Assembly (NCBI RefSeq): GCF_001485535.1 | Contig: NZ_BCMZ01000001.1 | Span: forward strand, 1,488,001-1,552,000 | Direction of reading: 5' to 3' | From: Halobacterium sp. CBA1132 | GTDB taxonomy: Archaea > Halobacteriota > Halobacteria > Halobacteriales > Halobacteriaceae | DNA length: 64,000 nt | Shown: positions 1 through 64,000 of the stretch, piece by piece | How the letters are laid out: each line of letters opens with the position of its first letter | Numbering within the stretch: position 1 is the stretch's first letter | The notes under the pieces: model-generated | The model's database searches: none | Told to the model about the DNA's origin: nothing | The model's input: only the letters and a program-made list of their open reading frames with translations | Program-made: the position numbers and the translations under genes

Positions 1-706
1 CGAGGTACTCGCCGATTTCGTCGTCGGTCAGCTCGATGAACGCGCCCGTCTCGGCGTCGATGGTGGCGACGCCGACGCCCTCCGGCTGGAGGGACTCCCG
101 AATCTCGCCGAGCGCGCGGAGCGCGAGTTCGACGCCCTCGTCGAGGGGGAGCGACTCGTCGTAGTGGTCTTCGAGGAAGCCCTGCACGGTCGAGCGGTCC
201 TCGCCGATGGCGATGGCCTTCCACTCGTACGGCGTCCCGGAGGGGTCCGTCTCGAAGAGGCGGGGTTCGCCGTCCGTGACGCCGCCGATGAGCAGCGCGA
301 CGCCGAACGGGCGCGCGCCGCCGACCTGCGTGTACTGCTGGATGTGGTCGGTGATGTCCTTCGTCAGCGTCTCCACGCCGATGGGCTGGTCGTAGCGCAC
401 GCGCTCGACCTGGGCGTCGCGACGCGCGAAGTCGATGAGCTGGCGGGCGTCGGCGACGTGGCCAGCGCTCGCGATGCCGACGTGGTTGTCCGCCTTGTGA
501 ATCTTCTCGACGGACGCCTCCTCCATCAGCGGCGAACTGATGCGCTTGTCGACGAGGAGGACGACGCCGCCGTCCGTGCGCACGCCGATGCTGGGCGTCC
601 CTCGCTTGACGGCCTCCCGGGCGTACTCCACCTGGTAGAGGCGGCCGTCCGGCGAGAAAATCGTGATACCGCGGTCGTAGGCCTGCTGTTGGTTCTGTCC
701 TTGCAT
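1..706 (-). CDS. psmA: Proteasome subunit alpha (3' end cut by window edge)
   Basis: Alpha subunit of the archaeal 20S proteasome; alpha rings cap the barrel and gate entry to the beta proteolytic chamber in the cytoplasm. The protein starts MQGQNQQQAYDRGITIFSP and continues with the alpha-family N-terminal gate helix and the DGRLYQVEYAREAVKRG signature near residues 20-36, then IGVRTDGGVVLLVDKR and the GGARPFGVALLIGG segment, all typical of the family. About 235 residues are visible and the C-terminus lies beyond position 1. The ATG (704-706) is two bases after the rnp2 stop, so the pair is almost certainly co-transcribed, as in the conserved archaeal RNase P-proteasome superoperon. Assignment is secure. 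Confidence 0.97.
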   Translation of the reverse strand, partial: MQGQNQQQAYDRGITIFSPDGRLYQVEYAREAVKRGTPSIGVRTDGGVVLLVDKRISSPLMEEASVEKIHKADNHVGIASAGHVADARQLIDFARRDAQVERVRYDQPIGVETLTKDITDHIQQYTQVGGARPFGVALLIGGVTDGEPRLFETDPSGTPYEWKAIAIGEDRSTVQGFLEDHYDESLPLDEGVELALRALGEIRESLQPEGVGVATIDAETGAFIELTDDEIGEYL

Positions 707-708
707 GG

Positions 709-1185
709 TTAGCAGTCGAGGTCCGTCGCGCCCACGAACCCGTCCTCGGACTCGATGTCGACGAGGTCACCTCGGCTGACTGCCGGGCGGGTGTCGCCCG
801 CGAACGCGACGCTGGCTTCGGCTGCGGATTCACCCGGCCGTCCTAAATACTTTTCCTCAGCGGCGCGTATCGTGCCGGAGACGCCGCATACCGCCACCCT
901 GACAGCGTCACCGCGCACGTCGTCGACGCACGCCAGCGCCGCCCGCCCGCGCTCGACTTCGCCGTGGCGGACGCGGACGAGCGCGTCGCCGCTGCCGTCC
1001 GCGAACGAGAACTGCAGCACGCGCAGGTCGGCGTCCGCGCTGCCGGTGTCCCCGTAGAGGTTCTGCGCGGCGAACCAGACGCTGCGCTGGAAGTCGCCCT
1101 GTGAGACGTCGGCGTCGGGCCACGCCTCCAGGTCGACGGCGAGGTAGCGCCACCGCGGCCGGAGGTGCTTCGGGAGGTGTTTCAC
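709..1185 (-). CDS. rnp2: Ribonuclease P protein component 2 (Pop5)
   Basis: Pop5-family protein subunit of RNase P, which with Rpp30 helps the catalytic RNA remove 5' leaders from pre-tRNA. The 158-residue product starts with a GTG codon and reads VKHLPKHLRPRWRYLAV, the usual haloarchaeal Pop5 start, followed by an RRM-like alpha/beta fold ending in the conserved KYLG segment near residue 118. Longer in-frame readings upstream run into non-family sequence, so GTG at 1183-1185 is preferred. It is directly followed by psmA. Upstream, the usual neighbour (methyltransferase/rnp3) is pushed away by about 675 bases of inserted non-coding DNA, which may give this pair its own promoter; a TATA-like patch lies at 1249-1256 on the minus strand. 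Confidence 0.93.
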   Translation of the reverse strand: MKHLPKHLRPRWRYLAVDLEAWPDADVSQGDFQRSVWFAAQNLYGDTGSADADLRVLQFSFADGSGDALVRVRHGEVERGRAALACVDDVRGDAVRVAVCGVSGTIRAAEEKYLGRPGESAAEASVAFAGDTRPAVSRGDLVDIESEDGFVGATDLDC

Positions 1186-1337
1186 TGTATTAGATTCATA
1201 CGGCGGGCATTTGGTCGTTTCGTACAACGGCGTCGGGCTGTTTGACCGTTTATATGCTTCCAGCATGAATGGCAGGCTAAGCCGTGGCCGAGAGGTCGCG
1301 GCGAAAAGACCCACCGCCAGTCGAAGTTGGGGGGCTC

Positions 1338-1357
1338 GCCTGCAACCCTTGACCAGG
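1338..1357 (-). repeat. Inverted, partly diverged copy of the 53-bp repeat
   Basis: The 20 bases here are the exact reverse complement of the first part (CTGGTCAAGGGTTGCAGGCG) of the repeat at 1686 and 1801. On the minus strand the similarity continues weakly past the 20-mer (a GCCCC block, then a T-rich end near 1305). Next to it, 1361-1381 forms a perfect 7-bp hairpin (AGCGTCC/GGACGCT). Transcripts of this copy and of the other two would be complementary over 20 bases. Confidence 0.8.
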
Positions 1358-1404
1358 TGCAGCGTCCTCCCGGTGGACGCTGAGTGGTGGGCATCAATTC
1401 GAAG

Positions 1405-1578
1405 ATGCCTACTGCAAAGCACGGGGACGAACGTTCCCGACGGCGGTGGGCAGTCGACATCACGCTCCGGTGTCCCTCACCGTGGGACGTACTGGAGACG
1501 GCGACGCGGACACTCAAGGCAGCGTACTGGCTGTTGAGAGTTGTCCTCGTCCTGTACGCATTCGGTGCGTACCTCTGA
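1405..1578 (+). CDS. Hypothetical small protein with one membrane helix (57 aa)
   Basis: Unrecognised. The frame starts at an ATG and encodes a basic N-terminal half (MPTAKHGDERSRRRWAVD) followed by a hydrophobic C-terminal helix, roughly residues 37-57 (AYWLLRVVLVLYAFGAYL). It lies inside the MITE-like insertion and has no clear Shine-Dalgarno site. Its composition (Arg-rich then hydrophobic) could be a real small membrane protein carried by the element or chance in GC-rich DNA. An earlier in-frame ATG at 1384 would add seven residues. Low confidence; conservation of the frame in other copies of the element would be the test. Confidence 0.3.
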   Translation: MPTAKHGDERSRRRWAVDITLRCPSPWDVLETATRTLKAAYWLLRVVLVLYAFGAYL

Positions 1579-1685
1579 GCGACTGTCCATCTGGAGTATC
1601 GGCGCGAAACCGAACGGGGCTTTGCCCCTTTCGAGCGCTGCGAATTACGTCCAATAGAATTTTAAGACGCGACGGTGTACTATTA

Positions 1686-1738
1686 ACTGGTCAAGGGTTG
1701 CAGGCGGGCCCCAGCGTTGATCCCGCCGTATTTTAGAT
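1686..1738 (+). repeat. 53-bp direct repeat, copy 1
   Basis: Identical over 53 bases to 1801-1853. It contains a GGCGGG/CCCGCC hairpin with a 13-base loop followed by GTATTTTAGA, which resembles a terminator. A TATA-like patch (ATTTTAAG, 1659-1666) lies about 24 bases upstream, so the repeat could be a short transcript. It may equally be the right end of the surrounding mobile element, duplicated. Confidence 0.85.
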
Positions 1739-1800
1739 GGCTAATCAGCTACTGCAGTCGCGACGCCGACACTTTTATTTCGGAGACGAACAGAGTAGTC

Positions 1801-1853
1801 ACTGGTCAAGGGTTGCAGGCGGGCCCCAGCGTTGATCCCGCCGTATTTTAGAT
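1801..1853 (+). repeat. 53-bp direct repeat, copy 2
   Basis: Second exact copy, offset 115 bases from the first. It too is preceded by a TATA-like patch (CTTTTATT, 1772-1779) at about 26 bases, although the DNA between patch and repeat differs from copy 1. Its hairpin plus T-run ends a few bases before the 3' end of the convergent methyltransferase gene. Its CCCGCCGTAT forms the right arm of the element's inverted repeat. Confidence 0.85.
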
Positions 1854-1863
1854 TCCGTAGTTC

Positions 1864-2526
1864 CTACTGTGGTTGTTGTCGCTCCGCGACGAGCACGCCG
1901 ACCTGCTCGTGGACCATCTCGACGGCGGTGAGCGCGTACCCCTCGTCCGTGAACGCGTCCGCGAGCACGCCTACCGTCGCGGGGTCGTCCACCTCGGGAC
2001 TGTAGAACGGCTCCTCAGGGTCCGGCTCGCCAAAGAACATCACGTCCCCGAGCACGATTCGCCGCGGCCCGAGGCCCGCGATGACGGAGATGGCCTCGCG
2101 CTTCTCCGCGTCGCTGAGGTGGTGCATCGCGAAGTTCGAGGTCACGATGTCGACGCTCGCATCGCGAGCGTCTGCACGGGGCGGCTCCGCCGACCCGGCG
2201 TCCACATCCCCGTCGAAGTTCGGCTCGCGGAACTGGCCCTCGCCGAATTCGACGTTCTCGAAGCCTCGCTCGTCGGCTTTGCGCCGCGCCTCGTCCATCA
2301 TCCCCTCGCTGATGTCGCGACCCACGACTCGACCCGCGTCCTCGGCGAGGCCGAGCGCGATGGCACCCGTCCCACACCCCAAGTCGAGGACGGTGTCGTC
2401 GCTGTCGGGCGCAGCGTGTTCGAGGACGAGCGCGACGCACTCGTTGTACTCCGCGGACTTCTCGTCGTCGTAGCTGGCCGCGAGTTCGTCGAAGCGCGCG
2501 GCGTGCTCGTCAACCGTCTTCTTCAT
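1864..2526 (-). CDS. Class I SAM-dependent methyltransferase
   Basis: Cytoplasmic Rossmann-fold methyltransferase of 220 residues, substrate unknown. The SAM-binding motif VLDLGCGTGAIALG lies at residues 46-59, an acidic motif-II position follows near residue 71, and NFAMHHLSDAEK near 131-142 is typical of UbiE/Methyltransf_11 proteins. The start ATG at 2524-2526 overlaps the end of rnp3 by 17 bases, so the two are translationally linked; this gene commonly sits between rnp3 and rnp2 in haloarchaea. I infer an RNA or tRNA-processing link from context only. Residues about 108-125 (AGSAEPPRADARDAS) are an in-frame palindromic insertion between the normally adjacent D-V-D and VDIVTSNF segments. 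Confidence 0.88.
   Translation of the reverse strand: MKKTVDEHAARFDELAASYDDEKSAEYNECVALVLEHAAPDSDDTVLDLGCGTGAIALGLAEDAGRVVGRDISEGMMDEARRKADERGFENVEFGEGQFREPNFDGDVDAGSAEPPRADARDASVDIVTSNFAMHHLSDAEKREAISVIAGLGPRRIVLGDVMFFGEPDPEEPFYSPEVDDPATVGVLADAFTDEGYALTAVEMVHEQVGVLVAERQQPQ
2152..2191. repeat. In-frame palindromic insertion in the methyltransferase
   Basis: Two perfect hairpins sit side by side inside the coding sequence: GACGCTCGC/GCGAGCGTC with a 3-base loop (2152-2172) and GGCGG/CCGCC with a 2-base loop (2180-2191). They encode a hydrophilic loop of about 17 residues, flanked on both sides by Val-Asp codons, as if the insertion duplicated its target. The frame is kept. Confidence 0.7.
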
Positions 2527-3214
2527 ACCTGCCACGTTCGACGCCCTCCGCAATGAACTCCTCGGACGTCCGGTGGCGGTTGCGTTCGGCGAGTTCGCCC
2601 CACGCCGCCAGCCCCTGCCGAATCTGGTCGCGCTCGAACCCGACTTCCTCGCCGACGGCGAGCAGTTCGCGGGGCCCGCGTAAGTGGAGGTGCGACTCGG
2701 GGTCGGCGCTCACGACGTACGGCGCGTCGTAGTGGTCGACGAGTTCGCGGAGTTTCCGCAGGCCGCGCAGCGCCTGCACGCGCTCTCCGCCGCTGGCGCG
2801 CAACACCGCTGAGAAGTCGAACTCCACGTGGACGGCGTTGCGCTTGGCAGCCTTCACGACGACGTGATTCACGTCGCCGCTCCCGCGCATCGGCCCCGCC
2901 AGCACGTCCGCTCGCGGTGACTCCGCGACGAATCGGTTCAATTCGGGCGTGCCGCCGCGCACCGACAGCACCGTCGCTTGGTCGCGCAGACTGCCGATGG
3001 CGCCGCTCGCCTGCGACGTGTCCTCGGCGTCGAGTTCGACGCCCGACACCACGTCGATGCCGTACTCCTCGGCGACGCCCTCGTAATCGACGTCCGGGCG
3101 GGCGTCCGAACGGCTCCGCACCACCACGCCGTCGTAGCCGACGCTCGCGGCTGTCGCGGCGAACCGCGCGACGGTGCTGTCGCCGTCCGGGTGCGCGTGA
3201 ACGGCCTCGTACAC
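2510..3214 (-). CDS. rnp3: Ribonuclease P protein component 3 (Rpp30)
   Basis: Rpp30/RNase P subunit p30, a TIM-barrel (PHP-like) protein that pairs with Pop5 to activate RNase P RNA. The 234-residue product begins VYEAVHAHPDGDS and shows family segments GYDGVVVRSRSD (residues about 27-38), GVELDAED and, near residue 110, RGSGDVNHVVVKAAKRNAVHVEFDF, followed by the C-terminal helices that bind Pop5 in other archaea. GTG at 3212-3214 is chosen because a TATA-like patch (CGTTTTTACG, 3237-3246) lies 27 bases upstream, which fits a leaderless transcript, and longer frames give non-family sequence. The 3' end overlaps the methyltransferase start, forming an operon. Confidence 0.93.
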   Translation of the reverse strand: MYEAVHAHPDGDSTVARFAATAASVGYDGVVVRSRSDARPDVDYEGVAEEYGIDVVSGVELDAEDTSQASGAIGSLRDQATVLSVRGGTPELNRFVAESPRADVLAGPMRGSGDVNHVVVKAAKRNAVHVEFDFSAVLRASGGERVQALRGLRKLRELVDHYDAPYVVSADPESHLHLRGPRELLAVGEEVGFERDQIRQGLAAWGELAERNRHRTSEEFIAEGVERGRYEEDG

Positions 3215-3264
3215 GACCGTTCGTTCTCGGTCGGCGCGTAAAAACGCGTGCGTTCGCCGGCGGC

Positions 3265-4821
3265 TCAGTACGCGAACACGTCCCACGTCCACTCGGCGAG
3301 CGACCGCGACCCGAGCGCGTCGGGCCGACGCGCGTCCACGCCAGCACCCGTCTCGACGGTGTAACTGAGGTTCCGGACGAACCGGTTGCCGTCGACGGTG
3401 GCGTTTAGGCGCGCTCGCCCACCGAGGACGACGCCCCGGCCGGCGTCGACGCGCATTCGCACCCACGCCGTCTCCGCGGTCACGTTCTCTGCACGGGTTC
3501 CGTGGAGCGCGGCGAACACTTCTTCCCCGCCGGTCAGTTCGACCGTCCGCGTGGCGTTCACGGCTGCTCGTATCGTCCACGAACCGGTTCGGGGCGCGGG
3601 AAGCCCGTAGCCCGCGCCGACGCCGTCCGTGACCGTGTACTCGTCGGTGGCCTCCCAGTACCCCGGGAGTGCGCGCGCGGCGTCGCCGTCGACCCGAAAC
3701 GAACCGAGACTGAAGACGTCCGACGAGTAGCCGCGCAAGCGGTAGGTGACGCCGCTGTCGGCGTACCCGACGGCTGTTCGGTCGTCGCGTTCGAGGGACG
3801 CGCGGAACTGGCGCGCGGAGCGCTCGACGGCGGCCGTCGCGACGACCTCCTCAGGGCCGCGGCGCTCGGTGACGACGATTCGATGGTCGAGCGCCGCTGT
3901 GTGGTCGAGCGCCGCCGCGTACGCACTCGTCGCGTCCGCCGGAAGCGTCGTTGCGGCGTCTCCCGGAGTGCCGGGGCGCGTCTCGGTCACGCGGACCGCG
4001 CTCGCGCCAGCGACCAGCGCCGCGACGAGGAGCGCCGCGACGGCGACCCGCCGGAACGGAACTGGACGCGGTTGGCGTGACCGAGTGGCGGCCAGCGCGA
4101 CGTGCGCCGGGTAGACGAAGACGCCGAGGAGGACGAGGAGGACGGCGACACCACCCGCCGTCGCGAGGGCTGCGAGGCGCGCCGCTTCCTGCGTCGCGTA
4201 TGCCTCGGGTACGAGCAGCGTGGCGGCGAAGACTGCGGCCGCGAGGAGCGCGCACGCGAGGTACAGGCCGAGCGCGGGCCGGGTCCGTCGTCGGTCGTAG
4301 AGTGCTCGGAGCGGCGCGGTGGCTGCGGCGCGAACGCCGTCACCCGCGACGGCGCGTTCGACGGTGGGCGCGAGCAATCCCCACGCGACGAAGGCGCCCG
4401 CGGCGACGCCGGCCAGCGGTGCGACGTGGACCGTCGTCGTCGAGACAGACCCGCCCGTTGCGTACACTGCGGCCCGTAGCGGCGTGTCCACGAGGAGGAA
4501 CGCGGCGGTGCCGAGTGCGAGCGCGACGACGTGGCCGGCGACGGCGACAGCGACGAGCAGCGGGCCGCGTTCGCGGAGCGTCTCGCCGACGGTCCACTGC
4601 AACGGTTCGTCGGGTGCGGCGACGGCGGAGCGTACTGTCGGCGCGGCCGCGCCGAGCACACCGAGCGCGACGACGGGCGGGAGGGCGACGGCCAGCACCG
4701 GGTGGACGGCGGCGAACGCGAGGCGAACGACGGCCTCACAGGCCAGCGTCGTGCCCGCGAGTGCGAACACGCGCGGTCGGTTCAGGGCGACGTGGAGGGC
4801 GTCGCGGAGCGTGGGAGCCAT
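3265..4821 (-). CDS. Uncharacterised integral membrane protein with extracytoplasmic C-terminal domain
   Basis: Function unknown. The 518-residue protein has about seven or eight hydrophobic helices in its first 290 residues (for example around 15-60, 88-120, 140-160, 185-235 and 265-285), followed by a roughly 230-residue polar domain rich in beta-type segments and Asn-Xaa-Thr sites (NATRT, NVTAE, NATVD), which suggests it faces outside and may be glycosylated. The pattern is like haloarchaeal proteins with a permease-like core plus a lipoprotein-like sensor domain. It starts at ATG 4819-4821 with an A-rich patch at about -28 (4846-4852). It is followed on the same strand by rnp3, 50 bases away, with its own promoter, so a functional link is unlikely. 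Confidence 0.8.
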   Translation of the reverse strand: MAPTLRDALHVALNRPRVFALAGTTLACEAVVRLAFAAVHPVLAVALPPVVALGVLGAAAPTVRSAVAAPDEPLQWTVGETLRERGPLLVAVAVAGHVVALALGTAAFLLVDTPLRAAVYATGGSVSTTTVHVAPLAGVAAGAFVAWGLLAPTVERAVAGDGVRAAATAPLRALYDRRRTRPALGLYLACALLAAAVFAATLLVPEAYATQEAARLAALATAGGVAVLLVLLGVFVYPAHVALAATRSRQPRPVPFRRVAVAALLVAALVAGASAVRVTETRPGTPGDAATTLPADATSAYAAALDHTAALDHRIVVTERRGPEEVVATAAVERSARQFRASLERDDRTAVGYADSGVTYRLRGYSSDVFSLGSFRVDGDAARALPGYWEATDEYTVTDGVGAGYGLPAPRTGSWTIRAAVNATRTVELTGGEEVFAALHGTRAENVTAETAWVRMRVDAGRGVVLGGRARLNATVDGNRFVRNLSYTVETGAGVDARRPDALGSRSLAEWTWDVFAY

Positions 4822-4868
4822 CGTCGCCGGCTAGCGACCACGGCGGGAAAAAGACGGTTGGTGGAGCG

Positions 4869-5288
4869 CTACGACAGCGCTTCGCGGGCGTTCTCGACGG
4901 CCGCTTCCTTCTTCGCGGGGTAGGCTTCGACTTTCGCGCGCAGGGCGATGCCGTCGCCGAGTCGGGCGTCGCCGAGGAACGCCTCCTGTTTGTCGAGGTG
5001 GACGAACAGCGAGCAGTTGTCGTCGACGCGCTGGTCGAGTTCCTCGCGGATGCGCTCGATGTCGGCGCCGTCGCGGAGTTGGCCGAGGACGTGGCGCATC
5101 TCGTCGGCGCGCTCGACGCGCGCGGACAGCACGACGATGCGGTCGCCGAGGTGGCCCTCGCTTTCGGCGCGTTCGAGTTCGACGTCGTCGGGGAGGAAGT
5201 GGCCGAGCGCGTCGGCGACGCGGACCTCGTCCTCCGTGCCGTAGCAGAACGCCCGGAGGTCGACGTAGTGGAACGGAACCTCGCTCAT
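4869..5288 (-). CDS. RNA-binding protein of the archaeal exosome-associated COG1325 family
   Basis: A 139-residue cytoplasmic protein (starts MSEVPFHYVDLRAFCYGTE) of the archaeal COG1325 family, described as a predicted exosome-linked RNA-binding protein. The HYVDLRAFCYGTEDE opening, the LPDDVELERAESEGHLGD segment and the closing KVEAYPAKKEAAVENAREAL are characteristic. The length matches the family. A TATA-like patch (GGTAAAAGC, minus strand near 5312-5320) lies 27 bases upstream of the ATG, indicating its own leaderless transcript. The nearby RNase P genes make an RNA role plausible, but the substrate is not known from the sequence. Confidence 0.8.
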   Translation of the reverse strand: MSEVPFHYVDLRAFCYGTEDEVRVADALGHFLPDDVELERAESEGHLGDRIVVLSARVERADEMRHVLGQLRDGADIERIREELDQRVDDNCSLFVHLDKQEAFLGDARLGDGIALRAKVEAYPAKKEAAVENAREALS

Positions 5289-5338
5289 TACGCCGCCGTA
5301 GGACGGCCGGCGGTAAAAGCGTCGCTACTGGCGGTCGG

Positions 5339-6307
5339 CTAGTCGGCTCGCGGAGGTTCGGGCAGGTACGTCGCGGCGACTTCCGCGACGCGCTTCGCGC
5401 CGTTCGCGTGCGGGTCGGGCGCTCGGACGCTGTCGAGGAGCGCCTCGACGCCCGCAATCGAGTCCGCGGCGTAGAAGCCGGGGGTGTCCGCGAGCGCGTC
5501 GACGACGCCGCGCTGTTCTGACGTCGCCGGCAATACGATGGTCGGCGTGCCGGCGACGGCGGCCTCCATCACGGTGGAGTAGCCGCTGCAGATGACGAGG
5601 TTCGCGCCCGCGATGAACGGCTGGAGGGACTCCTGTAGCTCCCAGTCGTCGCCGCCGACGAGCGTCACGTCCCGGCCGCGCGCTTCCAGCGCGTCCGCGA
5701 GTCGGTCGGGGTCGACGCTGAACTCGCTCGGAACGACGAGCACGTCGACGTCCGCTTCGGGCGCGCCGCCGGCGGGCGCCATCGGCGGGACGCCGTCGGC
5801 GCCCGGAATCGAGGGGTCGCCGTCCCAGACTTTCGGCACGAGGAACTGCTCGGCGCCGCGGCGCGCGACGCGGTTGCGGACCCACGCGCCGACGCGCTCG
5901 ACGGGGTTCGCGTAGAAGTCCGCGGGGTCGTGCGAGAGGTAGACGTAGCGCTGGCCGTGCAGTGACGCGGCGATTGCCGCGGAGATGTCGTCGGTGACGA
6001 GCAACGCGGGTGCTTCGCGGTCGAACCACTCGCGGTACTGGCTGATTCGCTCGTAGATTGCGGGGCCGCTGTGCTTCAGCACGTCGAGGAGGCCGCCGCC
6101 CTGAAAGTCCCCGACGAAGTCGAGGTCGCGGGGCTCGAACTCGGTGTAGCCGTTCGCCTCGACGAACTTCGTCCCGGGGCCGCCGCCCGCCAGCACCACG
6201 TCGTAGCCGGCGCCTTCCAGTTCCTCGACGACCGCCAGCATCCGGGTCGCGTGGCCGGCGCCCTCGCAGTAGTGGGCGACGGCGACTTTCGGGGGCGTCC
6301 CGCTCAT
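5339..6307 (-). CDS. Glycosyltransferase, GT28/MurG-like (GT-B fold)
   Basis: Transfers a sugar from a nucleotide donor to a lipid or glycan acceptor at the inner face of the membrane. The 322-residue protein has the two-domain GT-B layout: an N-terminal acceptor domain with HYCEGAGHATRML (residues 12-24, the Gly-rich His loop of MurG/MGT enzymes), and a C-terminal donor domain with GANLVICSGYSTVMEAAVAGTPTIVLP near 245-271, the family's nucleotide-sugar signature. The ATG at 6305-6307 has a TATA box (GGTATAAAAC, 6345-6354) about 43 bases upstream, leaving a short leader. Followed by a flippase-like protein and two AlkP-fold enzymes upstream, it suggests a cell-surface glycolipid or glycan locus. 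Confidence 0.85.
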   Translation of the reverse strand: MSGTPPKVAVAHYCEGAGHATRMLAVVEELEGAGYDVVLAGGGPGTKFVEANGYTEFEPRDLDFVGDFQGGGLLDVLKHSGPAIYERISQYREWFDREAPALLVTDDISAAIAASLHGQRYVYLSHDPADFYANPVERVGAWVRNRVARRGAEQFLVPKVWDGDPSIPGADGVPPMAPAGGAPEADVDVLVVPSEFSVDPDRLADALEARGRDVTLVGGDDWELQESLQPFIAGANLVICSGYSTVMEAAVAGTPTIVLPATSEQRGVVDALADTPGFYAADSIAGVEALLDSVRAPDPHANGAKRVAEVAATYLPEPPRAD

Positions 6308-6372
6308 GTCGCGGTCACGTGTGCGTCTACGTCAGTGCGCGAGCGGTATAAAACGCTCCGGACGCGGGCGGT

Positions 6373-7386
6373 TCACGACCGGACGCCGAGTGCGCTGGTG
6401 GCGGCGGCGCCGACGCTGGTCGTCAGGAGGTAGCCGCCGACGCTGTGAATCGTGACGACCGCCGCAATCGTCGGCGCGCTCACCGCCGTCAGCAGCGTGA
6501 GCAGCGTGACGTTGATGGCTTCCGTGCCGCCGAGCCCGCCGGGAGTCGGGAGCGCGGAGCCGACCTTCCCGAGCGGCAACACGAAGAAGGGGACGTAAAT
6601 CGGGACGAACGAGTCGAGTGCGAGGAACGTGACCCAGAGCCCGAGGGCTTGGAACGCCCAGCCGAGCGCCGAGCAGCCGAGCGCGGCGACGAGTCGCTCC
6701 CGGGAGACGGCGACCCGGCCGACGGCGTCCGTGAACCCACGCAGTCGCGCGGCGAGGTCGTCGGCGTCGGGCAGGGAGACGCGGGGAATCGCGCCGACGA
6801 CGCGGTGGAGGACCGCCGCGACCGTCCCGCCAACGCGTCCGCGAATCGCCGTCCGGTAGCGCCACACGACCGCCGCGACGATGGGGAGAACGACGGCCGC
6901 CGCGAGCACGCCCAGCGGCAGCAAGCCGAGTTCGCCGCCCGTCTGGGTGGTGACGTAGTAGAGCGAGCCGACCGCCGCGAACGCCAGCGACGGCACGACG
7001 TTGATGGCATCGAGGCTGGTGATGGACGCGAGTCCCACCTCGTAGTCCGTGTCTGCGGTCTTCGACAGCAGCCACGCGGTCACGGGCTCGCCACCGGCCT
7101 GCCCGAACGGCGTGACGTGGTTCGCGAACGCGCCCGCGGCGTTCACGAGGACTGTGGTGTGGAGGGGGAGCCGGATGTCGAGCGCGCGCAGGACGTTCCA
7201 GAGCGCGAGTCCCCACGAGACGTTCCACAGCAGTATCGTGCCCGCGACGCCCGCGAGCAACACCGGGTCCGCGGAGCGAGCCGCCGCGAACACCTCGCGG
7301 GCGTCCACGACCCAGAACATGACCGCGAACACGAGCGCTGCGCCCGCGAGTCCGGCCACCGTCGCCAGCAGGTCCTCTCGCTGCAC
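6373..7386 (-). CDS. Flippase-like membrane protein (lysylphosphatidylglycerol synthase TM/UPF0104 family)
   Basis: A 337-residue integral membrane protein of the UPF0104/LPG-synthase TM family, implicated in moving or modifying lipids and lipid-linked intermediates. It has about eight membrane helices and the family landmarks NAAGAFANHVTPFGQAGGEP near residue 75-94 and LPLGKVGSALPTPGGLGGTEA near 275-295, both of which line the predicted substrate pocket. GTG at 7384-7386 is chosen as start since an A/T-rich patch (GGATTGATTC) lies about 27 bases upstream; a very long reading frame beyond it is antisense to the next gene and is not real. Divergent from the AlkP gene pair, with 162 bases of shared promoter space. 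Probably works with the glycosyltransferase downstream. Confidence 0.85.
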   Translation of the reverse strand: MQREDLLATVAGLAGAALVFAVMFWVVDAREVFAAARSADPVLLAGVAGTILLWNVSWGLALWNVLRALDIRLPLHTTVLVNAAGAFANHVTPFGQAGGEPVTAWLLSKTADTDYEVGLASITSLDAINVVPSLAFAAVGSLYYVTTQTGGELGLLPLGVLAAAVVLPIVAAVVWRYRTAIRGRVGGTVAAVLHRVVGAIPRVSLPDADDLAARLRGFTDAVGRVAVSRERLVAALGCSALGWAFQALGLWVTFLALDSFVPIYVPFFVLPLGKVGSALPTPGGLGGTEAINVTLLTLLTAVSAPTIAAVVTIHSVGGYLLTTSVGAAATSALGVRS

Positions 7387-7548
7387 GCCTCCGACTGGCG
7401 GGCGGGCGTGAATCAATCCATCGAATCCCGCGGGTGACCACCGAACCGTCGTGTTGCCCCGCGAATAGGAGGTTTTTTCTCCGCGCGTCACGACCGGCTC
7501 ACCGAGTACCGCTCCCCGAAATGTTCGAGAAGACGACCACAGCCGCCG

Positions 7549-8481
7549 ATGGTTGACGTGCCCGCTCAGGCGGTCAACGCCGCCCGCAACCTCCGCTACC
7601 GCGGCGCCGACGCTGTCCGCGAACTCGCGTCGCTGGTGGCCTACTCCGTGCAGTCGAGTACCGACCCCGACCCCGTGCTGGACGCCGACTGGGACGTTCT
7701 CGTGGTGTTGGACGCGTGCCGCGCGGACCTCTTCGAGGCGGTCACCGCGGACGCCGACCACGACTTCCTCCCCGAGAATCCGGGGTCGCGGACGTCGCCC
7801 GCCAGTTCCTCCGTGGAGTGGCTGGAGACGGTGTTCGGCGGGGCCGACGACGACGCGCTCGCGGACCTCGCGTACGTCACCGGCAACCCCTACTCCGCGT
7901 CGAAAATCGACCACGACCGCTTCCACAGCGTCGAGGAGGTGTGGCGGTACGCGTGGGACGACGACCTCGGGACGATTCCGCCGCGCCCGGTGACGGACGC
8001 CGCCATCCGCACTGGCCGCGAGACGACCGCCGACCGCGTGGTCGTCCACTACATGCAGCCGCACTTCCCGTCGGTCGTCGAGCGCGAGCAGCGAAGCGAG
8101 GGCGTCGAACTGGACGCGTTCGGCGACGACGAGATGTCCGTCTGGGACGACCTCCGCTTCGGCCGGCGCAGCGAGGCCGACGCGTGGCAGACCTACCGAG
8201 AGAACCTCGAATACGTCCTCGGCGACCTCGGCGTGCTGTTCGAGAACCTCGACGCCGAGCGCGTCGTCGTCACCGCCGACCACGGCAACGCGTTCGGCGA
8301 ACACCACGTCTACGGCCACCCGGGCGGCGTCGACTTACCGGTCCTCCGGGAGGTGCCGTGGTGCGAGACGACCGCGACGGACACGCACAGCCGCGACCCC
8401 GACGCCGCGGGCCGCGACGACACCGGCGACGGCGGCGACGTCGTCGAAGAACGCCTCGAAGACCTCGGTTACCGAACGTGA
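7549..8481 (+). CDS. AlkP-superfamily (sulfatase-like) hydrolase, first of a tandem pair
   Basis: A 310-residue haloarchaeal member of the alkaline phosphatase/sulfatase superfamily. WDVLVVLDACRADLFEAV near residues 48-65 supplies the first metal-binding Asp and the Cys/Ala nucleophile region, and VVTADHGNAFGEHHVYGHPGG near 240-260 supplies the metal-binding Asp-His pair and a distal His. It has no signal peptide or membrane segment, so it acts in the cytoplasm or is exported another way. It ends three bases before the next AlkP gene; both proteins end in the same motif, ERLEDLGY, which suggests an ancient duplication or shared partner. Substrate unknown; phosphoglycerol or phosphate transfer in surface polymer synthesis is a reasonable guess. 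Confidence 0.85.
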   Translation: MVDVPAQAVNAARNLRYRGADAVRELASLVAYSVQSSTDPDPVLDADWDVLVVLDACRADLFEAVTADADHDFLPENPGSRTSPASSSVEWLETVFGGADDDALADLAYVTGNPYSASKIDHDRFHSVEEVWRYAWDDDLGTIPPRPVTDAAIRTGRETTADRVVVHYMQPHFPSVVEREQRSEGVELDAFGDDEMSVWDDLRFGRRSEADAWQTYRENLEYVLGDLGVLFENLDAERVVVTADHGNAFGEHHVYGHPGGVDLPVLREVPWCETTATDTHSRDPDAAGRDDTGDGGDVVEERLEDLGYRT

Positions 8482-8483
8482 CT

Positions 8484-9722
8484 ATGGACGCTCCCGACTC
8501 CCCGAACCTCCTGTTGGTCGTGGTGGACTGCCTCCGAGAAGACTTCCTGCACCGGGACGCCGTCGACACCCCGTTTCTCGACGACCTCCGCGAACGCGGC
8601 CGCGAGTCCACAGAGCTGTACGCGACTGCGACGACGACGACGCCCGCAATCGCCAGCCTGCTGACGGGCGCGTACGGCGAACGAAACGGCATCAAGTCGC
8701 TGCGCCGCGGCAGCCTCTCGACGGACGTCGAGTCGATGCCCGAGATTCTGGGCGACGCCGGCTACCACACGGAGGCGATGGCGACGGGCCCGCTCGTCCC
8801 CGAGACGGGCCTCGACCGCGGGTTCGACGCCTACGACTGCCGAGACCGCGACGAGTCGATGTTCAGCGACTGGCGCGAGGAGGGCCTCGATAGGGTCGCG
8901 GACCTCCCGGAGCCGTTCGCCGCGTTCGTCCACCTCTGGGAGATTCACGAGGACATCCACGTCCCCGCCGAGTTCGACAGCCCCGAGTACGGAGAGACGC
9001 CGTACGGCCGCGCGCTCTCCGCGCTCGACCGCGAAATCGAGGCGCTCGTCGACGCCGTCCCCGACGACACGGTGGTCGCCGTCGTCGGCGACCACGGCGA
9101 GAGCATCACCCACCGCGACAACCCGCTGCGCCTGCTCGTGAAGTCCCTGCGGGACGCCGTGAAGTACTACGGCGGCGTCGACACCCGCGGCGCCGTCGAG
9201 CGAATCAACCAGTACTTCGCGGACTGGGGGCCGGACGTCACCGACCACTTCATCGAGAACGGCCACGGCGAGAACATCTTCGACTATACGACGAACGTCC
9301 CGTTCGTGCTCGCCGGCCCCGGCGTCGACTCCGCGACGGTCGACGCTCAAGTCCGGCAAATCGACGTCCTGCCGACGCTGCTCGACGCGCTCGGTGTCGA
9401 CCACGAGACCGACGGCGACGTCATCGAACCCGGCGTCGACGACCGCGTGGCGTACATGCGGGCGTGCGGGGCGTCGCTGCACCGCGAACGCAACTGGGCG
9501 CGCGCCGTCCGTTACGACGACGCCACGTACATCGAGTACCCGGACCGCGACTGGGAACCCGGCCTCTACGACGCCGACGCGAACCCCCGACAACTCGAAC
9601 GCGTCGACGACCCCGACCTCGAAGCCGAACTCCGCGAACGCCTCCCCGAACGCGGCGTCGACCCGACGGACGTCGAGATGCTGGAAATCAACGAGCGCCT
9701 CGAAGACCTCGGCTATCTCTGA
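8484..9722 (+). CDS. Sulfatase / AlkP-superfamily hydrolase, second of a tandem pair
   Basis: A 412-residue sulfatase-fold protein. LLLVVVDCLREDFL at residues 8-21 carries the metal-binding Asp and a Cys-Leu-Arg motif at the nucleophile position, TTTTPAIASLLTGAYGERNGIKSL (around 50-75) matches the conserved active-site helix of sulfatases, and VVAVVGDHGESITH near 195-208 gives the second Asp-His pair. The ATG at 8484 follows the previous stop by two bases, so translation is coupled. It ends ERLEDLGYL like its neighbour. Whether Cys17 is the nucleophile, or the enzyme is a phosphotransferase, cannot be decided from sequence alone. Confidence 0.87.
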   Translation: MDAPDSPNLLLVVVDCLREDFLHRDAVDTPFLDDLRERGRESTELYATATTTTPAIASLLTGAYGERNGIKSLRRGSLSTDVESMPEILGDAGYHTEAMATGPLVPETGLDRGFDAYDCRDRDESMFSDWREEGLDRVADLPEPFAAFVHLWEIHEDIHVPAEFDSPEYGETPYGRALSALDREIEALVDAVPDDTVVAVVGDHGESITHRDNPLRLLVKSLRDAVKYYGGVDTRGAVERINQYFADWGPDVTDHFIENGHGENIFDYTTNVPFVLAGPGVDSATVDAQVRQIDVLPTLLDALGVDHETDGDVIEPGVDDRVAYMRACGASLHRERNWARAVRYDDATYIEYPDRDWEPGLYDADANPRQLERVDDPDLEAELRERLPERGVDPTDVEMLEINERLEDLGYL

Positions 9723-9766
9723 AGCAGGCGCTCGGCGGCGGAGAACAGCGGAGAACGGAGACCGGG

Positions 9767-10003
9767 TTAGGCGTCGTCGACTTCTTCGTCTTCGCCCTCG
9801 TCGGGGTCCTCCTCGCTCTCGTCGTTCTCGGCGGCTTCGAGGTTGTCCTCGGGCACGCCGGCTTCCTGCCCGTCGTCGAAGCTCACGGTGTAGTTGGGCT
9901 CGCCGAACATCGTCTCGACGACCTGCGTGACGGTGCCGATTTCGCCGTCGTACTCGCTGTGCTTGTCGTGGAGGACGACCTCGTCGTCTTCTTCGAAGCT
10001 CAT
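9767..10003 (-). CDS. Small acidic beta-barrel-like protein, conserved in haloarchaea (78 aa)
   Basis: Function unknown. Residues 1-55 (MSFEEDDEVVLHDKHSEYDG then IGTVTQVVETMFGEPNYTVS then FDDGQEAGVPEDNLE) look like a KOW/Tudor-type small beta barrel that binds nucleic acid or protein, and residues 56-78 are a very acidic tail (ENDESEEDPDEGEDEEVDD). It is convergent with the sulfatase pair upstream. The ATG and composition are normal for halophile genes. Assigned as hypothetical; an RNA- or ribosome-linked role is only suggested by the KOW-like pattern G-x-I-G-T-V. Confidence 0.75.
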   Translation of the reverse strand: MSFEEDDEVVLHDKHSEYDGEIGTVTQVVETMFGEPNYTVSFDDGQEAGVPEDNLEAAENDESEEDPDEGEDEEVDDA

Positions 10004-10151
10004 GCCTCGACAGTTCCCGCGGCCGATTCAAAAGCGACCCGGTTTCGCGGCTCCGAAACGGTAACGTGCGAGTCGCTCGTACGGCCGGCTATGACCCCCG
10101 CTCTCGCCCCGCTCGCAGCGCCGTCGAACCGCCCGCAGGCACCGCAACGCG

Positions 10152-10709
10152 ATGCCCGTCGATGACCTCTGGTATCTCGCGAGTCGCGCCGAACAGCGCG
10201 CCGAACGCGCCTATCACGCGCTGACCGACGCTCACGAGGACTTCATCGAGTTCGACCGGCGGCGGTCGGTCTCCCGACAGCGCTTCCGCACGCTCGCCGA
10301 GCGCGTCGAGCGGACGGGCGCACCCTTCGGCGCGCACACGGTCGTCTACCGGGAGAACGGCGACGTGGTGTTGGTGCGCCACGAGGACGTCGACCTCTGG
10401 GTGCTCCCCGGCGGCGGCGTCGACGACGGCGAAACGTTCCGCGAGGCCGCCGAGCGCGAACTCGCCGAAGAAGCCGGCGTCGACGCCACCTACCACGGCC
10501 TCGCGATGGTGACTACGGTGGCGTTCCACTCCAGCGGCCACTCCGCGTGGGGCGTCCTCCCGGTGTTCGAGGCGTGCGCCGACGACACCACGCTCGAAGT
10601 CCGAGACCCGGACGGCGAAATCTCGGCCGCCGCGTGGTTCGCGGACCTCCCCGAGGACACCCGCGACCGCAGCGACCTCCAGCGCTGGCGCGAGCGCGCG
10701 CTCTCGTAG
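10152..10709 (+). CDS. Nudix hydrolase
   Basis: Hydrolyses a nucleoside diphosphate linked to another group; the true substrate is not predictable. The Nudix box GGGVDDGETFREAAERELAEEAGV falls at about residues 81-104 (G-x5-E-x7-R-E-x2-E-E-x-G) with all catalytic residues present, after the beta strands HTVVYRENGDVVLVRHE. An N-terminal helical extension of about 55 residues (WYLASRAEQRAERAYHALTD) is common in haloarchaeal copies and may mediate dimers. The gene is followed 31 bases later by a GNAT gene on the same strand, so they may share a transcript. Confidence 0.92.
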   Translation: MPVDDLWYLASRAEQRAERAYHALTDAHEDFIEFDRRRSVSRQRFRTLAERVERTGAPFGAHTVVYRENGDVVLVRHEDVDLWVLPGGGVDDGETFREAAERELAEEAGVDATYHGLAMVTTVAFHSSGHSAWGVLPVFEACADDTTLEVRDPDGEISAAAWFADLPEDTRDRSDLQRWRERALS

Positions 10710-10740
10710 CGCTTTTCTCGCCGCTCCGCGTCGCTGGCGT

Positions 10741-11202
10741 ATGGACGTGCGCGTGCCGGCGGACAGCGAACGAGCGGCCGTCGCCGACCGGCTGCTGCGG
10801 CCGGCGTACCGCGAGGCCGAAGTCCTCGACCCCGAGTTCAGCGACCTCGACGAGCGCGTCGTCGGCGAGGAGGACTGCTCGCGGTGGCTGGACGACGCCG
10901 ACCGCACGATGTTCGTCGCGTACGACCCCGAACCGGTGGGCGTCGTCTCCGGCGGCGTCGCGTCGTCGCCGGCGCTGTACACGCGCGGGAAGAACTGCTA
11001 CGTCGACGGCCTCTACGTCGTCCCCGAGCGCCGCCGGGAAGGCGTCGCGGGCAGTCTGCTCGACCGCATGAAGACGTGGGGCCGCGAGCGCGACTGCGAG
11101 TACGCGAGCCTCTCCGTGCACGTGGACAACCACGCCGCGATGGCGTTCTACGAGAACCACGGCTTCGAGCCGAAGTTCCGCAGCCTCCGCCAGCGCCTCT
11201 GA
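10741..11202 (+). CDS. GNAT family N-acetyltransferase
   Basis: Transfers an acetyl group from acetyl-CoA to an amine; substrate unknown. The 153-residue protein shows the GNAT core: YVDGLYVVPERRREGVAGSLLDRM (about 83-106) is motif A with the R/Q-x-x-G-x-G/A acetyl-CoA loop, and SLSVHVDNHAAMAFYENHGFEPKF (about 122-145) is motif B with the Asn-x-x-A-x-x-x-Y-x-x-x-G-F pattern. Length is normal. It lies downstream of the Nudix gene and its stop codon directly abuts the stop of the convergent next gene. Confidence 0.92.
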   Translation: MDVRVPADSERAAVADRLLRPAYREAEVLDPEFSDLDERVVGEEDCSRWLDDADRTMFVAYDPEPVGVVSGGVASSPALYTRGKNCYVDGLYVVPERRREGVAGSLLDRMKTWGRERDCEYASLSVHVDNHAAMAFYENHGFEPKFRSLRQRL

Positions 11203-12081
11203 CTACTCCGGGCCGAAGGACTTCCCCTCGCGCTCTTCGGCGTCCATCCGGCGGAGCGTGGCGCGGGCGTTGCTCGCCTCGTAGCCGAAGAACACGCCCT
11301 CGGCGTACTCCTCGACGACTTCGGTGGCGTGAACCAGATTCTCGACCTCGACGTCGACGGCGTACAGTTCGACGCTGAACGGCGCGTCCAGCAAGTCCTC
11401 GAAGCCGGAGGCGATGGTCTCCAGCCAGTACGTCGTGCCGTAGTTCGTGTCGTACAGCGGCACGACGAACTCGTCGACGTGCTCGGCGAGCGCCTCGACG
11501 TCGAGGCCCGCGCGCTCGTAGAGGTGTCCCGGATACGGGTCGGGGTAGAGGGTGAGATACGTCGTTCCGGGGATGCGGTCGGCGGCCTCCGCGACGAACT
11601 CCGTGATGACGCTCGCGCGCCAGTCGTACCAGTTGTCGAACTCGGTGTCTCGCGGGCTCCGCCCGCTCGACTCTCCGGTGGAACGTTGTTCCACCCATTC
11701 CTCGAACGCGCTCTCGCAGCGCTCGCAGTGACAGTACTCGTCGCGCGGGAACCCAACGTCGTCGAGGCGAACGTCGCCGCTGACCTCCGCGCACGTCTCG
11801 ATGACCGTCAACAGGCCCTCGCGGTAGTCCTCGGCCAGCGGGCAGATGTACGACCAGTCGAAGTACGGCTGGTCGCGGGTGGCCTCGTTGCCCTCGTCGT
11901 CGACGGGCACGAGGTCGGGCTCGGTGCCGGCGGTGGCGTTGTCCCCGAAGCAAGACACCATGCTGACGGCGTCCTCCAGCGGGTCGGTGTGGCGGCCGGT
12001 GACGTCTTTGACCTCGTAGAACGTGCGGTCGAACTCCGGCCACTCGATTTCCTCGGCGTTCCGCGTGACGACGCCGTACAT
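11203..12081 (-). CDS. Conserved haloarchaeal protein, glycoside-hydrolase-like TIM-barrel guess
   Basis: Not firmly identified. The 292-residue protein has no signal peptide. DEYCHCERCESAFEEW (residues 114-129) resembles the Cys-x-Cys-x2-Cys motif found in several uncharacterised TIM-barrel glycoside-hydrolase-like families, where it follows a strand ending in Asp-Glu. Later segments (TTYLTLYPDPYPGHLYERAGLD and DEFVVPLYDTNYGTTYWL) look like alternating strands and helices of a barrel with aromatic and acidic residues at strand ends. Residues about 130-146 (EQRSTGESSGRSPRD) are an in-frame palindromic insertion. It is convergent with the GNAT gene and has its own promoter space upstream. Confidence 0.7.
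   Translation of the reverse strand: MYGVVTRNAEEIEWPEFDRTFYEVKDVTGRHTDPLEDAVSMVSCFGDNATAGTEPDLVPVDDEGNEATRDQPYFDWSYICPLAEDYREGLLTVIETCAEVSGDVRLDDVGFPRDEYCHCERCESAFEEWVEQRSTGESSGRSPRDTEFDNWYDWRASVITEFVAEAADRIPGTTYLTLYPDPYPGHLYERAGLDVEALAEHVDEFVVPLYDTNYGTTYWLETIASGFEDLLDAPFSVELYAVDVEVENLVHATEVVEEYAEGVFFGYEASNARATLRRMDAEEREGKSFGPE
11652..11695. repeat. In-frame palindromic insertion (VE..ST subfamily)
   Basis: Two perfect hairpins inside the preceding gene: GCGGGC/GCCCGC with a 3-base loop (11652-11666) and GGTGGAAC/GTTCCACC with a 3-base loop (11677-11695). In the coding direction the GTGGAAC...GTTCCAC arm reads Val-Glu-Gln-Arg-Ser-Thr, the same frame as in the copies near 49.7 kb and 59.5 kb. 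Confidence 0.75.
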
Positions 12082-12183
12082 AGACGCGGCTTGGCCGGCG
12101 GGCCGCCTAAGTCGTTCGCTCTCGGCACGCGACGGCGAGAAAACGGAGGTGGTGAGCGGGCGGAACGGGGACCGAACGCGGCG

Positions 12184-12300
12184 TCAGTCGATGCGGTCGA
12201 CTTCTTCCGGTTCGGGCGCTTCGTCGCCCCCGAGGACGAACTTCCAGACGAGGGCGATGACGAACAGTACGGCGGCGGCTTTCACTAGCTTCCCTGCCAT
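12184..12300 (-). CDS. Small single-helix membrane protein (38 aa)
   Basis: Too short for most gene finders but convincing: MAGKLVKAAAVLFVIALVWK followed by FVLGGDEAPEPEEVDRID. It has a basic N-terminus, one membrane helix (about residues 6-23) and an acidic tail, so the tail is probably outside or the protein is a membrane-anchored partner. Codon third positions are G/C as in neighbours. It stands alone between divergent and convergent genes. Function unknown; one-helix proteins of this type are common in haloarchaea. Confidence 0.65.
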   Translation of the reverse strand: MAGKLVKAAAVLFVIALVWKFVLGGDEAPEPEEVDRID

Positions 12301-12377
12301 GCTTGACACTATCGGCGCCCTGCACTAAACGCTTTGCGGGGTCGGCACGAATCCGTGATTCACGGCCGACAGGTCGG

Positions 12378-12836
12378 TCAGTCTCGGAGGTGAGCGGTGA
12401 TGTCCTCGCGGACGATTTCGCCGCAGTACTCGCAGCGCAGGCCGTCGTCCAGCACCGCGAACGTCGGGTCGACGGGTTCGCCGGCGTTCGTGATGCACTC
12501 GCGGTTCGGGCAGACGAGCACGCCGCCGACCTCCTCGGGGGGTTCGACGCGGCGCTTCTCGACGACGTCGTAGTCGCGGATGATGTTGATGGTGGCTTCG
12601 GGCGCGATGAGCGACAGCACCTCCGCCTCGCTGTCGCTGAGTTCGCGCCCCTCGACTTTCACGATGTCCTTGCGCCCCATCCTATCGGAGGGGACGTTCA
12701 TCCCGAGGCTCATCGTCGTCCCCTCGGTGCCGTCGATGCCCAGCAGTTTGAGCACGTGCAGCGCCTCCCCGGCGGAGACGTGGTCGATGACGGTGCCGCT
12801 CTGAATCTTCGAGACGCGGAGTTCTGTGTCAGTCAT
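12378..12836 (-). CDS. pyrI: Aspartate carbamoyltransferase regulatory subunit
   Basis: Regulatory chain of aspartate transcarbamoylase, which commits carbamoyl phosphate to pyrimidine synthesis. The N-terminal allosteric domain has [18 protein letters not shown] (residues 5-22), the nucleotide-effector site of the family. The C-terminal zinc domain has CPNREC (about 111-116) and CEYCGE (about 139-144), giving the Cys-x4-Cys and Cys-x2-Cys zinc ligands that hold it to the catalytic chain. At 152 residues it has the usual length. Its ATG overlaps the end of pyrB by eight bases, so the two are made at fixed ratio. Confidence 0.97.
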
Positions 12837-13740
12837 CGTCGAGGAGCAAGTCGAGGAGGGCCATTCGGACCGGGACGCCGTTGTGTGCCTGTTCGAAGTA
12901 CGTCGCGTTCTCCGTCTCGTCGACGGCGGCCGCGATTTCGTCCACGCGGGGCAGCGGGTGCATCACCGCGAGGTCGTCTTTGGCCACCTCCAGCGTCTCC
13001 GGCGTGATGCTGTACTCGCCGGCGACGGCCTCGTACTCGTCCTCGTCGGGGAAGCGCTCGCGCTGGATGCGCGTGACGTACAACACGTCGAGGTTCGGGA
13101 GGACGGCCTCCAACTCCTCGTGTTCGCGCACCTGCGCGCCGGCCTCGTGGAGGTCGTATCTGACAGAGCGTGGCAGCCGCAGGCTCTCGGGGCTGACGAA
13201 GTGCTGGCGGACGTCGAAATTCGTGAGCGCGTGCGCCAGCGAGTGGACCGTCCGGCCGTACTTCAGGTCGCCCATGATGCCGATGGAGATGTCGTCGAGG
13301 CCGGCGTGCTCGCGAATCGTGTAGAGGTCCAGCAGCGTCTGACTCGGGTGGTGGCCGGCGCCGTCGCCCGCGTTCACCACGGGAACGTCGACGTGCTCGC
13401 TGGCCATCTTCGCGGCGCCCTGCTTGGGGTGGCGGAGCACGATGCCGTCGGCGTACCCTTCGACGACGCGGACGGTGTCGGCCAGCGACTCGCCCTTCTT
13501 GACGGAGGAGGACTCCACGGAGCCCATGTCGACGACGTCGCCGCCGAGGCGTTTGGCGGCCGTCTCGAAACTCATCTTCGTGCGCGTGCTCGGCTCGAAG
13601 AAACAGAGCGCCAGCAGCGCGTCGGTGTGGCGCTCGCCGGCTGCTGCCGGGTCGTCGTCGAAGACCGCCGCCCTGTCGAGGACCGTCTCGATGTCGGCCC
13701 GCGAGAGCTGTTTGGCGGTGAGGAGGTGGTCGTGACGCAT
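12829..13740 (-). CDS. pyrB: Aspartate carbamoyltransferase catalytic subunit
   Basis: Forms N-carbamoyl-L-aspartate from carbamoyl phosphate and aspartate, the second step of pyrimidine synthesis. The 303-residue protein starts [38 protein letters not shown] near 46-65 contains the carbamoyl-phosphate loop (S-T-R-T), and the second domain has [16 protein letters not shown] near 260-275. The ATG at 13738-13740 is preferred because a TATA box (GTTTTACG, 13766-13773, minus strand) lies about 28 bases upstream, making a leaderless transcript. The longer reading frame adds a non-family, Arg-rich stretch. It forms a two-gene operon with pyrI. Confidence 0.97.
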
Positions 13741-13860
13741 CGGTTCAGTACGCGACCCCCGGAAGCGTAAAACTCCCGGAGCGGCCCGCCGTCCGTGGCG
13801 TGCCACCGCGCCCCACTCGCGGCCGGAGGTTCAAGTGCGAAGCCGGCACCAATCGTTCGC

Positions 13861-14466
13861 GTGCTGGCAGTCGCGGGCGGTAAAGGTGGCAGCGGGAAGA
13901 CGACCACGGCGCTCGGGACAGCGGGCGCGCTCGTCGAGCGGCGGCGCCGCCCGCTCGTCGTCGACTGCGACCTCGACGCCCCGAACCTACACTTGCGAGC
14001 GGGCGTCCCCCGCGACCCCGGCGTCGGAGCGGCCACAGATGCGCGCGTCCACGAGTCCTCGGAGGTTCCGGGTGTCGACGTGCTCCCGGCGGGCGACGCG
14101 GACGGCGACGACCTCGCGGCGGCACTCGACGCGCTCCCCGAGTCGCGGCCGACGCTGTTGGACTGTCCCGCCGGCGCAAGCGAGGCCGCCGTCCGGCCGC
14201 TGCGCGCCGCAGACGCCTGCGTCGTCGTCGCAACCGACACCCGAGAGGGTGTCGAGGACGCCGTGAAGACCACCGCGATGGCGCGCGCCGTCGGCACGCC
14301 GGTTCGCGCCGTCGCCGTCGTTCGCGCGACCACCGTCCCAGCGGGACTGGCGGGGGCGACAGCCGCCGATACCGTGGCAGTTCCCGCCGCCGCGACGCCG
14401 CTAGACGCCACGGAGACGGCCGCAGCGTACGCGAGGCTGGCAGACTACGTGGAGCCAAATACTTAA
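13861..14466 (+). CDS. MinD/ParA-family P-loop ATPase
   Basis: Soluble P-loop ATPase of the MinD/ParA group, 201 residues, without a C-terminal amphipathic helix that I can recognise. VLAVAGGKGGSGKTTTALGT at the very N-terminus is the deviant Walker A motif (K-G-G-x-G-K-T), VVDCDLDAPNLHL near 37-49 is the A' motif, and LLDCPAG near 98-104 the Walker B region. GTG at 13861 is chosen since the motif normally starts within ten residues of the N-terminus. Haloarchaea have several such proteins, only some linked to positioning. Directly downstream, 27 bases away, lies a frameshifted RAD55-like gene, so the two may form a pair. Confidence 0.88.
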   Translation: MLAVAGGKGGSGKTTTALGTAGALVERRRRPLVVDCDLDAPNLHLRAGVPRDPGVGAATDARVHESSEVPGVDVLPAGDADGDDLAAALDALPESRPTLLDCPAGASEAAVRPLRAADACVVVATDTREGVEDAVKTTAMARAVGTPVRAVAVVRATTVPAGLAGATAADTVAVPAAATPLDATETAAAYARLADYVEPNT

Positions 14467-14493
14467 CCTCCGTCCGTCCCCTACGGTGGCATC

Positions 14494-15119
14494 ATGCGCG
14501 AGCGGCTCTCCACTGGTGTGGATGTCCTCGACCGGGAACTCGGGGCGGGGTTCCGGCCGGAACGGTGGTCGCCTACGAGGCACCGCCGGCCAGCCAAGGA
14601 GAGCTACTGCTGTACGAACTCACGCGGCCGCGCCCCACGCTGTACCTCACCACGAACCGGACCGAGCAAGCCGTCCGCGACGCCTTCGACGCGACAGACG
14701 CGCCCACCGGCGACCCCGAAGTGGGCTACATCCCGGGCGCCGACGCCATCGAGAACGCGCGCCGCGCGTTCCGCAGCGTCCCCCCGGAGTCGACGGTCGT
14801 CATCGACCCCGCGGACGCCCTCGAACGCGCGGACCGCGGGCGCTACGAGAACTTCCTCAACGAACTCGCCAACCACATGCGGAACGTCGGTGGCATCGCC
14901 GTCCTGCACTGCCTGGACAGCGACCACAACCCCGAACTGCGTGGCACCACCGAACACATGGCCGACGTCGTGTTCAAACTCCGCGTCGAGGAGACCAACG
15001 ACGAAGTCGAGACCCGACTCACCGTCCCGAAGTTCCGCGGCGGCAACGCCCTGGACTCCTCGATAAAACTGAACCTCGGCGAGCGCGTGCAGGTCGACAC
15101 CAGCCGCGACATCGCGTAG
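14494..15119 (+). pseudogene. RAD55/RecA-superfamily-like gene with a one-base frameshift
   Basis: The first 17 codons (MRERLSTGVDVLDRELG) and the long second part (from about 14550, reading VPAGTVVAYEAPPASQGELL onward) are two frames of one protein. Adding one G in the run 14542-14545 gives ...DRELGGGVPAGTVVAYEAP..., exactly the start expected for haloarchaeal RAD55-like (KaiC/RecA-like) proteins, and an unbroken 208-residue product. The Walker A loop is degenerate, as is usual for this group; no repair or signalling role can be shown. It is either a sequencing error in a G-run or a real inactivation. The end, ERVQVDTSRDIA, is intact. Confidence 0.85.
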
Positions 15120-15192
15120 CCGGCGCTACCAGCGGCTCCTTCGTTCGTTCTGCGATAAAAGTAGGCCGAGCGGCCGGAATCGGAAGCCGGCG

Positions 15193-16119
15193 TTAGGCTT
15201 CGTCTTCGTCGATGTCGAGTTCGTCGACGATTTCGTCGGCGTCGACGTCGGCGTCTTCGAGCGCGTCCTCGACGTCACCGAGATCCTCGCCGCCCATGCC
15301 ACCCATGCCGCCCATCATGCCGGGCATGCCAGCGGGCTGGCCGTCGATAATCTCCTGGACGATAACGCGGTCGATGTCCAGCATGTCGATGATCTGGTTC
15401 AGAATCTGGTCTTTGCCCATCATCCACTGCTGGTTGAACTGGAGTTCCGGGGACTGTTCGATGTAGAGGGTCTCCTTCTCGACGGTCTCCGTGGTGGTCT
15501 CCGTCTCGCCGTCGTCGTTCTCCTCGGTGACTTCCTCCTCGACCTCGTCGGTCTCGAGGTGCATGTCGAGTTCGGCGTCGAAGTACATCTGGAGGAGGCC
15601 GCGGGCCTTCTCGACGGTGTCCTCGACCTGATCGAGAATCTCGTACTCGTACTCGACGTCCTCGCCGGCGAGCGGGTGGTTGAAGTCGACGCGGGCGCGG
15701 CCGCCGATGACGGCTTCGACGTGGCCGTGCTCACCGTCGACGTCGACGTGCGCACCGGGGTAGCGCTCGTCCTCGGGAATCTTGTTCGCGGAGACGGTGC
15801 GGACTTCCTCCTCGTCGTACTCGCCGAACGCCTGCTCGACGACGACGGTACCGGTGTCGCCGACGTCCTTGCCGATGAGGTCGTCCTCGACGGCGTCGAA
15901 GATGTGACCCTCGCCGATGACGATGGTGCGCGGGGAGAACTCCTGCTCTTCGGTGTCGACGCCCTCTTCCTCGGCGACGTCCTCGTCGGTGGTGTCGACG
16001 AGTTCGCCGCTGTCGACCGTGTAGGCGGAGTAGGAGAGCTGAACGAAGTCTCCCTCCTGGAGTCCGCCCTGTTCTGTCTCGGATTCGTCGGCCGTCTCGG
16101 CCTCAGTTTCGTCGCTCAT
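15193..16119 (-). CDS. FKBP-type peptidyl-prolyl cis-trans isomerase (SlyD-like, with long acidic C-terminal region)
   Basis: Catalyses proline isomerisation and acts as a folding chaperone in the cytoplasm. After an acidic leader, QEGDFVQLSYSAYTVDSGEL (about 24-43) starts the FKBP domain; FSPRTIVIGEGHIFDAVEDDLIGKDVG (about 65-91) is its core, and the insert-in-flap domain follows with HGHVEAVIGGRARVDFNHPLAGED. Residues beyond 165 form an archaeal extension with charged stretches, a helical part (QFNQQWMMGKDQILNQIIDML) and a Gly/Met-rich segment near 263-280. The ATG at 16117-16119 has a TATA-like patch (TCTTAAGGG) at about -27. 308 residues, usual for haloarchaeal copies. Confidence 0.93.
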   Translation of the reverse strand: MSDETEAETADESETEQGGLQEGDFVQLSYSAYTVDSGELVDTTDEDVAEEEGVDTEEQEFSPRTIVIGEGHIFDAVEDDLIGKDVGDTGTVVVEQAFGEYDEEEVRTVSANKIPEDERYPGAHVDVDGEHGHVEAVIGGRARVDFNHPLAGEDVEYEYEILDQVEDTVEKARGLLQMYFDAELDMHLETDEVEEEVTEENDDGETETTTETVEKETLYIEQSPELQFNQQWMMGKDQILNQIIDMLDIDRVIVQEIIDGQPAGMPGMMGGMGGMGGEDLGDVEDALEDADVDADEIVDELDIDEDEA

Positions 16120-16191
16120 ACCACTACGCACTCCCGTTCCACCCTTAAGAATCACGTTTCGCGGCCGCGAGACGCACCGCGACTGCCGCGA

Positions 16192-16392
16192 TTACCGATT
16201 CTCGGCTAACGCGACGAGGGCGTCGGCGTCGACAGAGAGCCACGCGGTGAGTTGCCGGTCCGGGTCGACGTTCGGCGGCGAGAGCGTGCAGCGGTCGGGC
16301 GTGTTCTGGTAGCGGACGACGGTCGCGTCCAGCGGCGTCGGGTCGGCGTCGTCGCTCGACCGGGCGACACCACGGGTGGTTTCGGTGGACAT
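16192..16392 (-). CDS. Small haloarchaeal protein, DUF7511-like (66 aa)
   Basis: A 66-residue protein of unknown function. The central motif VVRYQNTPDRCTLSPPNVD (residues about 25-43) resembles a short domain found in many small halophile proteins (I recall it as DUF7511; tentative). The C-terminus, LTAWLSVDADALVALAENR, could form a helix. The start ATG at 16390-16392 is divergent from the class IV cyclase gene, leaving 117 bases with both promoters. No catalytic residues are apparent; the single Cys is within the conserved motif. Confidence 0.7.
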   Translation of the reverse strand: MSTETTRGVARSSDDADPTPLDATVVRYQNTPDRCTLSPPNVDPDRQLTAWLSVDADALVALAENR

Positions 16393-16509
16393 CGTGACTC
16401 GATTCGGGCTTCGAGCGAGTGTGAGATAACGCCTGCTAAGAGCCGTACGGAGTGCTATTGAGTGCTCGGAAGCGCCGTGTTTTTCCGCGGCGGCCGCAAG
16501 CACTCGGAC

Positions 16510-17130
16510 ATGTACGAAGTGGAGGTGAAGGTGCCGGCGGACCACGACGCGGTCCGCGCGGCGCTGGTGGACGCCGGCGCCGAGCGCGTCGGGACGGTGG
16601 CACAGGCGGACACGTACTTCGACGCGCCGCACCGCGACTTCGCAGCGACCGACGAAGCGCTGCGCGTCCGCTGGGTCGCAACGGCGGCGGAATCGTTCGA
16701 GCGCGACGACATCGATGGCGGACTGGGGGCAGCCATCGACGCGGTGCTCGACGGCGAGTCTCGGGTCGACGGGGAGTCCCGCGTGACGTACAAGGGGCCG
16801 CTGCTGGAGGCCGAATCGAAGTCTCGCGAGGAGTTCGAGACGCCTGTCGGTAGCGGCGCGGAAATGCGCGAAATCCTCTCGCGACTGGGCTTCGACCCCG
16901 CCGCGACGGTACGGAAACTACGCGAGACCCACCACGTGGGGGCGTTCGAGGTGTTGCTGGACGCCGTCGAGGGCGTCGGCGAGTACGTCGAAGTCGAGAC
17001 CGAAGTGGAGACCGACGGGGAGGTCGAAGCCGCACGGGAGGAGGCCTACGACTTGCTCCGAGAGTTGGGCCTCGACCCGGACGACCAGATTCGGACGTCG
17101 TACCTCGGACTCAAGCTCGCCGACGACTGA
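16510..17130 (+). CDS. cyaB: Class IV adenylate cyclase / CYTH-domain protein
   Basis: CYTH (CyaB-thiamine triphosphatase) fold enzyme that binds triphosphates in a beta tunnel with metal. The E-x-E-x-K signature is at the start: MYEVEVKVPAD (Glu3, Glu5, Lys7). Later conserved basic and acidic residues include YFDAPHRDF, ALRVRWV, VTYKGP near 95-100, and VETEVETDGEVEAAREE near 160-176. Archaeal members are annotated as class IV cyclases but their natural reaction (cyclic AMP formation or triphosphate hydrolysis) is uncertain. ATG at 16510 is chosen because it begins the signature; a T-rich patch near 16476-16484 is at about -30. 206 residues. Confidence 0.85.
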   Translation: MYEVEVKVPADHDAVRAALVDAGAERVGTVAQADTYFDAPHRDFAATDEALRVRWVATAAESFERDDIDGGLGAAIDAVLDGESRVDGESRVTYKGPLLEAESKSREEFETPVGSGAEMREILSRLGFDPAATVRKLRETHHVGAFEVLLDAVEGVGEYVEVETEVETDGEVEAAREEAYDLLRELGLDPDDQIRTSYLGLKLADD

Positions 17131-17134
17131 CGCT

Positions 17135-17153
17135 ATATGCGCACTGGGCATAT
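17135..17153. promoter_or_regulatory. Perfect palindrome upstream of methionine adenosyltransferase
   Basis: ATATGC-GCACTGG-GCATAT, two perfect 6-base arms around a 7-base centre, lies between the cyaB stop and the mat promoter, some 58-76 bases upstream of the mat ATG. It looks like a dimeric regulator operator. No known motif assigned. Confidence 0.45.
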
Positions 17154-17172
17154 TTCTACTCCCCGTGCTTTT

Positions 17173-17208
17173 CGCAAGTTATAGAAGCGGAGCAGGGCAA
17201 GACTTGCG
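17173..17208. promoter_or_regulatory. Inverted repeat framing the mat TATA box
   Basis: CGCAAGT (17173-17179) and ACTTGCG (17202-17208) form a perfect 7-base inverted repeat around the TATA-like GTTATAGAA (17178-17186). The TATA centre is about 28 bases from the ATG, which fits a leaderless transcript, so the repeat would act on DNA (operator) and not as RNA. Confidence 0.45.
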
Positions 17209-17210
17209 TA

Positions 17211-18431
17211 ATGACCGAGCGGAACATCCAAGTGCAGTCTCTCGACCGCGGTGCGGTCGAAGACGAAGACGTCGAAATCGTCGAACGAAAAGGCCTCGGC
17301 CACCCCGACTCCATCTGCGACGGCATCGCCGAACACGTCTGCGAGCGTCTCGCCCGCGAGTACCTCGACCGCGTCGGCGAAGTGCTGCACTTCAACACCG
17401 ACGAGACGCAGCTCGTCGCCGGCACCGCCGCGCCCGCGTTCGGCGGCGGCGAAGTCATCGAACCCATCTACATCCTCGTCGTCGGCCGCGCGACCAGCCA
17501 CTACGTCGACGCCGACGGCACCGAGTATCACATCCCCGTCGAGTCCATCGCGCTGGAAGCCGCCCGCGACTACCTCCGCGAGAACTTCCCGAACCTCGAC
17601 CTCGACACCGACGTCGTCGTCGACGTCAAACTCGGCGAAGGCTCCGGCGACCTCCAAGAGGTGTTCGTCGAGGACGGCCCCGCCGTGCCGATGGCCAACG
17701 ACACCAGTTTCGGCGTCGGCCACGCGCCGTTCACGGAGACCGAGCGCATCGTCTACGAGACCGAGAAATCCCTCAACGGCCCGTACGGCGACGACAACCC
17801 CGCCATCGGCGAGGACGTCAAAGTCATGGGCAAACGCGAGGGCGACCACATCGACCTCACTGTCGCGGCCGCGCTCGTCGACGCCTACGTCGACGACCTC
17901 GACGCCTACAAGGCCGAAATCGAGGCGCTGCGCGAACACGTCCACGACCTCGCGACCGACTACACGGACCGCGAGGTCGCCGTCCACGTCAACACCGCCG
18001 ACGACTACGAGTCGGGCTCTATCTACCTCACCACCACCGGCACGAGCGCCGAACAGGGCGACGACGGCAGCGTCGGCCGCGGCAACCGCGCGAACGGCCT
18101 CATCACCCCGAACCGCTCGATGAGCATGGAAGCCACCTCCGGGAAGAACCCCGTCAACCACATCGGGAAGATATACAACCTCGTCTCCACGGAAATCGCC
18201 GAGAACATCGTCGACGAGGTGGCGGGCATCCGCGACCTCCGCGTCCGCCTGCTCTCCCAAATCGGCCGCCCCATCGACCAGCCCCACGTCGCCGACGTCC
18301 ACGTCGTCACCGAGGACGGCCTCTCGGTGGCCGACGTCGAACCCGACGTCGAGGAAATCGTCGACGCCGAACTCGCGAACATCACCGACGTCACCCAGCG
18401 CGTCATCGACGGCGAACTCGACACCTTCTGA
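17211..18431 (+). CDS. mat: S-adenosylmethionine synthetase, archaeal type
   Basis: Makes S-adenosylmethionine from methionine and ATP in the cytoplasm. The 406-residue protein belongs to the archaeal MAT family, only distantly related to bacterial MetK. Conserved segments: VERKGLGHPDSICDGIAEHV (about 24-43), FNTDETQLVAGTAAPAFGGG (about 62-81), DTSFGVGHAPFTETERIVY, and a glycine-rich block GTSAEQGDDGSVGRGNRANG near 275-294 followed by MSMEATSGKNPVNHIGKIYN. Length matches. Upstream palindromes suggest regulation. SAM supply links it to the methionine-pathway enzyme (cystathionine gamma-synthase) at 19.1-20.3 kb and the many methyltransferase and radical-SAM enzymes. Confidence 0.97.
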   Translation: MTERNIQVQSLDRGAVEDEDVEIVERKGLGHPDSICDGIAEHVCERLAREYLDRVGEVLHFNTDETQLVAGTAAPAFGGGEVIEPIYILVVGRATSHYVDADGTEYHIPVESIALEAARDYLRENFPNLDLDTDVVVDVKLGEGSGDLQEVFVEDGPAVPMANDTSFGVGHAPFTETERIVYETEKSLNGPYGDDNPAIGEDVKVMGKREGDHIDLTVAAALVDAYVDDLDAYKAEIEALREHVHDLATDYTDREVAVHVNTADDYESGSIYLTTTGTSAEQGDDGSVGRGNRANGLITPNRSMSMEATSGKNPVNHIGKIYNLVSTEIAENIVDEVAGIRDLRVRLLSQIGRPIDQPHVADVHVVTEDGLSVADVEPDVEEIVDAELANITDVTQRVIDGELDTF

Positions 18432-18465
18432 ACGCCGTGCCGCGCGGCGGTGTGTCCTCGCCGTC

Positions 18466-19041
18466 CTACTGCTCTCTGTTCTCGACGACCGACACGACGT
18501 CCACGCTGAACCCCCAGCCACTCCCGAGGTAGTTGCTATCTTCGAAGCGGTACGTTCCCGTCGGGTGGCACTGCTGGCTGTCGTGGGCGGCGAGCACGCT
18601 GAATTCGCGGCTGACAGTCTCTCCGGGGTCGAGCGTCGCCTCGCGCATCACGGCGGGAAGGGCGACGCCGTCGGTCGCCTGCCAGCAGTCGTCGCTCGGT
18701 TCGTCGGGCGTGACGCCGGCGTTCGGCGACAAGAGGAGCGTGGCGTCGCCGTCCTCGTGGCCGCCGCGAATCGCGTCCCACGGCACGAGCGACCCGAACA
18801 CGAACGTCCGGGACTCGTCGCCGTCGTTCGTGAACGCGACGTCGAGGCGCGCGGGGTGGTCGGTCGAGAAGTTTTCAGTGACGGATACCTCGACGGTGGC
18901 GTCCGCGACGGGCGGGTCGTCGGTCTGGACGTTCACGAGCGCGTACGGGAACCCCGAGCCGTCCGCGGAGTCGGCGGGCGCGCTCGTGCAGCCGGCCAGC
19001 GCGGTGGCTGCCAGCGCGCCGAGGTAGGTTCGGCGGTGCAT
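18466..19041 (-). CDS. Predicted lipoprotein with Tat-like signal (191 aa)
   Basis: Secreted, membrane-anchored protein of unknown function. The N-terminus MHRRTYLGALAATALAGCTS holds twin arginines, a short hydrophobic stretch and a lipobox (L-A-G-C, Cys18), typical of Tat-exported haloarchaeal lipoproteins. The rest is a single beta-rich domain with TVEVSVTENFS, LDVAFTNDGDESRTFVFGS and a closing TLDPGETVSREFSV, which looks like an immunoglobulin-like or BsuPI-like fold. Two Cys near 115 and 161 could form a disulfide. It is convergent with mat. No catalytic residues recognised. Confidence 0.8.
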   Translation of the reverse strand: MHRRTYLGALAATALAGCTSAPADSADGSGFPYALVNVQTDDPPVADATVEVSVTENFSTDHPARLDVAFTNDGDESRTFVFGSLVPWDAIRGGHEDGDATLLLSPNAGVTPDEPSDDCWQATDGVALPAVMREATLDPGETVSREFSVLAAHDSQQCHPTGTYRFEDSNYLGSGWGFSVDVVSVVENREQ

Positions 19042-19102
19042 GCCCGGACCGACGAGTGGCCCAGATAAACGCTTTCTCCGGAGTGAAAGAGCGGTTTGAG
19101 CG

Positions 19103-20263
19103 CTAGAAGACGGCGTCCATCGCCTGCTGGAGGTCCGCTTCGAGGTCGTCGACGTGCTCGATGCCGATGCTCGCGCGGATGAGCGGGTCCGTCAGCCCCG
19201 CAGCCTCGCGTTCTTCTCTCGGGATGGCGGCGTGGGTCATCGCCGCGGGCTGCTCGATGAGGGACTCGACGCCGCCCAGCGACTCGGCGAGCGTGAACAC
19301 CTCGGTCTCGGCGACGAACTCGCTGGCTTCCTCGAGGGTGGCGTCCAACTCGAAGGAGAGCATCCCGCCGAAGTCGTCCATCTGCTCGGTCGCGAGTTCG
19401 TGGTCCGGGTGGCTCTCCAGCCCGGGGTAGAAGACGTGCTCGACGCGGTCGTGGGCGTCCAGCCACTCGGCGAGTTCCTGCGCGTTCGCGCAGTGGCGGT
19501 CCATCCGCACGCCGAGGCTCTTCGTCCCGCGCAGCACGAGGAAGCAGTCGAAGGGACTCGGCGTCGCGCCGACGGAGTTCTGGTAGAACGCGAGGCGCTC
19601 GTCGAGGTCCTCGTCGTCCGTAATCAGCGCGCCCGCCACCAAATCGGAGTGCCCGCCGAGGTACTTCGTGAGGCTGTGGCAGACGATGTCGGCACCGTGT
19701 TCGAGCGGGCGCTGGAGGTACGGCGTCGCGAACGTGTTGTCGACGGCGCAGAGCGCGTCGAACTCGTGGGCGATGGCCGCGAGCGCGTCGATGTCGTTGA
19801 CGTTCATCAGCGGGTTCGTCGGCGTCTCCACCCAGACGAGTTCCGTGTCCTCGCTCATCGCCGCGCGGACCTCGTCGTGGTCGGTGGTGTCCACGAAGTC
19901 GAACTCGAGGTCGTACTCCTCGTAGACCTGCGTGAAAATGCGGTGGGTGCCGCCGTAGACGTCGTTGCCCGCGACCACGTGGTCGCCGGATTCGAGCAGG
20001 TTCATCACGGTGTTGATGGCGCCCATCCCCGAGGAGAAACATCGCCCGAAGTCGCCGCCTTCGAGGCTCGCGAGGTTCGCTTCGAGGTCGGTCCGCGTCG
20101 GGTTGCCCGTCCTGCTGTACTCGTAGCCGCGGTGGTCGCCGGGCGCGTCCTGCTCGTACGTGGAGTTCGCGTAGATGGGCGTCATCAGGGCGCCAGTCTC
20201 CTCGTCGGGCTCCTGCCCGGCGTGGATGGCTCGCGTCTCGAAGTGCTCGTCGTCGTCGCTCAT
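19103..20263 (-). CDS. metB: Cystathionine gamma-synthase-type PLP enzyme
   Basis: Cys/Met-metabolism PLP enzyme of 386 residues; in this family it joins O-acylhomoserine with cysteine (or sulfide) or cleaves cystathionine. The start MSDDDEHFETRAIHAGQEPD is typical. GYEYSRTGNPTR (about 47-58) contributes phosphate-binding residues from the neighbouring subunit, SGMGAINTV (about 78-86) binds the cofactor, and CHSLTKYLGGHSDLVAG near 193-209 contains the Schiff-base Lys. The C-terminal SLGGVESLIEQPAAMTHA matches gamma-synthase/gamma-lyase. Exact reaction uncertain between synthase and lyase. Proximity to mat suggests a methionine/SAM neighbourhood. Confidence 0.9.
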   Translation of the reverse strand: MSDDDEHFETRAIHAGQEPDEETGALMTPIYANSTYEQDAPGDHRGYEYSRTGNPTRTDLEANLASLEGGDFGRCFSSGMGAINTVMNLLESGDHVVAGNDVYGGTHRIFTQVYEEYDLEFDFVDTTDHDEVRAAMSEDTELVWVETPTNPLMNVNDIDALAAIAHEFDALCAVDNTFATPYLQRPLEHGADIVCHSLTKYLGGHSDLVAGALITDDEDLDERLAFYQNSVGATPSPFDCFLVLRGTKSLGVRMDRHCANAQELAEWLDAHDRVEHVFYPGLESHPDHELATEQMDDFGGMLSFELDATLEEASEFVAETEVFTLAESLGGVESLIEQPAAMTHAAIPREEREAAGLTDPLIRASIGIEHVDDLEADLQQAMDAVF

Positions 20264-20309
20264 ATTCGGAGCGTCGGCCGCACGCGAGTTAGGTCTGTTC
20301 GTTGACGGC

Positions 20310-20647
20310 CTAGATGACGTCGTCGGGGTCGTGAACGTCCTGCATCCGCTGTGCCTCCGCGGCGTACTGTTCTTTCAGGTCCGGGTCGCCGGTCTGCCCG
20401 AGATTCCCGGGGTCGGCTTCGACCGCTGCGGTCGTGTCTCGGACGTCCGAGAAACTGGTGAGCGCGCGCTCCTTGCGGAAGTACCGCTCGCCGTCCGGCG
20501 TCGCGTACGTGAGGATGATGATGTTCTGCTCGCCGTGAGAGCACGCTCTCACGTGCATCGGCTCGCTTCGCTCGCCGATACGTCGTCGGAGTACGTCCGC
20601 TCGACCAACTACACCTGCACGGTCTCCTCGCTTTCGTCGTCGCTCAT
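20310..20647 (-). pseudogene. Broken small haloarchaeal gene: premature TAG plus 50-bp palindromic insertion
   Basis: The intact frame would start at ATG 20645-20647 (MSDDESEETVQV), continue LVERTYSDD and then EQNIIILTYATPDGERYFRK to the TAG at 20310. Two lesions are seen. Codon 13 is TAG (minus strand), one base from GAG (Glu). Between GAC-GAC and GAG-CAG there is a 50-base palindromic block (20532-20581) that shifts the frame; removing it gives 288 bases, an exact 96 codons. A 82-residue frame starting inside the insertion (MHVRACSHGEQN...) could still be translated, giving an altered N-terminus. The unbroken protein looks like a small conserved haloarchaeal protein of unknown function. Confidence 0.75.
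20532..20581. repeat. 50-bp palindromic insertion that breaks a gene
   Basis: Contains CGTGAGAGC/GCTCTCACG with a 2-base loop (20534-20553) and TCGGC/GCCGA around TCGCTTCGCTC (20558-20578). Its length, 50, is not a multiple of three, unlike the in-frame members elsewhere in the window. Boundaries were inferred by restoring the small gene's frame. Confidence 0.7.
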
Positions 20648-20735
20648 GCCTACATGAAGGGGTGCGAGTAAGTTAGGTCTGTTTGCAGCACAGGGAAGTA
20701 CTTTTGTGCCCGCATACGTGTCATCTCCCGTACTG

Positions 20736-21890
20736 ATGTCCGAGTCGGAGTTCGAGGTCCAAGACCTGTGGATTGAGCGCACCGCGGACCGTCTCGGCTT
20801 TGATTCCGTCGCACGCACGCTGTTCCAGCGTGAGGAACTGTCGCCGTACCTTTTCGTCGTCACTGCCGTCGCGTTCCACCTTCCGCTCCTGTCCGTGGTC
20901 GGGTGGCTTCAGACCGGCGTGCTCTCCATCGTCGTCAACCCAGGCGAAGTGTTCCAGCTCGTTGCGTGGCCAGCCGTCATCTGGGTGCTCCTCCGCACGA
21001 AGTCCAAGTACGCGGCTGTCGTCGCGGACCTTCCCGACGCAATCGACGACGACGTGCAGGCGGTTGAGATAGGTGGTGGGCTGGCCGGACGAATGCTGAC
21101 CGTAATCGGGGTTCCGGCGTCACCGACCGGGAAGACGGACGCCGACCTTGAACAGTTCGCACCACGACGCGTGTTCGGTGCCATTCTGCTGGCCGGTCTC
21201 GCGGCGTACGCCGCGCAACTGCTCGCGAACCCAGATAGTCTCGTCGGCCCGGTGGCCGAACTCACCGGTCCGGTTGTCGCGGGTATCCGGTTCTACCTCG
21301 TCATCCCGTTTGTGCTCTACCCAATCGGTGCAGAGTTCCTGACCGTCGTCGTCGGCGTCCTCGTCCTCCTCCCGTTCAAGATTCGGCGCGCCCGCCTCGT
21401 AGATTTCTCGGATCCGCACGGGTTCGCGGGTCTGTCTCCCGCTGGCGACCTGTTCAAGAGTGTCGCCGTCTCGTACTTCGTCCTGCTCACGTTGTTCACT
21501 ACCTTCCAGACCGTCGGCGTCGGTGCCAGTCCCACAAGCATGTTCTCGTCTGCACTACTCTTGTCGGGGTTGGCAGTCGGACTGATCTTCTTCTTTGCGC
21601 CGATGTTCTGGGTCAAGTCGTTCGTGGGGGATGCCAAGGAGGCAAAGATCGACGCGCTCGCACAGCGGTCTAGGCAGGTCGGTGACACGGACGACCGCCT
21701 CCCGTACGCTGAACCGAACTCCCCTGAGAGCGTCGACCAATACACGTACGATTACCTCCGAATCCAACAAGTCGACTCGACAAGCGAGTTCCCACTCGAC
21801 GTCGCGATGCTACAGGAAGTGCTGTTCGCACTCGTGCTCCCCTACGTCACGTCGCTCGCGTTCGACTTCGTGGTGAACAGTGCGGCCTGA
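20736..21890 (+). CDS. Uncharacterised multi-span membrane protein
   Basis: Function unknown. Start ATG 20736 (MSESEFEVQDLWIERTAD) is preferred over an earlier in-frame codon because a TATA-like patch (GTACTTTTG, about 20697-20705) would place transcription just before it. The 384-residue protein has an N-terminal soluble helix, then about eight hydrophobic helices in two groups (about 45-90 and 145-290), a polar stretch (KEAKIDALAQRSRQVGDTDD) and a final helix near 365-380. No transporter motif recognised. Its codon use is visibly less G/C-ended than that of neighbours, hinting at later acquisition. It follows the broken small gene and precedes the nuclease-helicase. Confidence 0.75.
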   Translation: MSESEFEVQDLWIERTADRLGFDSVARTLFQREELSPYLFVVTAVAFHLPLLSVVGWLQTGVLSIVVNPGEVFQLVAWPAVIWVLLRTKSKYAAVVADLPDAIDDDVQAVEIGGGLAGRMLTVIGVPASPTGKTDADLEQFAPRRVFGAILLAGLAAYAAQLLANPDSLVGPVAELTGPVVAGIRFYLVIPFVLYPIGAEFLTVVVGVLVLLPFKIRRARLVDFSDPHGFAGLSPAGDLFKSVAVSYFVLLTLFTTFQTVGVGASPTSMFSSALLLSGLAVGLIFFFAPMFWVKSFVGDAKEAKIDALAQRSRQVGDTDDRLPYAEPNSPESVDQYTYDYLRIQQVDSTSEFPLDVAMLQEVLFALVLPYVTSLAFDFVVNSAA

Positions 21891-21946
21891 GTCGGCGGAC
21901 TCCCGCGAGCGACAGGGTTTTTCGCAGTGCTCCCCACACCTCTCCC

Positions 21947-24661
21947 GTGAACGTACGGGGCGAGGTGACCGACGTCGACGAGGTGCGGTCGGTGAACACG
22001 CAGTACGGCGACCGGGACGTGCTCGACGTCCACGTCCGGCCGGACGCGGACAGCGACGCGGCCGCCGACGACCCCGGGGCGTCCGTGCGCGTGACGCTGT
22101 GGGGGAAGTGGACGGAGACCGTCCAGTACCTCGAACCCGGGATGGAGCTGCTGGTGACCGAAGCCGAGGAAGAGGAGTGGAACGGCGACGTGCAGTACTC
22201 GACGAGCAAGGAGTCGTACGTCGTCGTCGAGCCGGACTTCCTCGTGGACGTGACGAACATCCGGTCGTTCGTGCAGTGTCCGCGCCTCTACTACCTGAAC
22301 AAGCTCTCCGGGCTCCCCCTCAAATATCCGGTGACGAAGGGGACCATCGTCCACGAGGTGTTCGGGGACCTGCTCCGGGGCCGCGATTTGGACGACGCGG
22401 TCGCCGAGCGCGTGGACGACGCCGGTCTCGAACTCGGCCTCCTGGGCCGCGACCGCGAGGAAGTGGAGGCCGACGTGCGCGCGAACGCCGCGGCCATCGA
22501 GGGATGGCTCCAGCAGGGCCACCTCTCAGGGGACGGCGGCACGACCGAGGAGCGCGCGGAGGGCTGGCGCGCGGGCGACGACTGGCGCTCGGAGTACACC
22601 CTGATTTCGGAGACGTTCGGCATCAAGGGTCGCTGTGACGCCATCCGTCGCGGGATGCCCGTCGAACTGAAGACGGGGAAGAACACGAACCGCGACCCGC
22701 GCTTCCACGACAAGGTGCAGGCGGCGTGTTACGCGCTGATGTTGGACGACCGCGGCGTGAACGCCGACACCGGAACCCTCCTGTACACGAAGAACGCGGC
22801 CGTCGACCGCAGCGAGGCCTCCGGCGACCTCTCGCCCGCCAAGGAGTTCTCCATCGGGAAGGGGTTCCTCGAATTCGTGGTGCGCCAGCGCAACCACCTC
22901 GCGGCCATCGAGCACGAGGAGAGTCCACCGACGGGGTTCGAGGCGGACGCCAAGTGCGAGTACTGCTTCGAGCAGGACACCTGCATGGTCGTGTCGGGTC
23001 GCCTCGACCAAGAGTCGAAGGCCGGCCAACTCGGCGAGCCGCTCCCCGAGGACGAACGCGCGTACTTCGACGACATCTACGCCGCAATCGAGCGCGAGCG
23101 CGACTCCGTCCACGACGAGTACCGCAAGCTCTGGGAGCAGACGGCCGAAGAGCGCGCGGCCGACGACCGCGCAGTCGTGGACCTCGAACCCGCGGGCAAT
23201 GAGGAGCTGCCGGACGGCCGCTGGCGGCTGACCGCGAAGCGACCGACCGCCGCAGCGTCCAAGATTCGACAGGGCGACCGCGTGCTCGCCTCCGACGGCG
23301 ACCCCGTGCGGGGGACCGCGGAGATGGCGCGCGTGGAGACGCTCTCCCCGGAGCGCGTCGTCGTCACCGCCGACGAACCCGTCGATCTCCGGCGCCTCGA
23401 CGTCTACCCCTCCGAGTTGAGCGTCGACCGGATGCTCACCGCACTCCACGATGGACTCCTGAAGGGCGACCAGCGCCGCAAAGACGTGCTTTTCGACCGG
23501 GAGAGCCCGGACTTCGCGGACGAGGAGTACAGCGTCGTCGACAACAACGACGCGCAGAACGAAGCCGTCAGCAAGGCGTTGAACGCCGAGGACTTCGCGC
23601 TCGTCCACGGGCCGCCGGGCACGGGGAAGACGTACACCATCGCGACGCTGATTCGGGAATTCGTCGAGCGCGGCGACCGCGTGCTGCTGTCGGCGTTCAC
23701 GAACCGCGCCGTGGACAACGCGCTCGAAGCGCTGCGCGAGCAGGGGTTCTCCGACATCGTGCGCGTCGGAACCTCGAACGGAATCCGCGAGGACATGCAG
23801 GACCTCCGACTGAACCAGTCCGGCGACCCCGCGGAGTGTGCGCGAGCCCTCCAGACCGCCGACGTCGTCGCCGCCACCACCGCCACGAGCGGGTCCCGGG
23901 TGATGCGCGAGCAGGAGTTCGACGTGGTGCTCGTCGACGAGGCCAGCCAGCTCACCGAACCGGACACGCTCGCGGCCATCAACCGCGGCGAGCGCTTCGT
24001 GCTCGTCGGCGACCACGAGCAACTCCCGCCAGTGGTGCGCTCGGGCGGCCGCCTATCGAAGTCGCTGTTCGAGCGCCTCCACGAAACATACCCGGAGGCC
24101 TCGGTGATGCTCGACCAGCAGTACCGGATGAGCCAGCGGATTCAGGCGTTCTCCTCGGAGGAGTTCTACGACGGGCGACTCCGGCCCGCAACGGGCGAAG
24201 TAGCTGGGCAGACGCTCGCCGATTCGGGGGTGGAGACGGGCGGTTCCGTCCAGAACGGAGTCTCTTTCCACGACGTACCCGGGACGAGCGACGCGCACGT
24301 CGACCCCGCGGAGGCCGAGCGCGTCGGCGAAATCGTCCGCGAGTACGTCGACGCGGGCGTCGACCCCGCCAAGGTCGGCGTCATCGCGCCGTTCCGCGCG
24401 CAGGTCGCGGAAATCGGGCGGCGCGTCCCGGAGGGCGTCACTGTCGACACAGTCGACCGCTTCCAAGGCTCCTCGAAGGAAGTCGTGGTCGTGTCGTTCG
24501 TGGCGACGGGGAGCCTCGACGGCCCCATCTTCGAGGACCACCGGCGCGTGAACGTCGCGCTCACTCGCGCGAAGAAGAGCCTCGTGCTCGTCGGCGACGA
24601 GACGGCGCTGCGCTCGGAGCCGCTGTACGACCGGATGGTCGACTGGGCGAGCCTCGACTAG
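21947..24661 (+). CDS. Dna2-like Fe-S nuclease / superfamily 1 helicase fusion with OB-fold
   Basis: A 904-residue DNA repair/replication enzyme. Residues 1-100 (VRGEVTDVDEVRSVNT, VTLWGKWTETVQYLEPGMEL) look like an OB-fold. A RecB-type PD-(D/E)XK nuclease follows with KGRCDAI (Asp231) and PVELKTGK (Glu240, Lys242), and four Cys placed as in Fe-S nucleases: Cys111, Cys337, Cys340, Cys346. After a barrel-like linker comes an SF1 helicase: GPPGTGKT (Walker A, about 551), VVLVDEASQL (motif II), GDHEQLPP (III), LDQQYRM (IV), TVDRFQGSSKEVV (V) and NVALTRAK (VI). This domain order is Dna2-like. The start is GTG. It overlaps the next, convergent gene by four bases. Confidence 0.93.
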   Translation: MNVRGEVTDVDEVRSVNTQYGDRDVLDVHVRPDADSDAAADDPGASVRVTLWGKWTETVQYLEPGMELLVTEAEEEEWNGDVQYSTSKESYVVVEPDFLVDVTNIRSFVQCPRLYYLNKLSGLPLKYPVTKGTIVHEVFGDLLRGRDLDDAVAERVDDAGLELGLLGRDREEVEADVRANAAAIEGWLQQGHLSGDGGTTEERAEGWRAGDDWRSEYTLISETFGIKGRCDAIRRGMPVELKTGKNTNRDPRFHDKVQAACYALMLDDRGVNADTGTLLYTKNAAVDRSEASGDLSPAKEFSIGKGFLEFVVRQRNHLAAIEHEESPPTGFEADAKCEYCFEQDTCMVVSGRLDQESKAGQLGEPLPEDERAYFDDIYAAIERERDSVHDEYRKLWEQTAEERAADDRAVVDLEPAGNEELPDGRWRLTAKRPTAAASKIRQGDRVLASDGDPVRGTAEMARVETLSPERVVVTADEPVDLRRLDVYPSELSVDRMLTALHDGLLKGDQRRKDVLFDRESPDFADEEYSVVDNNDAQNEAVSKALNAEDFALVHGPPGTGKTYTIATLIREFVERGDRVLLSAFTNRAVDNALEALREQGFSDIVRVGTSNGIREDMQDLRLNQSGDPAECARALQTADVVAATTATSGSRVMREQEFDVVLVDEASQLTEPDTLAAINRGERFVLVGDHEQLPPVVRSGGRLSKSLFERLHETYPEASVMLDQQYRMSQRIQAFSSEEFYDGRLRPATGEVAGQTLADSGVETGGSVQNGVSFHDVPGTSDAHVDPAEAERVGEIVREYVDAGVDPAKVGVIAPFRAQVAEIGRRVPEGVTVDTVDRFQGSSKEVVVVSFVATGSLDGPIFEDHRRVNVALTRAKKSLVLVGDETALRSEPLYDRMVDWASLD

Positions 24662-25671
24662 GGCGTGACGACGATTTTCCCCACGGTGTCGCGGTTCTGC
24701 ATCGCGGCGAACGCCGCGCCGGTTTCTTCGAGCGCGTAGGTCTCGTCGATTTCCGGGGAGAGGTCGCCGCTCGCCGCGAGGTCGACGAGTGTTTCGAGGT
24801 CGCCCTGCGTCCCCATCGTGGAGCCGATGATTCGCTTGTGACCGAGGAACAGGTCCGCAACGTCGATTTCCGAGCGCCCACCCGCGGTCCGCCCGCAGAC
24901 GACCATGCGTCCGCCGCGGCGGAGCACGCGCTGGCCGAGTTCGGTGTACTCGCCGCCGAGGTGGTTGAGCACGGCGTCCGGGGTGCCGACGGCCTCCACT
25001 TCCGCTCGGAGTTCGTCCGTGTCAGTTCCGCGAATCGCGTGGTCGAGTCCGAGGCCGGTCACGCGGTCGAGTTTCGACTGCGAGGACGACGTGCCGACCG
25101 TTCGCGCGCCGAGTACGTCCGCGAGTTGGACCGCAGCGACGCCGACACCGCCCGTGACGCCCGGGACGAACACGAGGTCGGTCGGCCCGACCTCGGCGCG
25201 GCGGAGCATGTGGTAGGCGGTCACGTACGCCGTCGGCAGCGCCGCCGCGGTGGTCGTGTCGAGGCCGTCGGGGAGCACGACGAGTCGGCTGGCGTCCACT
25301 CGCGCTTGCTCGGCGAGGCCGCCGTGGAACAGCGAGAACTCCGCACAGAGGTTCTCGGGACCCTCCCGGCAGAACTCGCACTCCCCGCACGTCTCGTTGG
25401 GGCAGAGCACGACGCGGTCGCCGGGTTCGACACCCGTGACGTCCTCGCCGACGCCGCGTACGGTGCCGGCGACGTCGAGGCCGCTGACGAACGGGAGGTC
25501 GTCGGCGTCGACCATCGCGGAGTCGCCCTCCAGAATCCAGAGGTCGTGGCGGTTGATGGCGCACGCTTCCACGTCGACGACGGCGTCGCCGGCGCCCGGT
25601 TCGGGGGCCGGTCGGTCGACGACGCCGACGCCGTCGGGGCCGGTCAACTCGGTGAATGCTGCGGCACGCAT
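24658..25671 (-). CDS. Zinc-type alcohol dehydrogenase-like oxidoreductase (MDR superfamily)
   Basis: NAD(P)-dependent medium-chain dehydrogenase/reductase, 337 residues, substrate unknown. ACAINRHDLWILEG near 36-49 and LPFVSGLDVAGTVRGVGEDVTGVEPGDRV near 59-87 are the GroES-like catalytic domain; CPNETCGECEFCREGPENLC near 90-109 has the four Cys of the structural zinc site. The catalytic-zinc Cys (usual position in ACAIN) is replaced in context by Asn-Arg-His, so the enzyme may be quinone-oxidoreductase-like. The Rossmann domain has VPGVTGGVGVAAVQLA near 155-170. It is convergent with the helicase gene. Confidence 0.9.
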   Translation of the reverse strand: MRAAAFTELTGPDGVGVVDRPAPEPGAGDAVVDVEACAINRHDLWILEGDSAMVDADDLPFVSGLDVAGTVRGVGEDVTGVEPGDRVVLCPNETCGECEFCREGPENLCAEFSLFHGGLAEQARVDASRLVVLPDGLDTTTAAALPTAYVTAYHMLRRAEVGPTDLVFVPGVTGGVGVAAVQLADVLGARTVGTSSSQSKLDRVTGLGLDHAIRGTDTDELRAEVEAVGTPDAVLNHLGGEYTELGQRVLRRGGRMVVCGRTAGGRSEIDVADLFLGHKRIIGSTMGTQGDLETLVDLAASGDLSPEIDETYALEETGAAFAAMQNRDTVGKIVVTP

Positions 25672-25757
25672 CGCGTCGGCGTTCGTCCGGCTGTCGGATA
25701 GGAATACGGGTGGCCGCCGCCTCTGCCTTTATCCCGGTGCGCGGCCAACACTATCGG

Positions 25758-26270
25758 ATGGAGACACTCGTGGCCGCGGCGACGGCGATAGCGCAAGCGG
25801 GCTCCGGGCTCGACATCGACGTCACGCTCGGACAGGGGCTCGCGGGCGGCGCCGTGGGCGCGTTCCTGACGACGCTCGTTGTGGGCGCCATCGCGGTCGC
25901 GGTGTTCCCCGAGCGCACCGAGACGTTGATGGCGCGCGTCCTCGACGACCCCGTGAACTCGTTCGCGTACGGCCTGTTCAGCGTCCTCGCGCTGGCCCTG
26001 ATGGCGGTGCTGCTCGTGTTCACCGTCGTCGGCATCGTCGTCGCGCTCCCGCTGGTGCTGGTCGCGTACGTCGTCTGGGCGGTCGGCGCCGCCGTCGCCT
26101 ACCTCGCAATCGCCGACCGGCTGGTCGGCCACGAGGACGGCTGGCTGAAGGCGCTGCTCGTCGCGGCGACCATCAACGGCGCGCTCGCGGCGACCGGCGT
26201 CGGCGCCCTCCTCGCGGTCGTCGTCGGCATCACGGGCTTCGGCGCCGTCCTCCAGCCGTACCTCGAGTGA
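25758..26270 (+). CDS. Conserved small membrane protein (170 aa)
   Basis: Function unknown. ATG at 25758 begins METLVAAATAIAQAG, perhaps a short helix, then four hydrophobic segments at about 33-52, 73-97, 97-116 and 130-163. The middle contains VFPERTETLMARVLDDPVNSFAYG, a loop pattern common in haloarchaeal membrane proteins related to bactofilin-associated or DUF-type helices (tentative). It is Ala/Val/Leu-rich with no ion-pair motif typical of carriers. It sits between a divergent dehydrogenase gene and a convergent histidine kinase. Confidence 0.7.
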   Translation: METLVAAATAIAQAGSGLDIDVTLGQGLAGGAVGAFLTTLVVGAIAVAVFPERTETLMARVLDDPVNSFAYGLFSVLALALMAVLLVFTVVGIVVALPLVLVAYVVWAVGAAVAYLAIADRLVGHEDGWLKALLVAATINGALAATGVGALLAVVVGITGFGAVLQPYLE

Positions 26271-26273
26271 CAG

Positions 26274-27377
26274 CTATCGGACGCGCCCGACGAGGCGCTC
26301 CCAGAGCCCGGGGCGCGCCGTCGCGTCAGGTAGCCGGAACCGGACTGTCGTCCCCTCCCCGTCGTCGGTGAAGTCGACGCTGCCGCCGGATTCACGGACC
26401 GTCCAGTAGACCAGCCAGAGGCCGAGGCCGCTGACGTGCGAGAGCTCCGTCTCCTCGGGCTGGTCGAGCACGTGGTACTGGTGGCCGGGGATGCCCGAAC
26501 CCGTGTCCGAGACCGACACGACAACGTCGTCGCCCGGCGGGTTCGTCACGGACGCCGTGATGTGTACGTCGTCGTTGTGTTCGACGGCGTTCGAGAGGAC
26601 TTCGTAGAGCGCGTCCGCGAACGCCGGGTGCGCCGACACCACCGCGTCATCGCTAGTCTCGACTTCCACGTCGGCTTCGGGGTAGCGCTCGCGGAGCCGT
26701 TCGACGGCGTGCGCGAGGACGGCGCCGGCGTCCTGCTCGCGGCAGGCATTGCTCTCCCAGATGTCCAAGATGCGGCGCGTGCGCTCGCTGTTCTCCAGCA
26801 ACTCGGTGACGTGGTTGCGCGCGACCGTGACGTCCTCGTCGCCGTCGCCGACCTTGTCTTCGAGGTTCTGGAGGTGGCCGTCGACGACCGACAGCCCGTT
26901 GCGGAGATTGTGCCGGAGGACGCGCTGGTTCATCGTGAGCAGTTTCACGAGGTCCGCCAGCCGCGTCCGCTTCTCCTCGGCGGCGACCGCGTAGAGGCTC
27001 GTCTGCGCGCCGACCGCGAGCCCGAGCCACATCGCGAACACGACCATGAACTCGGTGTCGACGACCGGGTGGCCCTCCAGTTGCCAGACGAGCGCGACGG
27101 CGACCGCGAGCAGCGAGAACGCCACGCCGGTCAACAGGGTCAATCCCGCCGCGCGAACGACCCCCGTCGGGCTGATGTCGCGGCTCTCCGCGTCCACGCC
27201 AGAGTAGACGAGCGTCGTCGCGAGCGCGCCGACGATGAGCGCCTCCAGCCCCACCGCGACGGTCCAATCCACGTGGAACCCGTAGCCGACGGCGGCGACG
27301 TACCCGAGGACCGCGTACGCGAAAAACCACCAGTGCGCGACCGAGGCTGCCGGTCGGTCGCGCTCCCGTTTCGCCAT
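26274..27377 (-). CDS. Membrane-bound sensor histidine kinase
   Basis: Two-component kinase of 367 residues. The first 130 residues carry about four membrane helices and no large outside loop, so it may sense membrane state or partner proteins. QRVLRHNLRNGLSVVDGHL contains the phospho-acceptor His156 in the haloarchaeal H-box style (L-R-H-N-L-R-N), EVLSNAVEHND near 252-262 is the N box, VSVSDTGSGIP the G1 box and VSGLGLWLVYW the G2 box. ATG at 27375-27377 is favoured over a codon seven residues earlier, as it gives the typical Lys/Arg-rich cap. No response regulator is next door. Convergent with the small membrane protein gene by three bases. Confidence 0.9.
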   Translation of the reverse strand: MAKRERDRPAASVAHWWFFAYAVLGYVAAVGYGFHVDWTVAVGLEALIVGALATTLVYSGVDAESRDISPTGVVRAAGLTLLTGVAFSLLAVAVALVWQLEGHPVVDTEFMVVFAMWLGLAVGAQTSLYAVAAEEKRTRLADLVKLLTMNQRVLRHNLRNGLSVVDGHLQNLEDKVGDGDEDVTVARNHVTELLENSERTRRILDIWESNACREQDAGAVLAHAVERLRERYPEADVEVETSDDAVVSAHPAFADALYEVLSNAVEHNDDVHITASVTNPPGDDVVVSVSDTGSGIPGHQYHVLDQPEETELSHVSGLGLWLVYWTVRESGGSVDFTDDGEGTTVRFRLPDATARPGLWERLVGRVR

Positions 27378-27514
27378 AGTTTCACCTATTCGAGGCACGG
27401 ACCGTTAATGCGTCGGCGTTTTCGTCGCCGTCAGCGGCGAATGAACGCTTTTCCGACATTTCGGAGCGTCCTCTCAGTCTCGTCAGTGTCGGCCGGTTTG
27501 CGACGGTCTTCGAC

Positions 27515-27685
27515 TCACTTTGCGCGCTGCAACCGCCACGCGGCGAGCGCCGCGCCGACCGCAGCGACGGCGGCGCCGAGCGCGAGGCGGCGGGTCGACA
27601 GCCCACTCACGCGTTCGTCGTCGCTGTCGGTTGCTGTGACGCGTTCACCGACGCGCTTCAAGTACGGCGTGAAAACGACCGGCAT
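27515..27685 (-). CDS. Small membrane protein (56 aa)
   Basis: MPVVFTPYLKRVGERVTATD then SDDERVSGLSTRRLALGAAV and a second half AAVGAALAAWRLQRAK. One membrane helix (about residues 34-51) with basic residues on both sides; the basic C-terminus suggests an inside location for the tail. It begins 40 bases downstream of the Lhr helicase end, on the same strand, and could be the last gene of that transcript. Unrecognised, but codon use and start context are normal. Confidence 0.55.
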   Translation of the reverse strand: MPVVFTPYLKRVGERVTATDSDDERVSGLSTRRLALGAAVAAVGAALAAWRLQRAK

Positions 27686-27725
27686 ACGCGAGTTGCGCCG
27701 GCAGCGAGGATAAGCGCTTCGCCGG

Positions 27726-30497
27726 TCAGTCGTCGACGTGCTCGCGGACGCGCTCGTGGAACGCGCGCAGCACCGCGTCCTCGTCGTCGGCGAGCACCAC
27801 GTCGCTCGCCGAGAGGGTCGCCAGCCCGAACGACAGCGGCGACGGCGACTGCAGCGTCGTCTCCGTGACCTCGATATCGCCCGACTGGACGCCCGCCAGC
27901 ACCTCGCGAACGCCCGCCAAATCGAGTTTGTCCTCGATTAGCTCGCGGTACGTCTCGTCGAGCACGGCGAAGTCTTCGAGGCCCTCCGCGAACCCGAGCA
28001 GCATCTCGCTTGCGACCTGTTGTTTGCTCGCGGACTTCTCGCGGCCCTTGTAGCGCTTCAACACGAGCAGCGACCGGGTCGCGTCGATGCGGAAGTACCG
28101 CTGGAGGAGGTCGGTGCCGTCGAGCGCCGCGCGCAGCGTCTCGCGGGCCGTCTCCGGGTCGGTCTTCCGCAGGAGTTGTGCCACGTCGACTTTGCGGTTC
28201 AGCGGCATCGCGAGCGTGAAGCCGTTGTCCGCCACGGAGACGGCGACGTTCGCGTTCGCCTCGTTCGCACAGCGGTAGGCCAACAGCCGCGAGAGGCCGT
28301 CGTTGAACCGCCGGCCGTACGGCGTTCGCACGTGGTAGCGCCGCCGGTACTCGTCGCGGTCCTTGACCTCTTCGACGGCGATGCGGTCGGTCGTGCTGAC
28401 GCTCTCGACGCCCGCGTACTGAATCTGGTCGTCGTACATCCGGGCGAGCGCGCGCACCGCGTTCGCGTCCACGGGGAACTCGCGCAACCACCGCCGCACG
28501 GCGGGCGCACCGCCCTCGTCGTACCGCTCGACTAGCTCGGTCTGGAAGCGCGCGATTTCCCGGCCGAGGTCGTACGACAGCGGGAGGCGCTCGGAGAACC
28601 ACGACGGCACGGTCGCGCGCTCGCTCGTCCGGTCGACGTACACCTTCGACCCGCGGCGGTAGCGGTACGCGAACCGATCCCCGCCGAGCACGAACACGTC
28701 CCCGGCTTCGAGCGTGTCGAGGTAACTCTCGTCGAGTTGGCCGACCCACTCGTCGTCGCCGCGCACGTGGACGTTCACCGCGAACGAGTCCGGAATCGTC
28801 CCGAGGTTCTGGAGGAGAATCGGGCGCGCGAGCCGACCGCGCTTCCCGATGAGTCGCTCGCCCACCTCGAAGTCCGGGTAGTGGTGCGTGCCCGACGTCG
28901 GGTCCTCCGGGTCGCCGTCGTCGCCCCCCGGCGGGTCGTTCTCGTCCCGCCAGATTTTCGCGTACACGTTCCGGTCTTCGAGACCGTCGTAGCCCGCCGT
29001 GAGGTACCGGAACAGGCTCTCGAAGTCCGCGTCCGTGTACTCGCGATACGGGTACGCCGACCGCAGCGTCGCCCGCACCTCGCGCTCGGGGAGCGGTCCC
29101 TCGATTGCCATGCCGTAGACGTGCTGTGCGGCGACGTCGTGCGCGCGCTCGGGGATGTGGACGCGGTCCACGAATCCCTGTTCGGCCTGCTGGAGCATCA
29201 CCGCGCACTCCACGAGTTCGTCCCGGTCGAGCGCGATGACTCTCCCAGTCACCGTCCGGCCGGGTCGGTGGCCCGCGCGCCCGACGCGCTGGAGGAGACT
29301 GGCGACGGATTTGGGGGAGCCCACCTGCACCACGAGGTCGATGTGGGGCATGTCGATACCGAGTTCGAGGCTCGTGGACGTCGTGGTCACCGACAGCGAC
29401 CCCTCCTTCAACTGCTGTTCGACCTCGGTGCGCCGGTCCTTCGAGAGGCTGCCGTGGTGGCACGCGGACTCCTCGTCATCGACGACGCCGCGCTCGCGGA
29501 GGTTCTCGAGGACGCGCTCGGCGCCCGAGCGCGTGTTCGTGAACACGAGCGTGCTGTCGTTGTCTGCGACGAGGTCACCGAGTTCGTCGTAGAACGCGTC
29601 GTTGACGGCGCCCGTCGAGGCGTTCACGAGGTCCGGCGTCGGGCACGACAACTGGAGGTCGTAGTCGCGCGCGAACCGCGCGTCCACGATTTCGCACTCG
29701 CGAGCGTCGCCGCTGCCTCGCGGACGCTGCCCGCTCGGCTCGTCCGCAGAACGAGACTCCGCGCTGTCGAATCCGACGAGGAACCGAGCGATGTCTCCGA
29801 GCGGCTCCACCGTCGCCGAACAGCCGATGCGAGTGAACCCGCCGGCGAGTCGCTGGAGGCGTTCGAGGCTCACCGAGAGGTGCGTCCCCCGCTTGGAGTC
29901 GGCGAGGCTGTGAATCTCGTCGACGACCACGTACTCGACGCTGCGGAGCTTCTCCCGGAACTTCGGCGAGTTCAGCAGAATCGCCAGCGTCTCCGGCGTC
30001 GTATTGAGAATGTGCGGCGTCGACTCCAGCATCTGCTGGCGCTCGTAGTCGGAGGTGTCACCGTGGCGAATCGCCTGCCGGACGTCCGTCTCGACGCCGC
30101 GCTCCGCGAGTCGCCCCGCGATACCGTCCAGCGGGTTCGCGAGGTTGCGCTCGATGTCGTTCGCGAGCGACTTCAGCGGCGACACGTACAGGCAGTAGAC
30201 CTCGTTGTCCAGTCCTTCCGCCTGCTCGCGCTCGAACAGTTCGTTCAAAATTGCGGTGAACGACGCGAGCGTCTTCCCCGACCCAGTCGGCGCGGCAACG
30301 AGCGCGTTCTCGCCCCCGTGAATCAGCGGAATCGCCTCCCGCTGGGGCGGCGTCAGACAGCCGCCGTCCTGCTCGGGCGGCCCGAAGCGGTCGACCCACC
30401 ACTCCCGGACTGCGGGGTCGAGCGCGTCCAGAATCTCGCGGTCCGAGGACTGATGGTCGTCTGCCGACCGCGTCGCCGCCTCCGACTCGGGACCCAT
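27726..30497 (-). CDS. lhr: Lhr-type DEAD/DEAH-box ATP-dependent helicase
   Basis: Superfamily 2 helicase of 923 residues acting on DNA or RNA-DNA hybrids in repair. TPPQREAIPLIHGGENALVAAPTGSGKTLASF near 48-79 is the Q and Walker A region, VSPLKSLANDIERNL motif Ia, TPETLAILLNSPKFR Ib, VVDEIHSLADSKRG the DEIH box, GCSATV the SAT motif, and GRAGHRPGR motif VI. A winged-helix and Lhr C-terminal (DUF-type) domain follow through residue 923. ATG 30495-30497 starts MGPESEAATRSADDHQ. Residues about 245-270 (SAESRSADEPSGQRPRGSGD) look like an in-frame palindromic insertion between RecA-like domains 1 and 2. Upstream is a large non-coding inverted-repeat block. Confidence 0.93.
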   Translation of the reverse strand: MGPESEAATRSADDHQSSDREILDALDPAVREWWVDRFGPPEQDGGCLTPPQREAIPLIHGGENALVAAPTGSGKTLASFTAILNELFEREQAEGLDNEVYCLYVSPLKSLANDIERNLANPLDGIAGRLAERGVETDVRQAIRHGDTSDYERQQMLESTPHILNTTPETLAILLNSPKFREKLRSVEYVVVDEIHSLADSKRGTHLSVSLERLQRLAGGFTRIGCSATVEPLGDIARFLVGFDSAESRSADEPSGQRPRGSGDARECEIVDARFARDYDLQLSCPTPDLVNASTGAVNDAFYDELGDLVADNDSTLVFTNTRSGAERVLENLRERGVVDDEESACHHGSLSKDRRTEVEQQLKEGSLSVTTTSTSLELGIDMPHIDLVVQVGSPKSVASLLQRVGRAGHRPGRTVTGRVIALDRDELVECAVMLQQAEQGFVDRVHIPERAHDVAAQHVYGMAIEGPLPEREVRATLRSAYPYREYTDADFESLFRYLTAGYDGLEDRNVYAKIWRDENDPPGGDDGDPEDPTSGTHHYPDFEVGERLIGKRGRLARPILLQNLGTIPDSFAVNVHVRGDDEWVGQLDESYLDTLEAGDVFVLGGDRFAYRYRRGSKVYVDRTSERATVPSWFSERLPLSYDLGREIARFQTELVERYDEGGAPAVRRWLREFPVDANAVRALARMYDDQIQYAGVESVSTTDRIAVEEVKDRDEYRRRYHVRTPYGRRFNDGLSRLLAYRCANEANANVAVSVADNGFTLAMPLNRKVDVAQLLRKTDPETARETLRAALDGTDLLQRYFRIDATRSLLVLKRYKGREKSASKQQVASEMLLGFAEGLEDFAVLDETYRELIEDKLDLAGVREVLAGVQSGDIEVTETTLQSPSPLSFGLATLSASDVVLADDEDAVLRAFHERVREHVDD
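29699..29747. repeat. In-frame palindromic insertion in the Lhr helicase
   Basis: Inverted repeats CGCGAG/CTCGCG (29699-29704, 29717-29722) and GCGGAC/GTCCGC (29720-29725, 29742-29747) are nested in a stretch coding for a Ser/Gly/Arg/Pro-rich loop of about 25 residues between the first and second RecA-like domains. Less regular than the other members. Confidence 0.5.
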
Positions 30498-30597
30498 CCT
30501 TCGCGTGTGCTTGGCTCCCGTACGGCAAGTGTCTGACGCCGCTAGGGGTTTTGGTTTGGTATGGGTTTTTCGTGGCCGTCGTTGCTTACGACTCCTC

Positions 30598-30914
30598 GAA
30601 AGCCCCGAGGCTGTAGACTCGGGAGGCTCGTTGCGCTCCTCGCTCGCTACGCTCGCTGCGGTGCTTACTTCGCCTGCCTTCGTCTACAGCCTCGCCCCTT
30701 TCAGTCCACCCCGCTACCGGCTGACCAACCGGCTACGGGCGGATTGAAAGGGGCGGCGAGCTCGCGCTTGCCTGGTCGTCTCGCGACGGTGAGCCGAACG
30801 TAGTGAGGCGAACGCCGGGAGAGCTTGCTCTCCCGGAACAAGCACCGCAGGAACGAGCGCAGCGAGTGACGAGGAGCACAGCGAGCGAACGACCGCGAGC
30901 CCGCCGGGGCTTTC
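30598..30914. repeat. 317-bp non-coding block built as a long imperfect inverted repeat
   Basis: No credible gene lies between the Lhr start (30497) and 31011. The outer arms are a perfect 10-base pair, GAAAGCCCCG (30598-30607) and CGGGGCTTTC (30905-30914). Inside, GAGGCTGTAGAC (30607-30618) pairs perfectly with GTCTACAGCCTC (30682-30693), and the AAGCACCGCAG near 30839-30849 pairs with CTGCGGTGCTT near 30656-30666. GCCCCTTTCA-type arms at 30694-30720 and 30728-30754 pair imperfectly, and CCGGGAGAGC/GCTCTCCCGG near 30815-30836 is a perfect 10-base hairpin. GAGCGNAGCGAG words recur. It could be a MITE remnant or encode a structured RNA. Confidence 0.65.
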
Positions 30915-31010
30915 TAGGTGTTCACGGCAGCGTTCCCGAGCGCACCTGCCTACCGAAGCCACGAACACGTACCCCGAACCGTTAACCGCCTTCCGGCCGC
31001 GGCTTCGGGT

Positions 31011-31796
31011 ATGCAACTGACGTTCCTCGGGACGGGGAGCGCGATGCCGACGGGAGACCGGATGCAGACCGGACTCCTCCTCGAGCGCGCGGCGGGAACC
31101 GCCGCGAATGGAGCGAGCGGGCAGGACGCCCGCGAGCAGCCCGACAGCCGGCTGCTCGTGGACTGCGGGAGCGGCGTGCTGCACACGCTCGCGCGGACTG
31201 ACGTGGGCTACGAAGGCGTGGACACGGTGTTGCTCACTCACCACCACCTCGACCACGTCAGCGACCTCCTGCCGCTGCTGAAGGCGCGCTGGCTCGCGGG
31301 AGAGGAACACCTCACCGTCGTCGGGCCGACGGGAACGGAGGAGTTGGTGACGGACCTGCTGGACGTTCACGAATACCTGCAGGACCGCGTGGACCTCACG
31401 CTCCGGGACGTCGACGTGGGGGGCTTCGAGGTGGCGGGCTTCGACGTCGAGGCCATCGAGACGCGGCACTCGATGCCGGGGCTGGCGTACAACTTCGACG
31501 GCGAACTCGCGTTCAGCGCGGACACCGAAGCGTTCGCCGGGATGGCTGCGTTCGCGGACGGCTGCGACGTGCTCGTCCACGACTGCTCGTTCCCCGACGA
31601 GGTGGACGTCTCGAACCACCCGACGCCGACCCAACTGGGGGAGTCGCTCGCTGGCGCGGACGTCGACGAACTGTACTTGACGCACCTCTACCCGCACACG
31701 GACGGGAAGCACCGCGAGATGCAGGAGAGCATCGAGGAACACTTCGACGGCCACGTCGCGTTCGCGCGGGACGGCCTCGTCGTCGAAACCCAGTAG
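31011..31796 (+). CDS. Metallo-beta-lactamase-fold hydrolase, RNase Z-like
   Basis: A 261-residue MBL-fold protein with the opening MQLTFLGTGSAMPTGDR of RNase Z/ElaC-like enzymes, which trim pre-tRNA 3' ends; haloarchaea also have shorter relatives of unknown substrate, so I keep the name generic. LTHHHLDH (residues 75-82) is the zinc-binding H-x-H-x-D-H motif, LVDCGSGVLHTL near 49-60 precedes it, and DCSFPDE, LYLTHLYPH give the remaining metal ligands. Residues about 26-45 (RAAGTAANGASGQDAREQP) are an in-frame palindromic insertion between LLLE and DSRLLVDCG. ATG 31011 follows a TATA-like GTTAACC patch by about 28 bases. Confidence 0.85.
   Translation: MQLTFLGTGSAMPTGDRMQTGLLLERAAGTAANGASGQDAREQPDSRLLVDCGSGVLHTLARTDVGYEGVDTVLLTHHHLDHVSDLLPLLKARWLAGEEHLTVVGPTGTEELVTDLLDVHEYLQDRVDLTLRDVDVGGFEVAGFDVEAIETRHSMPGLAYNFDGELAFSADTEAFAGMAAFADGCDVLVHDCSFPDEVDVSNHPTPTQLGESLAGADVDELYLTHLYPHTDGKHREMQESIEEHFDGHVAFARDGLVVETQ
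31089..31133. repeat. In-frame palindromic insertion in the RNase Z-like gene
   Basis: Two perfect hairpins: GCGGCGG/CCGCCGC with a 3-base loop (31089-31105) and GCGGGC/GCCCGC with a 5-base loop (31117-31133). They encode about 18 Ala/Gly/Ser/Gln/Asp-type residues in a loop close to the N-terminus and keep the frame. Confidence 0.7.
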
Positions 31797-31797
31797 T

Positions 31798-32286
31798 TCA
31801 GGCGTCGCTGTCCTTGTTGACGGTGGCCTCTAGGTCTCGCTGTTCGGCTCGCGTGCCCAGTGTCACGAGCACGTCACCGGACTCGATGACTTCCTCGTCG
31901 CCGGGGTTCGCGATGGTGTCGCTGCCGCGCTGGATGGCAAGCAGCGTCGCGCCGGATTCTCCAATCGTCGAGGCACCCACGGAGTTCCCGGCCAGCGGCG
32001 AGTCGTCGGTGACATCGAACCACTCGATGCGGGCGTCGCCGACGGGCACGTCAGCGGTCTCGGATTCGGCGGGCTGGAAGTACGCACCGCCGAGGACGGC
32101 GCCGAACTGGCGGGCCTCCTCGCCCGTGAGCTCCGCGACGCGTTCGGCGTCACCGTCGCCGGCGGGCTGGCGGTACAGCGTCCGCGTGCCGTCGTGATCG
32201 ATGACGACCGACAGCCGGCCGCCGGCGGCGAGGTCGAGTTCGTACTTTCGGCCGACGTTCGGGAGGTCGGTCTCGCGGACAGTCAT
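31798..32286 (-). CDS. Antiporter regulatory subunit with TrkA-C (RCK-C) domain, KhtT-like
   Basis: Cytoplasmic regulatory partner of the cation/proton antiporter encoded just upstream, 162 residues. The N-terminal half (MTVRETDLPNVGRKYELDLA, then GGRLSVVIDHDGTRTLY) matches KhtT-type proteins, and the C-terminal half ADVPVGDARIEWFDV ... ATLLAIQRGSDTIANPGDEEVIESGDVLVTLGT is an RCK-C domain that binds small ligands and gates partner transporters. ATG at 32284-32286 is preferred over an upstream in-frame codon. The antiporter gene stops 43 bases upstream, on the same strand, so they form an operon. It is convergent with the RNase Z-like gene. Confidence 0.88.
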   Translation of the reverse strand: MTVRETDLPNVGRKYELDLAAGGRLSVVIDHDGTRTLYRQPAGDGDAERVAELTGEEARQFGAVLGGAYFQPAESETADVPVGDARIEWFDVTDDSPLAGNSVGASTIGESGATLLAIQRGSDTIANPGDEEVIESGDVLVTLGTRAEQRDLEATVNKDSDA

Positions 32287-32328
32287 CACGCCGAGGTTCG
32301 ACGGGCGCCCGCAAAAGCCCACCGCCGC

Positions 32329-33546
32329 TCACTGCGCGTCGGCCCACGGGAGGACCGCCCACAACTGGTCGCTGTACCGCATCGCGAGCGTGCCGAGGAT
32401 GCTCGTCGCGAGCACGTAGCCGACGGTGAACGCGGGCACGCGTTCGGTGAGCACGGGCGTGGTGCCGACGCTGGCGGCGAGCGCGGCGATGACGAGCGCG
32501 AACTCGCCGCGGGGTGCGAGCGCGGACCCGACGCGGAACGCGCGCCGCGGTTCGAGGTCGAACTGGCGGCCCGCGTAGTAGCCGGAGACGTACTGGCCGG
32601 GAATCGTGATGGCGACGGCGACGGCGACCGCCCACGCCTCGCGGGTGATGAGCGCGGGGTTCGTGGAGAGTCCGACCGCGAGGAAGAACAGCGCCGCGAA
32701 CAGGTCCCGGGACGGCGACAGCAATCCCTCCACGCGGTCAGTGAGCGTCGTCCGGCCGACGGCGGTGCCGACGAGGAACGCCGCGACCGCGGCGCTCACG
32801 CCCGCTCGGTCGCCGAGGCCGGCGACGGTCGCCGCGACGCCGAGCGCGAGCAACACGAACAGCTCCCCGGATTCGACGTCGAGGAGGCGCTCGACGACCT
32901 TCGTCCCGCGGAGCGCGACCACCGCGCCAGCCGCGACGAGCGCGACCACGACGGCGACGTCGACCGCGAGCGCGCCGACGTCGGTGGCGCCGAGCAGGAC
33001 CGCCGACAGTACCGCGAGGTAGCCCGCGGTCGCCACGTCCTCGACGACGACGACGGACAGAATCGCCTCGCTCTCGGGGTTGGCAATCCAGTCCAACTCC
33101 AGCAGGAGCTTCGCGACGATGACCGTCGAGGAGTTGAACAGCACGCCCGCGAGCACGAGCGACGCCACCCAATCGAACCCCAACAGCAGGCCGACCGCGA
33201 ACCCCAGCGGGAGGCTCACGCCCACGTCGATGGCGCCGCCCGCCAGCACCTGATCGCCCTTCTCGAAGAGCGCGTCCAGGCTCAGTTCGAGGCCGACGAA
33301 GAACAACAGCAACACGACGCCGAGGTCCGCCAGCAGCGCGACCGTCTCCGGGTCGGCGACGAGCGTCGGCCGGTATCCGAACACGGTGGGCGCGTGCGGC
33401 CCGACGAGCATCCCGACCACGAGATATGCGGGGATGACCGACTGCCCGACCCGGCGCGCGAGCAGGCCCGCTGCCGCCAGCGCCACCAACACCAGCCCGA
33501 TACCGAGCAGCGTCAAGTCCGCCACGCCGCCCACTCGCGGCGCCAC
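32329..33546 (-). CDS. CPA2-family cation:proton antiporter (KefB/KhtU-like)
   Basis: Inner-membrane exchanger, probably K+ or Na+ for H+, of about 405 residues with some 12 helices. VGQSVIPAYLVVGMLVGPHAPTVFG near 28-52, FFVGLELSLDALF near 82-94, and the GVLFNSSTVIVAKLLLELD segment near 134-152 match the CPA2 core; ALAPRGEFALVIAAL near 340-354 is the second ion-path repeat. It lacks a TrkA-N domain, consistent with using the separate RCK-C protein encoded next. The start is a GTG, either 33546 or 33525 (VADLTLLGIG), and I cannot decide between them. The gene follows the aerotaxis transducer by 20 bases on the same strand. Confidence 0.88.
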   Translation of the reverse strand: MAPRVGGVADLTLLGIGLVLVALAAAGLLARRVGQSVIPAYLVVGMLVGPHAPTVFGYRPTLVADPETVALLADLGVVLLLFFVGLELSLDALFEKGDQVLAGGAIDVGVSLPLGFAVGLLLGFDWVASLVLAGVLFNSSTVIVAKLLLELDWIANPESEAILSVVVVEDVATAGYLAVLSAVLLGATDVGALAVDVAVVVALVAAGAVVALRGTKVVERLLDVESGELFVLLALGVAATVAGLGDRAGVSAAVAAFLVGTAVGRTTLTDRVEGLLSPSRDLFAALFFLAVGLSTNPALITREAWAVAVAVAITIPGQYVSGYYAGRQFDLEPRRAFRVGSALAPRGEFALVIAALAASVGTTPVLTERVPAFTVGYVLATSILGTLAMRYSDQLWAVLPWADAQ

Positions 33547-33566
33547 CGAGAAAGCCGTTGCCCTCC

Positions 33567-35036
33567 TCAGGTCAGCCGCGACACTGACTCCCGGACGTCG
33601 TCGACGGTCTGGCGCTGGCGCTCGGTCGCGGCCGCGATGTCGTCGAGCGCCGCCGCGACCTCCGCCGTGCGGTCGTCGACGTCGTCGACCATCTCCGCGA
33701 CCTCCTCGACGCTGGTCGCCTGCTCGTCGGTCGCCTCCGAGACCTCTTGGACGCCGCTGGCGGCCGCCTCGACCGCGTCCGTGATCTCGCGCAGCGTCTC
33801 CATGGCCTCCTCCACGCGCCCGACACCGTCCTCGATCTGGCGGTTCATCTCGTCGAGGCGTTCGACCGCCGCCTCCGTGTCCGACTGCATGTCCCCGACC
33901 AGTTCCTCGACGCGCGTGGACTGCTCGCGGGACTCCTCGGCCAGCGCCTTCACCTCATCGGCGACGACCGCGAAGCCCTCACCGGCCTCGTCGGCGCGCG
34001 CGGCCTCGATTGAGGCGTTCAGCGCGAGCAGGTTCGTCTGCTCGGCGATGTCGTCGATGACCGCCGTGACTTCTTCGACGTCGCCGGCGCGCTCCCGGAG
34101 CTTGTCGACGTCGTCGGCGACGCCGTCGCTGGCGGCTTCGATGTCGGCCATCACGTCGAGCGCGTCGTCGGCCGCCTGCTCGCCGCGACCCGCCAACGCC
34201 GCGGCGTCCTCGCTGGTCTCGCGGACATCCGCCGCGGTCGCCGCCACCTCCTCGATGCTCGCGGAGACGCTCGACACCTCGCGAGCGACGCTCTCCGTGC
34301 GGTCGACCTGCTCGTCGGTGAACGCCTGCATCTCGTCGGCGCGCTCGGCGACGTCCCGCGAGGCGTCGGCCAGCTCAGCCAGCGGCTCTTCGACGTCCTC
34401 CGCGACCGCGTTCGCGAGCTCGGTGCGGCGCTCGACCTCAGACTGGAGGCGCTGGGCGTACGAGTCGATGTACGTGTCCATCGCCACCTGCTGGTCGAAC
34501 GTCAACAGTTTCAGCATCGGCAGGAACCGCTCGACGAGGTCCTCGACGGCTTCGGTGGCGTCGTCGCCGCGGTCCGCAGTCATGTCCTCGACGAGCGCGT
34601 CCAGCAGCCCCTCGTAGTAGCGCGTGTACGCGCCGAGGTACACTTCCGGCCCGAGGTCGAGGAGGTCGTGAATCTTCCCGATGCGGGCGCGCTGCTCGAC
34701 GTACTCCCGGTCGTACTCGCCACGACCGAGTCCGAGCAGGTACTGTGTCTGCGTGCGCTTGAGCTGGTCGACGGTCTTCGTCGAGCGCCCGAAGATGTCG
34801 AGCGTGCGGTCGAACTCCCGGAGGTGGTCGTAGAAGTCCGCCACGAGGTCCTCGGCGACCGACTCGAACAACTCGGACTCGCCCGCCAGCGCCGCCTCGT
34901 CCGCGTCGTCGATGTCCGTGAACTCCTTTCGCCACGCGATTTCCTCGTCGTCCAGTCCGATGCGGTCCGCGAGCGCGTCCCCGTCAACCCCGCCGCGAAC
35001 GTCTTCGGTTACGCGAGGGGATTTATCAGTAGCCAT
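33567..35036 (-). CDS. hemAT: Globin-coupled aerotaxis transducer HemAT
   Basis: Soluble oxygen sensor that signals through CheA to the archaellum. At 489 residues it has exactly the length I recall for Halobacterium HemAT. Residues 1 to about 190 are a sensor globin; [13 protein letters not shown] places His123, the haem-binding proximal His, and Tyr/Leu positions around [10 protein letters not shown] match. Residues from about 210 are the transducer coiled coil, with the conserved hairpin tip [20 protein letters not shown] near 320-340 and Glu/Gln-rich methylation helices. No membrane helix is present. TATA at 35062-35068 is 28-30 bases from ATG 35034-35036, a leaderless promoter. Two antiporter genes follow closely. 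Confidence 0.96.
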
Positions 35037-35061
35037 CGCGGTGGCGTTCCCGGCTCGGTCA

Positions 35062-35068
35062 CTTATAC
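35062..35068 (-). promoter_or_regulatory. TATA box of hemAT
   Basis: GTATAAG on the minus strand, about 30 bases from the hemAT ATG. The spacing fits a leaderless mRNA and no Shine-Dalgarno site is visible. Confidence 0.6.
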
Positions 35069-35100
35069 GTTGGCCGCAATCCCAAGAACTGAGAGCCGGC

Positions 35101-36168
35101 CTACTCCATCCGGTAGCGCAGGACGGCCGCGACGCCGCCGAGGTTCCGGAGCTGTTCGCCGGGCGCGAACTCGTGGCTGAACACGGTGACGTCGCCGCCC
35201 TGCTGTTCGACCTGCGTGACGAGGTCGTTGACGTCGACGTCCCAGTCGCCCTCGCCTGCGCGCTCCTTGCGCAGGCGCTCGTCCAGAATCAGCAGCGTCT
35301 CGACGGCGCCGAAGTCGACGGCCTTCTCGACCTGCTCGATGCCGTAGGCGGCCTTCCCGTCGGTCGCAATCTGGTCGGTGAGTTCGTCGATGAGTTCGGA
35401 CTCCTCGGCGATGCGCGTCTCCTCTTGGACGTCCTCGACGGCGCCGCGCTTGAGTACCTCGTGGACGCCGCGGCCGCCCACCGCGCTCGTGTCCACGGTC
35501 GTAATCTTGTCCGCGAGACTCCGGTACTCCTCTTGGATGTAGTCGAGCGCGTCCTGCTTCGTGAACCCCGGGCCGGCGAGGATGATGGCGTCAGCGTCGA
35601 GGTGCGAGAGCGCGCTCGCGACATCCTCGAACAGTTCCTCGCGGGAGCGAGCGTACTCGCCTTTCCCCGTGGTCCCCGTGAACGAGCCGTACTCGTCGAT
35701 GCCGTACTGCTGGACGACGTGGATGTAGGCTTCGCCCTCCTCGACGGTGGCGATTGCCACGTCGGGCTGGTCCGTGGCTTCGACGGCCTCGTTCAGCCGC
35801 TCCAGTTGGTCGGGCTTCCAGTGTTTCTCGACCTCGATTTCCTCGCGCTCCTCAACGTTCAGCGTGTGGTGGAGGCCGAGCTGGTCCTCCCGCGAGCAGT
35901 CCGAAATGGTGCCAGCGACTCGCAGGCGGTTCGAGAACTTGTGGAACTCCACGTCCTCGACGTCGATGGTGACGTGCATGTGCTCGCGCTCCCCGCCCGT
36001 GTCCCGCATCTGGTCGTCGTTGCGCTGGATGCGGCGGTGGGTGTCGCCCGCCACGAGGTCCCCGGGTTCGAGGACGTACGCGAGGTGCCAGAGGTCGTCG
36101 AGGCTCTCGGGGACGAGCGTGATGCGCTCGCCGCCGCCCTCGACCTGCCGGCGCTCCTTCAGTTGCAT
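35101..36168 (-). CDS. pelA: Pelota (archaeal Dom34), ribosome rescue factor
   Basis: Recognises stalled ribosomes with an empty A site and, with aEF1A and ABCE1, splits them. The 355-residue protein opens [20 protein letters not shown], then [27 protein letters not shown] (about 25-51), the domain A that enters the A site; the central domain has [20 protein letters not shown] near 200-219; the C-terminal eRF1_3 domain has [14 protein letters not shown] and [24 protein letters not shown] at 36166-36168 is the family start; longer frames are Arg-rich shadow. Downstream of rqcH and a DUF4013 protein on the same strand, it suggests a ribosome-rescue operon. Confidence 0.95.
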
Positions 36169-36218
36169 ACCCGGTCCGAGGCGTGGGACGCCCAAGTGTC
36201 CTGCTACTCTCGGGCCGC

Positions 36219-36839
36219 CTACGCGCTCGTCGTCGTCGCCGCGCCCCAGCCGAAGCACGCGGCCGCCAACACCTCGCAGTAGAACGCCAGCAGGTAGCCG
36301 ACGAGGTACTCGCCCAGCCACGCCGCGAACCCGACGCCGACCGCGAGCGCCGCGACGCCGCCCGCCCACCGCGTGAAGTACCGGGCGTCACGGAGCGTGG
36401 GCCCGACGGCGCTCGGGTCGAATCCCGCGCGTAGCGACCGCGAGACAGCAGCGTGCGCCACGCTCGCCGGCGCCGAGTACGCCAGCGGCAACAGGATGCC
36501 GAGCAGGCCGCCGGCCAGCAGTGCAATCGGCACCGCGGAGACGTTCGTCTCCGACGGCAACACGAGCGCCCCGAGGTACAGCGTCGCCGCCGACGGAACC
36601 CCGTACGCGGCGAGCACGACGAGCGTACGGCCGGTGTCAGCGGCAAGCGTCCGCCACCCGCGGAACAACGGCGGTTCCGCGCCCGTCGCCGCCGCCCGCG
36701 TCACGCCCGCGAGGTGGCCGACAACGACGACCAGCGGGAGCGCCGGCAGGACGAGCGCGTGCAGCAAGTGGAGAATCCACCCGCCGAGGAAGCGGTCCTC
36801 GGCGTCACCCGCCAGCGGGTACGCCAGCGCGTCCCGCAT
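36219..36839 (-). CDS. DUF4013-type membrane protein
   Basis: A 206-residue integral membrane protein of unknown function, which I place with DUF4013 by its opening [20 protein letters not shown] and repeat of hydrophobic helices (about 20-42, 65-85, 90-115, 150-180 and 185-205). Such proteins resemble Yip1-like membrane proteins. Its ATG (36837-36839) overlaps the rqcH stop codon by one base, giving tight translational coupling, and pelA follows 50 bases later. Why a membrane protein sits between two ribosome-rescue factors is unclear; it could be a chance neighbour or connect rescue with membrane-bound ribosomes. Confidence 0.8.
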
Positions 36840-38962
36840 CAGTCCCGGATGCGGCTGCCGCCCGGCGGCATGTACTTCTGAATCTCGTCCGGGCTGGCGA
36901 CCTTCCGGACGAACGACTCGTCGGCGAAGCGCTCGCGGAACTCCCGGTAGATGCGCTTGGCGGCGTCGCCCTGCGCGTACCTCCCCGGCTCTAGTTCGAT
37001 GGTTGCCTCGACATCGTCCGCGATGGCGTCGATGGGGCCGCCGAGCACGCGCGTGTGCGGTTCGCAACTGATGCCGACCGCCCACTCCGCGGGCAGGTCC
37101 CGGAAGTACGTGCGGTCACCGCGAATCGCGAACCCGCCTTTTTCGAGGTACTCGCCGCTCTCGGGCGTCTTCGACACTTGGTCGGGCGTCACCATGTAGG
37201 CGTCACCGGAGCCGCGGCCGTCCTTCCAGACCGAGGAACAACACACCGCGAACTGGGCGGCCTGTCGCTTGCTCGACTCGGGCACCTCGATGTCGTTGGA
37301 GGGTTCGCTCGGCGCGGACGTCTTCAACACCGTGACCGGGCCGCCGTGGGCCTGCGCGTGGAAGAAGCGGTCGTAGCGGTCCATGTACTTCTTCACGAGT
37401 TCCTCGTTCTGGTCGGCGTTCCGGCCGCCGATGACGAGGAAGCCGTCCGACGTGCGGAACCAGCGGAACCGCTCGTACCACTGCTCCTGCTTGCGAATCG
37501 GAATCGACGACCGCGAGAGCCAGTCGATTTCGCGGTCCGCCTCGTCCTCGTCGGGTTCGTCGGGTTCGGCGTCCCACTCCTCGCGGCGCTGTTTGGCGGC
37601 TTCGAGGTCCTCGCGCGTGTTCTCGATTGCCGCGCGGGCGCCCTCCTGCTTCCCCTCGATTCGCTTGGCCTCCTTGTAGTGCTCGTCGGCGTTCTTCTCG
37701 ACGCCCCACGCCGGGTCGACCTCGATGGTGTGGTCGTCCAACCGGATGCGTACGGTTCCCTCGGACTCGTTGATGCCCGCGAACGAATCCGCACCCGGAA
37801 CGTCGCCGGCGGCGTCCTCGAACGTCTGCGCGATTTCCTGCCAGCCGTGGCCCGCGTCCCGTGCGTCCTGCACCGTCGAGAGAATGTCGTCGACGAGGTC
37901 GTAGTTCGCGTACAGCAGTTCGGCCTTCTCGCGCTCGGCATCGGCCTGCTCGGCGAAGTCCTCGATGGCCTGCTCCTGCTGTTTGATGATGTGCTGGTGC
38001 TTCTGAATCTCCTGCTCGAAGTCCGGCTTCGAGACCGCCTCCCCGCTCTCTTCTTCCTCGGTCGTGTCGAGGTTCGTGAAGTAGTCGTCCAAGGCGTCGT
38101 TGAACCGGTCGTACGCCTCGGCGGGCAGGTCGGTGCGCTCTTCGAGCGCCAGCGGTGTCACGTCCACGCGCTGGCCGCGAGCCGCCTTCCCGTCCTCGTC
38201 CTCGCCGTCCCCCGGTTCGAAGTAGACGCGGGGTTCGAGGTCCCCGGACCGAATCGCGTCGAGCAAGCGCTCGCTGGCGTCGTAGAGCGCGCGGAACTCC
38301 TCCTCGTCCGCGTCGTCGATGTCCTTGGTCTTCTCGACGCCCGCCCGCGTGCAGAGTTCCTCGCCGTACAGCCCGCCGAAGTTCAACTGGGTCGCGAGCG
38401 TCCGCACGAGGTCCGTGTCCGACTCGCGCATCTTCGCGACGAATCCCTCGTAGTCCAGTTCGAGCGGGTTGACACGCGCGCTCGGGAAGCCGTACTGCGA
38501 GCCCGGCGCGACCGTCCGCGACTGCAGGCGGACGGTGTCCAGCGAGTCCACGACCTCGCCGTTCTGGTCGACGACCGCGATGTTGCCGTCACCGAACAGC
38601 TCCGCGACGATGGTCGTGTCCTGGTCCTCGCGGCGGAACTCGAACTCCAGAATCCGGTCGAAGCCGTGCTGGCGAACCTCGTGGAAGTCCGCGCCCGACA
38701 GCCGGTTCCGCAGCATCTTCGCGAAGTTCGGCGGGCGCCCCGGCGCGTCCGGGACGTGCTCGGGCGCCGCGGCGTGCGCGCGCTTCGTGTCCCCGACCTC
38801 GATGAGGAGTTCCACGCGCCCGCGGTCGAAGTCCCGCATCTTCAGCCGCAGAAGGTCGTCACCGTAGAGGTAGGCCTTGTCGACTTTCGCCCCCTGATAG
38901 CCGTTGAGTTCCGCAGTGAGGGCGACGAGGTCGACGCTCGTCAGCTCCCGCTTCTGGTCCAT
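36839..38962 (-). CDS. rqcH: RqcH, ribosome-associated quality-control factor (NFACT family)
   Basis: Binds split large ribosomal subunits with trapped nascent chain and adds a C-terminal Ala tail (bacteria) or similar tag. The 707-residue protein starts MDQKRELTSVDLVALTAELN. NFACT-N: AKVDKAYLYGDDLLRLKMRD near 27-46, DFHEVRQHGFDRILEFEF. Long charged coiled coils at about 310-350 and 440-490. NFACT-R near 520-640: FRTSDGFLVIGGRNADQNEE and HAQAHGGPVTVLKTSAPSEP, with CCSSVWKDGRGSGDAY. ATG at 38960-38962 is preferred over a GTG two codons earlier. Coupled to the DUF4013 gene by a one-base overlap. I cannot tell from sequence which tag is added in archaea. Confidence 0.95.
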   Translation of the reverse strand: MDQKRELTSVDLVALTAELNGYQGAKVDKAYLYGDDLLRLKMRDFDRGRVELLIEVGDTKRAHAAAPEHVPDAPGRPPNFAKMLRNRLSGADFHEVRQHGFDRILEFEFRREDQDTTIVAELFGDGNIAVVDQNGEVVDSLDTVRLQSRTVAPGSQYGFPSARVNPLELDYEGFVAKMRESDTDLVRTLATQLNFGGLYGEELCTRAGVEKTKDIDDADEEEFRALYDASERLLDAIRSGDLEPRVYFEPGDGEDEDGKAARGQRVDVTPLALEERTDLPAEAYDRFNDALDDYFTNLDTTEEEESGEAVSKPDFEQEIQKHQHIIKQQEQAIEDFAEQADAEREKAELLYANYDLVDDILSTVQDARDAGHGWQEIAQTFEDAAGDVPGADSFAGINESEGTVRIRLDDHTIEVDPAWGVEKNADEHYKEAKRIEGKQEGARAAIENTREDLEAAKQRREEWDAEPDEPDEDEADREIDWLSRSSIPIRKQEQWYERFRWFRTSDGFLVIGGRNADQNEELVKKYMDRYDRFFHAQAHGGPVTVLKTSAPSEPSNDIEVPESSKRQAAQFAVCCSSVWKDGRGSGDAYMVTPDQVSKTPESGEYLEKGGFAIRGDRTYFRDLPAEWAVGISCEPHTRVLGGPIDAIADDVEATIELEPGRYAQGDAAKRIYREFRERFADESFVRKVASPDEIQKYMPPGGSRIRD

Positions 38963-39062
38963 GCTCACCGTTTTGACGGGGGGAATCCCTCTGCCTTACG
39001 GTCTGGGTGGCGCGGCGAAGCCGGACAACTAGGTGCGAGCGGAAAGCGTAGCGACCCGCGAG

Positions 39063-39091
39063 CCGTGTGCCCGAGTGGAGCGAGGGCACGG
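39063..39091. other. Hairpin in the rqcH upstream intergenic region
   Basis: CCGTG-t-GCCC and GGGCACGG pair around an 11-base loop GAGTGGAGCGA. It lies in the 190-base gap between the ends of the ZIP transporter gene and the rqcH start and belongs to the GAGCGNAGCG-type palindromic words scattered through the window. Confidence 0.4.
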
Positions 39092-39154
39092 TTGAGTGAA
39101 CGGCGACTGGAAGGAGCCGTGAACCGCGTGCCCGAACGAGCCAAAGCCAGCCGG

Positions 39155-39961
39155 CTACGCGAGACTCACGTCCAAATACAGCATCACGACGACGCCGAGC
39201 ATCAGGCCCAGCGTCGCGATGCGCTCGTTCCCCCGAGAGTGCGTCTCCGGGACGATTTCGTCGCTGATGACGAACAGCATCCCGCCCGCCGCGAACCCCA
39301 TCGCGTACGGCAGAACCGCGCTGGAGACGGTGACCGCCCACGCGCCGAGTAAGACCAGCGGAATCTCCACCAGCCCCGCCCGGATTCCCGTGAGCGCGGC
39401 GTACGTCGTGCGGTCGAAGCCCGCGTTCACCGCCGCCACCGAGACGGCCAGCCCTTCCGGGATGTTCTGGATGCCGATGGCGAGCATCAGCGACAACCCC
39501 TCCGCGACGTTCCCGCTGCCGAACCCGACGCCGACCGCCAGTCCCTCGGGCATGTTGTGGATGGTGATGGCGACGATGAACAACAGCAGCGGCGCCAGTT
39601 CCGCCTCCGAAATCGTCTGGTCGCTACGCTTGCGGCCCGTGACGAGCACGTGAACGTGTGGCACCCAGCGGTCCGCGCGATCCAATAACAACACCCCTAG
39701 CGCGATGCCGGCGATAACCTCCAGCAGGCCGTTCCGCCCGCCGAGTTCGATGCCCGGCAGAATGAGGCTCGTGAAACTCGCCGCGAGCATCACGCCCGCC
39801 GCGAACCCCAACGCGCCGTCCAGCGACCGCTGGGAGGGGTCCCGCCAGACCACCACGAGCAGCGCCCCGAGGAGATTCAACCCCGCGATAACAATGCCCG
39901 CGACCAGCGCCTGCATCACCGGGTCGCTGCCAGCGACAGCGAGGAACCACGACTCCAACAT
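39155..39961 (-). CDS. ZIP-family metal transporter
   Basis: Moves divalent metal, probably Zn2+, into the cytoplasm. The 268-residue protein has eight predicted helices; TIHNMPEGLAVGVGFGSG near 138-155 is the helix IV metal site (His, Pro-Glu-Gly) and IGIQNIPEGLAVSV near 165-178 the helix V site, where the first His is replaced by Gln. The charged loop VHVLVTGRKRSDQTISEAEL between helices III and IV is short and has few His. ATG at 39959-39961 is chosen over upstream in-frame sequence with no hydrophobic pattern. It is divergent from surE with 104 bases between. Confidence 0.92.
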   Translation of the reverse strand: MLESWFLAVAGSDPVMQALVAGIVIAGLNLLGALLVVVWRDPSQRSLDGALGFAAGVMLAASFTSLILPGIELGGRNGLLEVIAGIALGVLLLDRADRWVPHVHVLVTGRKRSDQTISEAELAPLLLFIVAITIHNMPEGLAVGVGFGSGNVAEGLSLMLAIGIQNIPEGLAVSVAAVNAGFDRTTYAALTGIRAGLVEIPLVLLGAWAVTVSSAVLPYAMGFAAGGMLFVISDEIVPETHSRGNERIATLGLMLGVVVMLYLDVSLA

Positions 39962-40065
39962 ACGCGAGCAGTCGCGGGCCGCCCGCTTAAACTCGAGGTC
40001 CCGTCGCTGGCCCGCCGTCCACCAGACCGGAACGGATACACCCGGCGAGCGAGTAGCGACGCGCA

Positions 40066-40839
40066 ATGACCGAGTCGCTGTCCGTGCTCCTCACCAACGA
40101 CGACGGCATCGACGCCCCCGGCATCCGCGCGCTCCGCGACCGCCTCGCCGACGACCACGACGTCACCGTCGTCGCGCCCGCCGCCGAACAGTCCGGCACC
40201 GGCCAGACCCGGACGTTCGAGACGCTCGACTACGACGACCGCGAAGACGGCTACGCCGTCCACGGCACCCCCGCCGACTGCGTCGCCGTCGCCGTCGCCG
40301 CCCTCGACTTCACTCCCGACGTCGTCGTCTCCGGCTGCAACGACGGCCCGAACCTCGGCGCGCACATCCTCGCGCGCTCCGGCACCGTCGGCGCCGCCAT
40401 GGAAGCCTCCTTCCTCGGCCTCCCCGCCGTCGCCGTCTCCATGTACGACTGGGAGCTAGACCCCGCCGGCGAGTGGGACCCCACGTACGACCAGTTCCAC
40501 ACCGCCGCCGACACCGTCGCCGACATCCTCCCCGACTTCGTCGCCGGCGACGTCCTCCCGACCGCCGACTACCTCTCCGTGAACGCGCCCGCCACCGAGT
40601 ACGCCGACAACCCCGTCAAACGCATCACCCGCCCGACCGAAGAGTACGAACTCCAAGCGGAGTTCACCGAAACCGGCATCGACGTCGAAGACCGCTTCTG
40701 GCACGAATTCTTCGACCGCAACATCCCCGACCCCGCCGGCACCGACCGCCACGCCTGCGTCGACAACGAAATCAGCGTCACTCCGCTGACTGTCCCCCAC
40801 TCCGTCGCCGACGGCGCCACCACTGGTGGGCTCCTCTGA
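40066..40839 (+). CDS. surE: 5'/3'-nucleotidase SurE
   Basis: Metal-dependent phosphatase acting on nucleoside monophosphates, cytoplasmic. LLTNDDGIDAPGIRALRD at residues 8-25 has the metal-binding Asp pair and the DGxxAPG motif; APAAEQSGTG near 38-47 and GCNDGPNLGAHILARSGTVGAAMEA near 90-114 supply Ser and Asn ligands. Length 257 is normal for haloarchaeal SurE. A stable hairpin (40857-40875) lies just after the stop and could act as terminator. No cluster with pcm or related genes is present here. Confidence 0.95.
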   Translation: MTESLSVLLTNDDGIDAPGIRALRDRLADDHDVTVVAPAAEQSGTGQTRTFETLDYDDREDGYAVHGTPADCVAVAVAALDFTPDVVVSGCNDGPNLGAHILARSGTVGAAMEASFLGLPAVAVSMYDWELDPAGEWDPTYDQFHTAADTVADILPDFVAGDVLPTADYLSVNAPATEYADNPVKRITRPTEEYELQAEFTETGIDVEDRFWHEFFDRNIPDPAGTDRHACVDNEISVTPLTVPHSVADGATTGGLL

Positions 40840-40856
40840 GGGCGCTTTTGCGCTGC

Positions 40857-40875
40857 GGGCGCGCTTCGCGCGCCC
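40857..40875. terminator. Strong hairpin after surE
   Basis: GGGCGCGC-TTC-GCGCGCCC, a perfect 8-base stem with 3-base loop, begins 18 bases after the surE stop. No long T-run follows, so terminator function is a guess; the following bases up to 41172 hold more GCTCG/CGAGC-type palindromic words and no recognisable gene. Confidence 0.4.
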
Positions 40876-41172
40876 TCGGCAAAACCGACACCAAAAGCAC
40901 TCCTCGCTCACTTCGCTAGCGCTCCGTTCGCTCGTCGGCCTCGCGGCGAAGCCGCGAGTGAACCGCGTCGCTCGGGTTCTTCGAACCACTCGCTCGCGGA
41001 CGCTTGTCCTGTTTCAAATTGCGCTCGCCGTCGCGAACGTTCAAGTACGAGAGCGCGACCAACCCGCTGCGTGACCTGAATCCCGCCGCGGGGCGCTCCG
41101 AGCCGAGCAATCGGTACGCTGAGTGCGGCGACCGCCCCGCGAGACGCAGCCGCCTGTAAGCCCCCAATCCGC

Positions 41173-42870
41173 CTACAGTCGCTTGCTGACGTAGGGACCG
41201 TCCTGTCGGTAGCCGAGCTTCTGCTTGTAGTACTGGCGCGCGCCGATTCCGGAGATGACGCTGAGCTTCTCGAAGCCGGCGTCGGCGGCCATCTCCTCGG
41301 CGCGCGTCATCAGGCGCTGGCCGTAGCCCTGATGCTGGTGTTGGCCGTCCGCAGTGTCGTCGCCTGCTCGCGGCGTGCCGCCGCTCGCTGGTTCGGAGTC
41401 GCGTGGCGACTCCCCGACCCCGACCTCGCCGCCGTAGACGTGGAGTTCGCGCAGCAGCGCCGCGTCCTCCAGTTCGTCCCGCACGGTGTCGTTCGGGAAG
41501 CGAAGGCGCGCGAACCCGACGAGGAGGTCCTTCTCGAAGTCCTCGAAGCTGATGAAGTGCTCCGTGCCGCCCGCGACGTCGTAGGTCATCACGTCGAGTT
41601 CGACGTTCTCCGGCTCCTCGTCGTTCATCCCGGCCTCCCGGCAGCGGATGCACTCGCAGGTGTAGCCGTGCTCGTCCATCTTCTCCCACGCGAGCTGGCG
41701 GAGATTCGACTTCCAGACGCCGGCGTCGATGTGGTCAGCGGGAATGTCCCGCTGGACGCGCTGGAGGCGCGTGTACCGCGGAATCATGTCCATGACCTCC
41801 GCGACCAGCTCGGCGGCCTCCTCGTTCTGCAGCGGCTGGAACTCCTCGTTGCGCCACATGTCGTACGTAACGGTGTCGCGGACGACCAGCGTCGGGTAGA
41901 TTTTGAGGTAGTCCGGCTTCCACTTCTCGTCCTCGAACAGTCGCCGGAAATCCTCCAAGCACATTTCCTTGCTCATGCCCGGCTGGCCCGGCATCATGTG
42001 GAAGCCGACCTTGAACGCGGCGTCGCGCAGCCGGCGGTTCGCGTCGACCGACGCCTGCACGCCGTGCCCGCGGTGCATCTCGCGGTTGATGCGCTCGTAG
42101 GTCGTCTGCACGCCCACCTCGACTTTGGTGCCGCCGAGGTCGAGCATTCGGTCGACCTGCTCGGGGTCACACCAGTCGGGCTTCGTCTCGAACGTCGTCC
42201 CGATGTTCCGGATGTCGCCGAACTCGTTGTCCGCGATGACGTCTTCCAGATAGCGGAAGTCGTACTCCTCGGGGTCTTGGGCGAACGATTCGGACTCCGA
42301 GGGGTTGGGTTCCTGCTCGGGGTCGAAGTCGTTCAGCGCTTCGAGCGCGCGCTTCACGAACCACTCCTGGTAGTCGTGGCTGCGCGCGGTCATCGTCCCG
42401 CCCATCAAGATGAGTTCCACCTTGTCGACCGGGTGTCCGATTTCCCGGAGCTGGTGGAGCCGCAGCGTCACCTGCCCGTAGGGGTCGTAGTCGTTCTGGA
42501 CGCCGCGGGCGGCCGCCGGCTCGTGGCCCGTGTACGACTGACTCGACGAGAACTCGCTGGCGGGCCCGCCCGGGCAGTAGAGGCACTTGCCGTGCGGGCA
42601 CATGTGCGGGCTCGTCATGATGGCGACCGGCGTGACGCCGGACGCGGTCCGCACGGGCTTGCGCTGGAGGACGTCTTCGAGGTCGTCGCGACGGTCGTCG
42701 GGCGCGAAGTCCAGTAGCTCGGAGTGCTTGGGCACCTTCGGTGCGGAGTGCTCCGAGCACACCTCTAGTTTCGCGCTCTCGACGTCGTCTCTGCCGACGT
42801 CCCCGTCGAGGATTCGTTCGACGAGCTCCTCGCAAGCGGCCTCGAATGCGGGGTCGGCGTCCGCGCTCAT
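41173..42870 (-). CDS. elp3: Elp3, tRNA U34 carboxymethyl-transfer enzyme (radical SAM + GNAT)
   Basis: Archaeal Elp3 modifies the wobble uridine of tRNA using acetyl-CoA and radical SAM chemistry. The 565-residue protein has SPHMCPHGKCLYCPGGPASE near 87-106 (Cys-x4-Cys-x2-Cys for the 4Fe-4S cluster), GGTMTARSHDYQEWFVKRAL near 156-175, and GVQTTYERINREMHRGHG near 240-257. The C-terminal acetyltransferase has YGQRLMTRAEEMAADAGFEK and ISGIGARQYYKQKLGY. Between the two lies an in-frame palindromic insertion of about 30 residues (GVGESPRDSEPASGGTPRAG). ATG 42868-42870. No Elp1/2 partners exist in archaea, as expected. Confidence 0.95.
   Translation of the reverse strand: MSADADPAFEAACEELVERILDGDVGRDDVESAKLEVCSEHSAPKVPKHSELLDFAPDDRRDDLEDVLQRKPVRTASGVTPVAIMTSPHMCPHGKCLYCPGGPASEFSSSQSYTGHEPAAARGVQNDYDPYGQVTLRLHQLREIGHPVDKVELILMGGTMTARSHDYQEWFVKRALEALNDFDPEQEPNPSESESFAQDPEEYDFRYLEDVIADNEFGDIRNIGTTFETKPDWCDPEQVDRMLDLGGTKVEVGVQTTYERINREMHRGHGVQASVDANRRLRDAAFKVGFHMMPGQPGMSKEMCLEDFRRLFEDEKWKPDYLKIYPTLVVRDTVTYDMWRNEEFQPLQNEEAAELVAEVMDMIPRYTRLQRVQRDIPADHIDAGVWKSNLRQLAWEKMDEHGYTCECIRCREAGMNDEEPENVELDVMTYDVAGGTEHFISFEDFEKDLLVGFARLRFPNDTVRDELEDAALLRELHVYGGEVGVGESPRDSEPASGGTPRAGDDTADGQHQHQGYGQRLMTRAEEMAADAGFEKLSVISGIGARQYYKQKLGYRQDGPYVSKRL
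41370..41413. repeat. In-frame palindromic insertion in elp3
   Basis: GCGGCG/CGCCGC with a 3-base loop (41370-41384) and GGAGTCGC/GCGACTCC with a 3-base loop (41395-41413). They encode part of a Ser/Pro/Gly/Asp-rich linker just before the acetyltransferase motif A, keeping the frame. Confidence 0.7.
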
Positions 42871-42921
42871 TACTCCGTAGAAGCCTCCGCGGGCGAAAAA
42901 GCGTGTCGTTGCGGACCGCAG

Positions 42922-45053
42922 TTAGGCGAGCTGGTCGGTGATGGCGTCGACGACCGCGTCGACGACCGCGTCCTTCTCGCCGGAGAGGAACTCGATGCGG
43001 CCGTCGCGTGCGCCGCGCGGTTCGACACCGGCCTCGGGGAGTTCGTCGGCGACCGTCTCGCCGACGGCGCGCACGTCCACCGTGTCGCCGCTACGGACGC
43101 GAATCTCGTCGCCGCTCACGCCGACGAGCACGTCGGCGCGGTCGCGGCGCCGGTAGAGCGCGTCCAGCAGCAGGTCGACCGGTGGGAAGTCGTACTCGTG
43201 GGTGTACGCGTCCACGTCCAGCGTCTCGAAGGCGACGCCGTCCTGCCCTCGCACGTCGAGGTGGGGTTCGGCAGTCGCGACTTCGGTCTCGAGGCGCTCG
43301 CGGAACTGCTCGGAGACGTGCTCGATGAGCGAGTCGTCGGCCTCCCCCAGAGCAGGTCAGAGATGAGTTCGCGCTTGTCCTCGTAGGACTGGTAGAACGC
43401 TTCCAGCGCGATGGCGTCCCGGAGTTCGGCGAGCGTGTTCGGGCTGTAGTGGGTCTGGGCGGCGAGGTCCGCGTAGGCGTCGGGCGTGTCGGCCCAGTAC
43501 GCCACGGCGGGCAGGTGGTAGAGGTCCTCGCGGACGTCGTCGTTGACGAACGCGGCGAGCTGCGAGCCGAGCGCGCCCGTGTTCACAGGTGCTTCGCCGG
43601 CTTCAGTGGGGCTGACGAGGACATCTGCGCCCGCGGCGTCGTCGGTGTAGCCGCCGTCGATGGCGACCACGTCCGCGTCGTAGATGTCCAGCAGGTCGAT
43701 GGCGTCCGTGGATTCGCCGGTGGAGCCGGCGCCGACGAGCACGAACAACGGGTGTTTCTCGTCGTGGCGCTCGGCGGCTTCGAGCATCGAAGTGACGTCA
43801 CCGGTTGCGTCGTCGATGGTGTAGAACGCGTCGTCGAGCGGGCGCCGGTCGACGTAGTGGTACTCGGCGTCCTCGCGGGCGTGCTCGTCGCGGATGAGCG
43901 GGAGGAGCGCGCGCTCGATTGCGGTGCCGGCGACGTAGCCTTCGACGGTCGCCGTGTGGCGGAGGATGACCGGTCGGGATTCGACGACTGCACGGCGGAT
44001 GGCCGTCGCAGCGTCGACGAGGTCGTCGGTGATAGCTTCGACGGCGGCGTCGGCGGCGAGCAGGTCAGTCGTCTCGGGAGCGGCGCGCTCGGTGAGCGCG
44101 TCCTCCATGCGTGCTTCGACGGCCTGCGCGTCGGCGCCGTCGAGTTCGGAGAGTTCCTCGGTCTCGACTTGGAGTTCGCCGCGGCGGCGCTCGACTTCGC
44201 CGACGATGCGGACGACGTCGCCCGCTTCGGCCTCGGGGTACGCGCGGACGCCGGCTTCGACGAACGCGGCGCAGTCGATGGCGCCGGTTTCGTCGGCGAC
44301 TTCGAAGACGGTCGGGCCGCTGGTCTGTCGCGCGTTCGCGATTTCGCCCTCGACCGTGACGTGTTCGTCGACGTGGTCTTCGAGGTCGGCAATCGGCACG
44401 CGCTCGGGGTCGCTGTCCTCGTCGGACGCTTCAGCCGACTCCTCGGTGGACTCCGCAGCGGACTCCTCGTCGGTCGTCTCCTCGGCGGTCACTGCCTCGT
44501 CTCCGGAGGTCGCGTCCTCGTCGGTGGTCGTCTCGGGTTCGTCGGCTGGTTCGGGCTCCGGTTCCGGTTCGGACGCCGACTCGTCGGGTTCGGCGTCGAA
44601 CTCGGTGGTCTCGGAGACCGGGGTACCGCCGTCGGCGGTGCTGGTCTCGTCCGGCTCTTCGTCGGGGAGTTCGGCGTTCGTCTCCGCGCTCGGATCGTCG
44701 ACGAGGTGGCCGCGGAAGTCGCGGTCGCCCTGCCGAATCGACCAGCCGAGGTCGACGTTCTCGTTGTCGTGGACGTCCGTGACTTGGACGTACACTTTGT
44801 CGCCGGCGTCCCAGCCCAGCGATTCGAGGCGGCCGGGGACTTCGCTGCGGTGGAGCAGACCAGTGACGGAGTCACCGATGTCGACGAACACGCCGAAGTC
44901 GGCGAAGCCGTCGATGGTGCCCGTGTAGTAGCGACCGGGTGTCAGTTCGTCGGGAGAAGTGCCGCGGAACTCGAAGGCGACGTCCTCCTCGTGGGTCTTA
45001 CAGACGCGGCCGTCCGTGGAGGAGCCGCAGATGATACAGGTACCCATTTGCAT
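42922..45053 (-). pseudogene. RecJ-like exonuclease, COG1107 (Zn finger, S1, OB and DHH domains), frameshifted
   Basis: Archaeal DHH-superfamily protein for single-stranded nucleic acid. CIICGSSTDGRVCKTHEE near 5-22 is the zinc finger, GTIDGFADFGVFVDIGDSVTGLLHRSEV near 44-71 an S1 domain, an acidic linker at 110-215, an OB-fold (VTVEGEIANARQTSGPTVFEV), then DHH segments (ILRHTATVEGYVAGTAIERALLPLI, DIYDADVVAIDGGYTDD). At LLWG the frame breaks: adding one base to the C-run 43344-43348 (plus strand) gives LLWGEADDSLIEHVSEQF and joins the C-terminal 110 residues (ending AVVDAITDQLA). Total would be 710 residues. ATG 45053 fits a TATA-like patch about 27 bases upstream. Loss of one base in a G-run; sequencing error is possible. 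Confidence 0.85.
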
Positions 45054-45127
45054 CGAGAAAGCGGGTGCTGCCGTAAACGATTATCGAAAGCCGCCCGTGT
45101 TCCGGGCGCTGTGAGGGCTCGCCGGCG

Positions 45128-45391
45128 TCACTCGAAAACGGGGCTGTCGGCTTCGAGCGCCGCTACGTCGTCGGCGATGTCGCGGACGTCCTCGGGGAAC
45201 AGCGCGACCTGCACCTCGTTGCCGTCGTCGTCCTCGAAGACGAGTTTCACTCGCTTGTCACCGAACTCGCGGGCCTGCGCGGAGTCGACGTCGAACAGTT
45301 TCGCCTCGGCGGTCTTGTTCGACGGGCCGACGTTCTTGATGGCGCCGTCGTTCAGTTCCACCATGAAATCCGAGAGGTTGATGTTGAGCAC
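45128..45391 (-). CDS. Small conserved haloarchaeal protein (87 aa)
   Basis: Function unknown. The protein starts MLNINLSDFMVELNDGAIKN and has the look of a small beta-barrel or Tudor-like domain: AEAKLFDVDSAQAREFGDKR then VKLVFEDDDGNEVQVALF, ending in an acidic helix PEDVRDIADDVAALEADS. No Cys, His or membrane segment. It follows the RecJ-like gene's start region on the same strand and is preceded by the Yip1-type gene; its own promoter may lie in the 24-base gap plus the end of that gene. Confidence 0.75.
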   Translation of the reverse strand: MLNINLSDFMVELNDGAIKNVGPSNKTAEAKLFDVDSAQAREFGDKRVKLVFEDDDGNEVQVALFPEDVRDIADDVAALEADSPVFE

Positions 45392-45415
45392 GCGAGTGGA
45401 TTCGCGGGCGACGCA

Positions 45416-46054
45416 CTAAACACCGAGCACTGCGGCGGCCCGCCCGACCCACGGCATGTAGTCGGCGGCCGGAGGGAACAGCGCGACGGTGGCACCGAAC
45501 CAGCCGAACCCGGACCCGTACGCGAGCGCTCCCGGAACGAGCACGGCGAGGAGCGCTCGCGGGAGCGAGGTGTCGTGGACAATGTGAGTGCCGAGAACGA
45601 GTAACGCGGACGCCCACAGTCCGCAGACGAACGTGACTGCGGGAATCCCGACGCCGACAAGCGCGCACGGTGCGCTCGCGTACGCGAGCACTTGCACAGT
45701 CTCGCTGACGCCGCCGCGGTCGGGGACGACGGCGGCGAGCGCGAGCGTCTCGACGGCCGACAGCGCGTGGAGGGCGGCGGGCGCGACGAGGAGGACAGCA
45801 AGTGCGAGCGTGAGGAGGGCGGCGAGCCAGGACGGCGCCGGGAAGTCTAGCGCGCGCCCGGGGTCGAGCGCGAGCCGTGTGCCCTGCGAGACGAGGACGA
45901 CGGCCATCGCGAACACCAGTCCGGGCGCTTGGTCACCGGGGGAGACCGCTTCGTCGAAGAACGTCGTCGGGTTCAGAAGTACCTGCGTGAACGCCTTCGC
46001 GAGGCCCACTGGCCCGCGCTCGCGGCCGCCCTCCGGCTCGACCCACGTGGTCAT
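45416..46054 (-). CDS. Yip1-domain membrane protein
   Basis: A 212-residue protein with an N-terminal cytoplasmic stretch (MTTWVEPEGGRERGPVGLAK) leading into LNPTTFFDEAVSPGDQAPGLVFA, the pattern by which Yip1-type proteins begin, and five membrane helices (about 40-60, 72-98, 105-120, 130-165 and 170-195). The family's role in archaea is not established; eukaryotic Yip1 works in membrane traffic. ATG 46052-46054 lies one base downstream of the thymidine kinase stop, so the two are coupled. Confidence 0.82.
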   Translation of the reverse strand: MTTWVEPEGGRERGPVGLAKAFTQVLLNPTTFFDEAVSPGDQAPGLVFAMAVVLVSQGTRLALDPGRALDFPAPSWLAALLTLALAVLLVAPAALHALSAVETLALAAVVPDRGGVSETVQVLAYASAPCALVGVGIPAVTFVCGLWASALLVLGTHIVHDTSLPRALLAVLVPGALAYGSGFGWFGATVALFPPAADYMPWVGRAAAVLGV

Positions 46055-46055
46055 T

Positions 46056-46643
46056 TCAGTTTCGCTTGACGACGTGGCAGTTCCGGCACCGTGCCTCGTA
46101 GGACTCCTCCGCGCCGACCATGATGGTCGGGTCGTCGTAGTGGGCGGGTTCGCCCTCGATGAGGCGCTGGTTCCGGGTCGCCGGCTCCCCGCACTGCGTG
46201 CAGATGGCTTGGAACTTCTCGACATACTCCGCGACGGCCATCAACTGGGGAATCGGCTCGAAGGGCTCCCCGCGGAACGTCTGGTCGGTGCCGGAGACGA
46301 CGACGCGGCGGCCGTCGCTGGCGAGCTCCTGACAGACGTCGACGAGTTCGTTCGGGAAGAAGTTCGCCTCGTCGACGGCGACGACCTCCTCGCCGTTCAG
46401 GTAGCCGGGAATCTTCGAGACGCCCTCCGCGGTGGTGTCGACGACCCTCGCGTCCCACGTGCGGCCGGCGTGCGAGCCCAGCGTCGACTCGCCGTAGCGG
46501 TCGTCGATGGCGGGCGTGAACGCCGCGACCGACTGGCCCGCGATTTCCGCGCGCCGCAGCCGCCGCAGTAGCTCCTCCGTCTTCCCGGAGAACATACTCC
46601 CGGTGATGACTTCCACCCACCCGGAGTTCGTGATCGCGTGCAT
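46056..46643 (-). CDS. tdk: Thymidine kinase
   Basis: Phosphorylates thymidine (type II, TK1-like), 195 residues, cytoplasmic. ITGSMFSGKTEELLRRLRRA near 13-32 is the P-loop, GYLNGEEVVAVDEANFF near 81-97 contains the catalytic Glu region, and GTDQTFRGEPF follows. Zinc ligands are CTQCGEPATR near 147-156 and CRNCHVV near 186-192, forming the lasso zinc site. ATG 46641-46643 is preferred over a GTG two codons earlier. It has its own upstream region, 117 bases, shared divergently with the UspA gene. Confidence 0.96.
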   Translation of the reverse strand: MHAITNSGWVEVITGSMFSGKTEELLRRLRRAEIAGQSVAAFTPAIDDRYGESTLGSHAGRTWDARVVDTTAEGVSKIPGYLNGEEVVAVDEANFFPNELVDVCQELASDGRRVVVSGTDQTFRGEPFEPIPQLMAVAEYVEKFQAICTQCGEPATRNQRLIEGEPAHYDDPTIMVGAEESYEARCRNCHVVKRN

Positions 46644-46729
46644 GGTCACAACGGGGGTGGTCGCGGGGCAAAACGCTTGCTCATCTTCGGCGGCGCGGCG
46701 GTTCCTACCAGCCCGAAATCCACCCGCAC

Positions 46730-46738
46730 CTATTTTGT
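46730..46738 (+). promoter_or_regulatory. TATA box of the UspA gene
   Basis: CTATTTTGT centred 27 bases before the UspA ATG at 46761; spacing fits a leaderless transcript. Confidence 0.5.
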
Positions 46739-46760
46739 GCCGGCCCGCCTCTCGCGGCGT

Positions 46761-47192
46761 ATGTACGACAACATCTTGTTACCCACCGACGGGAGCGGCG
46801 CCGCGGACGCAGCAGTCCCGCACGCAATCGAACTCGCGGACCGCTACGGCGCCCACCTCCACGTCCTCTACGTCGCGGACACGACCGAGTACAGCACCGT
46901 TACGTTCGAGGACGACGTGGTCGACCCGCTCACAGAGGAGGGACAGGCGGTCGTCGACGACGTCGTCGAGCAGGCAACCGACCAGAACGTCGAAGCCGTC
47001 GGCGTCGTGATGAAGGGCGGTGCCTACGAGACTATCCTCCAGTACGTCACCGACGAGGACATCGACGTGGTCGTGATGGGGACGCACGGTCGCCGCGGCC
47101 TCGACCGCGCGCTCCTCGGGAGCGTCACGGAGCGCGTCGTCCGCACCGCCGACGTCCCCGTGTTGACGGTCAGAGAGGACGAGGAAGCGTAG
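46761..47192 (+). CDS. Universal stress protein (UspA family)
   Basis: Nucleotide-binding stress protein of 143 residues; MYDNILLPTDGSGAADAAVP is the usual start and MGTHGRRGLDRALLGSVTERVVR near 106-128 is the G-x2-G-x9-G-S/T ATP-binding motif of ATP-type Usp proteins. Haloarchaea carry dozens of these; a specific trigger cannot be told. It starts 27 bases after a TATA box and ends next to the convergent mutY stop. Confidence 0.94.
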   Translation: MYDNILLPTDGSGAADAAVPHAIELADRYGAHLHVLYVADTTEYSTVTFEDDVVDPLTEEGQAVVDDVVEQATDQNVEAVGVVMKGGAYETILQYVTDEDIDVVVMGTHGRRGLDRALLGSVTERVVRTADVPVLTVREDEEA

Positions 47193-48155
47193 CTACGTCG
47201 CGAGGCGAGCGACCGTCTTTTCGCCGCGGTCTTCGAGTTCGACGAGACCGTCGTCGGCGAGGTCACCGAGCAACTCCCGGAGCCACTCGCGGCCGGTGTC
47301 GCCGCCGTAGTCGACGCGCACTCGCGGGCCGAGTTCGTCGAGTTCGAGTTCGCCGTGCTCGCGGAGCGCGCCGACCGCGCGCCCGCGCTTCTGCCGGCGA
47401 CTCCCCTCGAACGTGGACTGCTCGGGAACGTCGGGCGCGGAGAAGTCCCCGGAAGCGTACGCCGCACACCACTCGCGCCACGGACAGCCGCCCTCGTCGC
47501 AGTTCGGGGATTTGCCGCAGGCGACGCCGCCTAACTCCATGATGGCGTTGTTCCAGACTTCGGACTCGCCGGCGGGCATGAGTTCGTTTGCCGCGTCCTC
47601 GAACGCCGCGTCGTCGTCCGGCACGTCGAACGCGCGGTAGAGCACGCGCTTGACGTTCGTGTCCACGACGGCGTCGCCGTTGTCGAACGCGAACGACGCG
47701 ACCGCGTTGGCGGTGTACGGGCCGACGCCCATCAGCTCCGAGAGTTCGTCGGGCGTCTCGGGGAACTCGCCGCCTTCGACGGCTTCGCCGTCTCCGGGAG
47801 GTCGGTCTGCCGGACCGACCTCTCCCTCTTCGACCTGCTGGGCGGCCTCGTGGAGGTACTTCGCGCGGTTGTTGTAGCCGAGGCTGTTCGCCGACCAGAA
47901 TCCGACGACGTCCGCGCGGTCGGCGGCCGCCAACTCCGCGGTCGTCGGCCAGCGTTCGAGGAACGCGTGGTAGGCGTCCTCGACGCGGGAGAGTTGGGTC
48001 TGCTGGCTCATCACCTCGGAGACGAGGATGGCGTACGGGTCGTCGGTGCGCCGCCACGGGAAGTCCCGGTGGCCGTCCTCGTACCACGACACGAGCGCGT
48101 CGCGGACGGCGTCCACGTCGCTGGGGAGCGCGTACTCCCCGTCCCCCTCAGTCAT
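47193..48155 (-). CDS. mutY: A/G-specific adenine glycosylase MutY (short form)
   Basis: Removes adenine mispaired with 8-oxoguanine or guanine. The 320-residue protein has FPWRRTDDPYAILVSEVMSQQTQ near 32-54 (catalytic Glu at 47), the helix-hairpin-helix LMGVGPYTANAVASFAF near 141-157 followed by the catalytic Asp in VVDTNVKRVLYRA, and a 4Fe-4S motif CGKSPNCDEGGCPWREWC. It lacks the C-terminal Nudix-like domain of bacterial MutY; instead a winged-helix-like tail (RGRAVGALREHGELELDELG) follows. Residues about 109-130 (EGEVGPADRPPGDGEAVEGG) are an in-frame palindromic insertion. ATG 48153-48155. Confidence 0.93.
   Translation of the reverse strand: MTEGDGEYALPSDVDAVRDALVSWYEDGHRDFPWRRTDDPYAILVSEVMSQQTQLSRVEDAYHAFLERWPTTAELAAADRADVVGFWSANSLGYNNRAKYLHEAAQQVEEGEVGPADRPPGDGEAVEGGEFPETPDELSELMGVGPYTANAVASFAFDNGDAVVDTNVKRVLYRAFDVPDDDAAFEDAANELMPAGESEVWNNAIMELGGVACGKSPNCDEGGCPWREWCAAYASGDFSAPDVPEQSTFEGSRRQKRGRAVGALREHGELELDELGPRVRVDYGGDTGREWLRELLGDLADDGLVELEDRGEKTVARLAT
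47778..47822. repeat. In-frame palindromic insertion in mutY
   Basis: GACGGC/GCCGTC with a 3-base loop (47778-47792) and GAGGTCGGTC/GACCGACCTC with a 5-base loop (47798-47822), both perfect. They add about 20 residues between the glycosylase core helices and the helix-hairpin-helix, in frame. Confidence 0.75.
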
Positions 48156-48272
48156 GGCCACGGGTTGTTCGGTCGCGCGCTTAGGGGTGCTGGTTCGCGG
48201 TCGCGGCCCGCGAGTTGCAAGTGGGGAGAACGCCCGCGGCGATTAAGTTACGGCGACGGGAAGTCGCGCTCG

Positions 48273-49001
48273 ATGCGACGAAGAGTCCTCCTCTCGGTCT
48301 GTGTCGCCGCGTTGCTCGTCACTGCGGGCTGTACGGGCCTCTCCAGCGACGACACGGCGGACACGCCACAGATACAGAGCGACGTGGTTGATGCGATGGC
48401 CGACGTCGACACGTACCGCATGGAGATGCGGATGAACATCTCCGCGAACGGACAGACACTGTCGATGACGCAGCGCGGCGTCTTCGACCACGAAGCCGAG
48501 CAGGCGCGCGTGAACGCGTCGGCTCTCGGCCGACAGACGACGACGTACATCGATGGAACGACCGCGTACGTGAACGTCGGCGGCGTCTGGCAGACTCGCG
48601 ACTTCTCGGACCGGGAGCCGTGGAACGAGAGCACCGGCATCGACCGGCAGCGCGCGCTCCTCGAATCGGGGTCCGTCACCGTCGCGGGGTCCGCGACTGT
48701 CGACGGCGTGGCGACGACGGTGCTGCGCGTGGACCCCAAGCCGTCCGACGTGAAGTCCGTCATTGCCCAACAGGGGCAAGGCCTCGACGAGGTCGGCATC
48801 GAGTCCGCGACCTACCGGATGTACGTCGCCAACGACACCCACCGACTGCGGCAGGTCGAGATGGACCTCGAGATGTCCATCAACGACCAGACCACGGACG
48901 CGAACGCCACCATGACGTTCTCGGCGTACGGCGAACCGGTGAACATCTCGGTGCCCGACGCCGCCACCACGCAGGCCGCACGCGGGAGCGTCGCCGCCTG
49001 A
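48273..49001 (+). CDS. Predicted lipoprotein, LolA-like (DUF7537-type)
   Basis: Exported, lipid-anchored protein of 242 residues. MRRRVLLSVCVAALLVTAGC is a Sec-type signal with lipobox (T-A-G-C, Cys20). The mature part reads DVVDAMADVDTYRMEMRMNI, QRGVFDHEAEQARVN, TTYIDGTTAYVNVGGVWQTR and ATMTFSAYGEPVNISVPD, the repeating beta strands of LolA/LppX-like folds that bind lipids or sense envelope state. The family (I recall DUF7537; tentative) is widespread in haloarchaea, function unknown. Divergent from mutY. Confidence 0.83.
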   Translation: MRRRVLLSVCVAALLVTAGCTGLSSDDTADTPQIQSDVVDAMADVDTYRMEMRMNISANGQTLSMTQRGVFDHEAEQARVNASALGRQTTTYIDGTTAYVNVGGVWQTRDFSDREPWNESTGIDRQRALLESGSVTVAGSATVDGVATTVLRVDPKPSDVKSVIAQQGQGLDEVGIESATYRMYVANDTHRLRQVEMDLEMSINDQTTDANATMTFSAYGEPVNISVPDAATTQAARGSVAA

Positions 49002-49057
49002 GACGGGCGCCACGAGCAACGAAAAGGCGTATGCCGGCGCCAGCACACGTCCCGCGT

Positions 49058-49375
49058 ATGAGTCTCGACGACCTCGAAACCGACGTGGAACTGGCGTACG
49101 ACGACCTCGACGACTACGCGTTCCTCGACCGCGAGAGCCGTCAAGAACTGGCGATGCTGGGCGCCGCGCTGGACGCCGACACCGACGAACTGCTGCGGCG
49201 CGCGATTCACCTGCTGTTCCAGTCGACGACCGAGTCCGGCCGACTGGACTTCCACCTGCGCTCGACGTACGACGTGACCTACGACGAGTACCTCTCCGGG
49301 ATGACGTTCGACGAGATGACCGGCGGCGCGGCGGTCCAGCAGCCCGACGACGACGACCGGCGCTACCAGTTCTGA
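49058..49375 (+). CDS. Small conserved haloarchaeal protein (105 aa)
   Basis: Unrecognised function. MSLDDLETDVELAYDDLDDY and LDRESRQELAMLGAALDADT form an acidic helical N-terminus, DELLRRAIHLLFQSTTESGR a likely DNA- or protein-binding helix pair, and YDEYLSGMTFDEMTGGAAVQ a C-terminal tail ending RRYQF. The helix order resembles short regulators or adaptor proteins in haloarchaea. It follows the lipoprotein gene by 56 bases on the same strand and is convergent with a histidine kinase. Confidence 0.72.
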   Translation: MSLDDLETDVELAYDDLDDYAFLDRESRQELAMLGAALDADTDELLRRAIHLLFQSTTESGRLDFHLRSTYDVTYDEYLSGMTFDEMTGGAAVQQPDDDDRRYQF

Positions 49376-49384
49376 GCGCCGCGT

Positions 49385-51277
49385 TCAGTCGAACTGGACG
49401 CGACTGACTTCGAAGCGCGCGCCGCCCGTCTCGCTGTCGGTAACGTTGAGACCCCAGCCGTGGGCGGTCGCGACTTCCGCGACGATGTGGAGGCCGAACC
49501 CGGTGCCGTCCGGGTTCGTGGAGTAGCCCGCGTCGAAGACGTTCTCGCGGTCGGCCTCGGGGATTCCCGGGCCGTCGTCCTCGACGTAGAAGCCCTCACC
49601 GTCGTCGAGTAAGCCGACGGTGACCCTGACGCCCACCTCGTCGTCCGTGGAGCCGTGCTCGACAGCGTCCTGCCGGGCCTGCGAGGCAGGGCCCGTGGAA
49701 CCGTGTTCCACAGAGTTCTGGAAGAGGTTCGTGAGCAGTTGGACGGCGCGGGTCTCGTCGACGAGTACGGTGGCGTCGGCGTCGACGGTGAGTTCGGCGT
49801 CGCCGCTGGCGACCGACTCCCACGCGCGGTGCGCGAGGTCGCCGAGGTGCTCGGACTGGAGGTCGTCGACGCCGTCGCCGGCGCGCGCCAGCGCCAGCAG
49901 GTCGTCGACGAGGTCCGCCATGCGGTCGACGGTCTCTTGGCACTTCGTGATGTGGTCGGGGTCGCCGGTCTCGGCGGCCAATTCGAGGTAGCCGTCGAGC
50001 ACGCTCAGGGGGTTCTTGAGGTCGTGGGAGACGATGGACGCGAACTGCTCCAAGCGCTCGTTCTGGGCTTCGAGGCGTTTGCGGGACTCGCGGCGGGTGA
50101 GGCCGTAGCTGACCCACTGACTGAGCAGGTCGACGAGCGTCACCTCCCACTCGGAGAACTGCTCGCGGCGCGGTTCCTTGCCGTAGAAGCACAGCGTGCC
50201 GTAGACGTCGCCGTCGACGAAGACGGGCGCGCCGAGGTAACAGCTGATACCCCACTCGCTGTAGCCCGCCTTGTCCGTGAGTTCCGGGGCGTCGGCGGCG
50301 ACATCCGCCATGACGAGCGTCTGCTCGGTGGCGGCGGTGCGCTCGCAGTTCGTCGCGGATAGCGCCGCGGTGTCCCCGGGTTGGGTGTCGACGTCGCCGC
50401 GAATCGCTTCGAACTCGTAGACGTCGCCCTGGATGTGGGAGAGGCCGCCGGCGTCTGTGCCGAGGACGTCCGCGCCGAGGTCGAGGAGCGCGTTCACTTG
50501 CTCGGTGAACGACAGGTCGGTGTCGGCCGTGATGTCGTGGACGTCTCGGAGGACGCGCTCGCGCTCGCGGAGGCGGTCCTCCTGCTGGTGGCGTTCGGTG
50601 ACGTCCCGAAAGTAGACGGACAGGCCGCTCTCGGAGGGGTAAGCGTGCACGGACAGCCACGTGTCCAGCGGTTCGTAGTAGGACTCGAACGCGACCGGTT
50701 CCTGCGTCGCCATCGCCTCGTGGTACTGGTCGTAGAACTCCGTGTCGACGGCGGCCGGAATCACGTCCCATATCGACGTGCCGACGAGGCCGTCCTCGGG
50801 CGCGTCGACCATCGCGGCCTCGATAATCGACCTGCCCTCGTCGTTGAGGTACGTGAACTGCCAGTCGCGGTCGACGGCGAAGAACGCGTCCGTCATCCGG
50901 TCGATGACGCCGTCGGGGTCCGCCACTAGCTGACTGTCGCCGGCTCGTTCCTGTGCGACGACCACGAGGCCGTCGTCGTCGGACCGCCGCGACACGCGGA
51001 GTTCGACTGGCGTCCGACTGTCAGCACCGGCAAACACCGCGTTCAGGGACGGCCCGTCAACAGCGTCGCGGAGGGTCGCCAGCGTGACGGCGCCGAACAC
51101 GTCGGCGACGTGGGCGTCAGCGAGCGCGGCGGCGTCGCCCGCGAGGTCGAGGGCGGCGTCGTTGTAGTACCGCAGGCGGCCGTCCGCGTCGAACGCGACC
51201 ACGGGCGCCGCGAGGGCGTCGAGGGTGCCGCGAGCGTCGACGTCGAATTGCCGGCGGTCGTGTGCGTCGTCGGGCAT
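49385..51277 (-). CDS. PAS-PAS-GAF sensor histidine kinase
   Basis: Soluble two-component kinase of 630 residues. PAS 1 about 15-120 (VVAFDADGRLRYYNDAALDL), PAS 2 about 125-235 (WQFTYLNDEGRSIIEAAM, ending VYFRDVTERHQQ), GAF about 255-395 (LGAPVFVDGDVYGTLCFYG), then HisKA with ASIVSHDLKNPLSVLDGYL (His418) and a HATPase domain with N box LFQNSVEHGST (Asn521), VEDDGPGIPE and GTGFGLHIVAEVA. Residues about 529-544 are a palindromic in-frame insertion that duplicates VEHGST. ATG 51275-51277. The sensed signal is unknown; GAF with Cys in GISCYLGAP could be redox-linked. Confidence 0.93.
   Translation of the reverse strand: MPDDAHDRRQFDVDARGTLDALAAPVVAFDADGRLRYYNDAALDLAGDAAALADAHVADVFGAVTLATLRDAVDGPSLNAVFAGADSRTPVELRVSRRSDDDGLVVVAQERAGDSQLVADPDGVIDRMTDAFFAVDRDWQFTYLNDEGRSIIEAAMVDAPEDGLVGTSIWDVIPAAVDTEFYDQYHEAMATQEPVAFESYYEPLDTWLSVHAYPSESGLSVYFRDVTERHQQEDRLRERERVLRDVHDITADTDLSFTEQVNALLDLGADVLGTDAGGLSHIQGDVYEFEAIRGDVDTQPGDTAALSATNCERTAATEQTLVMADVAADAPELTDKAGYSEWGISCYLGAPVFVDGDVYGTLCFYGKEPRREQFSEWEVTLVDLLSQWVSYGLTRRESRKRLEAQNERLEQFASIVSHDLKNPLSVLDGYLELAAETGDPDHITKCQETVDRMADLVDDLLALARAGDGVDDLQSEHLGDLAHRAWESVASGDAELTVDADATVLVDETRAVQLLTNLFQNSVEHGSTGPASQARQDAVEHGSTDDEVGVRVTVGLLDDGEGFYVEDDGPGIPEADRENVFDAGYSTNPDGTGFGLHIVAEVATAHGWGLNVTDSETGGARFEVSRVQFD
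49647..49711. repeat. In-frame palindromic insertion duplicating VEHGST (VE..ST subfamily)
   Basis: GTGGAAC/GTTCCAC with a 3-base loop (49695-49711) and a similar GTGGAGC/GCTCGAC hairpin, 6 of 7 pairs (49647-49663), flank CCTGCC/GGCAGG (49669-49674, 49685-49690). Both outer hairpins read Val-Glu-His-Gly-Ser-Thr, so the element inserted at, or copied, a VEHGST codon run right after the kinase N box. Confidence 0.75.
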
Positions 51278-51412
51278 CGTCACTGCTCTCTCTACTGGGA
51301 GGGCACCGAAACGTATAGACGTTCGTCTCGGTTCCACGATAGCTCTCGTCGTCGCCGACCGTCGTAGCGACGAGACGACCGAGTTATACTGTTGACAGCC
51401 CGAGGGCCCGGT

Positions 51413-51820
51413 ATGCGAGACCGAACGCGACGCGACGTACTGCGCGCGACCGCAGGCATCGGCGCGACGGCCACGCTCGCCGGCTGTCTCGGCGGTGGCT
51501 CCAGCAGCGGCGAGGTCGAAGCCCTCGACGCCCCGGAGGGAACAGAAGTCGTGGAAGTCGGCCCCGACGGCAGCTACGTTTTCGCCCCCGCCGAACTCAG
51601 TATCTCGACGGGGACGACCGTGCGCTTCGTCTGGCTGTCGGGGACGCACAACGTCGCCGTGACGAGTCAGCCTGCCGACGCGGACTGGTCGGGCCACGAA
51701 ACTATCGAGGGGCGCGGGTTCTCCTTCGAGTTCACGTTCGAGGTCCCGGGCCGCTACGAGTACGTCTGCACCCCGCACCGAACGCAGGGGATGACCGGCG
51801 CAATCGTCGTCGAGGAGTAG
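51413..51820 (+). CDS. Halocyanin-like blue copper lipoprotein
   Basis: Electron-carrying type 1 copper protein exported by Tat and anchored in the membrane. MRDRTRRDVLRATAGIGATA then TLAGC is a Tat signal with lipobox Cys25. The plastocyanin domain follows: ELSISTGTTVRFVWLSGTHN and VCTPHRTQGMTGAIVVEE hold the copper ligands His79, Cys119, His122 and Met127 in the usual order. 135 residues, normal for halocyanin. A TATA-like GTTATAC patch near 51383-51390 is about 27 bases before ATG 51413. Ends next to the convergent aminotransferase. Confidence 0.93.
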   Translation: MRDRTRRDVLRATAGIGATATLAGCLGGGSSSGEVEALDAPEGTEVVEVGPDGSYVFAPAELSISTGTTVRFVWLSGTHNVAVTSQPADADWSGHETIEGRGFSFEFTFEVPGRYEYVCTPHRTQGMTGAIVVEE

Positions 51821-53197
51821 CTACTGCACGTCGTCGCTGTGGCCGCCTGACGGCCCGGCGCGCGTGACCTTCGAATCGTCGAGGGCGTCGAGGAAGACGC
51901 CCACCGCGAGGTCGATTTCTCGCTCCGTGACGTCCAGCGGCGGGAGCAGCCGCAGCGTCTTGTGGCCGCAGCCGAGCAACAGCAGCCCGCGCTCCAGGCA
52001 CGCTTTCACGGCGGCTTCGCGGCGGTCCTTGGTGTCGAACTCGACGCCGAGCATCAGGCCGTTCCCGCGCACGTCATCGACGAACTCGGGCGCGTCGTCG
52101 GCGAGAATCTCCTTGGCCTGCCGGCCGCGCTCGGTGACGTTGTCGAGGAGGCCGTCGCTGGTGATGGCGTCGATGGTGGCGACGCCCTGCGCGGCCGCGA
52201 GCAGGTCGCCCGCGCCCCACGTCGAGGAGAGGCGGCCGGTCTCGTCGGGGAAGAGGTCCTCGTTGGCGACGGTCGCGCCCACGCGCAGACCCTTCGCGGA
52301 GGTGATGACGTCGGGGTCAATGCTGGTGTGGTCGACGCCCCAGAGTTCGCCCGTGCGGCCGAGACCGGACTGAATCTCGTCGGCGATGACGGGGATGTCG
52401 TACGTCTCCTGAATCTCGGCGATGTCGTCGGCGAACTCGTCGCTCGGGACGCGGTAGCCGCCCTCGCCCTGCTGGGGTTCGAGGACGAGGTACGCCACTT
52501 CTTCGGGGTCGACGACGCCGCGCTCGGGGTGGAGTTTGTCCGCGATGGCGTTCCCGCCGGGACCGTTTGTCTTCCACCCGCAGTCGCAAGCGCCCTCACA
52601 GGAGCAGTACGGCACGGAGACGACGCCGCCGATTTCGGGGTAGCCGCGGCGGTGGACGGTCTTCGAGCGGTTCAGGGAGAGCGCGCCGAGCGTGCGGCCG
52701 TGGAACGCGCCGTCGAACGTGAACGCGCGGTGGCCGCCGTTCGCGTAACAGATCTTGATGGCGTTCTCGATGGCCTCTGCGCCCGTGTTCGAGAGGAAGA
52801 CCTGGTCGAGGCCGTACTCCTCGGTGATGTCCGTGAGCCGGTGGAGCAGCTGCGTCGACGTCGGCACGTCGGCGTCCTCGGGTGGCCAGCCGCCGCTCGC
52901 GTAGAAGTCCTGGCCCGCAATCTTGGAGGGGTCGACGACGTCGAACTCCGCCAAGCGGTCCATAATCTTGGGGTTGTTGTAGCCGAACGGCGCGGCCGCG
53001 ACGTGGCTCGTGAAGTCCATGAGGACGTTGCCGTCGACGTCCGTGCAGAACGGGCCGATGGCCTCCTCGGTGATGTCCCAGACGAACTCGTAGACGTACG
53101 TGCTGGGGGCGGCGTGCTCGTGGTGGTAGTCGACCCACTGCTGGGCTTTCTCGCCGGGAAGGCTGCGGACGCTCGGCTCGGCGGTCTCCCTGTCCAT
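51821..53197 (-). CDS. Class III (acetylornithine/4-aminobutyrate-type) aminotransferase
   Basis: PLP-dependent transaminase of 458 residues; likely omega-amino donor, exact substrate open. VFLSNTGAEAIENAIKICYANGG near 125-147 is the cofactor phosphate loop, GAFHGRTLGALSLNRSK near 154-170, IPVIADEIQSGLGRTGELWG near 268-287 the Asp that holds the pyridine ring, and VITSAKGLRVGATVAN near 299-314 the Schiff-base Lys. An unusual cysteine cluster CSCEGACDCGW lies near 186-196, in the loop before the small-domain strand; it could bind metal or form disulfides. ATG 53195-53197. Proline/GABA-type catabolism is possible but not shown. Confidence 0.9.
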   Translation of the reverse strand: MDRETAEPSVRSLPGEKAQQWVDYHHEHAAPSTYVYEFVWDITEEAIGPFCTDVDGNVLMDFTSHVAAAPFGYNNPKIMDRLAEFDVVDPSKIAGQDFYASGGWPPEDADVPTSTQLLHRLTDITEEYGLDQVFLSNTGAEAIENAIKICYANGGHRAFTFDGAFHGRTLGALSLNRSKTVHRRGYPEIGGVVSVPYCSCEGACDCGWKTNGPGGNAIADKLHPERGVVDPEEVAYLVLEPQQGEGGYRVPSDEFADDIAEIQETYDIPVIADEIQSGLGRTGELWGVDHTSIDPDVITSAKGLRVGATVANEDLFPDETGRLSSTWGAGDLLAAAQGVATIDAITSDGLLDNVTERGRQAKEILADDAPEFVDDVRGNGLMLGVEFDTKDRREAAVKACLERGLLLLGCGHKTLRLLPPLDVTEREIDLAVGVFLDALDDSKVTRAGPSGGHSDDVQ

Positions 53198-53262
53198 GGT
53201 AGTGGTTGCCCGGGCCGCCGACAAAAGCCATTCGTTACGGTTGGGGCAAGCTTCACCAGCCG

Positions 53263-54567
53263 TCAGAACGCGACGACAGCGGTCGCGACGCCGCCCGCGA
53301 CGAGCAGGGCCGTGCTGTACCCCGCGACGCGGTACGCGAACGACCGGTTGTCGCTGGTCGCGGTGAGCGCGACCTTCACGCCGATGGAGGAGGCGGTCGC
53401 CAGCAGCACGGCGACAGTCGCGGCCGTCCCCGAAATCGCGCCCGTGCGGTAGAGCACGATGGCGGAGGTGGTCGCGCCGGCGCTCGACACGAGTCCGGAG
53501 AGAATCGCGGTCGCGTAGAGGCCGGCGGAGCCGAACTGGGTCTGTGCGAGCCCGCCGGCGACCACGACGACGAGGAACATCGCGCCGAACGCGAGCGCGT
53601 TCCGCATCGAGAACGGGCTCTCCAAGTCCATCTCGACGCGCGTCGACCAGTCCGCGGTGGCCGCCGCGACGCCGATGCAGCCGACGACGATGACGACGAG
53701 CGGGACCGTTGCGGCCACCAGCACCCCCGTCGAGAGCGTGAACACGACGACGATGAGGAGGTTCCGGAGCGCCATCGCGGCGTTCGCCAACAAGACGCCC
53801 GCGACGGCGTACGACGCCGTCTCAGCGCGCTCACCGACGTGGTCGAGCATCGTCCCGACGACCGCCGTCGAGGACGCCAACCCGCCGAAGAAGCCCGTGA
53901 CGGCGATGCCGCGGCCGCCGTACGTCTTCACGACGACGTAGTTCACGATGCCGATGCCCGCCACGAACACGACCATCAGCCAGACGACGCGCGGCTCGAT
54001 TTCGACCGCGTACTGCCCCGACCCGACCGCGACGGTGCCGGCTGGCAGCAGCGGATAGACGACGAACGCCAGAATCGCGAACTCGAACGTCGAGCGCAGT
54101 TCCTGCCGGGAGAGCCCCCACGCGAACCCGTGGAGTTCGCGCTTGAACACCAGCAGGACGGAACTCGTGACGGCGACGACTGTCGCCGGGAGCACCGCAT
54201 CGACGGCGACGAGCACGCCGACGCCGTACGCCACCATCAGGCTCACGGCGGTCGTCAGGTGGAGGCCCTCGTCCTCGTCGCGCATCCCCGAGACCATCAG
54301 CACGCCCGCGACGACGATGACGAACACCGCGCCGACGCCCGAGAGGTACGGCGGACAGACGCCCGCGGCGTCCGCGCACCGCTCCGTGTCCACCTGGGTG
54401 AAGATGGTCGCGAGGACGCTGACGAGCGCGAACGTGCGGATGCCGGCGGCCTTCTGGGACCACTCGCGCTCCAGTCCGATGAACAGGCCGAGCGCGACGG
54501 ACAGCGCGAGGCGGACCACGCGGCTGTCCACGGGGGCGTTCGCCAGCGACTCGATGACTCCGGGCAC
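53263..54567 (-). CDS. MgtC/SapB-family membrane protein with DUF4010
   Basis: Integral membrane protein of 434 residues. SVALGLFIGLEREWSQKAAGIRTFALVSV near 21-49 is the MgtC N-terminal signature (G-R-E ... G-I-R-T), and the second half (DUF4010) has TGFFGGLASSTAVVGTML near 225-242. About 12 helices. Such proteins affect growth at low Mg2+ or act as transport regulators; no reaction is proven. GTG at 54565-54567 is chosen because the CAAAAAG patch (54592-54598) is 27 bases upstream, matching a leaderless start. Divergent from the AI-2E family gene. Confidence 0.88.
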   Translation of the reverse strand: MPGVIESLANAPVDSRVVRLALSVALGLFIGLEREWSQKAAGIRTFALVSVLATIFTQVDTERCADAAGVCPPYLSGVGAVFVIVVAGVLMVSGMRDEDEGLHLTTAVSLMVAYGVGVLVAVDAVLPATVVAVTSSVLLVFKRELHGFAWGLSRQELRSTFEFAILAFVVYPLLPAGTVAVGSGQYAVEIEPRVVWLMVVFVAGIGIVNYVVVKTYGGRGIAVTGFFGGLASSTAVVGTMLDHVGERAETASYAVAGVLLANAAMALRNLLIVVVFTLSTGVLVAATVPLVVIVVGCIGVAAATADWSTRVEMDLESPFSMRNALAFGAMFLVVVVAGGLAQTQFGSAGLYATAILSGLVSSAGATTSAIVLYRTGAISGTAATVAVLLATASSIGVKVALTATSDNRSFAYRVAGYSTALLVAGGVATAVVAF

Positions 54568-54591
54568 TCTCTGGCGTTCACCGCGGGCGGG

Positions 54592-54639
54592 CAAAAAGTT
54601 GCGGGCTGGCGCGAACGCGGTCGTCGGCGAATCTTTTTG
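54592..54639. promoter_or_regulatory. Mirror-image divergent promoter pair
   Basis: CAAAAAG (54592-54598) and its exact inverse CTTTTTG (54633-54639) are the two TATA-type boxes of the divergent MgtC and AI-2E genes. Each is centred 27-29 bases from the respective start codon, supporting both start calls. Confidence 0.55.
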
Positions 54640-54664
54640 CGTGGTCGTGTCAGTATCTTAGGTG

Positions 54665-55807
54665 ATGGACGTCAACCGTGGTCGACTCGCGTGGTGGGTG
54701 GTCGCTGCCGTACTCGCCGGCGCGCTCGCGTTCACCGTTTACTCGTTCCTCGGGACGTTCGTGCTCGGGGTGTTCGTCTACTACGCGACGCGGCCCGTCT
54801 ACCGCCGCCTCGAACGGTGGATTCCCCGGCCGACGATTCGCGCCGTAGTAGCGCTCGTGACGCTCGCGCTCCCCGCGATGCTGGTCGTCGCGTACACGAC
54901 GGCGGTCGGCCTGCAGGAACTCGACCAGTTCGTCGACGCGCAGAACGCCGACCTCGGGCAGGTCGGCGCGCTCCTCGACCCGTACTTCGACGTTTCTGGT
55001 ATCGTGCAGGACCCGCAGGCGTTCCTGAACCAGCCGTCCGTACAGGAGGCGCTGACGGCGTCCGCGAGCAACGCCTTGGAGTACGTCGGCTTCCTCGGCA
55101 CGCTGTTCATCCACCTGTTCGCGGTGGTCATCGTGGCGTTCTACCTGCTCCGCGACGACCACCGTCTCGGCGGCTGGTTCCAGCGCCGATTCACGGACGG
55201 CAACGGCGTCGCGGAGGCGTACGCGCGGGCGGTCGACAGCGACCTCTCGACGGTGTTCTTCGGGAACATCGTCTTCGCGTTCGCCACCGGCGTCATCGCC
55301 GCGGTGTCGTACACGGCGCTGGACGCGCTCTCGCCCGCAGGCATCGCCATCCCCTATCCCGTGTTGTTCGGGCTCATCACGGGCATCGCGAGCCTCGTCC
55401 CGGTGGTCGGCATCAAACTCGTGTGGATGCCGCTGGCGGGGTGGCTCGCGCTCGTCGCGTTCCAGCACGGGACGGGGTACGTGTTCGTGGCGGCGTTCGT
55501 CGGCGTCGCGGCCGTCGTCGTGGACTTCATTCCCGACTTGCTGTTGCGCCCGTACGTCTCCGGGCGGGACATCCACCTCGGTCTGGTGATTCTGTCGTAC
55601 GTCTTCGGGCCGCTGCTGTGGGGCTGGTACGGGCTGTTCCTCGGCCCGCTCGTACTCGTGTTCGTCGTCCACTTCACGAGGCTCGTGCTCCCGGAACTGC
55701 TGGCGGGCGAGGAGATCTCGCCGGCCGCGCTCGGCGGCGACGTCGTGACCGCCAGCGACGGCGAGCAGACCGCTGCCTCCGAATCCGACGAAAGCGAGGA
55801 GGCGTAG
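54665..55807 (+). CDS. AI-2E family transporter (PerM/YdiK-like)
   Basis: Membrane protein of 380 residues from the AI-2E transporter superfamily, which exports small molecules or Na+ for H+; the substrate here is unknown. The pattern is FVYYATRPVYRRLERW near 37-52, helices at about 10-35, 58-80, 145-170, 205-230, 235-260, 265-300 and 305-335, and GLITGIASLVPVVGIKLVWMP near 235-255, the family's conserved G-x2-P-x2-G loop. The C-terminal tail DGEQTAASESDESEEA is acidic. ATG 54665 follows a TATA-type box by 29 bases. Confidence 0.88.
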   Translation: MDVNRGRLAWWVVAAVLAGALAFTVYSFLGTFVLGVFVYYATRPVYRRLERWIPRPTIRAVVALVTLALPAMLVVAYTTAVGLQELDQFVDAQNADLGQVGALLDPYFDVSGIVQDPQAFLNQPSVQEALTASASNALEYVGFLGTLFIHLFAVVIVAFYLLRDDHRLGGWFQRRFTDGNGVAEAYARAVDSDLSTVFFGNIVFAFATGVIAAVSYTALDALSPAGIAIPYPVLFGLITGIASLVPVVGIKLVWMPLAGWLALVAFQHGTGYVFVAAFVGVAAVVVDFIPDLLLRPYVSGRDIHLGLVILSYVFGPLLWGWYGLFLGPLVLVFVVHFTRLVLPELLAGEEISPAALGGDVVTASDGEQTAASESDESEEA

Positions 55808-56056
55808 TTACTGTTCTTCGAGGCGAGCGCCGTCCCGCGGACAGTACGCGAACTCGGGGTCGCGGGTGCTGAACGCGCACTCCGGGCACTCGTAGACGGT
55901 TGGTTCTGATTCCTCGGTCCGCCGGCGGAACAACAGCGGAATCAGCGGAACCGCGAGGAAGAAGACGGCGACGTCGAAGAAGACCCACGCGGCGACGCTG
56001 ACGGCCACACTCGCGAGCACGCCGACGGCGGCGGTAGCCGTCCGCGAGGAGACCAC
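55808..56056 (-). CDS. Small membrane protein with C-terminal zinc ribbon (82 aa)
   Basis: Two adjacent membrane helices (about residues 10-40) and a zinc ribbon: YECPECAFSTRDPEFAYCPRDGARL holds Cys-x2-Cys and Cys-x2-Asp-like spacing with three Cys. GTG at 56054-56056 starts 2 bases after the PadR stop, so the two genes are coupled. The zinc-ribbon-plus-membrane layout recalls haloarchaeal partner proteins of PadR regulators, but function is unknown. Convergent with the AI-2E gene. Confidence 0.75.
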   Translation of the reverse strand: MVSSRTATAAVGVLASVAVSVAAWVFFDVAVFFLAVPLIPLLFRRRTEESEPTVYECPECAFSTRDPEFAYCPRDGARLEEQ

Positions 56057-56058
56057 AG

Positions 56059-56337
56059 TTAGTCGAGGTCGACGTACTGCTGTTCCCACTCGCGGCGCGC
56101 GGCGATTTCGCGGCGGCCGCGGCGGGTGAGCGTGTAGTAGTTGGTTCGCTGGTCGAGTTGGCCCTTGTCGACGAGGCCCTTGTCGACGAGGGTGTCGAGG
56201 TTGGGGTAGAGTCGGCCGTGGTGAATCTCAGACTCGTAGTACTCCTCGAGTTCTTCCTTGATGGCGAGGCCGTGTGGCTCGTCCAGTCCGGCGACGACGT
56301 AGAGGAGGTCACGCTGGAACCCTGTCAGGTCGTACAT
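56059..56337 (-). CDS. PadR-family transcriptional regulator
   Basis: Winged-helix DNA-binding protein of 92 residues. MYDLTGFQRDLLYVVAGLDE starts the fold, PHGLAIKEELEEYYESEIHH follows and GRLYPNLDTLVDKGLVDKGQ (about 45-64) is the recognition helix and wing, with TRRGRREIAARREWEQQYVD the dimer helix. ATG 56335-56337 is preferred over earlier in-frame codons by the family start. It is coupled to the zinc-ribbon membrane protein gene downstream and has a promoter region shared with the HTH gene, where an imperfect dyad near 56365-56380 may be its own operator. Confidence 0.92.
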   Translation of the reverse strand: MYDLTGFQRDLLYVVAGLDEPHGLAIKEELEEYYESEIHHGRLYPNLDTLVDKGLVDKGQLDQRTNYYTLTRRGRREIAARREWEQQYVDLD

Positions 56338-56511
56338 ATGTCTTGCTCTCGTTACGACTTTGGTCTCGGAAAGCATAAGCATAGGGGATTGCGATGCCGA
56401 TTACCGAGAACGACCCGGCATATATCGAAGTGACATGTCGAAATCGGTGACTCGCGTCGGTGCTGTGGCTGTCCCCCGGACTTTATGCCGACCGCCCGGC
56501 GACACGCCCAC

Positions 56512-56757
56512 ATGGCCGGCGTGGACACCCACGACCTCGCAGACGTCTCGCCGACAGCGTGGCGCCTCCTCCGCGTCGCCGCCGACTTCAGCCAGCGCGA
56601 CGTCGAACGAGCGGTGGCGGACCTGCGGCAGGCCCACGTCTCGATGCTGGAGAGCGGGAACCGCGGCCTCTCCGTCGAGCGACTGCACGAACTCTTCGAC
56701 CTGTACGTGGCCGAACTCGACGACGAACAGGTGGAGGTTCTCGTCGAGCACTTCTGA
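56512..56757 (+). CDS. Small helix-turn-helix regulator (81 aa)
   Basis: XRE-like DNA-binding protein. TAWRLLRVAADFSQRDVERAVADLRQAHV near 15-43 has a helix-turn-helix with S-Q-R-D-V-E positioned as in phage repressors, followed by SMLESGNRGLSVERLHELFDLYV. ATG 56512 is favoured because TATA-like CTTTATG (56481-56487) is about 28 bases upstream, giving a leaderless message. The neighbouring SLC13 transporter, downstream on the same strand, has two operator-like palindromes; this regulator is the nearest candidate to bind them, which is a guess. Confidence 0.8.
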   Translation: MAGVDTHDLADVSPTAWRLLRVAADFSQRDVERAVADLRQAHVSMLESGNRGLSVERLHELFDLYVAELDDEQVEVLVEHF

Positions 56758-56780
56758 GCCGCTGCGCCGAGAGTGAATCC

Positions 56781-56793
56781 GTTAATCATTAAC
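56781..56793. promoter_or_regulatory. Palindrome over the SLC13 transporter TATA region
   Basis: GTTAAT-C-ATTAAC, a perfect 13-base palindrome, A/T-rich so it may also serve as TATA box. A start of transcription about 27 bases on would fall at the second palindrome (56815-56829). Confidence 0.5.
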
Positions 56794-56814
56794 GATAGCA
56801 GTCGACAGTGCGCC

Positions 56815-56829
56815 TGTATCAATGATACA
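56815..56829. promoter_or_regulatory. Second palindrome at the transporter start
   Basis: TGTATCA-A-TGATACA, a perfect 15-base palindrome ending one base before ATG 56831 and covering the earlier ATG 56822. A repressor bound here would block both transcription start and, if present, the RNA start of translation. Confidence 0.55.
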
Positions 56830-56830
56830 G

Positions 56831-58414
56831 ATGGACGTTCGTTCGGCTCGCGGACGGCTCGCGGTGTTCGCGCTCGCGCTCGCGGTCACCGCCGCCATCG
56901 CGCTCGCACCGACCCCCGAAGGACTCGCGCTCGAAGGGAAGTACGCCATCGCCACGATGGCGTTCGCCGGCGTGCTCTGGGTGACCGGCGCGCTTCCGCT
57001 CGCGGTCACGGCGCTCTCGATTCCCGCGCTGCTCACCGCGTTCGGCGTGTTCGGCGACCTCGACGAGGCGCTGGCGCCGTTCGCCGACCACCTCATCTTC
57101 CTGTTCATCGCGGGGTTCATGCTCGCGAACGCGCTCCAGAAGTACGACATCGACCGCCGCATCGCGCTGTACATCATGGCGCGCATGGGATCCAGCCCCC
57201 GCAAACTCATCCTCGCGGTGATGGTCGCCACCGCCCTCCTCTCGATGTGGGTGTCGAACACCGCCACCTCCGCGATGATGACGCCCATCGCCGTCGGCGT
57301 CCTCGCGCAAGTCGTCGGCCGCGACGAACTCACGGAAGCCGGCGACGGTGACGCCACGACGAACGTCCAAGTCGCGACGCTGCTCGGGACCGCGTACGGC
57401 GCCAGCGTCGGCGGCGTCGGCACGCTCATCGGCACCCCGCCGAACGCCGTCGTCGCGGGCGTCCTCAACGACCAACTCGGCTACGAAATCGGGTTCGCCG
57501 ACTGGCTGCTCATCGGCCTCCCCATCGTCGTCGTGACGCTCCCGCTCGTCTGGTACGTGCTCACGTACTGGCTCTACCCACCGGAAATCGAAGACGTCAG
57601 CGGCGCCCGCGAGGAAGCGCGCCGCTACCTCCGCGAGGAGGGCGAACTGAGCACGCGCGGTCGCCGCGTCGCGTACATCTTCACCGCGACCGCCGGCCTA
57701 TGGGTTCTGGGCGGCCTCGGCGGCCCCGTCTGGTGGCTCTTCGAGACCGTCGGCCTGAGCGCCGACACCGCGAACGTCCTCCACACCACGCTGTTCGGCG
57801 GTAGCGGTCCGACCCTCTTCGGCACCGAAGGCGGCTACCAGGGCCTGCTCTACTACGTCATGGTCGGCCTCTACGCCATCCCCACGCTCGTCCTCGCGGA
57901 CACCACGGAGTGGGAGGACCTCGTGGACATCGACTGGGGGACGATTCTCCTCTTCGGCGGCGGCCTCTCGCTGGCGTCCGGGTTCGCGAACAGCGGCGCC
58001 ACGCGGTGGATTGCCGAATCCATCTTCAGTTCGCTCACCGGCCTCCCCATCGTCGCCATCGTCGCCGCCGTCGTCCTGCTCGTCATCTTCCTCACGGAGA
58101 TGACCTCCAACACCGCCACCGCCACCATCATCGTGCCCGTGCTCGTCTCCATCGGCGGCATCCTCGCCGCGACGCTCGGGCTCGCCGAGGAGTCCGCTGC
58201 CATCTTCCTCGCGGTGAGCGGTGCCATCGCCGCGAGCTTCGCGTTCGCGCTCCCGGTGGCGACGCCGCCCAACGCCATCGTGTTCGGCTCCGGCTACCTC
58301 GAACAGCGGGACATGATGCGCGCCGGCGTCGTCCTCAACTTCCTCATGACCGCGGTGCTGACGGTGGTCATCTGGTTGCTGTTCCAGTTCGTCTGGCCGA
58401 TGTTCCTCTGGTAG
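56831..58414 (+). CDS. DASS/SLC13-family sodium:anion symporter (CitT/dicarboxylate type)
   Basis: Sodium-coupled carrier for dicarboxylates, citrate, sulfate or phosphate; substrate not deducible. 527 residues, 11-12 helices. WVTGALPLAVTALSIPALLT near 54-73 opens the transport core, MWVSNTATSAMMTPIAVGV near 140-158 is the first S-N-T motif of DASS proteins and LTEMTSNTATATIIVPVLVS near 417-436 the second S-N-T motif, which together bind substrate carboxylates. The GTLIGTPPNAVVAG (about 196-209) and PVATPPNAIVFGSGYL (about 474-489) loops are also conserved. ATG 56831 or 56822. Upstream palindromes suggest repression. Confidence 0.93.
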   Translation: MDVRSARGRLAVFALALAVTAAIALAPTPEGLALEGKYAIATMAFAGVLWVTGALPLAVTALSIPALLTAFGVFGDLDEALAPFADHLIFLFIAGFMLANALQKYDIDRRIALYIMARMGSSPRKLILAVMVATALLSMWVSNTATSAMMTPIAVGVLAQVVGRDELTEAGDGDATTNVQVATLLGTAYGASVGGVGTLIGTPPNAVVAGVLNDQLGYEIGFADWLLIGLPIVVVTLPLVWYVLTYWLYPPEIEDVSGAREEARRYLREEGELSTRGRRVAYIFTATAGLWVLGGLGGPVWWLFETVGLSADTANVLHTTLFGGSGPTLFGTEGGYQGLLYYVMVGLYAIPTLVLADTTEWEDLVDIDWGTILLFGGGLSLASGFANSGATRWIAESIFSSLTGLPIVAIVAAVVLLVIFLTEMTSNTATATIIVPVLVSIGGILAATLGLAEESAAIFLAVSGAIAASFAFALPVATPPNAIVFGSGYLEQRDMMRAGVVLNFLMTAVLTVVIWLLFQFVWPMFLW

Positions 58415-58670
58415 CGACCCGGCGAACGCTTTTTCTGACCCACCTGCGCGGTCTTTTGCAGTCGCTCTCGACGCGGTTTCTCAGAACGAGGCCGACAGCG
58501 CTGTCGCTGTGAACACAGTGCAACGGAAAAGGATGCGGAGCCGGGAAAAATCCGGCCCCGCAGCCGCCCTGAATTGGTCCCCGCTGACGCTTCGGCCCTC
58601 CAAAGCGAAGCGTCACCTGAGTCAAAACGGTCGACGATAATAAACCTATCCCCGGCAGTAACGGCTGCCG
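58415..58670. other. Structured convergent intergenic region with several hairpins
   Basis: No gene is seen. Hairpins: GACAGC/GCTGTC near 58490-58501, CTGTG-AA-CACAG near 58505-58517, CGGAGCCGG/CCGGCCCCG with one mismatch near 58537-58560, and a perfect 10-base TGACGCTTCG/CGAAGCGTCA (58585-58594, 58606-58615). They may be terminators for the two convergent genes or a structured RNA. T-runs near 58434 and 58453 follow the SLC13 stop. Confidence 0.5.
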
Positions 58671-58817
58671 CTACATGTGTTCTTCTTCTAACACCCAGCC
58701 GAGCGCGCGCCGGTAGTACGTGAACATCTCGCGGACGCCCTCGTGGTTCATCTCCTCGGACTCCAGTTCCTCGACGAGAAACTCGTACTGCTCGCGGATT
58801 TCCTCCTCGCTGCGCAT
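58671..58817 (-). CDS. Small acidic helical protein (48 aa)
   Basis: MRSEEEIREQYEFLVEELES and EEMNHEGVREMFTYYRRALG then WVLEEEHM. Entirely helical by pattern, rich in Glu with Arg at i+3/i+4, so likely a small coiled or helical-hairpin adaptor. No membrane segment. It is convergent with the SLC13 gene and 42 bases upstream of the DUF1028 gene end on the same strand. Codon use is normal. Function unknown; similar-looking haloarchaeal small proteins exist in my memory but I cannot name the family. Confidence 0.65.
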   Translation of the reverse strand: MRSEEEIREQYEFLVEELESEEMNHEGVREMFTYYRRALGWVLEEEHM

Positions 58818-58859
58818 ACTCGGGTTCGGAGCGCCGGCCGTATCAATACCCGTGACAGC

Positions 58860-59819
58860 TCACTGCCGGTCGAGGCGCGAGAGCCCGTGCCAGATGGCGT
58901 TCACGAGTTTGTCCTCGCCGTCCCCGTCGGCGTCGCTCCACCCGCGAGCGAGCGCGTCTTCGAGCGTGGCGAGGTCGTGGTTCTCGAAGTTGTTCATCCC
59001 GCGGAACGCTTCGAGCGCGTCGCGAGCGTCGTCGCCGAACTCCCCGGAGGGCGTCCCGTCGTAGAACCCGAGGTCGGCGAGCGCGCTTCCGACGGCTTCG
59101 GCCGTCTCGCCGTCGAGTTCGCGGTACTCGTCTGGGTCCTCGCGTTCGAGCAGCGTCACGTCGTAGACGCGGAACACGCGCTCCAGTTCGTCGATGGGCG
59201 CGTCGTGGTCGTCCACGCGGACGTCTATCCAGCGGTCGTTCCCGCCGTCGTAGCCGCCCTCGGGTTTGGCGACGTACAGCGCCGCGGACTGCTCGCCGCG
59301 CTGGTCGCCGCCCGCCTCGTTGCCCGCGTGCAGCGCCGCAATCAGTTTCTCCGGGAGACCTCCCTCGGTCTCCTCGAACGTGTCCGCCATCGCGTCCACT
59401 GTCTCTCGGTTCTCCAGAATATTCCCCTGGACGGTGTAGTTCTCGCCCTGCCGGTCGCTGGCGTGGTCGAAGCACTCCTCGCCGGTGAACGCCGCGACGG
59501 AGCCGGCCTGCCCGACGACATCGTCAGACTCCGTCTGACGGGCCGTGGAAGCAGGTGCTTCCACGATGCCCACTTGGCGCTCGGGGGCGTCCTCGTCCTC
59601 GTCAGTCAACTGCTCGACCACCTCGTCAGCGGAGTGGCCCTCGCGGAGCAAGTCGAGGCCGTCGGGGCCGTACGCCACGTTCGCGAAACTCTGCGTGGCG
59701 ATTGCGCCGGCGTCCGCGCTCGCGAACGGGACGACCGCGCCCACGCCGACGAACTTCGACTGGACGGCGACCCCGACCGCGTCGGTCTCGGGGTCGCGCG
59801 CAACGATGGAGAACGTCAT
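58860..59819 (-). CDS. DUF1028 protein (Ntn-hydrolase-like)
   Basis: A 319-residue protein. MTFSIVARDPETDAVGVAVQSKFVGVGAVVPFASADAGAIATQSF near 1-45 is the DUF1028 opening; the fold is Ntn-hydrolase-like, and Thr2 after Met removal would be a candidate nucleophile (family knowledge; not proven here). The middle has NYTVQGNIL near 130-138 and DQRGEQSAALYVAKPEGGYDGGNDRWIDVRVDDH near 180-210, then a C-terminal peptidoglycan-binding-like helical part (SALADLGFYDG ...). Residues about 87-100 (EAPASTARQTESDD) are an in-frame palindromic insertion. ATG 59817-59819. Confidence 0.9.
   Translation of the reverse strand: MTFSIVARDPETDAVGVAVQSKFVGVGAVVPFASADAGAIATQSFANVAYGPDGLDLLREGHSADEVVEQLTDEDEDAPERQVGIVEAPASTARQTESDDVVGQAGSVAAFTGEECFDHASDRQGENYTVQGNILENRETVDAMADTFEETEGGLPEKLIAALHAGNEAGGDQRGEQSAALYVAKPEGGYDGGNDRWIDVRVDDHDAPIDELERVFRVYDVTLLEREDPDEYRELDGETAEAVGSALADLGFYDGTPSGEFGDDARDALEAFRGMNNFENHDLATLEDALARGWSDADGDGEDKLVNAIWHGLSRLDRQ
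59522..59565. repeat. In-frame palindromic insertion in the DUF1028 gene (VE..ST subfamily)
   Basis: CGTCAGAC/GTCTGACG with a 3-base loop (59522-59540) and CGTGGAAGCA/TGCTTCCACG with a 2-base loop (59544-59565), both perfect. In the coding direction GTGGAAGCAC... reads Val-Glu-Ala-Pro-Ala-Ser-Thr. The two-hairpin layout equals that at 11.65 kb. Confidence 0.8.
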
Positions 59820-59850
59820 GGCGGGCAGGTGGCCGGCCGCGGGCAAAAGC

Positions 59851-60264
59851 CTACGGCTCGCCCACCCCCGTTGCCGTCTTTCGGGCGGTCAACGGCTGCC
59901 TGCTCGCGAGTTCGACCGTGAACCCGGGGTGCTCGACGAGGTGCCACAACACCATGTGCCGGCGCCCCGCAGTCAGTCCGCTCTGCGAGAGATCGTCGGC
60001 CGTGAAGTCCGCGGGCAGGCGCTCGCAGAGGCGCTCCAGCGCGTCGAAGCAGTCGAACACCTTGCGGTTGCCCGACGAGTCGGCGTCCCGTCGTTCGACG
60101 ACGTACGCGCCGTCCGTGCGGTGGACGCCGACAGTGTTCACGAACGTCTCGCGAGCGGTCAGTGCGTCGTCCAGCGAGTCGCGTAGCTGGACGGCGTCCT
60201 CGCGGGAGAGAAGCAGTTCCTCGCCGTCGACAGCGACCGAGACCCGGTCGCCGCGCCGTCGCAC
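59851..60264 (-). CDS. Conserved haloarchaeal protein, DUF7528-like (137 aa)
   Basis: Function unknown. VAVDGEELLLSREDAVQLRDSLDDALTARETFVNT near 10-44 has a strand-loop-helix start, HRTDGAYVVERRDADSSGNRKVFDCFDALERLCERL near 49-83 and LTAGRRHMVLWHLVEHPGFTVELASRQPLTARKT the C-terminus; the H-x3-W-H-x2-E pattern could be a catalytic or DNA-binding site. The start is a GTG at 60262-60264; the frame is open further upstream (WLVEKSDRSPDLS) to a TAA near 60319, but without an ATG or GTG there. A separate 29-codon ATG frame (60272-60361) overlaps this part, so a small lesion in the 5' end is possible. Confidence 0.7.
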   Translation of the reverse strand: MRRRGDRVSVAVDGEELLLSREDAVQLRDSLDDALTARETFVNTVGVHRTDGAYVVERRDADSSGNRKVFDCFDALERLCERLPADFTADDLSQSGLTAGRRHMVLWHLVEHPGFTVELASRQPLTARKTATGVGEP

Positions 60265-60441
60265 CGAGAGGTCAGGCGAGCGGTCGGATTTCTCGACCAG
60301 CCACGTCGCCGTGGCTTACTCTATCCTCGGCTGCCGGCGTCGTCAGATTCTGACTCGGCATCGTGGGAGAGCGTTGCAGACACTCGTAGTTAACTCCAGT
60401 GGTGGGACAGACGCCGACTGTCGGACCAGCAGTAGAAGCAC

Positions 60442-61737
60442 CTACGCGTCCGCGATGGTTTCGACCCATTCGGCGACGTCGTGGACGACGAACTCGGCGG
60501 CGTTCCCGCCGAAGTACAGGGAGAGCATCGACGACGGCGCGTACCCCTCCTGGAAGTAGTGGCCGAGTCCCTCGTAGCGCTCGGTGCGGCTCCCCGATGG
60601 AAGGTCGGCGTCGCGCCACGCCTCGTAGCCCTGTCGCGCCCACTCCGTCAGTTCCGGCTGGCGGTCCTCGTCGACGCGATACGGTTTCGCCGCGAACACC
60701 GGGCAGTCGGCGCGCCGCAGGGCTTCGCGCGGGTCGTAGTCCGCGACGCTGTCGTGCCACGCGCCCGGGCGACTCCACAGCGTCTCATCGACCTCGTAGT
60801 CGCCCGCTGCGATGCGGCGTGCGGCCTCCTCCTGGACTTCGAGTTGGGCCGCCTGCTCCTCGTCGAGGTCGCCGTCCGGTTCGAACTCGTACTTGAGGAT
60901 GTCCACGTCCTCGGGGTCGAAGACGGGGTCGGCGGGCCCGTCGAGGTTGACGACGCCCGCGACGTTGCCGTGGCGCTCGGCGACTCCGGGCGCGGCCATC
61001 CCGCCCTGACTGTGGCCGGCCACGAACAGCGCATCCTCGGCCACCGCGTCCGCCGCCGCGAGTTCGTCGACGGCGGCGACGGCGTCGTCGACGACCACGT
61101 TGTCGAGCGTGAACGCCTCGTCCGGAACGTCGTGGTCCCGGAGGCGCTTCTCGTACCGGAGGACGGCGACGCCGTCGGTCGCCAGTCCCCAAGCGAAGTC
61201 CCGGAGAATCTTCGTCGCGCCGACCGTCCCGTCCGGGTCGTGGATGCCCGCGCCGTGGACGAGTACGACGCCGGGGAACGGGCCGTCGCCCTCCGGCACG
61301 GCGAGGTTGCCGTTCAGCGTCGCGTCGTCGGCGTCGACAGTCACGTCCCGCTCCGCGAACGCGTTGCAGTCGGCGTACAGCGGCGGCGCGTACGACGTCG
61401 GGAAGCAGAGGTCCGCGACCGACCCATCCTCGACGCCGAGTTCGAGCGTCTGTGCGCCGTCCTCGAAGCCGAGTTCGACGATGGCGCAGTCGGCCTCGGC
61501 GGCCACCGTCTCCACACCCTCGAAGTCGCCGTACTGTCCGTAGAGGCCGCGGTGGTACTCCCGGAGCGCTGCTTCGGCGTCCAGTTCGCCTTGCTGGAAC
61601 TCCTCGGGGAACGACTCGACGGCTTCCTCGGTGCCCGTCTCGGAGAGCAGGTCGGCGGCATCGGCGGGGTCGCCCTCGCCCACGCTGGCCGCGAACTCGC
61701 GGGCGACGGCGCGGACCGGGTTGCTTTCGGGGGCCAT
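60442..61737 (-). CDS. Alpha/beta hydrolase with N-terminal DUF3887-like domain
   Basis: Esterase-like enzyme of 431 residues, substrate unknown. Residues about 1-115 (NPVRAVAREFAASVGEGDPADAADL ... GVEDGSVADLCF) look like the DUF3887 domain that precedes some hydrolases. The hydrolase follows with FPGVVLVHGAGIHDPDGTVG near 155-174, LFVAGHSQGGMAAPGVAERH near 228-247 (nucleophile Ser in G-H-S-Q-G), KPYRVDEDRQPE near 348-359 (acid) and YEGLGHYFQEG near 388-398 (His). No export signal. ATG 61735-61737; a TATA-like patch near 61760-61768 is about 27 bases upstream. Confidence 0.88.
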   Translation of the reverse strand: MAPESNPVRAVAREFAASVGEGDPADAADLLSETGTEEAVESFPEEFQQGELDAEAALREYHRGLYGQYGDFEGVETVAAEADCAIVELGFEDGAQTLELGVEDGSVADLCFPTSYAPPLYADCNAFAERDVTVDADDATLNGNLAVPEGDGPFPGVVLVHGAGIHDPDGTVGATKILRDFAWGLATDGVAVLRYEKRLRDHDVPDEAFTLDNVVVDDAVAAVDELAAADAVAEDALFVAGHSQGGMAAPGVAERHGNVAGVVNLDGPADPVFDPEDVDILKYEFEPDGDLDEEQAAQLEVQEEAARRIAAGDYEVDETLWSRPGAWHDSVADYDPREALRRADCPVFAAKPYRVDEDRQPELTEWARQGYEAWRDADLPSGSRTERYEGLGHYFQEGYAPSSMLSLYFGGNAAEFVVHDVAEWVETIADA

Positions 61738-61843
61738 CAGGATGGATGGTTGACTGTTACCCGACAAATAGGTTGGTGGTAGAATACGTTCGGCGCCGCC
61801 GCGAGACACCGACGTTTTGGCTCGCCGCGTCGAAGGGGAGCGT

Positions 61844-62551
61844 ATGGATGTGCGCGGCGAACGGGAGTGCAAATCGTGTGGGACGCGGTGGTCGTACTAC
61901 GAGACGGGGAGCGTCGAGTGCCCCGATTGCGGGAGTATGCGCAGCGTCGGCGTCGGCGAGCGGAGCACGCATACCGACGGGAACGCCGACCTCGACCTCT
62001 CGGCCGCCCGCGACGCCGCCGCGGACGGCGACCTCCGCGGCGCGCTCGACCCCGCGGCGGACGCGTGCCGTGACTACTGTCAGTCCCGTGGGTTCGTCTC
62101 GGGCGGGGACCTCCTCGACCTCGACGACACCTACCTCGCGGCGCAGGAACTCCGTCGCGCGGCCGTCCTGCTCGGGGACGCGCTCCGAACGAGCGACGAC
62201 GCGGAGCGCTACGTGCTCGCACTGCTGAACGGCGCCGAGGACGGCCAGCGACCCGCGCCCGACGAGGTGCCCGAGTCGCTGCGGGCGGTTCGCGGACTCG
62301 GGTACGCGGCGGCCGTCGACGCCTACCGCGCGGACGTGCGGACGTACTGCGACGGCGAAGTTCCCGAACCCGAGCGCGGACTGCTCGAACGCCTCCGCGA
62401 CCACGCCAAGCGCGTGCAGGCGCTGGACGGCGATGTCGCTCCCGGGGACAGCGAGCGACTGGTAGAAGCGGCGCGCGCCATCGCGGCCGCGCTCCGCGGC
62501 GACGAGTCGGGCGTCGAGCGGGCGCGCACCCGCCTCGACGCGCTGGCCTGA
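61844..62551 (+). CDS. Zinc-ribbon protein, haloarchaeal DUF7117-like
   Basis: A 235-residue soluble protein of unknown function. CKSCGTRWSYYETGSVECPDCGS near 9-31 is a rubredoxin-type zinc ribbon (Cys-x2-Cys ... Cys-x2-Cys). The rest is helical, with LSAARDAAADGDLRGALDPAADACRDYCQSRGFVSGGDLLDLDDTYLAAQELRRAA near 53-108, like a tetratricopeptide or helical-bundle scaffold. ATG 61844 begins the zinc ribbon motif; a TTG nine codons before would add RRVEGER-like residues. Convergent with folD, 12 bases apart. Confidence 0.78.
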   Translation: MDVRGERECKSCGTRWSYYETGSVECPDCGSMRSVGVGERSTHTDGNADLDLSAARDAAADGDLRGALDPAADACRDYCQSRGFVSGGDLLDLDDTYLAAQELRRAAVLLGDALRTSDDAERYVLALLNGAEDGQRPAPDEVPESLRAVRGLGYAAAVDAYRADVRTYCDGEVPEPERGLLERLRDHAKRVQALDGDVAPGDSERLVEAARAIAAALRGDESGVERARTRLDALA

Positions 62552-62563
62552 GGAGCCGCCGAA

Positions 62564-63457
62564 CTACGGCAGTTGTACGTTGACGCCGGTCTGTTCGCCG
62601 GCGGCCTTCACGGTGTTGTACAGCAACATTGCGCGCGTCATCGGGCCGACGCCGCCGGGGACGGGCGTGATGGCGCTGGCCTTCTCCTTGGCGCTCTCGA
62701 ACTCCACGTCGCCGACCAGCTCGTAGCCCTTCTCGGTGTCGGCGTCGACGCGGTTGATGCCGACGTCGATGACCACGGTTCCCTCCGAGAGCATCGACCC
62801 GTCGACGAGTTCAGTGACGCCGGCGGCCGCGACCACGATGTCCGCGCGGCGCGTGTGCGCTGCGAGGTCGTCCGTGCGGCTGTGACAGACCGTGACGGTG
62901 GCGTTCCCGCCGTCGGCCTTCTGGACGAGCAGGTTCGCGAGCGGCTTCCCGACGATGTTCGAGCGGCCGACCACGACCACTTCCTTCCCCTCGGTGTCGA
63001 CGCCCTCGCTCTCCAGCAGTTTTTGGATGCCGTGGGGCGTGCAGGGCTTGAACCGGGCGTTCCCGGCGACGAGCTTCCCGACGTTCTCGGGGTGGAAGCC
63101 GTCGACGTCCTTCGCGGGGTCGACGGCGGAGAGCACGCGCTCGTCGGGGACGTGTTCGGGCGTGGGGTCCTGTACGAGGATGCCGTGGACGTCGTCGCGG
63201 GCGTTCAGGTCCGCGACCGTCTCGAACAGTTCTTCGGCGGGCGCGTCCGAGTCGATGCGGACGTCCTCGGCGGCGATGCCGACCTCCTCGCAGTCCCGCT
63301 GTTTCATGGAGACGTACGTCTCGCTGGCCTGCTTGTCGTTCATCAGAACGGTTGCGAGTCGCGGCGTGACGCCGGCGTCGTCCAGCGTTGCGATGGCGTC
63401 ACCGAGGCCGTCCCGTACTTCCTGCGCGACGGCGTTCCCGTCGATGATGCTGGTCAT
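62564..63457 (-). CDS. folD: Methylenetetrahydrofolate dehydrogenase / methenyltetrahydrofolate cyclohydrolase
   Basis: Bifunctional one-carbon enzyme converting 5,10-methylene-THF to 10-formyl-THF. 297 residues. LATVLMNDKQASETYVSMKQRDCEEVGI near 35-62 includes the catalytic Tyr-Lys (Y-V-x-x-K), GILVQDPTPEHVPDERVL near 91-108 the second signature, PCTPHGIQKLL near 137-147 and VVVGRSNIVGKPLANLLVQ near 159-177 the NADP loop, then SAITPVPGGVGPMTRAMLLYNTV near 263-285. One of two catalytic Gln/Asp positions (Q-D-P) is present. It lies 92 bases downstream of glyA, its usual haloarchaeal partner. Confidence 0.95.
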   Translation of the reverse strand: MTSIIDGNAVAQEVRDGLGDAIATLDDAGVTPRLATVLMNDKQASETYVSMKQRDCEEVGIAAEDVRIDSDAPAEELFETVADLNARDDVHGILVQDPTPEHVPDERVLSAVDPAKDVDGFHPENVGKLVAGNARFKPCTPHGIQKLLESEGVDTEGKEVVVVGRSNIVGKPLANLLVQKADGGNATVTVCHSRTDDLAAHTRRADIVVAAAGVTELVDGSMLSEGTVVIDVGINRVDADTEKGYELVGDVEFESAKEKASAITPVPGGVGPMTRAMLLYNTVKAAGEQTGVNVQLP

Positions 63458-63549
63458 GTTCGGGACTGCGCGCTCGCCCGCCTTCAATTCGGCGGTTCGT
63501 GCATAAAATATCGGTTCGTCCGTGAAGAATATTCACGAACGCCCAACAA

Positions 63550-64000
63550 TCAGTCGTAGAGGGGGTGCTCGTGGCAGAGGTCCTCGACGGTCGCTGCGAC
63601 CTCGGCGTACACCTCGGCGTCGCCGATGTTGTCCACGACCTTCGCGATGCAGTCGCCGACCGTCTCCATCGCGTCCTCGTCGAAGCCGCGGGTCGTCAGC
63701 GCGGGCGTGCCGGCGCGGATGCCCGACGGGTCGAACGCCGACCGGGACTCGTCCGGCACGGTGTTGGCGTTCAGGACGATGCCGACCTCTTCGAGGGCTT
63801 CCTCGGCGTCGCCGCCGGAGACCTCGGGGTGGGAGTCGCGGAGGTCAACGAGCACGAGGTGGGTGTCCGTGCCGTCCGAGACCAGCGAGAAGCCGTGGTC
63901 CTGGAGCGTCTCACCGAGTACTTCCGCGTTTCGTACGACCTGCGCGGCGTACTGGTCGAACGCCGGGTCCAGCGCCTCCTTGAAGCCGACGGCCTTCCCC
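63550..64000 (-). CDS. glyA: Serine hydroxymethyltransferase, C-terminal part (5' end beyond window)
   Basis: Converts serine and THF to glycine and 5,10-methylene-THF. The visible 150 C-terminal residues read GKAVGFKEALDPAFDQYAAQ at the edge, then GFSLVSDGTDTHLVLVDLRD, SGGDAEEALEEVGIVLNANT and a closing PSGIRAGTPALTTRGFDEDA, all hallmark segments of SHMT. The product ends LCHEHPLYD. The nearest gene downstream is folD, so the two make the one-carbon pair. The PLP-binding Lys and the start are outside this window. Confidence 0.94.
   Translation of the reverse strand, partial: GKAVGFKEALDPAFDQYAAQVVRNAEVLGETLQDHGFSLVSDGTDTHLVLVDLRDSHPEVSGGDAEEALEEVGIVLNANTVPDESRSAFDPSGIRAGTPALTTRGFDEDAMETVGDCIAKVVDNIGDAEVYAEVAATVEDLCHEHPLYD

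Follow-up and report, generated by a model that had tools for sequence, protein, structure and literature searches.

What is the DNA of about 650 bases that separates rnp2-psmA from the methyltransferase gene and rnp3 in Halobacterium sp. CBA1132? The window, which is the whole stretch of 64,000 nucleotides analysed here, lies on a 2.59-Mb contig of a 3.0-Mb genome, and 12 congeners formed the comparison set. Pfam assignments confirm that the genes around the insert are psmA, rnp2 (Rpp14/Pop5), the methyltransferase gene and rnp3 (p30). The usual adjacency of these genes, claimed in the original prediction, holds for nine of the 12 congeners, where the methyltransferase end and the rnp2 start abut or overlap, but not for the remaining three, which have 40–85 unrelated bases at this junction. 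The junction comparison found no such insert between the methyltransferase gene and rnp2 in any of the 12 congeners. This indicates a lineage-specific insertion into a gene pair that is normally tight, and the comparison supports reading the ~650 bases as inserted relative to every congener sampled.

Two of the congeners, L035 and L044 (G010, G001), have in common a short spacer, CCATTTGTCAGTTTGTGTTG, at the methyltransferase/rnp2 junction. It is different from the insert and suggests that the junction takes up DNA repeatedly. On the minus strand of the window (1184–1260), rnp2-psmA is separated by the insert from the upstream methyltransferase gene, and the TATA-like element at 1249–1255, which reads CATATAAACGG on this strand, might be an rnp2-psmA promoter.

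The insert had been described as a MITE-like element, a non-autonomous transposon with 10-bp terminal inverted repeats (TIRs) and an 8-bp target duplication. On this reading the genes described below would be its cargo. The repeats behind this description are all present: the 8-base direct repeat (DR) TTAGATTC is found at 1190–1197 and 1848–1855, and the inverted arms ATACGGCGGG and CCCGCCGTAT at 1198–1207 and 1837–1846, with no transposase between the repeats. By chance, this 1.1 kb should contain about one 10-bp inverted pair, and the combination of TIR and DR should arise about 0.02 times per 64 kb; that the combination is rarer than chance is suggestive and, with the absence of the insert from the 12 congeners, speaks for a transposon. 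However, a 58-nt unit occurs twice, at 1681–1738 and 1796–1853 (97% identical), and the right arm and TTAGAT recur 115 bp further in, at 1722–1731 and 1733–1738, because both are the 3′ end of this repeated unit, which probably encodes a small RNA (sRNA). The right arm lies inside the predicted terminator hairpin of the sRNA, the right DR likewise belongs to the sRNA unit, and the spacing of TIR and DR differs between the two sides (0 and 1 nt). In a search of the genome the 10-mer was found nine times and the facing pair at this locus only, and no second copy of the insert was detected. The homologous loci have different flanks and no common TIR or target duplication, and an empty site with a single TTAGATTC was not found among the congeners compared, none of which is a near strain. 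A transposon origin is thus quite improbable: the insert resembles a MITE in its short inverted ends, flanking direct repeat and lack of a transposase, but it is single-copy, has no relative with the same ends and carries conserved genes. It is these genes (Table 1), connected by 26-nt inverted repeats between 1331–1356 and both 58-nt units, that point to the nature of the insert.

Table 1. Features of the insert; positions refer to the window.
Feature	Position	Strand	Basis or remark
DNA missing from the rnp2/methyltransferase junction of 12 congeners	1186..1863	.	junction comparison; ends approximate
Left direct repeat TTAGATTC and left inverted-repeat arm ATACGGCGGG	1190..1207	.	outside the predicted transcribed module
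TATA-like TTTATAT of putative toxin mRNA	1249..1255	+	sequence; about 27 nt upstream of predicted start near 1276
Structured leader of putative toxin mRNA	1276..1404	+	fold z-scores, covariation; start predicted
Antisense target in leader, 26 nt	1331..1356	+	complementarity
Toxin-like ORF, 57 aa, MPTAKHGDERSRRRWAVDITLRCPSPWDVLETATRTLKAAYWLLRVVLVLYAFGAYL	1405..1578	+	homologs, dN/dS, AF2 helices
Terminator-like hairpin GGGGC-TTT-GCCCC-TTT after ORF	1611..1633	+	sequence and fold
TATA-like TTTTAA of putative sRNA 1	1660..1665	+	27 nt before antisense segment
Putative sRNA 1 (antitoxin-like): antisense segment 1687-1712, hairpin, T-rich end	1685..1740	+	
TATA-like TTTTAT of putative sRNA 2	1773..1778	+	about 28 nt before antisense segment
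Putative sRNA 2, near-identical copy; antisense segment 1802-1827	1800..1855	+	contains right inverted-repeat arm (1837-1846) and right direct repeat (1848-1855)

Relatives of the insert were sought by DNA, peptide-profile and covariance-model searches. Clear members are found in seven genomes besides duplicate records, only about eight genomes in all, and together with that of the window they represent five separate loci in three haloarchaeal families: the window; the locus of three Haloferax-genus genomes (L064, L065 and L066; the named records found are H. larsenii, H. denitrificans and H. sulfurifontis); L102, which is the same locus as the viral contig L124; L103; and L160. Each locus contains a TATA-like element, a leader, an ORF of 53–58 aa, a hairpin and an sRNA. 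L103 and L160 are the most divergent, with E values of 2e-6 and 1e-15 for their matches to the leader model. In L102 the sRNA is likewise duplicated in tandem. L103 and L160 have their sRNA gene in inverted orientation, yet still complementary to the leader, so that the pairing appears as a direct repeat in the DNA. The exact sRNA core was not found in viral contigs. Several candidates were discarded: the weak DNA or peptide matches at L011, L076, L092–L095, L104, L113 and L122 are chance similarities with neither the leader nor an antisense partner, and the low-scoring R1 matches at L161, L162 and L164–L166 have no antisense partner.

A possible more distant system is seen in L114 (G313:C1), which contains a small ORF at 1465–1599 with a GTG start and the stretch AWWILRVLLALATLV. 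The 17-nt sequence GGACACCACGGCTCCCA forms a direct repeat there at 1411–1427 and 1604–1620, and its second copy may represent an antisense sRNA in inverted orientation; the leader is unlike that of the main family.

Both sRNA units of the window contain a GGCGGG/CCCGCC hairpin followed by TATTTTAG, and both antisense segments pair with the leader target over an uninterrupted 26 nt that includes one G-U pair. This complementarity was evaluated by ungapped pairing scores against shuffled sRNAs, as duplex energies did not discriminate. Both window sRNAs score 69, and their shuffles stay at or below 50. The cognate pairs examined, those of the window, Haloferax, L102 and L103, score 59–69 and shuffled sRNAs reach at most 35–50, while the window sRNAs score only 25–28 on the mRNAs of other loci. 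Contiguous pairing extends over 22–29 nt at five loci; in L160 the sRNA and the leader have an exact common stretch of 19 nt. A TATA-like element is positioned 25–31 nt upstream of all eight antisense segments. A chance origin of the pairing is rejected because shuffles fall short of these scores and because five loci show it. Haloferax and L102 have related pairs, whose differences, substitutions and an indel, are found on both sides of the pairing. The architecture is kept while the antisense and target sequences differ, which argues that complementarity itself is selected, and one common segment of the fold is targeted by different sequences across loci. No other argument speaks as strongly for RNA-RNA pairing as the selected function.

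The leader with its target has a distinct predicted fold. A 5′ hairpin (1281–1302) is followed by a helix in which 1310–1318 pairs with 1442–1450 inside the ORF, a separate arm carries the antisense target, and the start codon is placed within a 12-bp hairpin (1384–1395/1404–1415), which is less regular in some members. In the window the leader with the ORF is far more stable than shuffled sequences (z of −6.2 to −7.0), and z values for the leader fold range overall from −4 to −7. Two-sided changes are seen in 24 of 55 leader pairs, as opposed to 2–10 when the alignment is slid, a count that leans towards the fold model because the alignment was fitted to it. The long-range helix is compensated in L103, where CCCACCGCC/GGCGGTGGG is replaced by CCCACTGTC/GACAGTGGG. 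Covariation supports both the folds and the pairing, and the leader is predicted to fold so that the translation start is hidden. The relatives also possess AT-rich elements equivalent to TTTATAT and similar G-rich hairpins 3′ of the ORF. No Rfam family was detected in the insert region by the Rfam search, and no tRNA is present in this region. Far from the insert, at 60283–60335 on the minus strand, the window contains a match to the leuA-Halobacteria RNA (RF03001, 60.9 bits in Rfam).

The peptide encoded in the window has a hydrophobic C-terminal helix and a net charge of +4. The peptides of the other loci are also basic and have a hydrophobic C-terminus; net charges in the main group run from +3 to +10, and a net basic charge is unusual among haloarchaeal proteins. 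The best 19-residue mean hydropathy of 1.0–2.05 among members is moderate. The AF2 model contains two helices, the C-terminal one (26–56) being the most confident, with a pTM of only 0.37. RRRWA, W and LK-AYW--V are common to the peptides of the main group, whereas L160 has a divergent peptide that contains CxxC motifs and is read from a TTG codon. The dN/dS ratio between distant members is about 0.3–0.5, by which measure the peptide is under purifying selection. No significant match to the peptide was found in Pfam, NCBIfam, PHROGs or PADLOC, including their toxin-antitoxin and defence families, and plasmid and phage records showed no similarity in DNA or peptide. Like type I toxins, the peptide is shorter than 60 aa and hydrophobic, with a predicted, probably transmembrane, helix.

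The extreme structure of the leader, and the presence of CreTA in haloarchaea (PMC9458426), would also agree with a structured RNA that is itself toxic, in place of the peptide, and is controlled by a guide RNA. CreTA is recognized by a short guide match to the promoter of the RNA toxin. Here the match is long, 22–29 nt, and falls within the predicted transcribed leader, some 80 nt downstream from the TATA element, and selection acts on the peptide; a CreTA-like RNA toxin is therefore extremely unlikely.

Taken together, the insert is best read as a self-contained module resembling type I toxin-antitoxin systems, controlled by antisense RNA, to which a probability of roughly 0.8 is assigned. 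In the proposed mechanism, the toxin mRNA would fold into a poorly translated form, in which the 5′ end is paired with the early coding region and the start codon is held in a hairpin. The two duplicated downstream genes would give short antisense RNAs of about 55 nt, which would pair over 26 nt with the leader stem-loop and either block its opening or lead to mRNA decay. The basic 57-aa peptide with its hydrophobic helix would probably act on the membrane. Upon loss of the locus or of the antisense supply, the peptide would be released and the membrane harmed, resulting in addiction. The transcription, RNA ends, toxicity, membrane action, silencing and sRNA lability that this scheme presumes are ascribed to the module by analogy with bacterial type I systems (PMC8309996, PMC3919570).

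As toxicity enters by this analogy, the same antisense-controlled small membrane peptide might instead be a non-toxic one, such as a regulated stress peptide or a superinfection-exclusion peptide of viruses or plasmids, and the members are indeed located on a provirus, a probable plasmid and chromosomes. Yet the tight double locking by the start-codon hairpin and the duplicated antisense genes, the small size, the hydrophobic basic peptide and the patchiness constitute the usual type I signature (PMC8309996), and a non-toxic peptide is an unlikely reading.

The genomic context of the relatives agrees with the toxin-antitoxin reading. L103 is found on a contig of 14,028 bases, directly after a gene for a Prim-Pol replication protein, and the overlapping ends of this contig indicate that it is probably a circular plasmid. 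L160 adjoins a Cdc6-type gene, and the region around L102, viral according to IMG/VR, encodes integrases as well as terminase-like and tail-like proteins. Within the genus Haloferax the chromosomal copy is absent in 12 of 15 species. This patchy, partly mobile distribution is in keeping with an addiction module able to settle in chromosomes too.

Two of the sequences collected have other features in their surroundings. In L160/L168 (G370:C21), where the peptide has two CxxC-type pairs and a TTG start, reading of the ORFs gives an AbrB-like/VapC-like gene pair about 1 kb past the cdc6-like gene. L170/L167 (G437:C53) is provirus-like, with two C-5 cytosine methylase genes around a large ORF, and integrase genes.

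According to a paper of 2025 that describes a cyanobacterial case (PMC12390103), type I systems had until then been reported from Proteobacteria, Firmicutes and Tenericutes alone. A study of antisense transcription in Halobacterium reported antisense RNAs at type II loci (PMC6523106), and no archaeal type I system was found in the literature searched, with preprints and most subscription papers outside its scope. The module and its relatives are likely to be a first archaeal type I toxin-antitoxin family, which would move among haloarchaeal chromosomes, plasmids and proviruses, and in which antitoxin and target would co-diverge, giving distinct specificities while the RNA scaffold stays conserved. 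The mechanism is of a known kind, while the host domain, the peptide, the leader RNA and the gene layout are new. If this is true, peptide toxins silenced by RNA have crossed the domain boundary or arisen again, and archaeal sRNA biology gains an mRNA-sRNA pair with strong evolutionary support. The family may also partly explain the persistence of haloarchaeal plasmids and proviruses, and would provide naturally orthogonal pairs for the study of archaeal RNA-RNA specificity.

The closest parallels are ZorO-OrzO, TisB-IstR-1 and ShoB-OhsC of E. coli, where an sRNA with its own promoter pairs over ~18–21 nt (PMC3919570, PMC8309996). The module resembles them in the small hydrophobic peptide, the toxin mRNA locked by structure, the pairing in the leader and the duplicated copies. 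It differs in the archaeal host, the TATA-like promoters, the unrelated peptide, the pairing over 22–29 nt and the covarying leader with a helix from the 5′ end to the ORF. The sRNA gene of the module is located downstream, on the same strand or convergent, while the E. coli systems are divergent. In hok-sok, the full mRNA is held inactive because its 5′ end is paired over a long distance. The same is reported for AapA1-IsoA1 of Helicobacter pylori (PMC6733600). Both systems have pairing between the 5′ and 3′ ends and an antisense gene that overlaps with the toxin gene, whereas the module has a separate sRNA gene and a 5′ end that is predicted to pair with the early coding region. In CreTA, a CRISPR-regulated system of haloarchaea and bacteria, CreA guides Cascade to repress transcription of the RNA toxin (PMC9458426). 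The module is similar to CreTA in having an RNA antitoxin in haloarchaea, but differs from it in the extensive pairing with the mRNA leader and in the conserved peptide.

Follow-up and report, generated by a model that had tools for sequence, protein, structure and literature searches.

The 338-bp locus at positions 20310-20647 of the window is, with good probability, a recently dead and redundant copy of a small haloarchaeal gene which carries a single double hairpin of a family that we designate beta. The window is the whole 64-kb stretch analysed and corresponds to contig C1, positions 1488001-1552000, in a genome of 3.01 Mb (4 contigs, completeness 99.6%); within the named collection, Halobacterium is closest to this genome. 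More tentatively, we propose a wider picture in which the insert is the exception that makes a filter visible. Mobile double hairpins, distributed order-wide and recognizable by their shape (free complementary arms, fixed linkers and G.A steps), would enter conserved enzymes as ready-made acidic loops in a single frame, and the insert would be out of frame since its gene was dispensable.

Two lesions in a small haloarchaeal gene

The locus comprises the following features:

20310-20647, minus strand: broken copy (probable pseudogene) of a gene for a small conserved haloarchaeal protein, 95 residues in sister species
20609-20611, minus strand: premature stop (TAG, codon 13) that replaces an invariant TGG (Trp), independent of the insert
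20532-20581, minus strand: 50-nt double-hairpin insert, family beta, not divisible by 3, with a TGA in the family's usual frame and without target duplication
20557-20579, minus strand: hairpin 1 of the insert, 6-bp stem, tandem G.A on both sides of a GC-GAA-GC tip
20534-20553, minus strand: hairpin 2 of the insert, perfect 9-bp stem, 2-nt loop
20310-20558, minus strand: residual 82-codon ORF, its ATG inside the insert and in frame into the conserved 73 codons

The host gene starts with an ATG at 20647, its stop ends at 20310, and its 338 nt equal 288 + 50. From 20647 downward it reads ATG AGC GAC GAC GAA AGC GAG GAG ACC GTG CAG GTG TAG. Searches of Pfam and NCBIfam were both empty; assignment of the host gene to a named family is thus excluded for these two collections. 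A protein search with a 73-residue part found homologues in 47 of 59 related genomes.

The first-pass annotation of this DNA had described a 50-base palindromic insertion in a small conserved gene, and this description is confirmed. The insert forms two hairpins, and the syntenic gene of Halobacterium sp. KA-4 (genome G004, locus L046; 93% identity over 73 residues) lacks exactly the 50 bases seen in the window. It encodes 95 residues and thus is the intact version which had been anticipated in a sister strain; every homologue examined is intact, although the annotation had allowed for the opposite outcome, i.e., that no intact version might exist anywhere. When the flanks of the insert are joined 96 codons result, the final stop counted, which is TAG in the window and TGA in the sister gene. 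Removal of the 50 bases was said to restore 96 codons. It does restore this frame, yet not the gene, because the stop at codon 13 stays in place.

This stop deserves separate consideration. A TAG at codon 13 had been reported and is present, yet it was explained as left behind by the insert and as one base from GAG, and both explanations fail. The TAG is located 27 bases upstream of the insert, which excludes a product of the frameshift. In the sister gene the codon is TGG; the Trp is invariant in an alignment of 30 sequences and conserved in 69 of 69 fetched homologues (47 by the first pattern; the remaining 22 have M, A or T before the Trp), which excludes GAG as the ancestor. The stretch WLVERTYSDDE is uninterrupted in all 69. 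Because the TAG is upstream of the insert and all homologues have Trp at this position, the change from Trp13 to stop is a second lesion that is independent of the insert. Thus the claim that the insert caused the breakage is not supported as it was written: the Trp13 stop also kills the frame, and an intact paralogue exists elsewhere in the genome, on contig C2 (283 kb), with 85% identity across the compared 73 residues. A third, distant homologue is encoded on C1.

For the intact sister protein AlphaFold gives a model of low confidence (mean pLDDT 60.6). It predicts strands at residues 13-21 and 24-32, which would place the insertion point, after residue 22, at a turn. The most conserved stretch, WLVERTYSDD, would, with the same low confidence, form the first of the two strands in a beta hairpin.

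A sequencing or assembly error is a highly improbable origin of these lesions. Palindromes and single bases can be misread, and the species is represented by one assembly. Against an error stand the two lesions of different kinds, the fit of the insert to a family model trained on other loci, and the completeness of 99.6% in 4 contigs.

The insert and the order of events

The borders of the insert slide by one base in either direction. Its flanks, GACGAC and GAGCAG, show no target-site duplication, a result which applies to this copy alone. A comparable double hairpin appeared in 8 of 2000 Markov-2 shuffles of the 338 nt; the folding energy of the locus is not unusual (z -0.63). The claim that the insert belongs together with the other palindromes of the window was examined with R2, a covariance model trained on four other beta members with the insert excluded. 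The insert ranks first in the 64-kb window (41.1 bits at E 1.2e-6, runner-up at E 0.011; the E-values of our home-made models R1 and R2 are rough), and it shares the layout of family beta in alignment A3. This upholds the claim. The insert is absent from the 41 matches of R2 in its own genome at E <= 1, where 150 of 13,128 first-look candidates were scored, and it is not among the 60 own-genome matches of R1, the model of family alpha. An Rfam scan of the window at gathering score returned a sole match, leuA-Halobacteria RNA (RF03001; 60283-60335, minus strand; 60.9 bits); the insert was unmatched, which rules out a known Rfam family for it.

Seven other in-gene members were found in the window:

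2155-2210, minus strand: other double-hairpin insertion, 51 nt net, in frame
11646-11696, minus strand: family-alpha insertion, 51 nt, in frame
29714-29769, minus strand: family-alpha-like insertion in a putative helicase gene, 51 nt net, in frame
31087-31137, plus strand: family-alpha insertion in a putative RNase Z / beta-lactamase-fold gene, 51 nt, in frame
41363-41413, minus strand: family-alpha insertion, 51 nt, in frame
47782-47829, minus strand: other double-hairpin insertion in a putative A/G-specific DNA glycosylase gene, 45 nt net, in frame
59514-59561, minus strand: other double-hairpin insertion, 48 nt, in frame

They measure 45-51 nt net and all are divisible by three; in a raw DNA alignment small gaps nearby give two of them apparent lengths of 50 and 43. 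Among the in-gene members found in the window, the 50-nt copy is the only one not divisible by three, as the annotation had stated. The insertion at 31087-31137 is absent from G002, G004, G011 and G012.

When translation is continued from the upstream gene in the family frame, the insert encodes V S A S E A S R C T and then a stop, the TGA of which is part of a stem. Its total of 50 nt is due to the second hairpin, which has 16 nt, compared with 14 or 23 in six relatives (counted by eye). The rule of family beta in live genes, i.e., a multiple of three and no stop in the family frame, is broken by the insert, in a host which is probably dead. That the insert ignores the frame rule fits the expectation for a dispensable gene. 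Only in an unneeded gene would such a copy survive, which fits the paralogue and the independent stop.

The insert is absent from the orthologues in G002, G004/KA-4, G009, G011 and G012; in the comparisons with G002 the locus fell between aligned pieces, and the empty site was taken from G004/KA-4. In codons 14-95 the changes on the branch of the window, polarised with three outgroups, are 8 synonymous and 0 non-synonymous, a ratio with a chance of 2e-5 under neutrality; for three more, two synonymous and one non-synonymous, polarisation was not possible. From this it follows that either the gene was constrained until recently or the remaining ORF is still constrained. Absence and substitutions together support a recent insertion, as had been suggested.

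Which lesion came first? It is quite possible that the Trp13 stop killed a redundant copy and that the element then entered neutral DNA. The intact paralogue is in agreement with this course of events, as is the fact that the insert alone breaks the rule of length and frame, and those R2 matches which have no open frame also vary in length (e.g., L312, L319, L321). Yet a strain with the stop alone was not found, and the bases are too few for dating both events. In the reverse order, which is in essence the account of the annotation and which we consider only slightly less likely, the frameshift and the TGA of the element killed a working gene and the Trp13 stop was acquired later. The upstream junction displays the orientation and frame of the family (GTA TCG GCG AGC GAA GCG AGC), as if the element had entered a live gene, and the constraint on the gene lasted almost to the present. 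However, a match of orientation and frame has a chance of 1 in 6, the Trp13 stop is enough alone to kill the gene, and with a TGA in the family frame in its own stem this copy was never a tolerable in-frame member.

The synonymous changes also bear on a third course, in which the gene is alive and the insert provides a new start for a protein of 82 residues from 20310-20558. An ATG and a GTG inside the insert are both in frame with the conserved part of the gene, and the finding that all 8 polarised downstream changes are synonymous would agree with continued use of the residual ORF. The product would, however, be deprived of WLVERTYSDD, and the branch may mostly predate the lesions, so that constraint is expected regardless. 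We regard a living gene as unlikely and retain a dead, redundant copy with one beta double hairpin as the preferred reading.

The double-hairpin class and its reading frame

The class is defined by its paired architecture more than by sequence. In family alpha one stem has 8 bp and a loop of 3 nt; a short linker joins it to a second one, in which tandem G.A steps occur. Family beta follows the layout GTN - [stem GA GC NNN GC GA stem] - GNNCG - stem - CGGYG. In eight alpha members 96.3% of the cells are paired, and 10 of 17 pairs are changed on both sides; in helix 1 of these members pairing is 100%, with 6 of 8 pairs changed on both sides and zero one-sided changes. None of 500 shuffles reached either the overall pairing or the covariation score. 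Among 57 distinct alpha rows, in an alignment fitted to the model, 94.0% of the cells are paired, and the pairs in helix 1 are nearly all Watson-Crick, with 9 G.U among 456 cells. A selected RNA structure as the main cause of pairing is disfavoured, although not decisively, because near-pure Watson-Crick pairing suits DNA palindromes.

Over 49 nt six alpha copies share 92-98% identity, whereas their flanks are 19-46% identical. Near-identical copies with unrelated flanks are a prediction of dispersal by copying. Orthologous copies in G000 and G011 retain their arms and differ in the loops, at one site by GAA vs TTC. In L220 and L252 a hairpin shared by orthologous genes of two species likewise has identical arms, with GAA as the loop of one and TTC of the other, as if the loop had been inverted.

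With R1 the genome of the window gave 60 matches at E <= 1, of which 44 are at E <= 0.01. At E <= 0.1, 46 of the 59 related genomes contained matches. When 80 genomes were drawn from the phylum and scanned at E <= 0.01, matches occurred in 11 of 11 members of the order and in 0 of the 69 others. G007, a genome of about 2.4 Mb from the same genus, has zero R1 matches at E <= 0.1, unlike its congeners.

A comparison of 864 kb of the own genome with 880 kb of G002 aligned 677 kb at 87.8% identity. It contained 107 net gaps of at least 24 nt, 66 with open frames on both sides. From these 66 we chose by eye 25 compact insertions (19 in the own genome, 6 in G002), leaving out low-complexity acidic expansions, gene-end differences and antisense alignments. 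Their sizes are 33-63 nt except for three composites of 99-111 nt. The host genes gain peptides such as ESAERSSAESASGDKPRA or GVSASAASGGSSHEQRECDG; judged from their sequences, these hosts resemble MutY, RNase Z, a helicase and TrpE. In L215 and L198 three or more hairpins are combined into composites of 99-108 nt; the peptides are homologous although the host genes, which come from two species, are unrelated, and one of these genes is a putative trpE. In G012 a 57-nt beta insertion is located in frame near 6355-6412 (minus strand) of L127; the gene corresponds to 21947-24661 of the window, from which the insertion is absent. An intergenic run of several palindromes, including CCGGGAGAGCTTGCTCTCCCGG, occupies 30769-30870 of the window and is partly absent from G002.

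Within genes the elements are read in essentially one way. Coding context was defined by GC3 > 0.8, GC3-GC2 > 0.2 and open frames, and matches outside these limits were not counted. In the own genome 20 of 21 confidently coding alpha copies share strand and phase (30 loci of 60 matches). In G011 all 22 do (30 of 60), and in G057, a member of another family in which most copies are outside a coding context, 5 of 5 conform (29 of 50). Altogether 47 of 48 confidently coding alpha copies use one of six possible readings, and these 47 are not all independent: they include seven of the eight R1 training sequences, and some copies of G011 are orthologous to copies of the own genome. For beta, 7 of 8 coding copies are in a single reading (30 of 41 loci).

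What distinguishes the reading that is used? Stop codons can be ruled out as the cause of survival in one frame, since the other five readings are mostly stop-free (14-25 of 25 insertions). In the 25 hand-picked insertions, which sit in intact genes and are necessarily in frame, the used reading is the only net-acidic one of the six: it has +11 net acidic residues per 100, compared with -0.8 to -26.8 in the other five. Haloarchaea with a salt-in strategy have acidic proteomes. Therefore, selection against basic peptides would be a sufficient filter, and it may explain why copies survive in a single frame.

Known palindromic systems and a candidate route of dispersal

Protein-coding palindromes are known from Rickettsia, Wolbachia and Methanocaldococcus jannaschii (PMC10969869, PMC2996958, PMC4224334). 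According to these reports, the Rickettsia palindromic elements (RPEs) and those of Wolbachia and M. jannaschii are like the haloarchaeal class in that palindromic DNA is situated in frame in unrelated conserved genes. RPEs are about 150 bp long, form ten families and have a conserved peptide, in contrast to the 45-63 nt and two hairpins of the haloarchaeal class. The latter further differs by arms which vary in sequence while pairing is kept, by its occurrence in another domain of life and by many intergenic copies. One favoured frame within ORFs, as available descriptions give it for RPEs, is shared by the haloarchaeal class and departed from by the 50-nt copy. Among these elements the closest parallel to the insert is addA of Wolbachia, an exceptional WPE-like case with a premature stop (PMC4224334).

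Short elements have also been described in Haloquadratum, i.e., PATEs, palindrome-associated elements related to IS605-type transposons (PMC3119063). They share with the haloarchaeal class a small size, palindromes near both ends, the lack of a transposase and a proposed mobility; a core-deleted PATE has 52 bp (PMC3119063). The insert lacks a target-site duplication, as would be expected of a PATE derived from IS200/IS605. In-frame placement in genes is not mentioned for PATEs in the passages of that paper considered here (PMC3119063). REP/REPIN elements, which are mobilised by TnpA-REP (RAYT), are likewise abundant, short, often paired and intergenic palindromes; the haloarchaeal class differs by a large share in genes, in one frame, and by stems that are free in sequence. 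Inverted repeats are present in protein-coding genes of Nematomorpha mitochondria as well. There both arms encode conserved protein regions and reach up to 284 bp, whereas the haloarchaeal insertions are added peptides (PMC6649704).

In the open-licence literature we found no published description of the haloarchaeal double-hairpin class, and an account elsewhere is possible. Apparently the class is unnamed, while coding palindromes as a kind are already known. It is present in most haloarchaeal genomes tested, among them hosts that can be worked with in the laboratory, so that movement, one-frame survival and salt-adapted loops are testable. It may also explain species-specific insertions in alignments of haloarchaeal proteins. 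The insert constitutes a control case, i.e., a copy in a dispensable gene which ignores the frame rule.

As to a mechanism, we propose with moderate confidence that an enzyme acting in trans, most plausibly a TnpA (HUH) of the IS200/IS605 type, moved the elements in the form of single-stranded hairpins and so dispersed the copies. Mobility as such is inferred from the copies themselves, and support for this route is thin: the insert has no target duplication, and three related IS605-type copies of the genome have G.A-interrupted end hairpins that R1 scores weakly. Selection would then purge those copies in needed genes which are out of frame, stop-bearing or basic. At the present locus the paralogue on another replicon would have relaxed selection, and a frame-shifting copy could persist. 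The free arms may be kept complementary by hairpin-templated repair.

A RAYT-like gene was not identified in the genome; three Y1 transposases with identical scores were found, and they belong to IS605-type elements. The left-end hairpins of the three related IS605-type copies of this genome match R1 weakly (9.4-17.9 bits). These copies (L299-L301; 1287 to about 3130 in L299) consist of tnpA and a following ORF and have G.A-interrupted hairpins at both ends.
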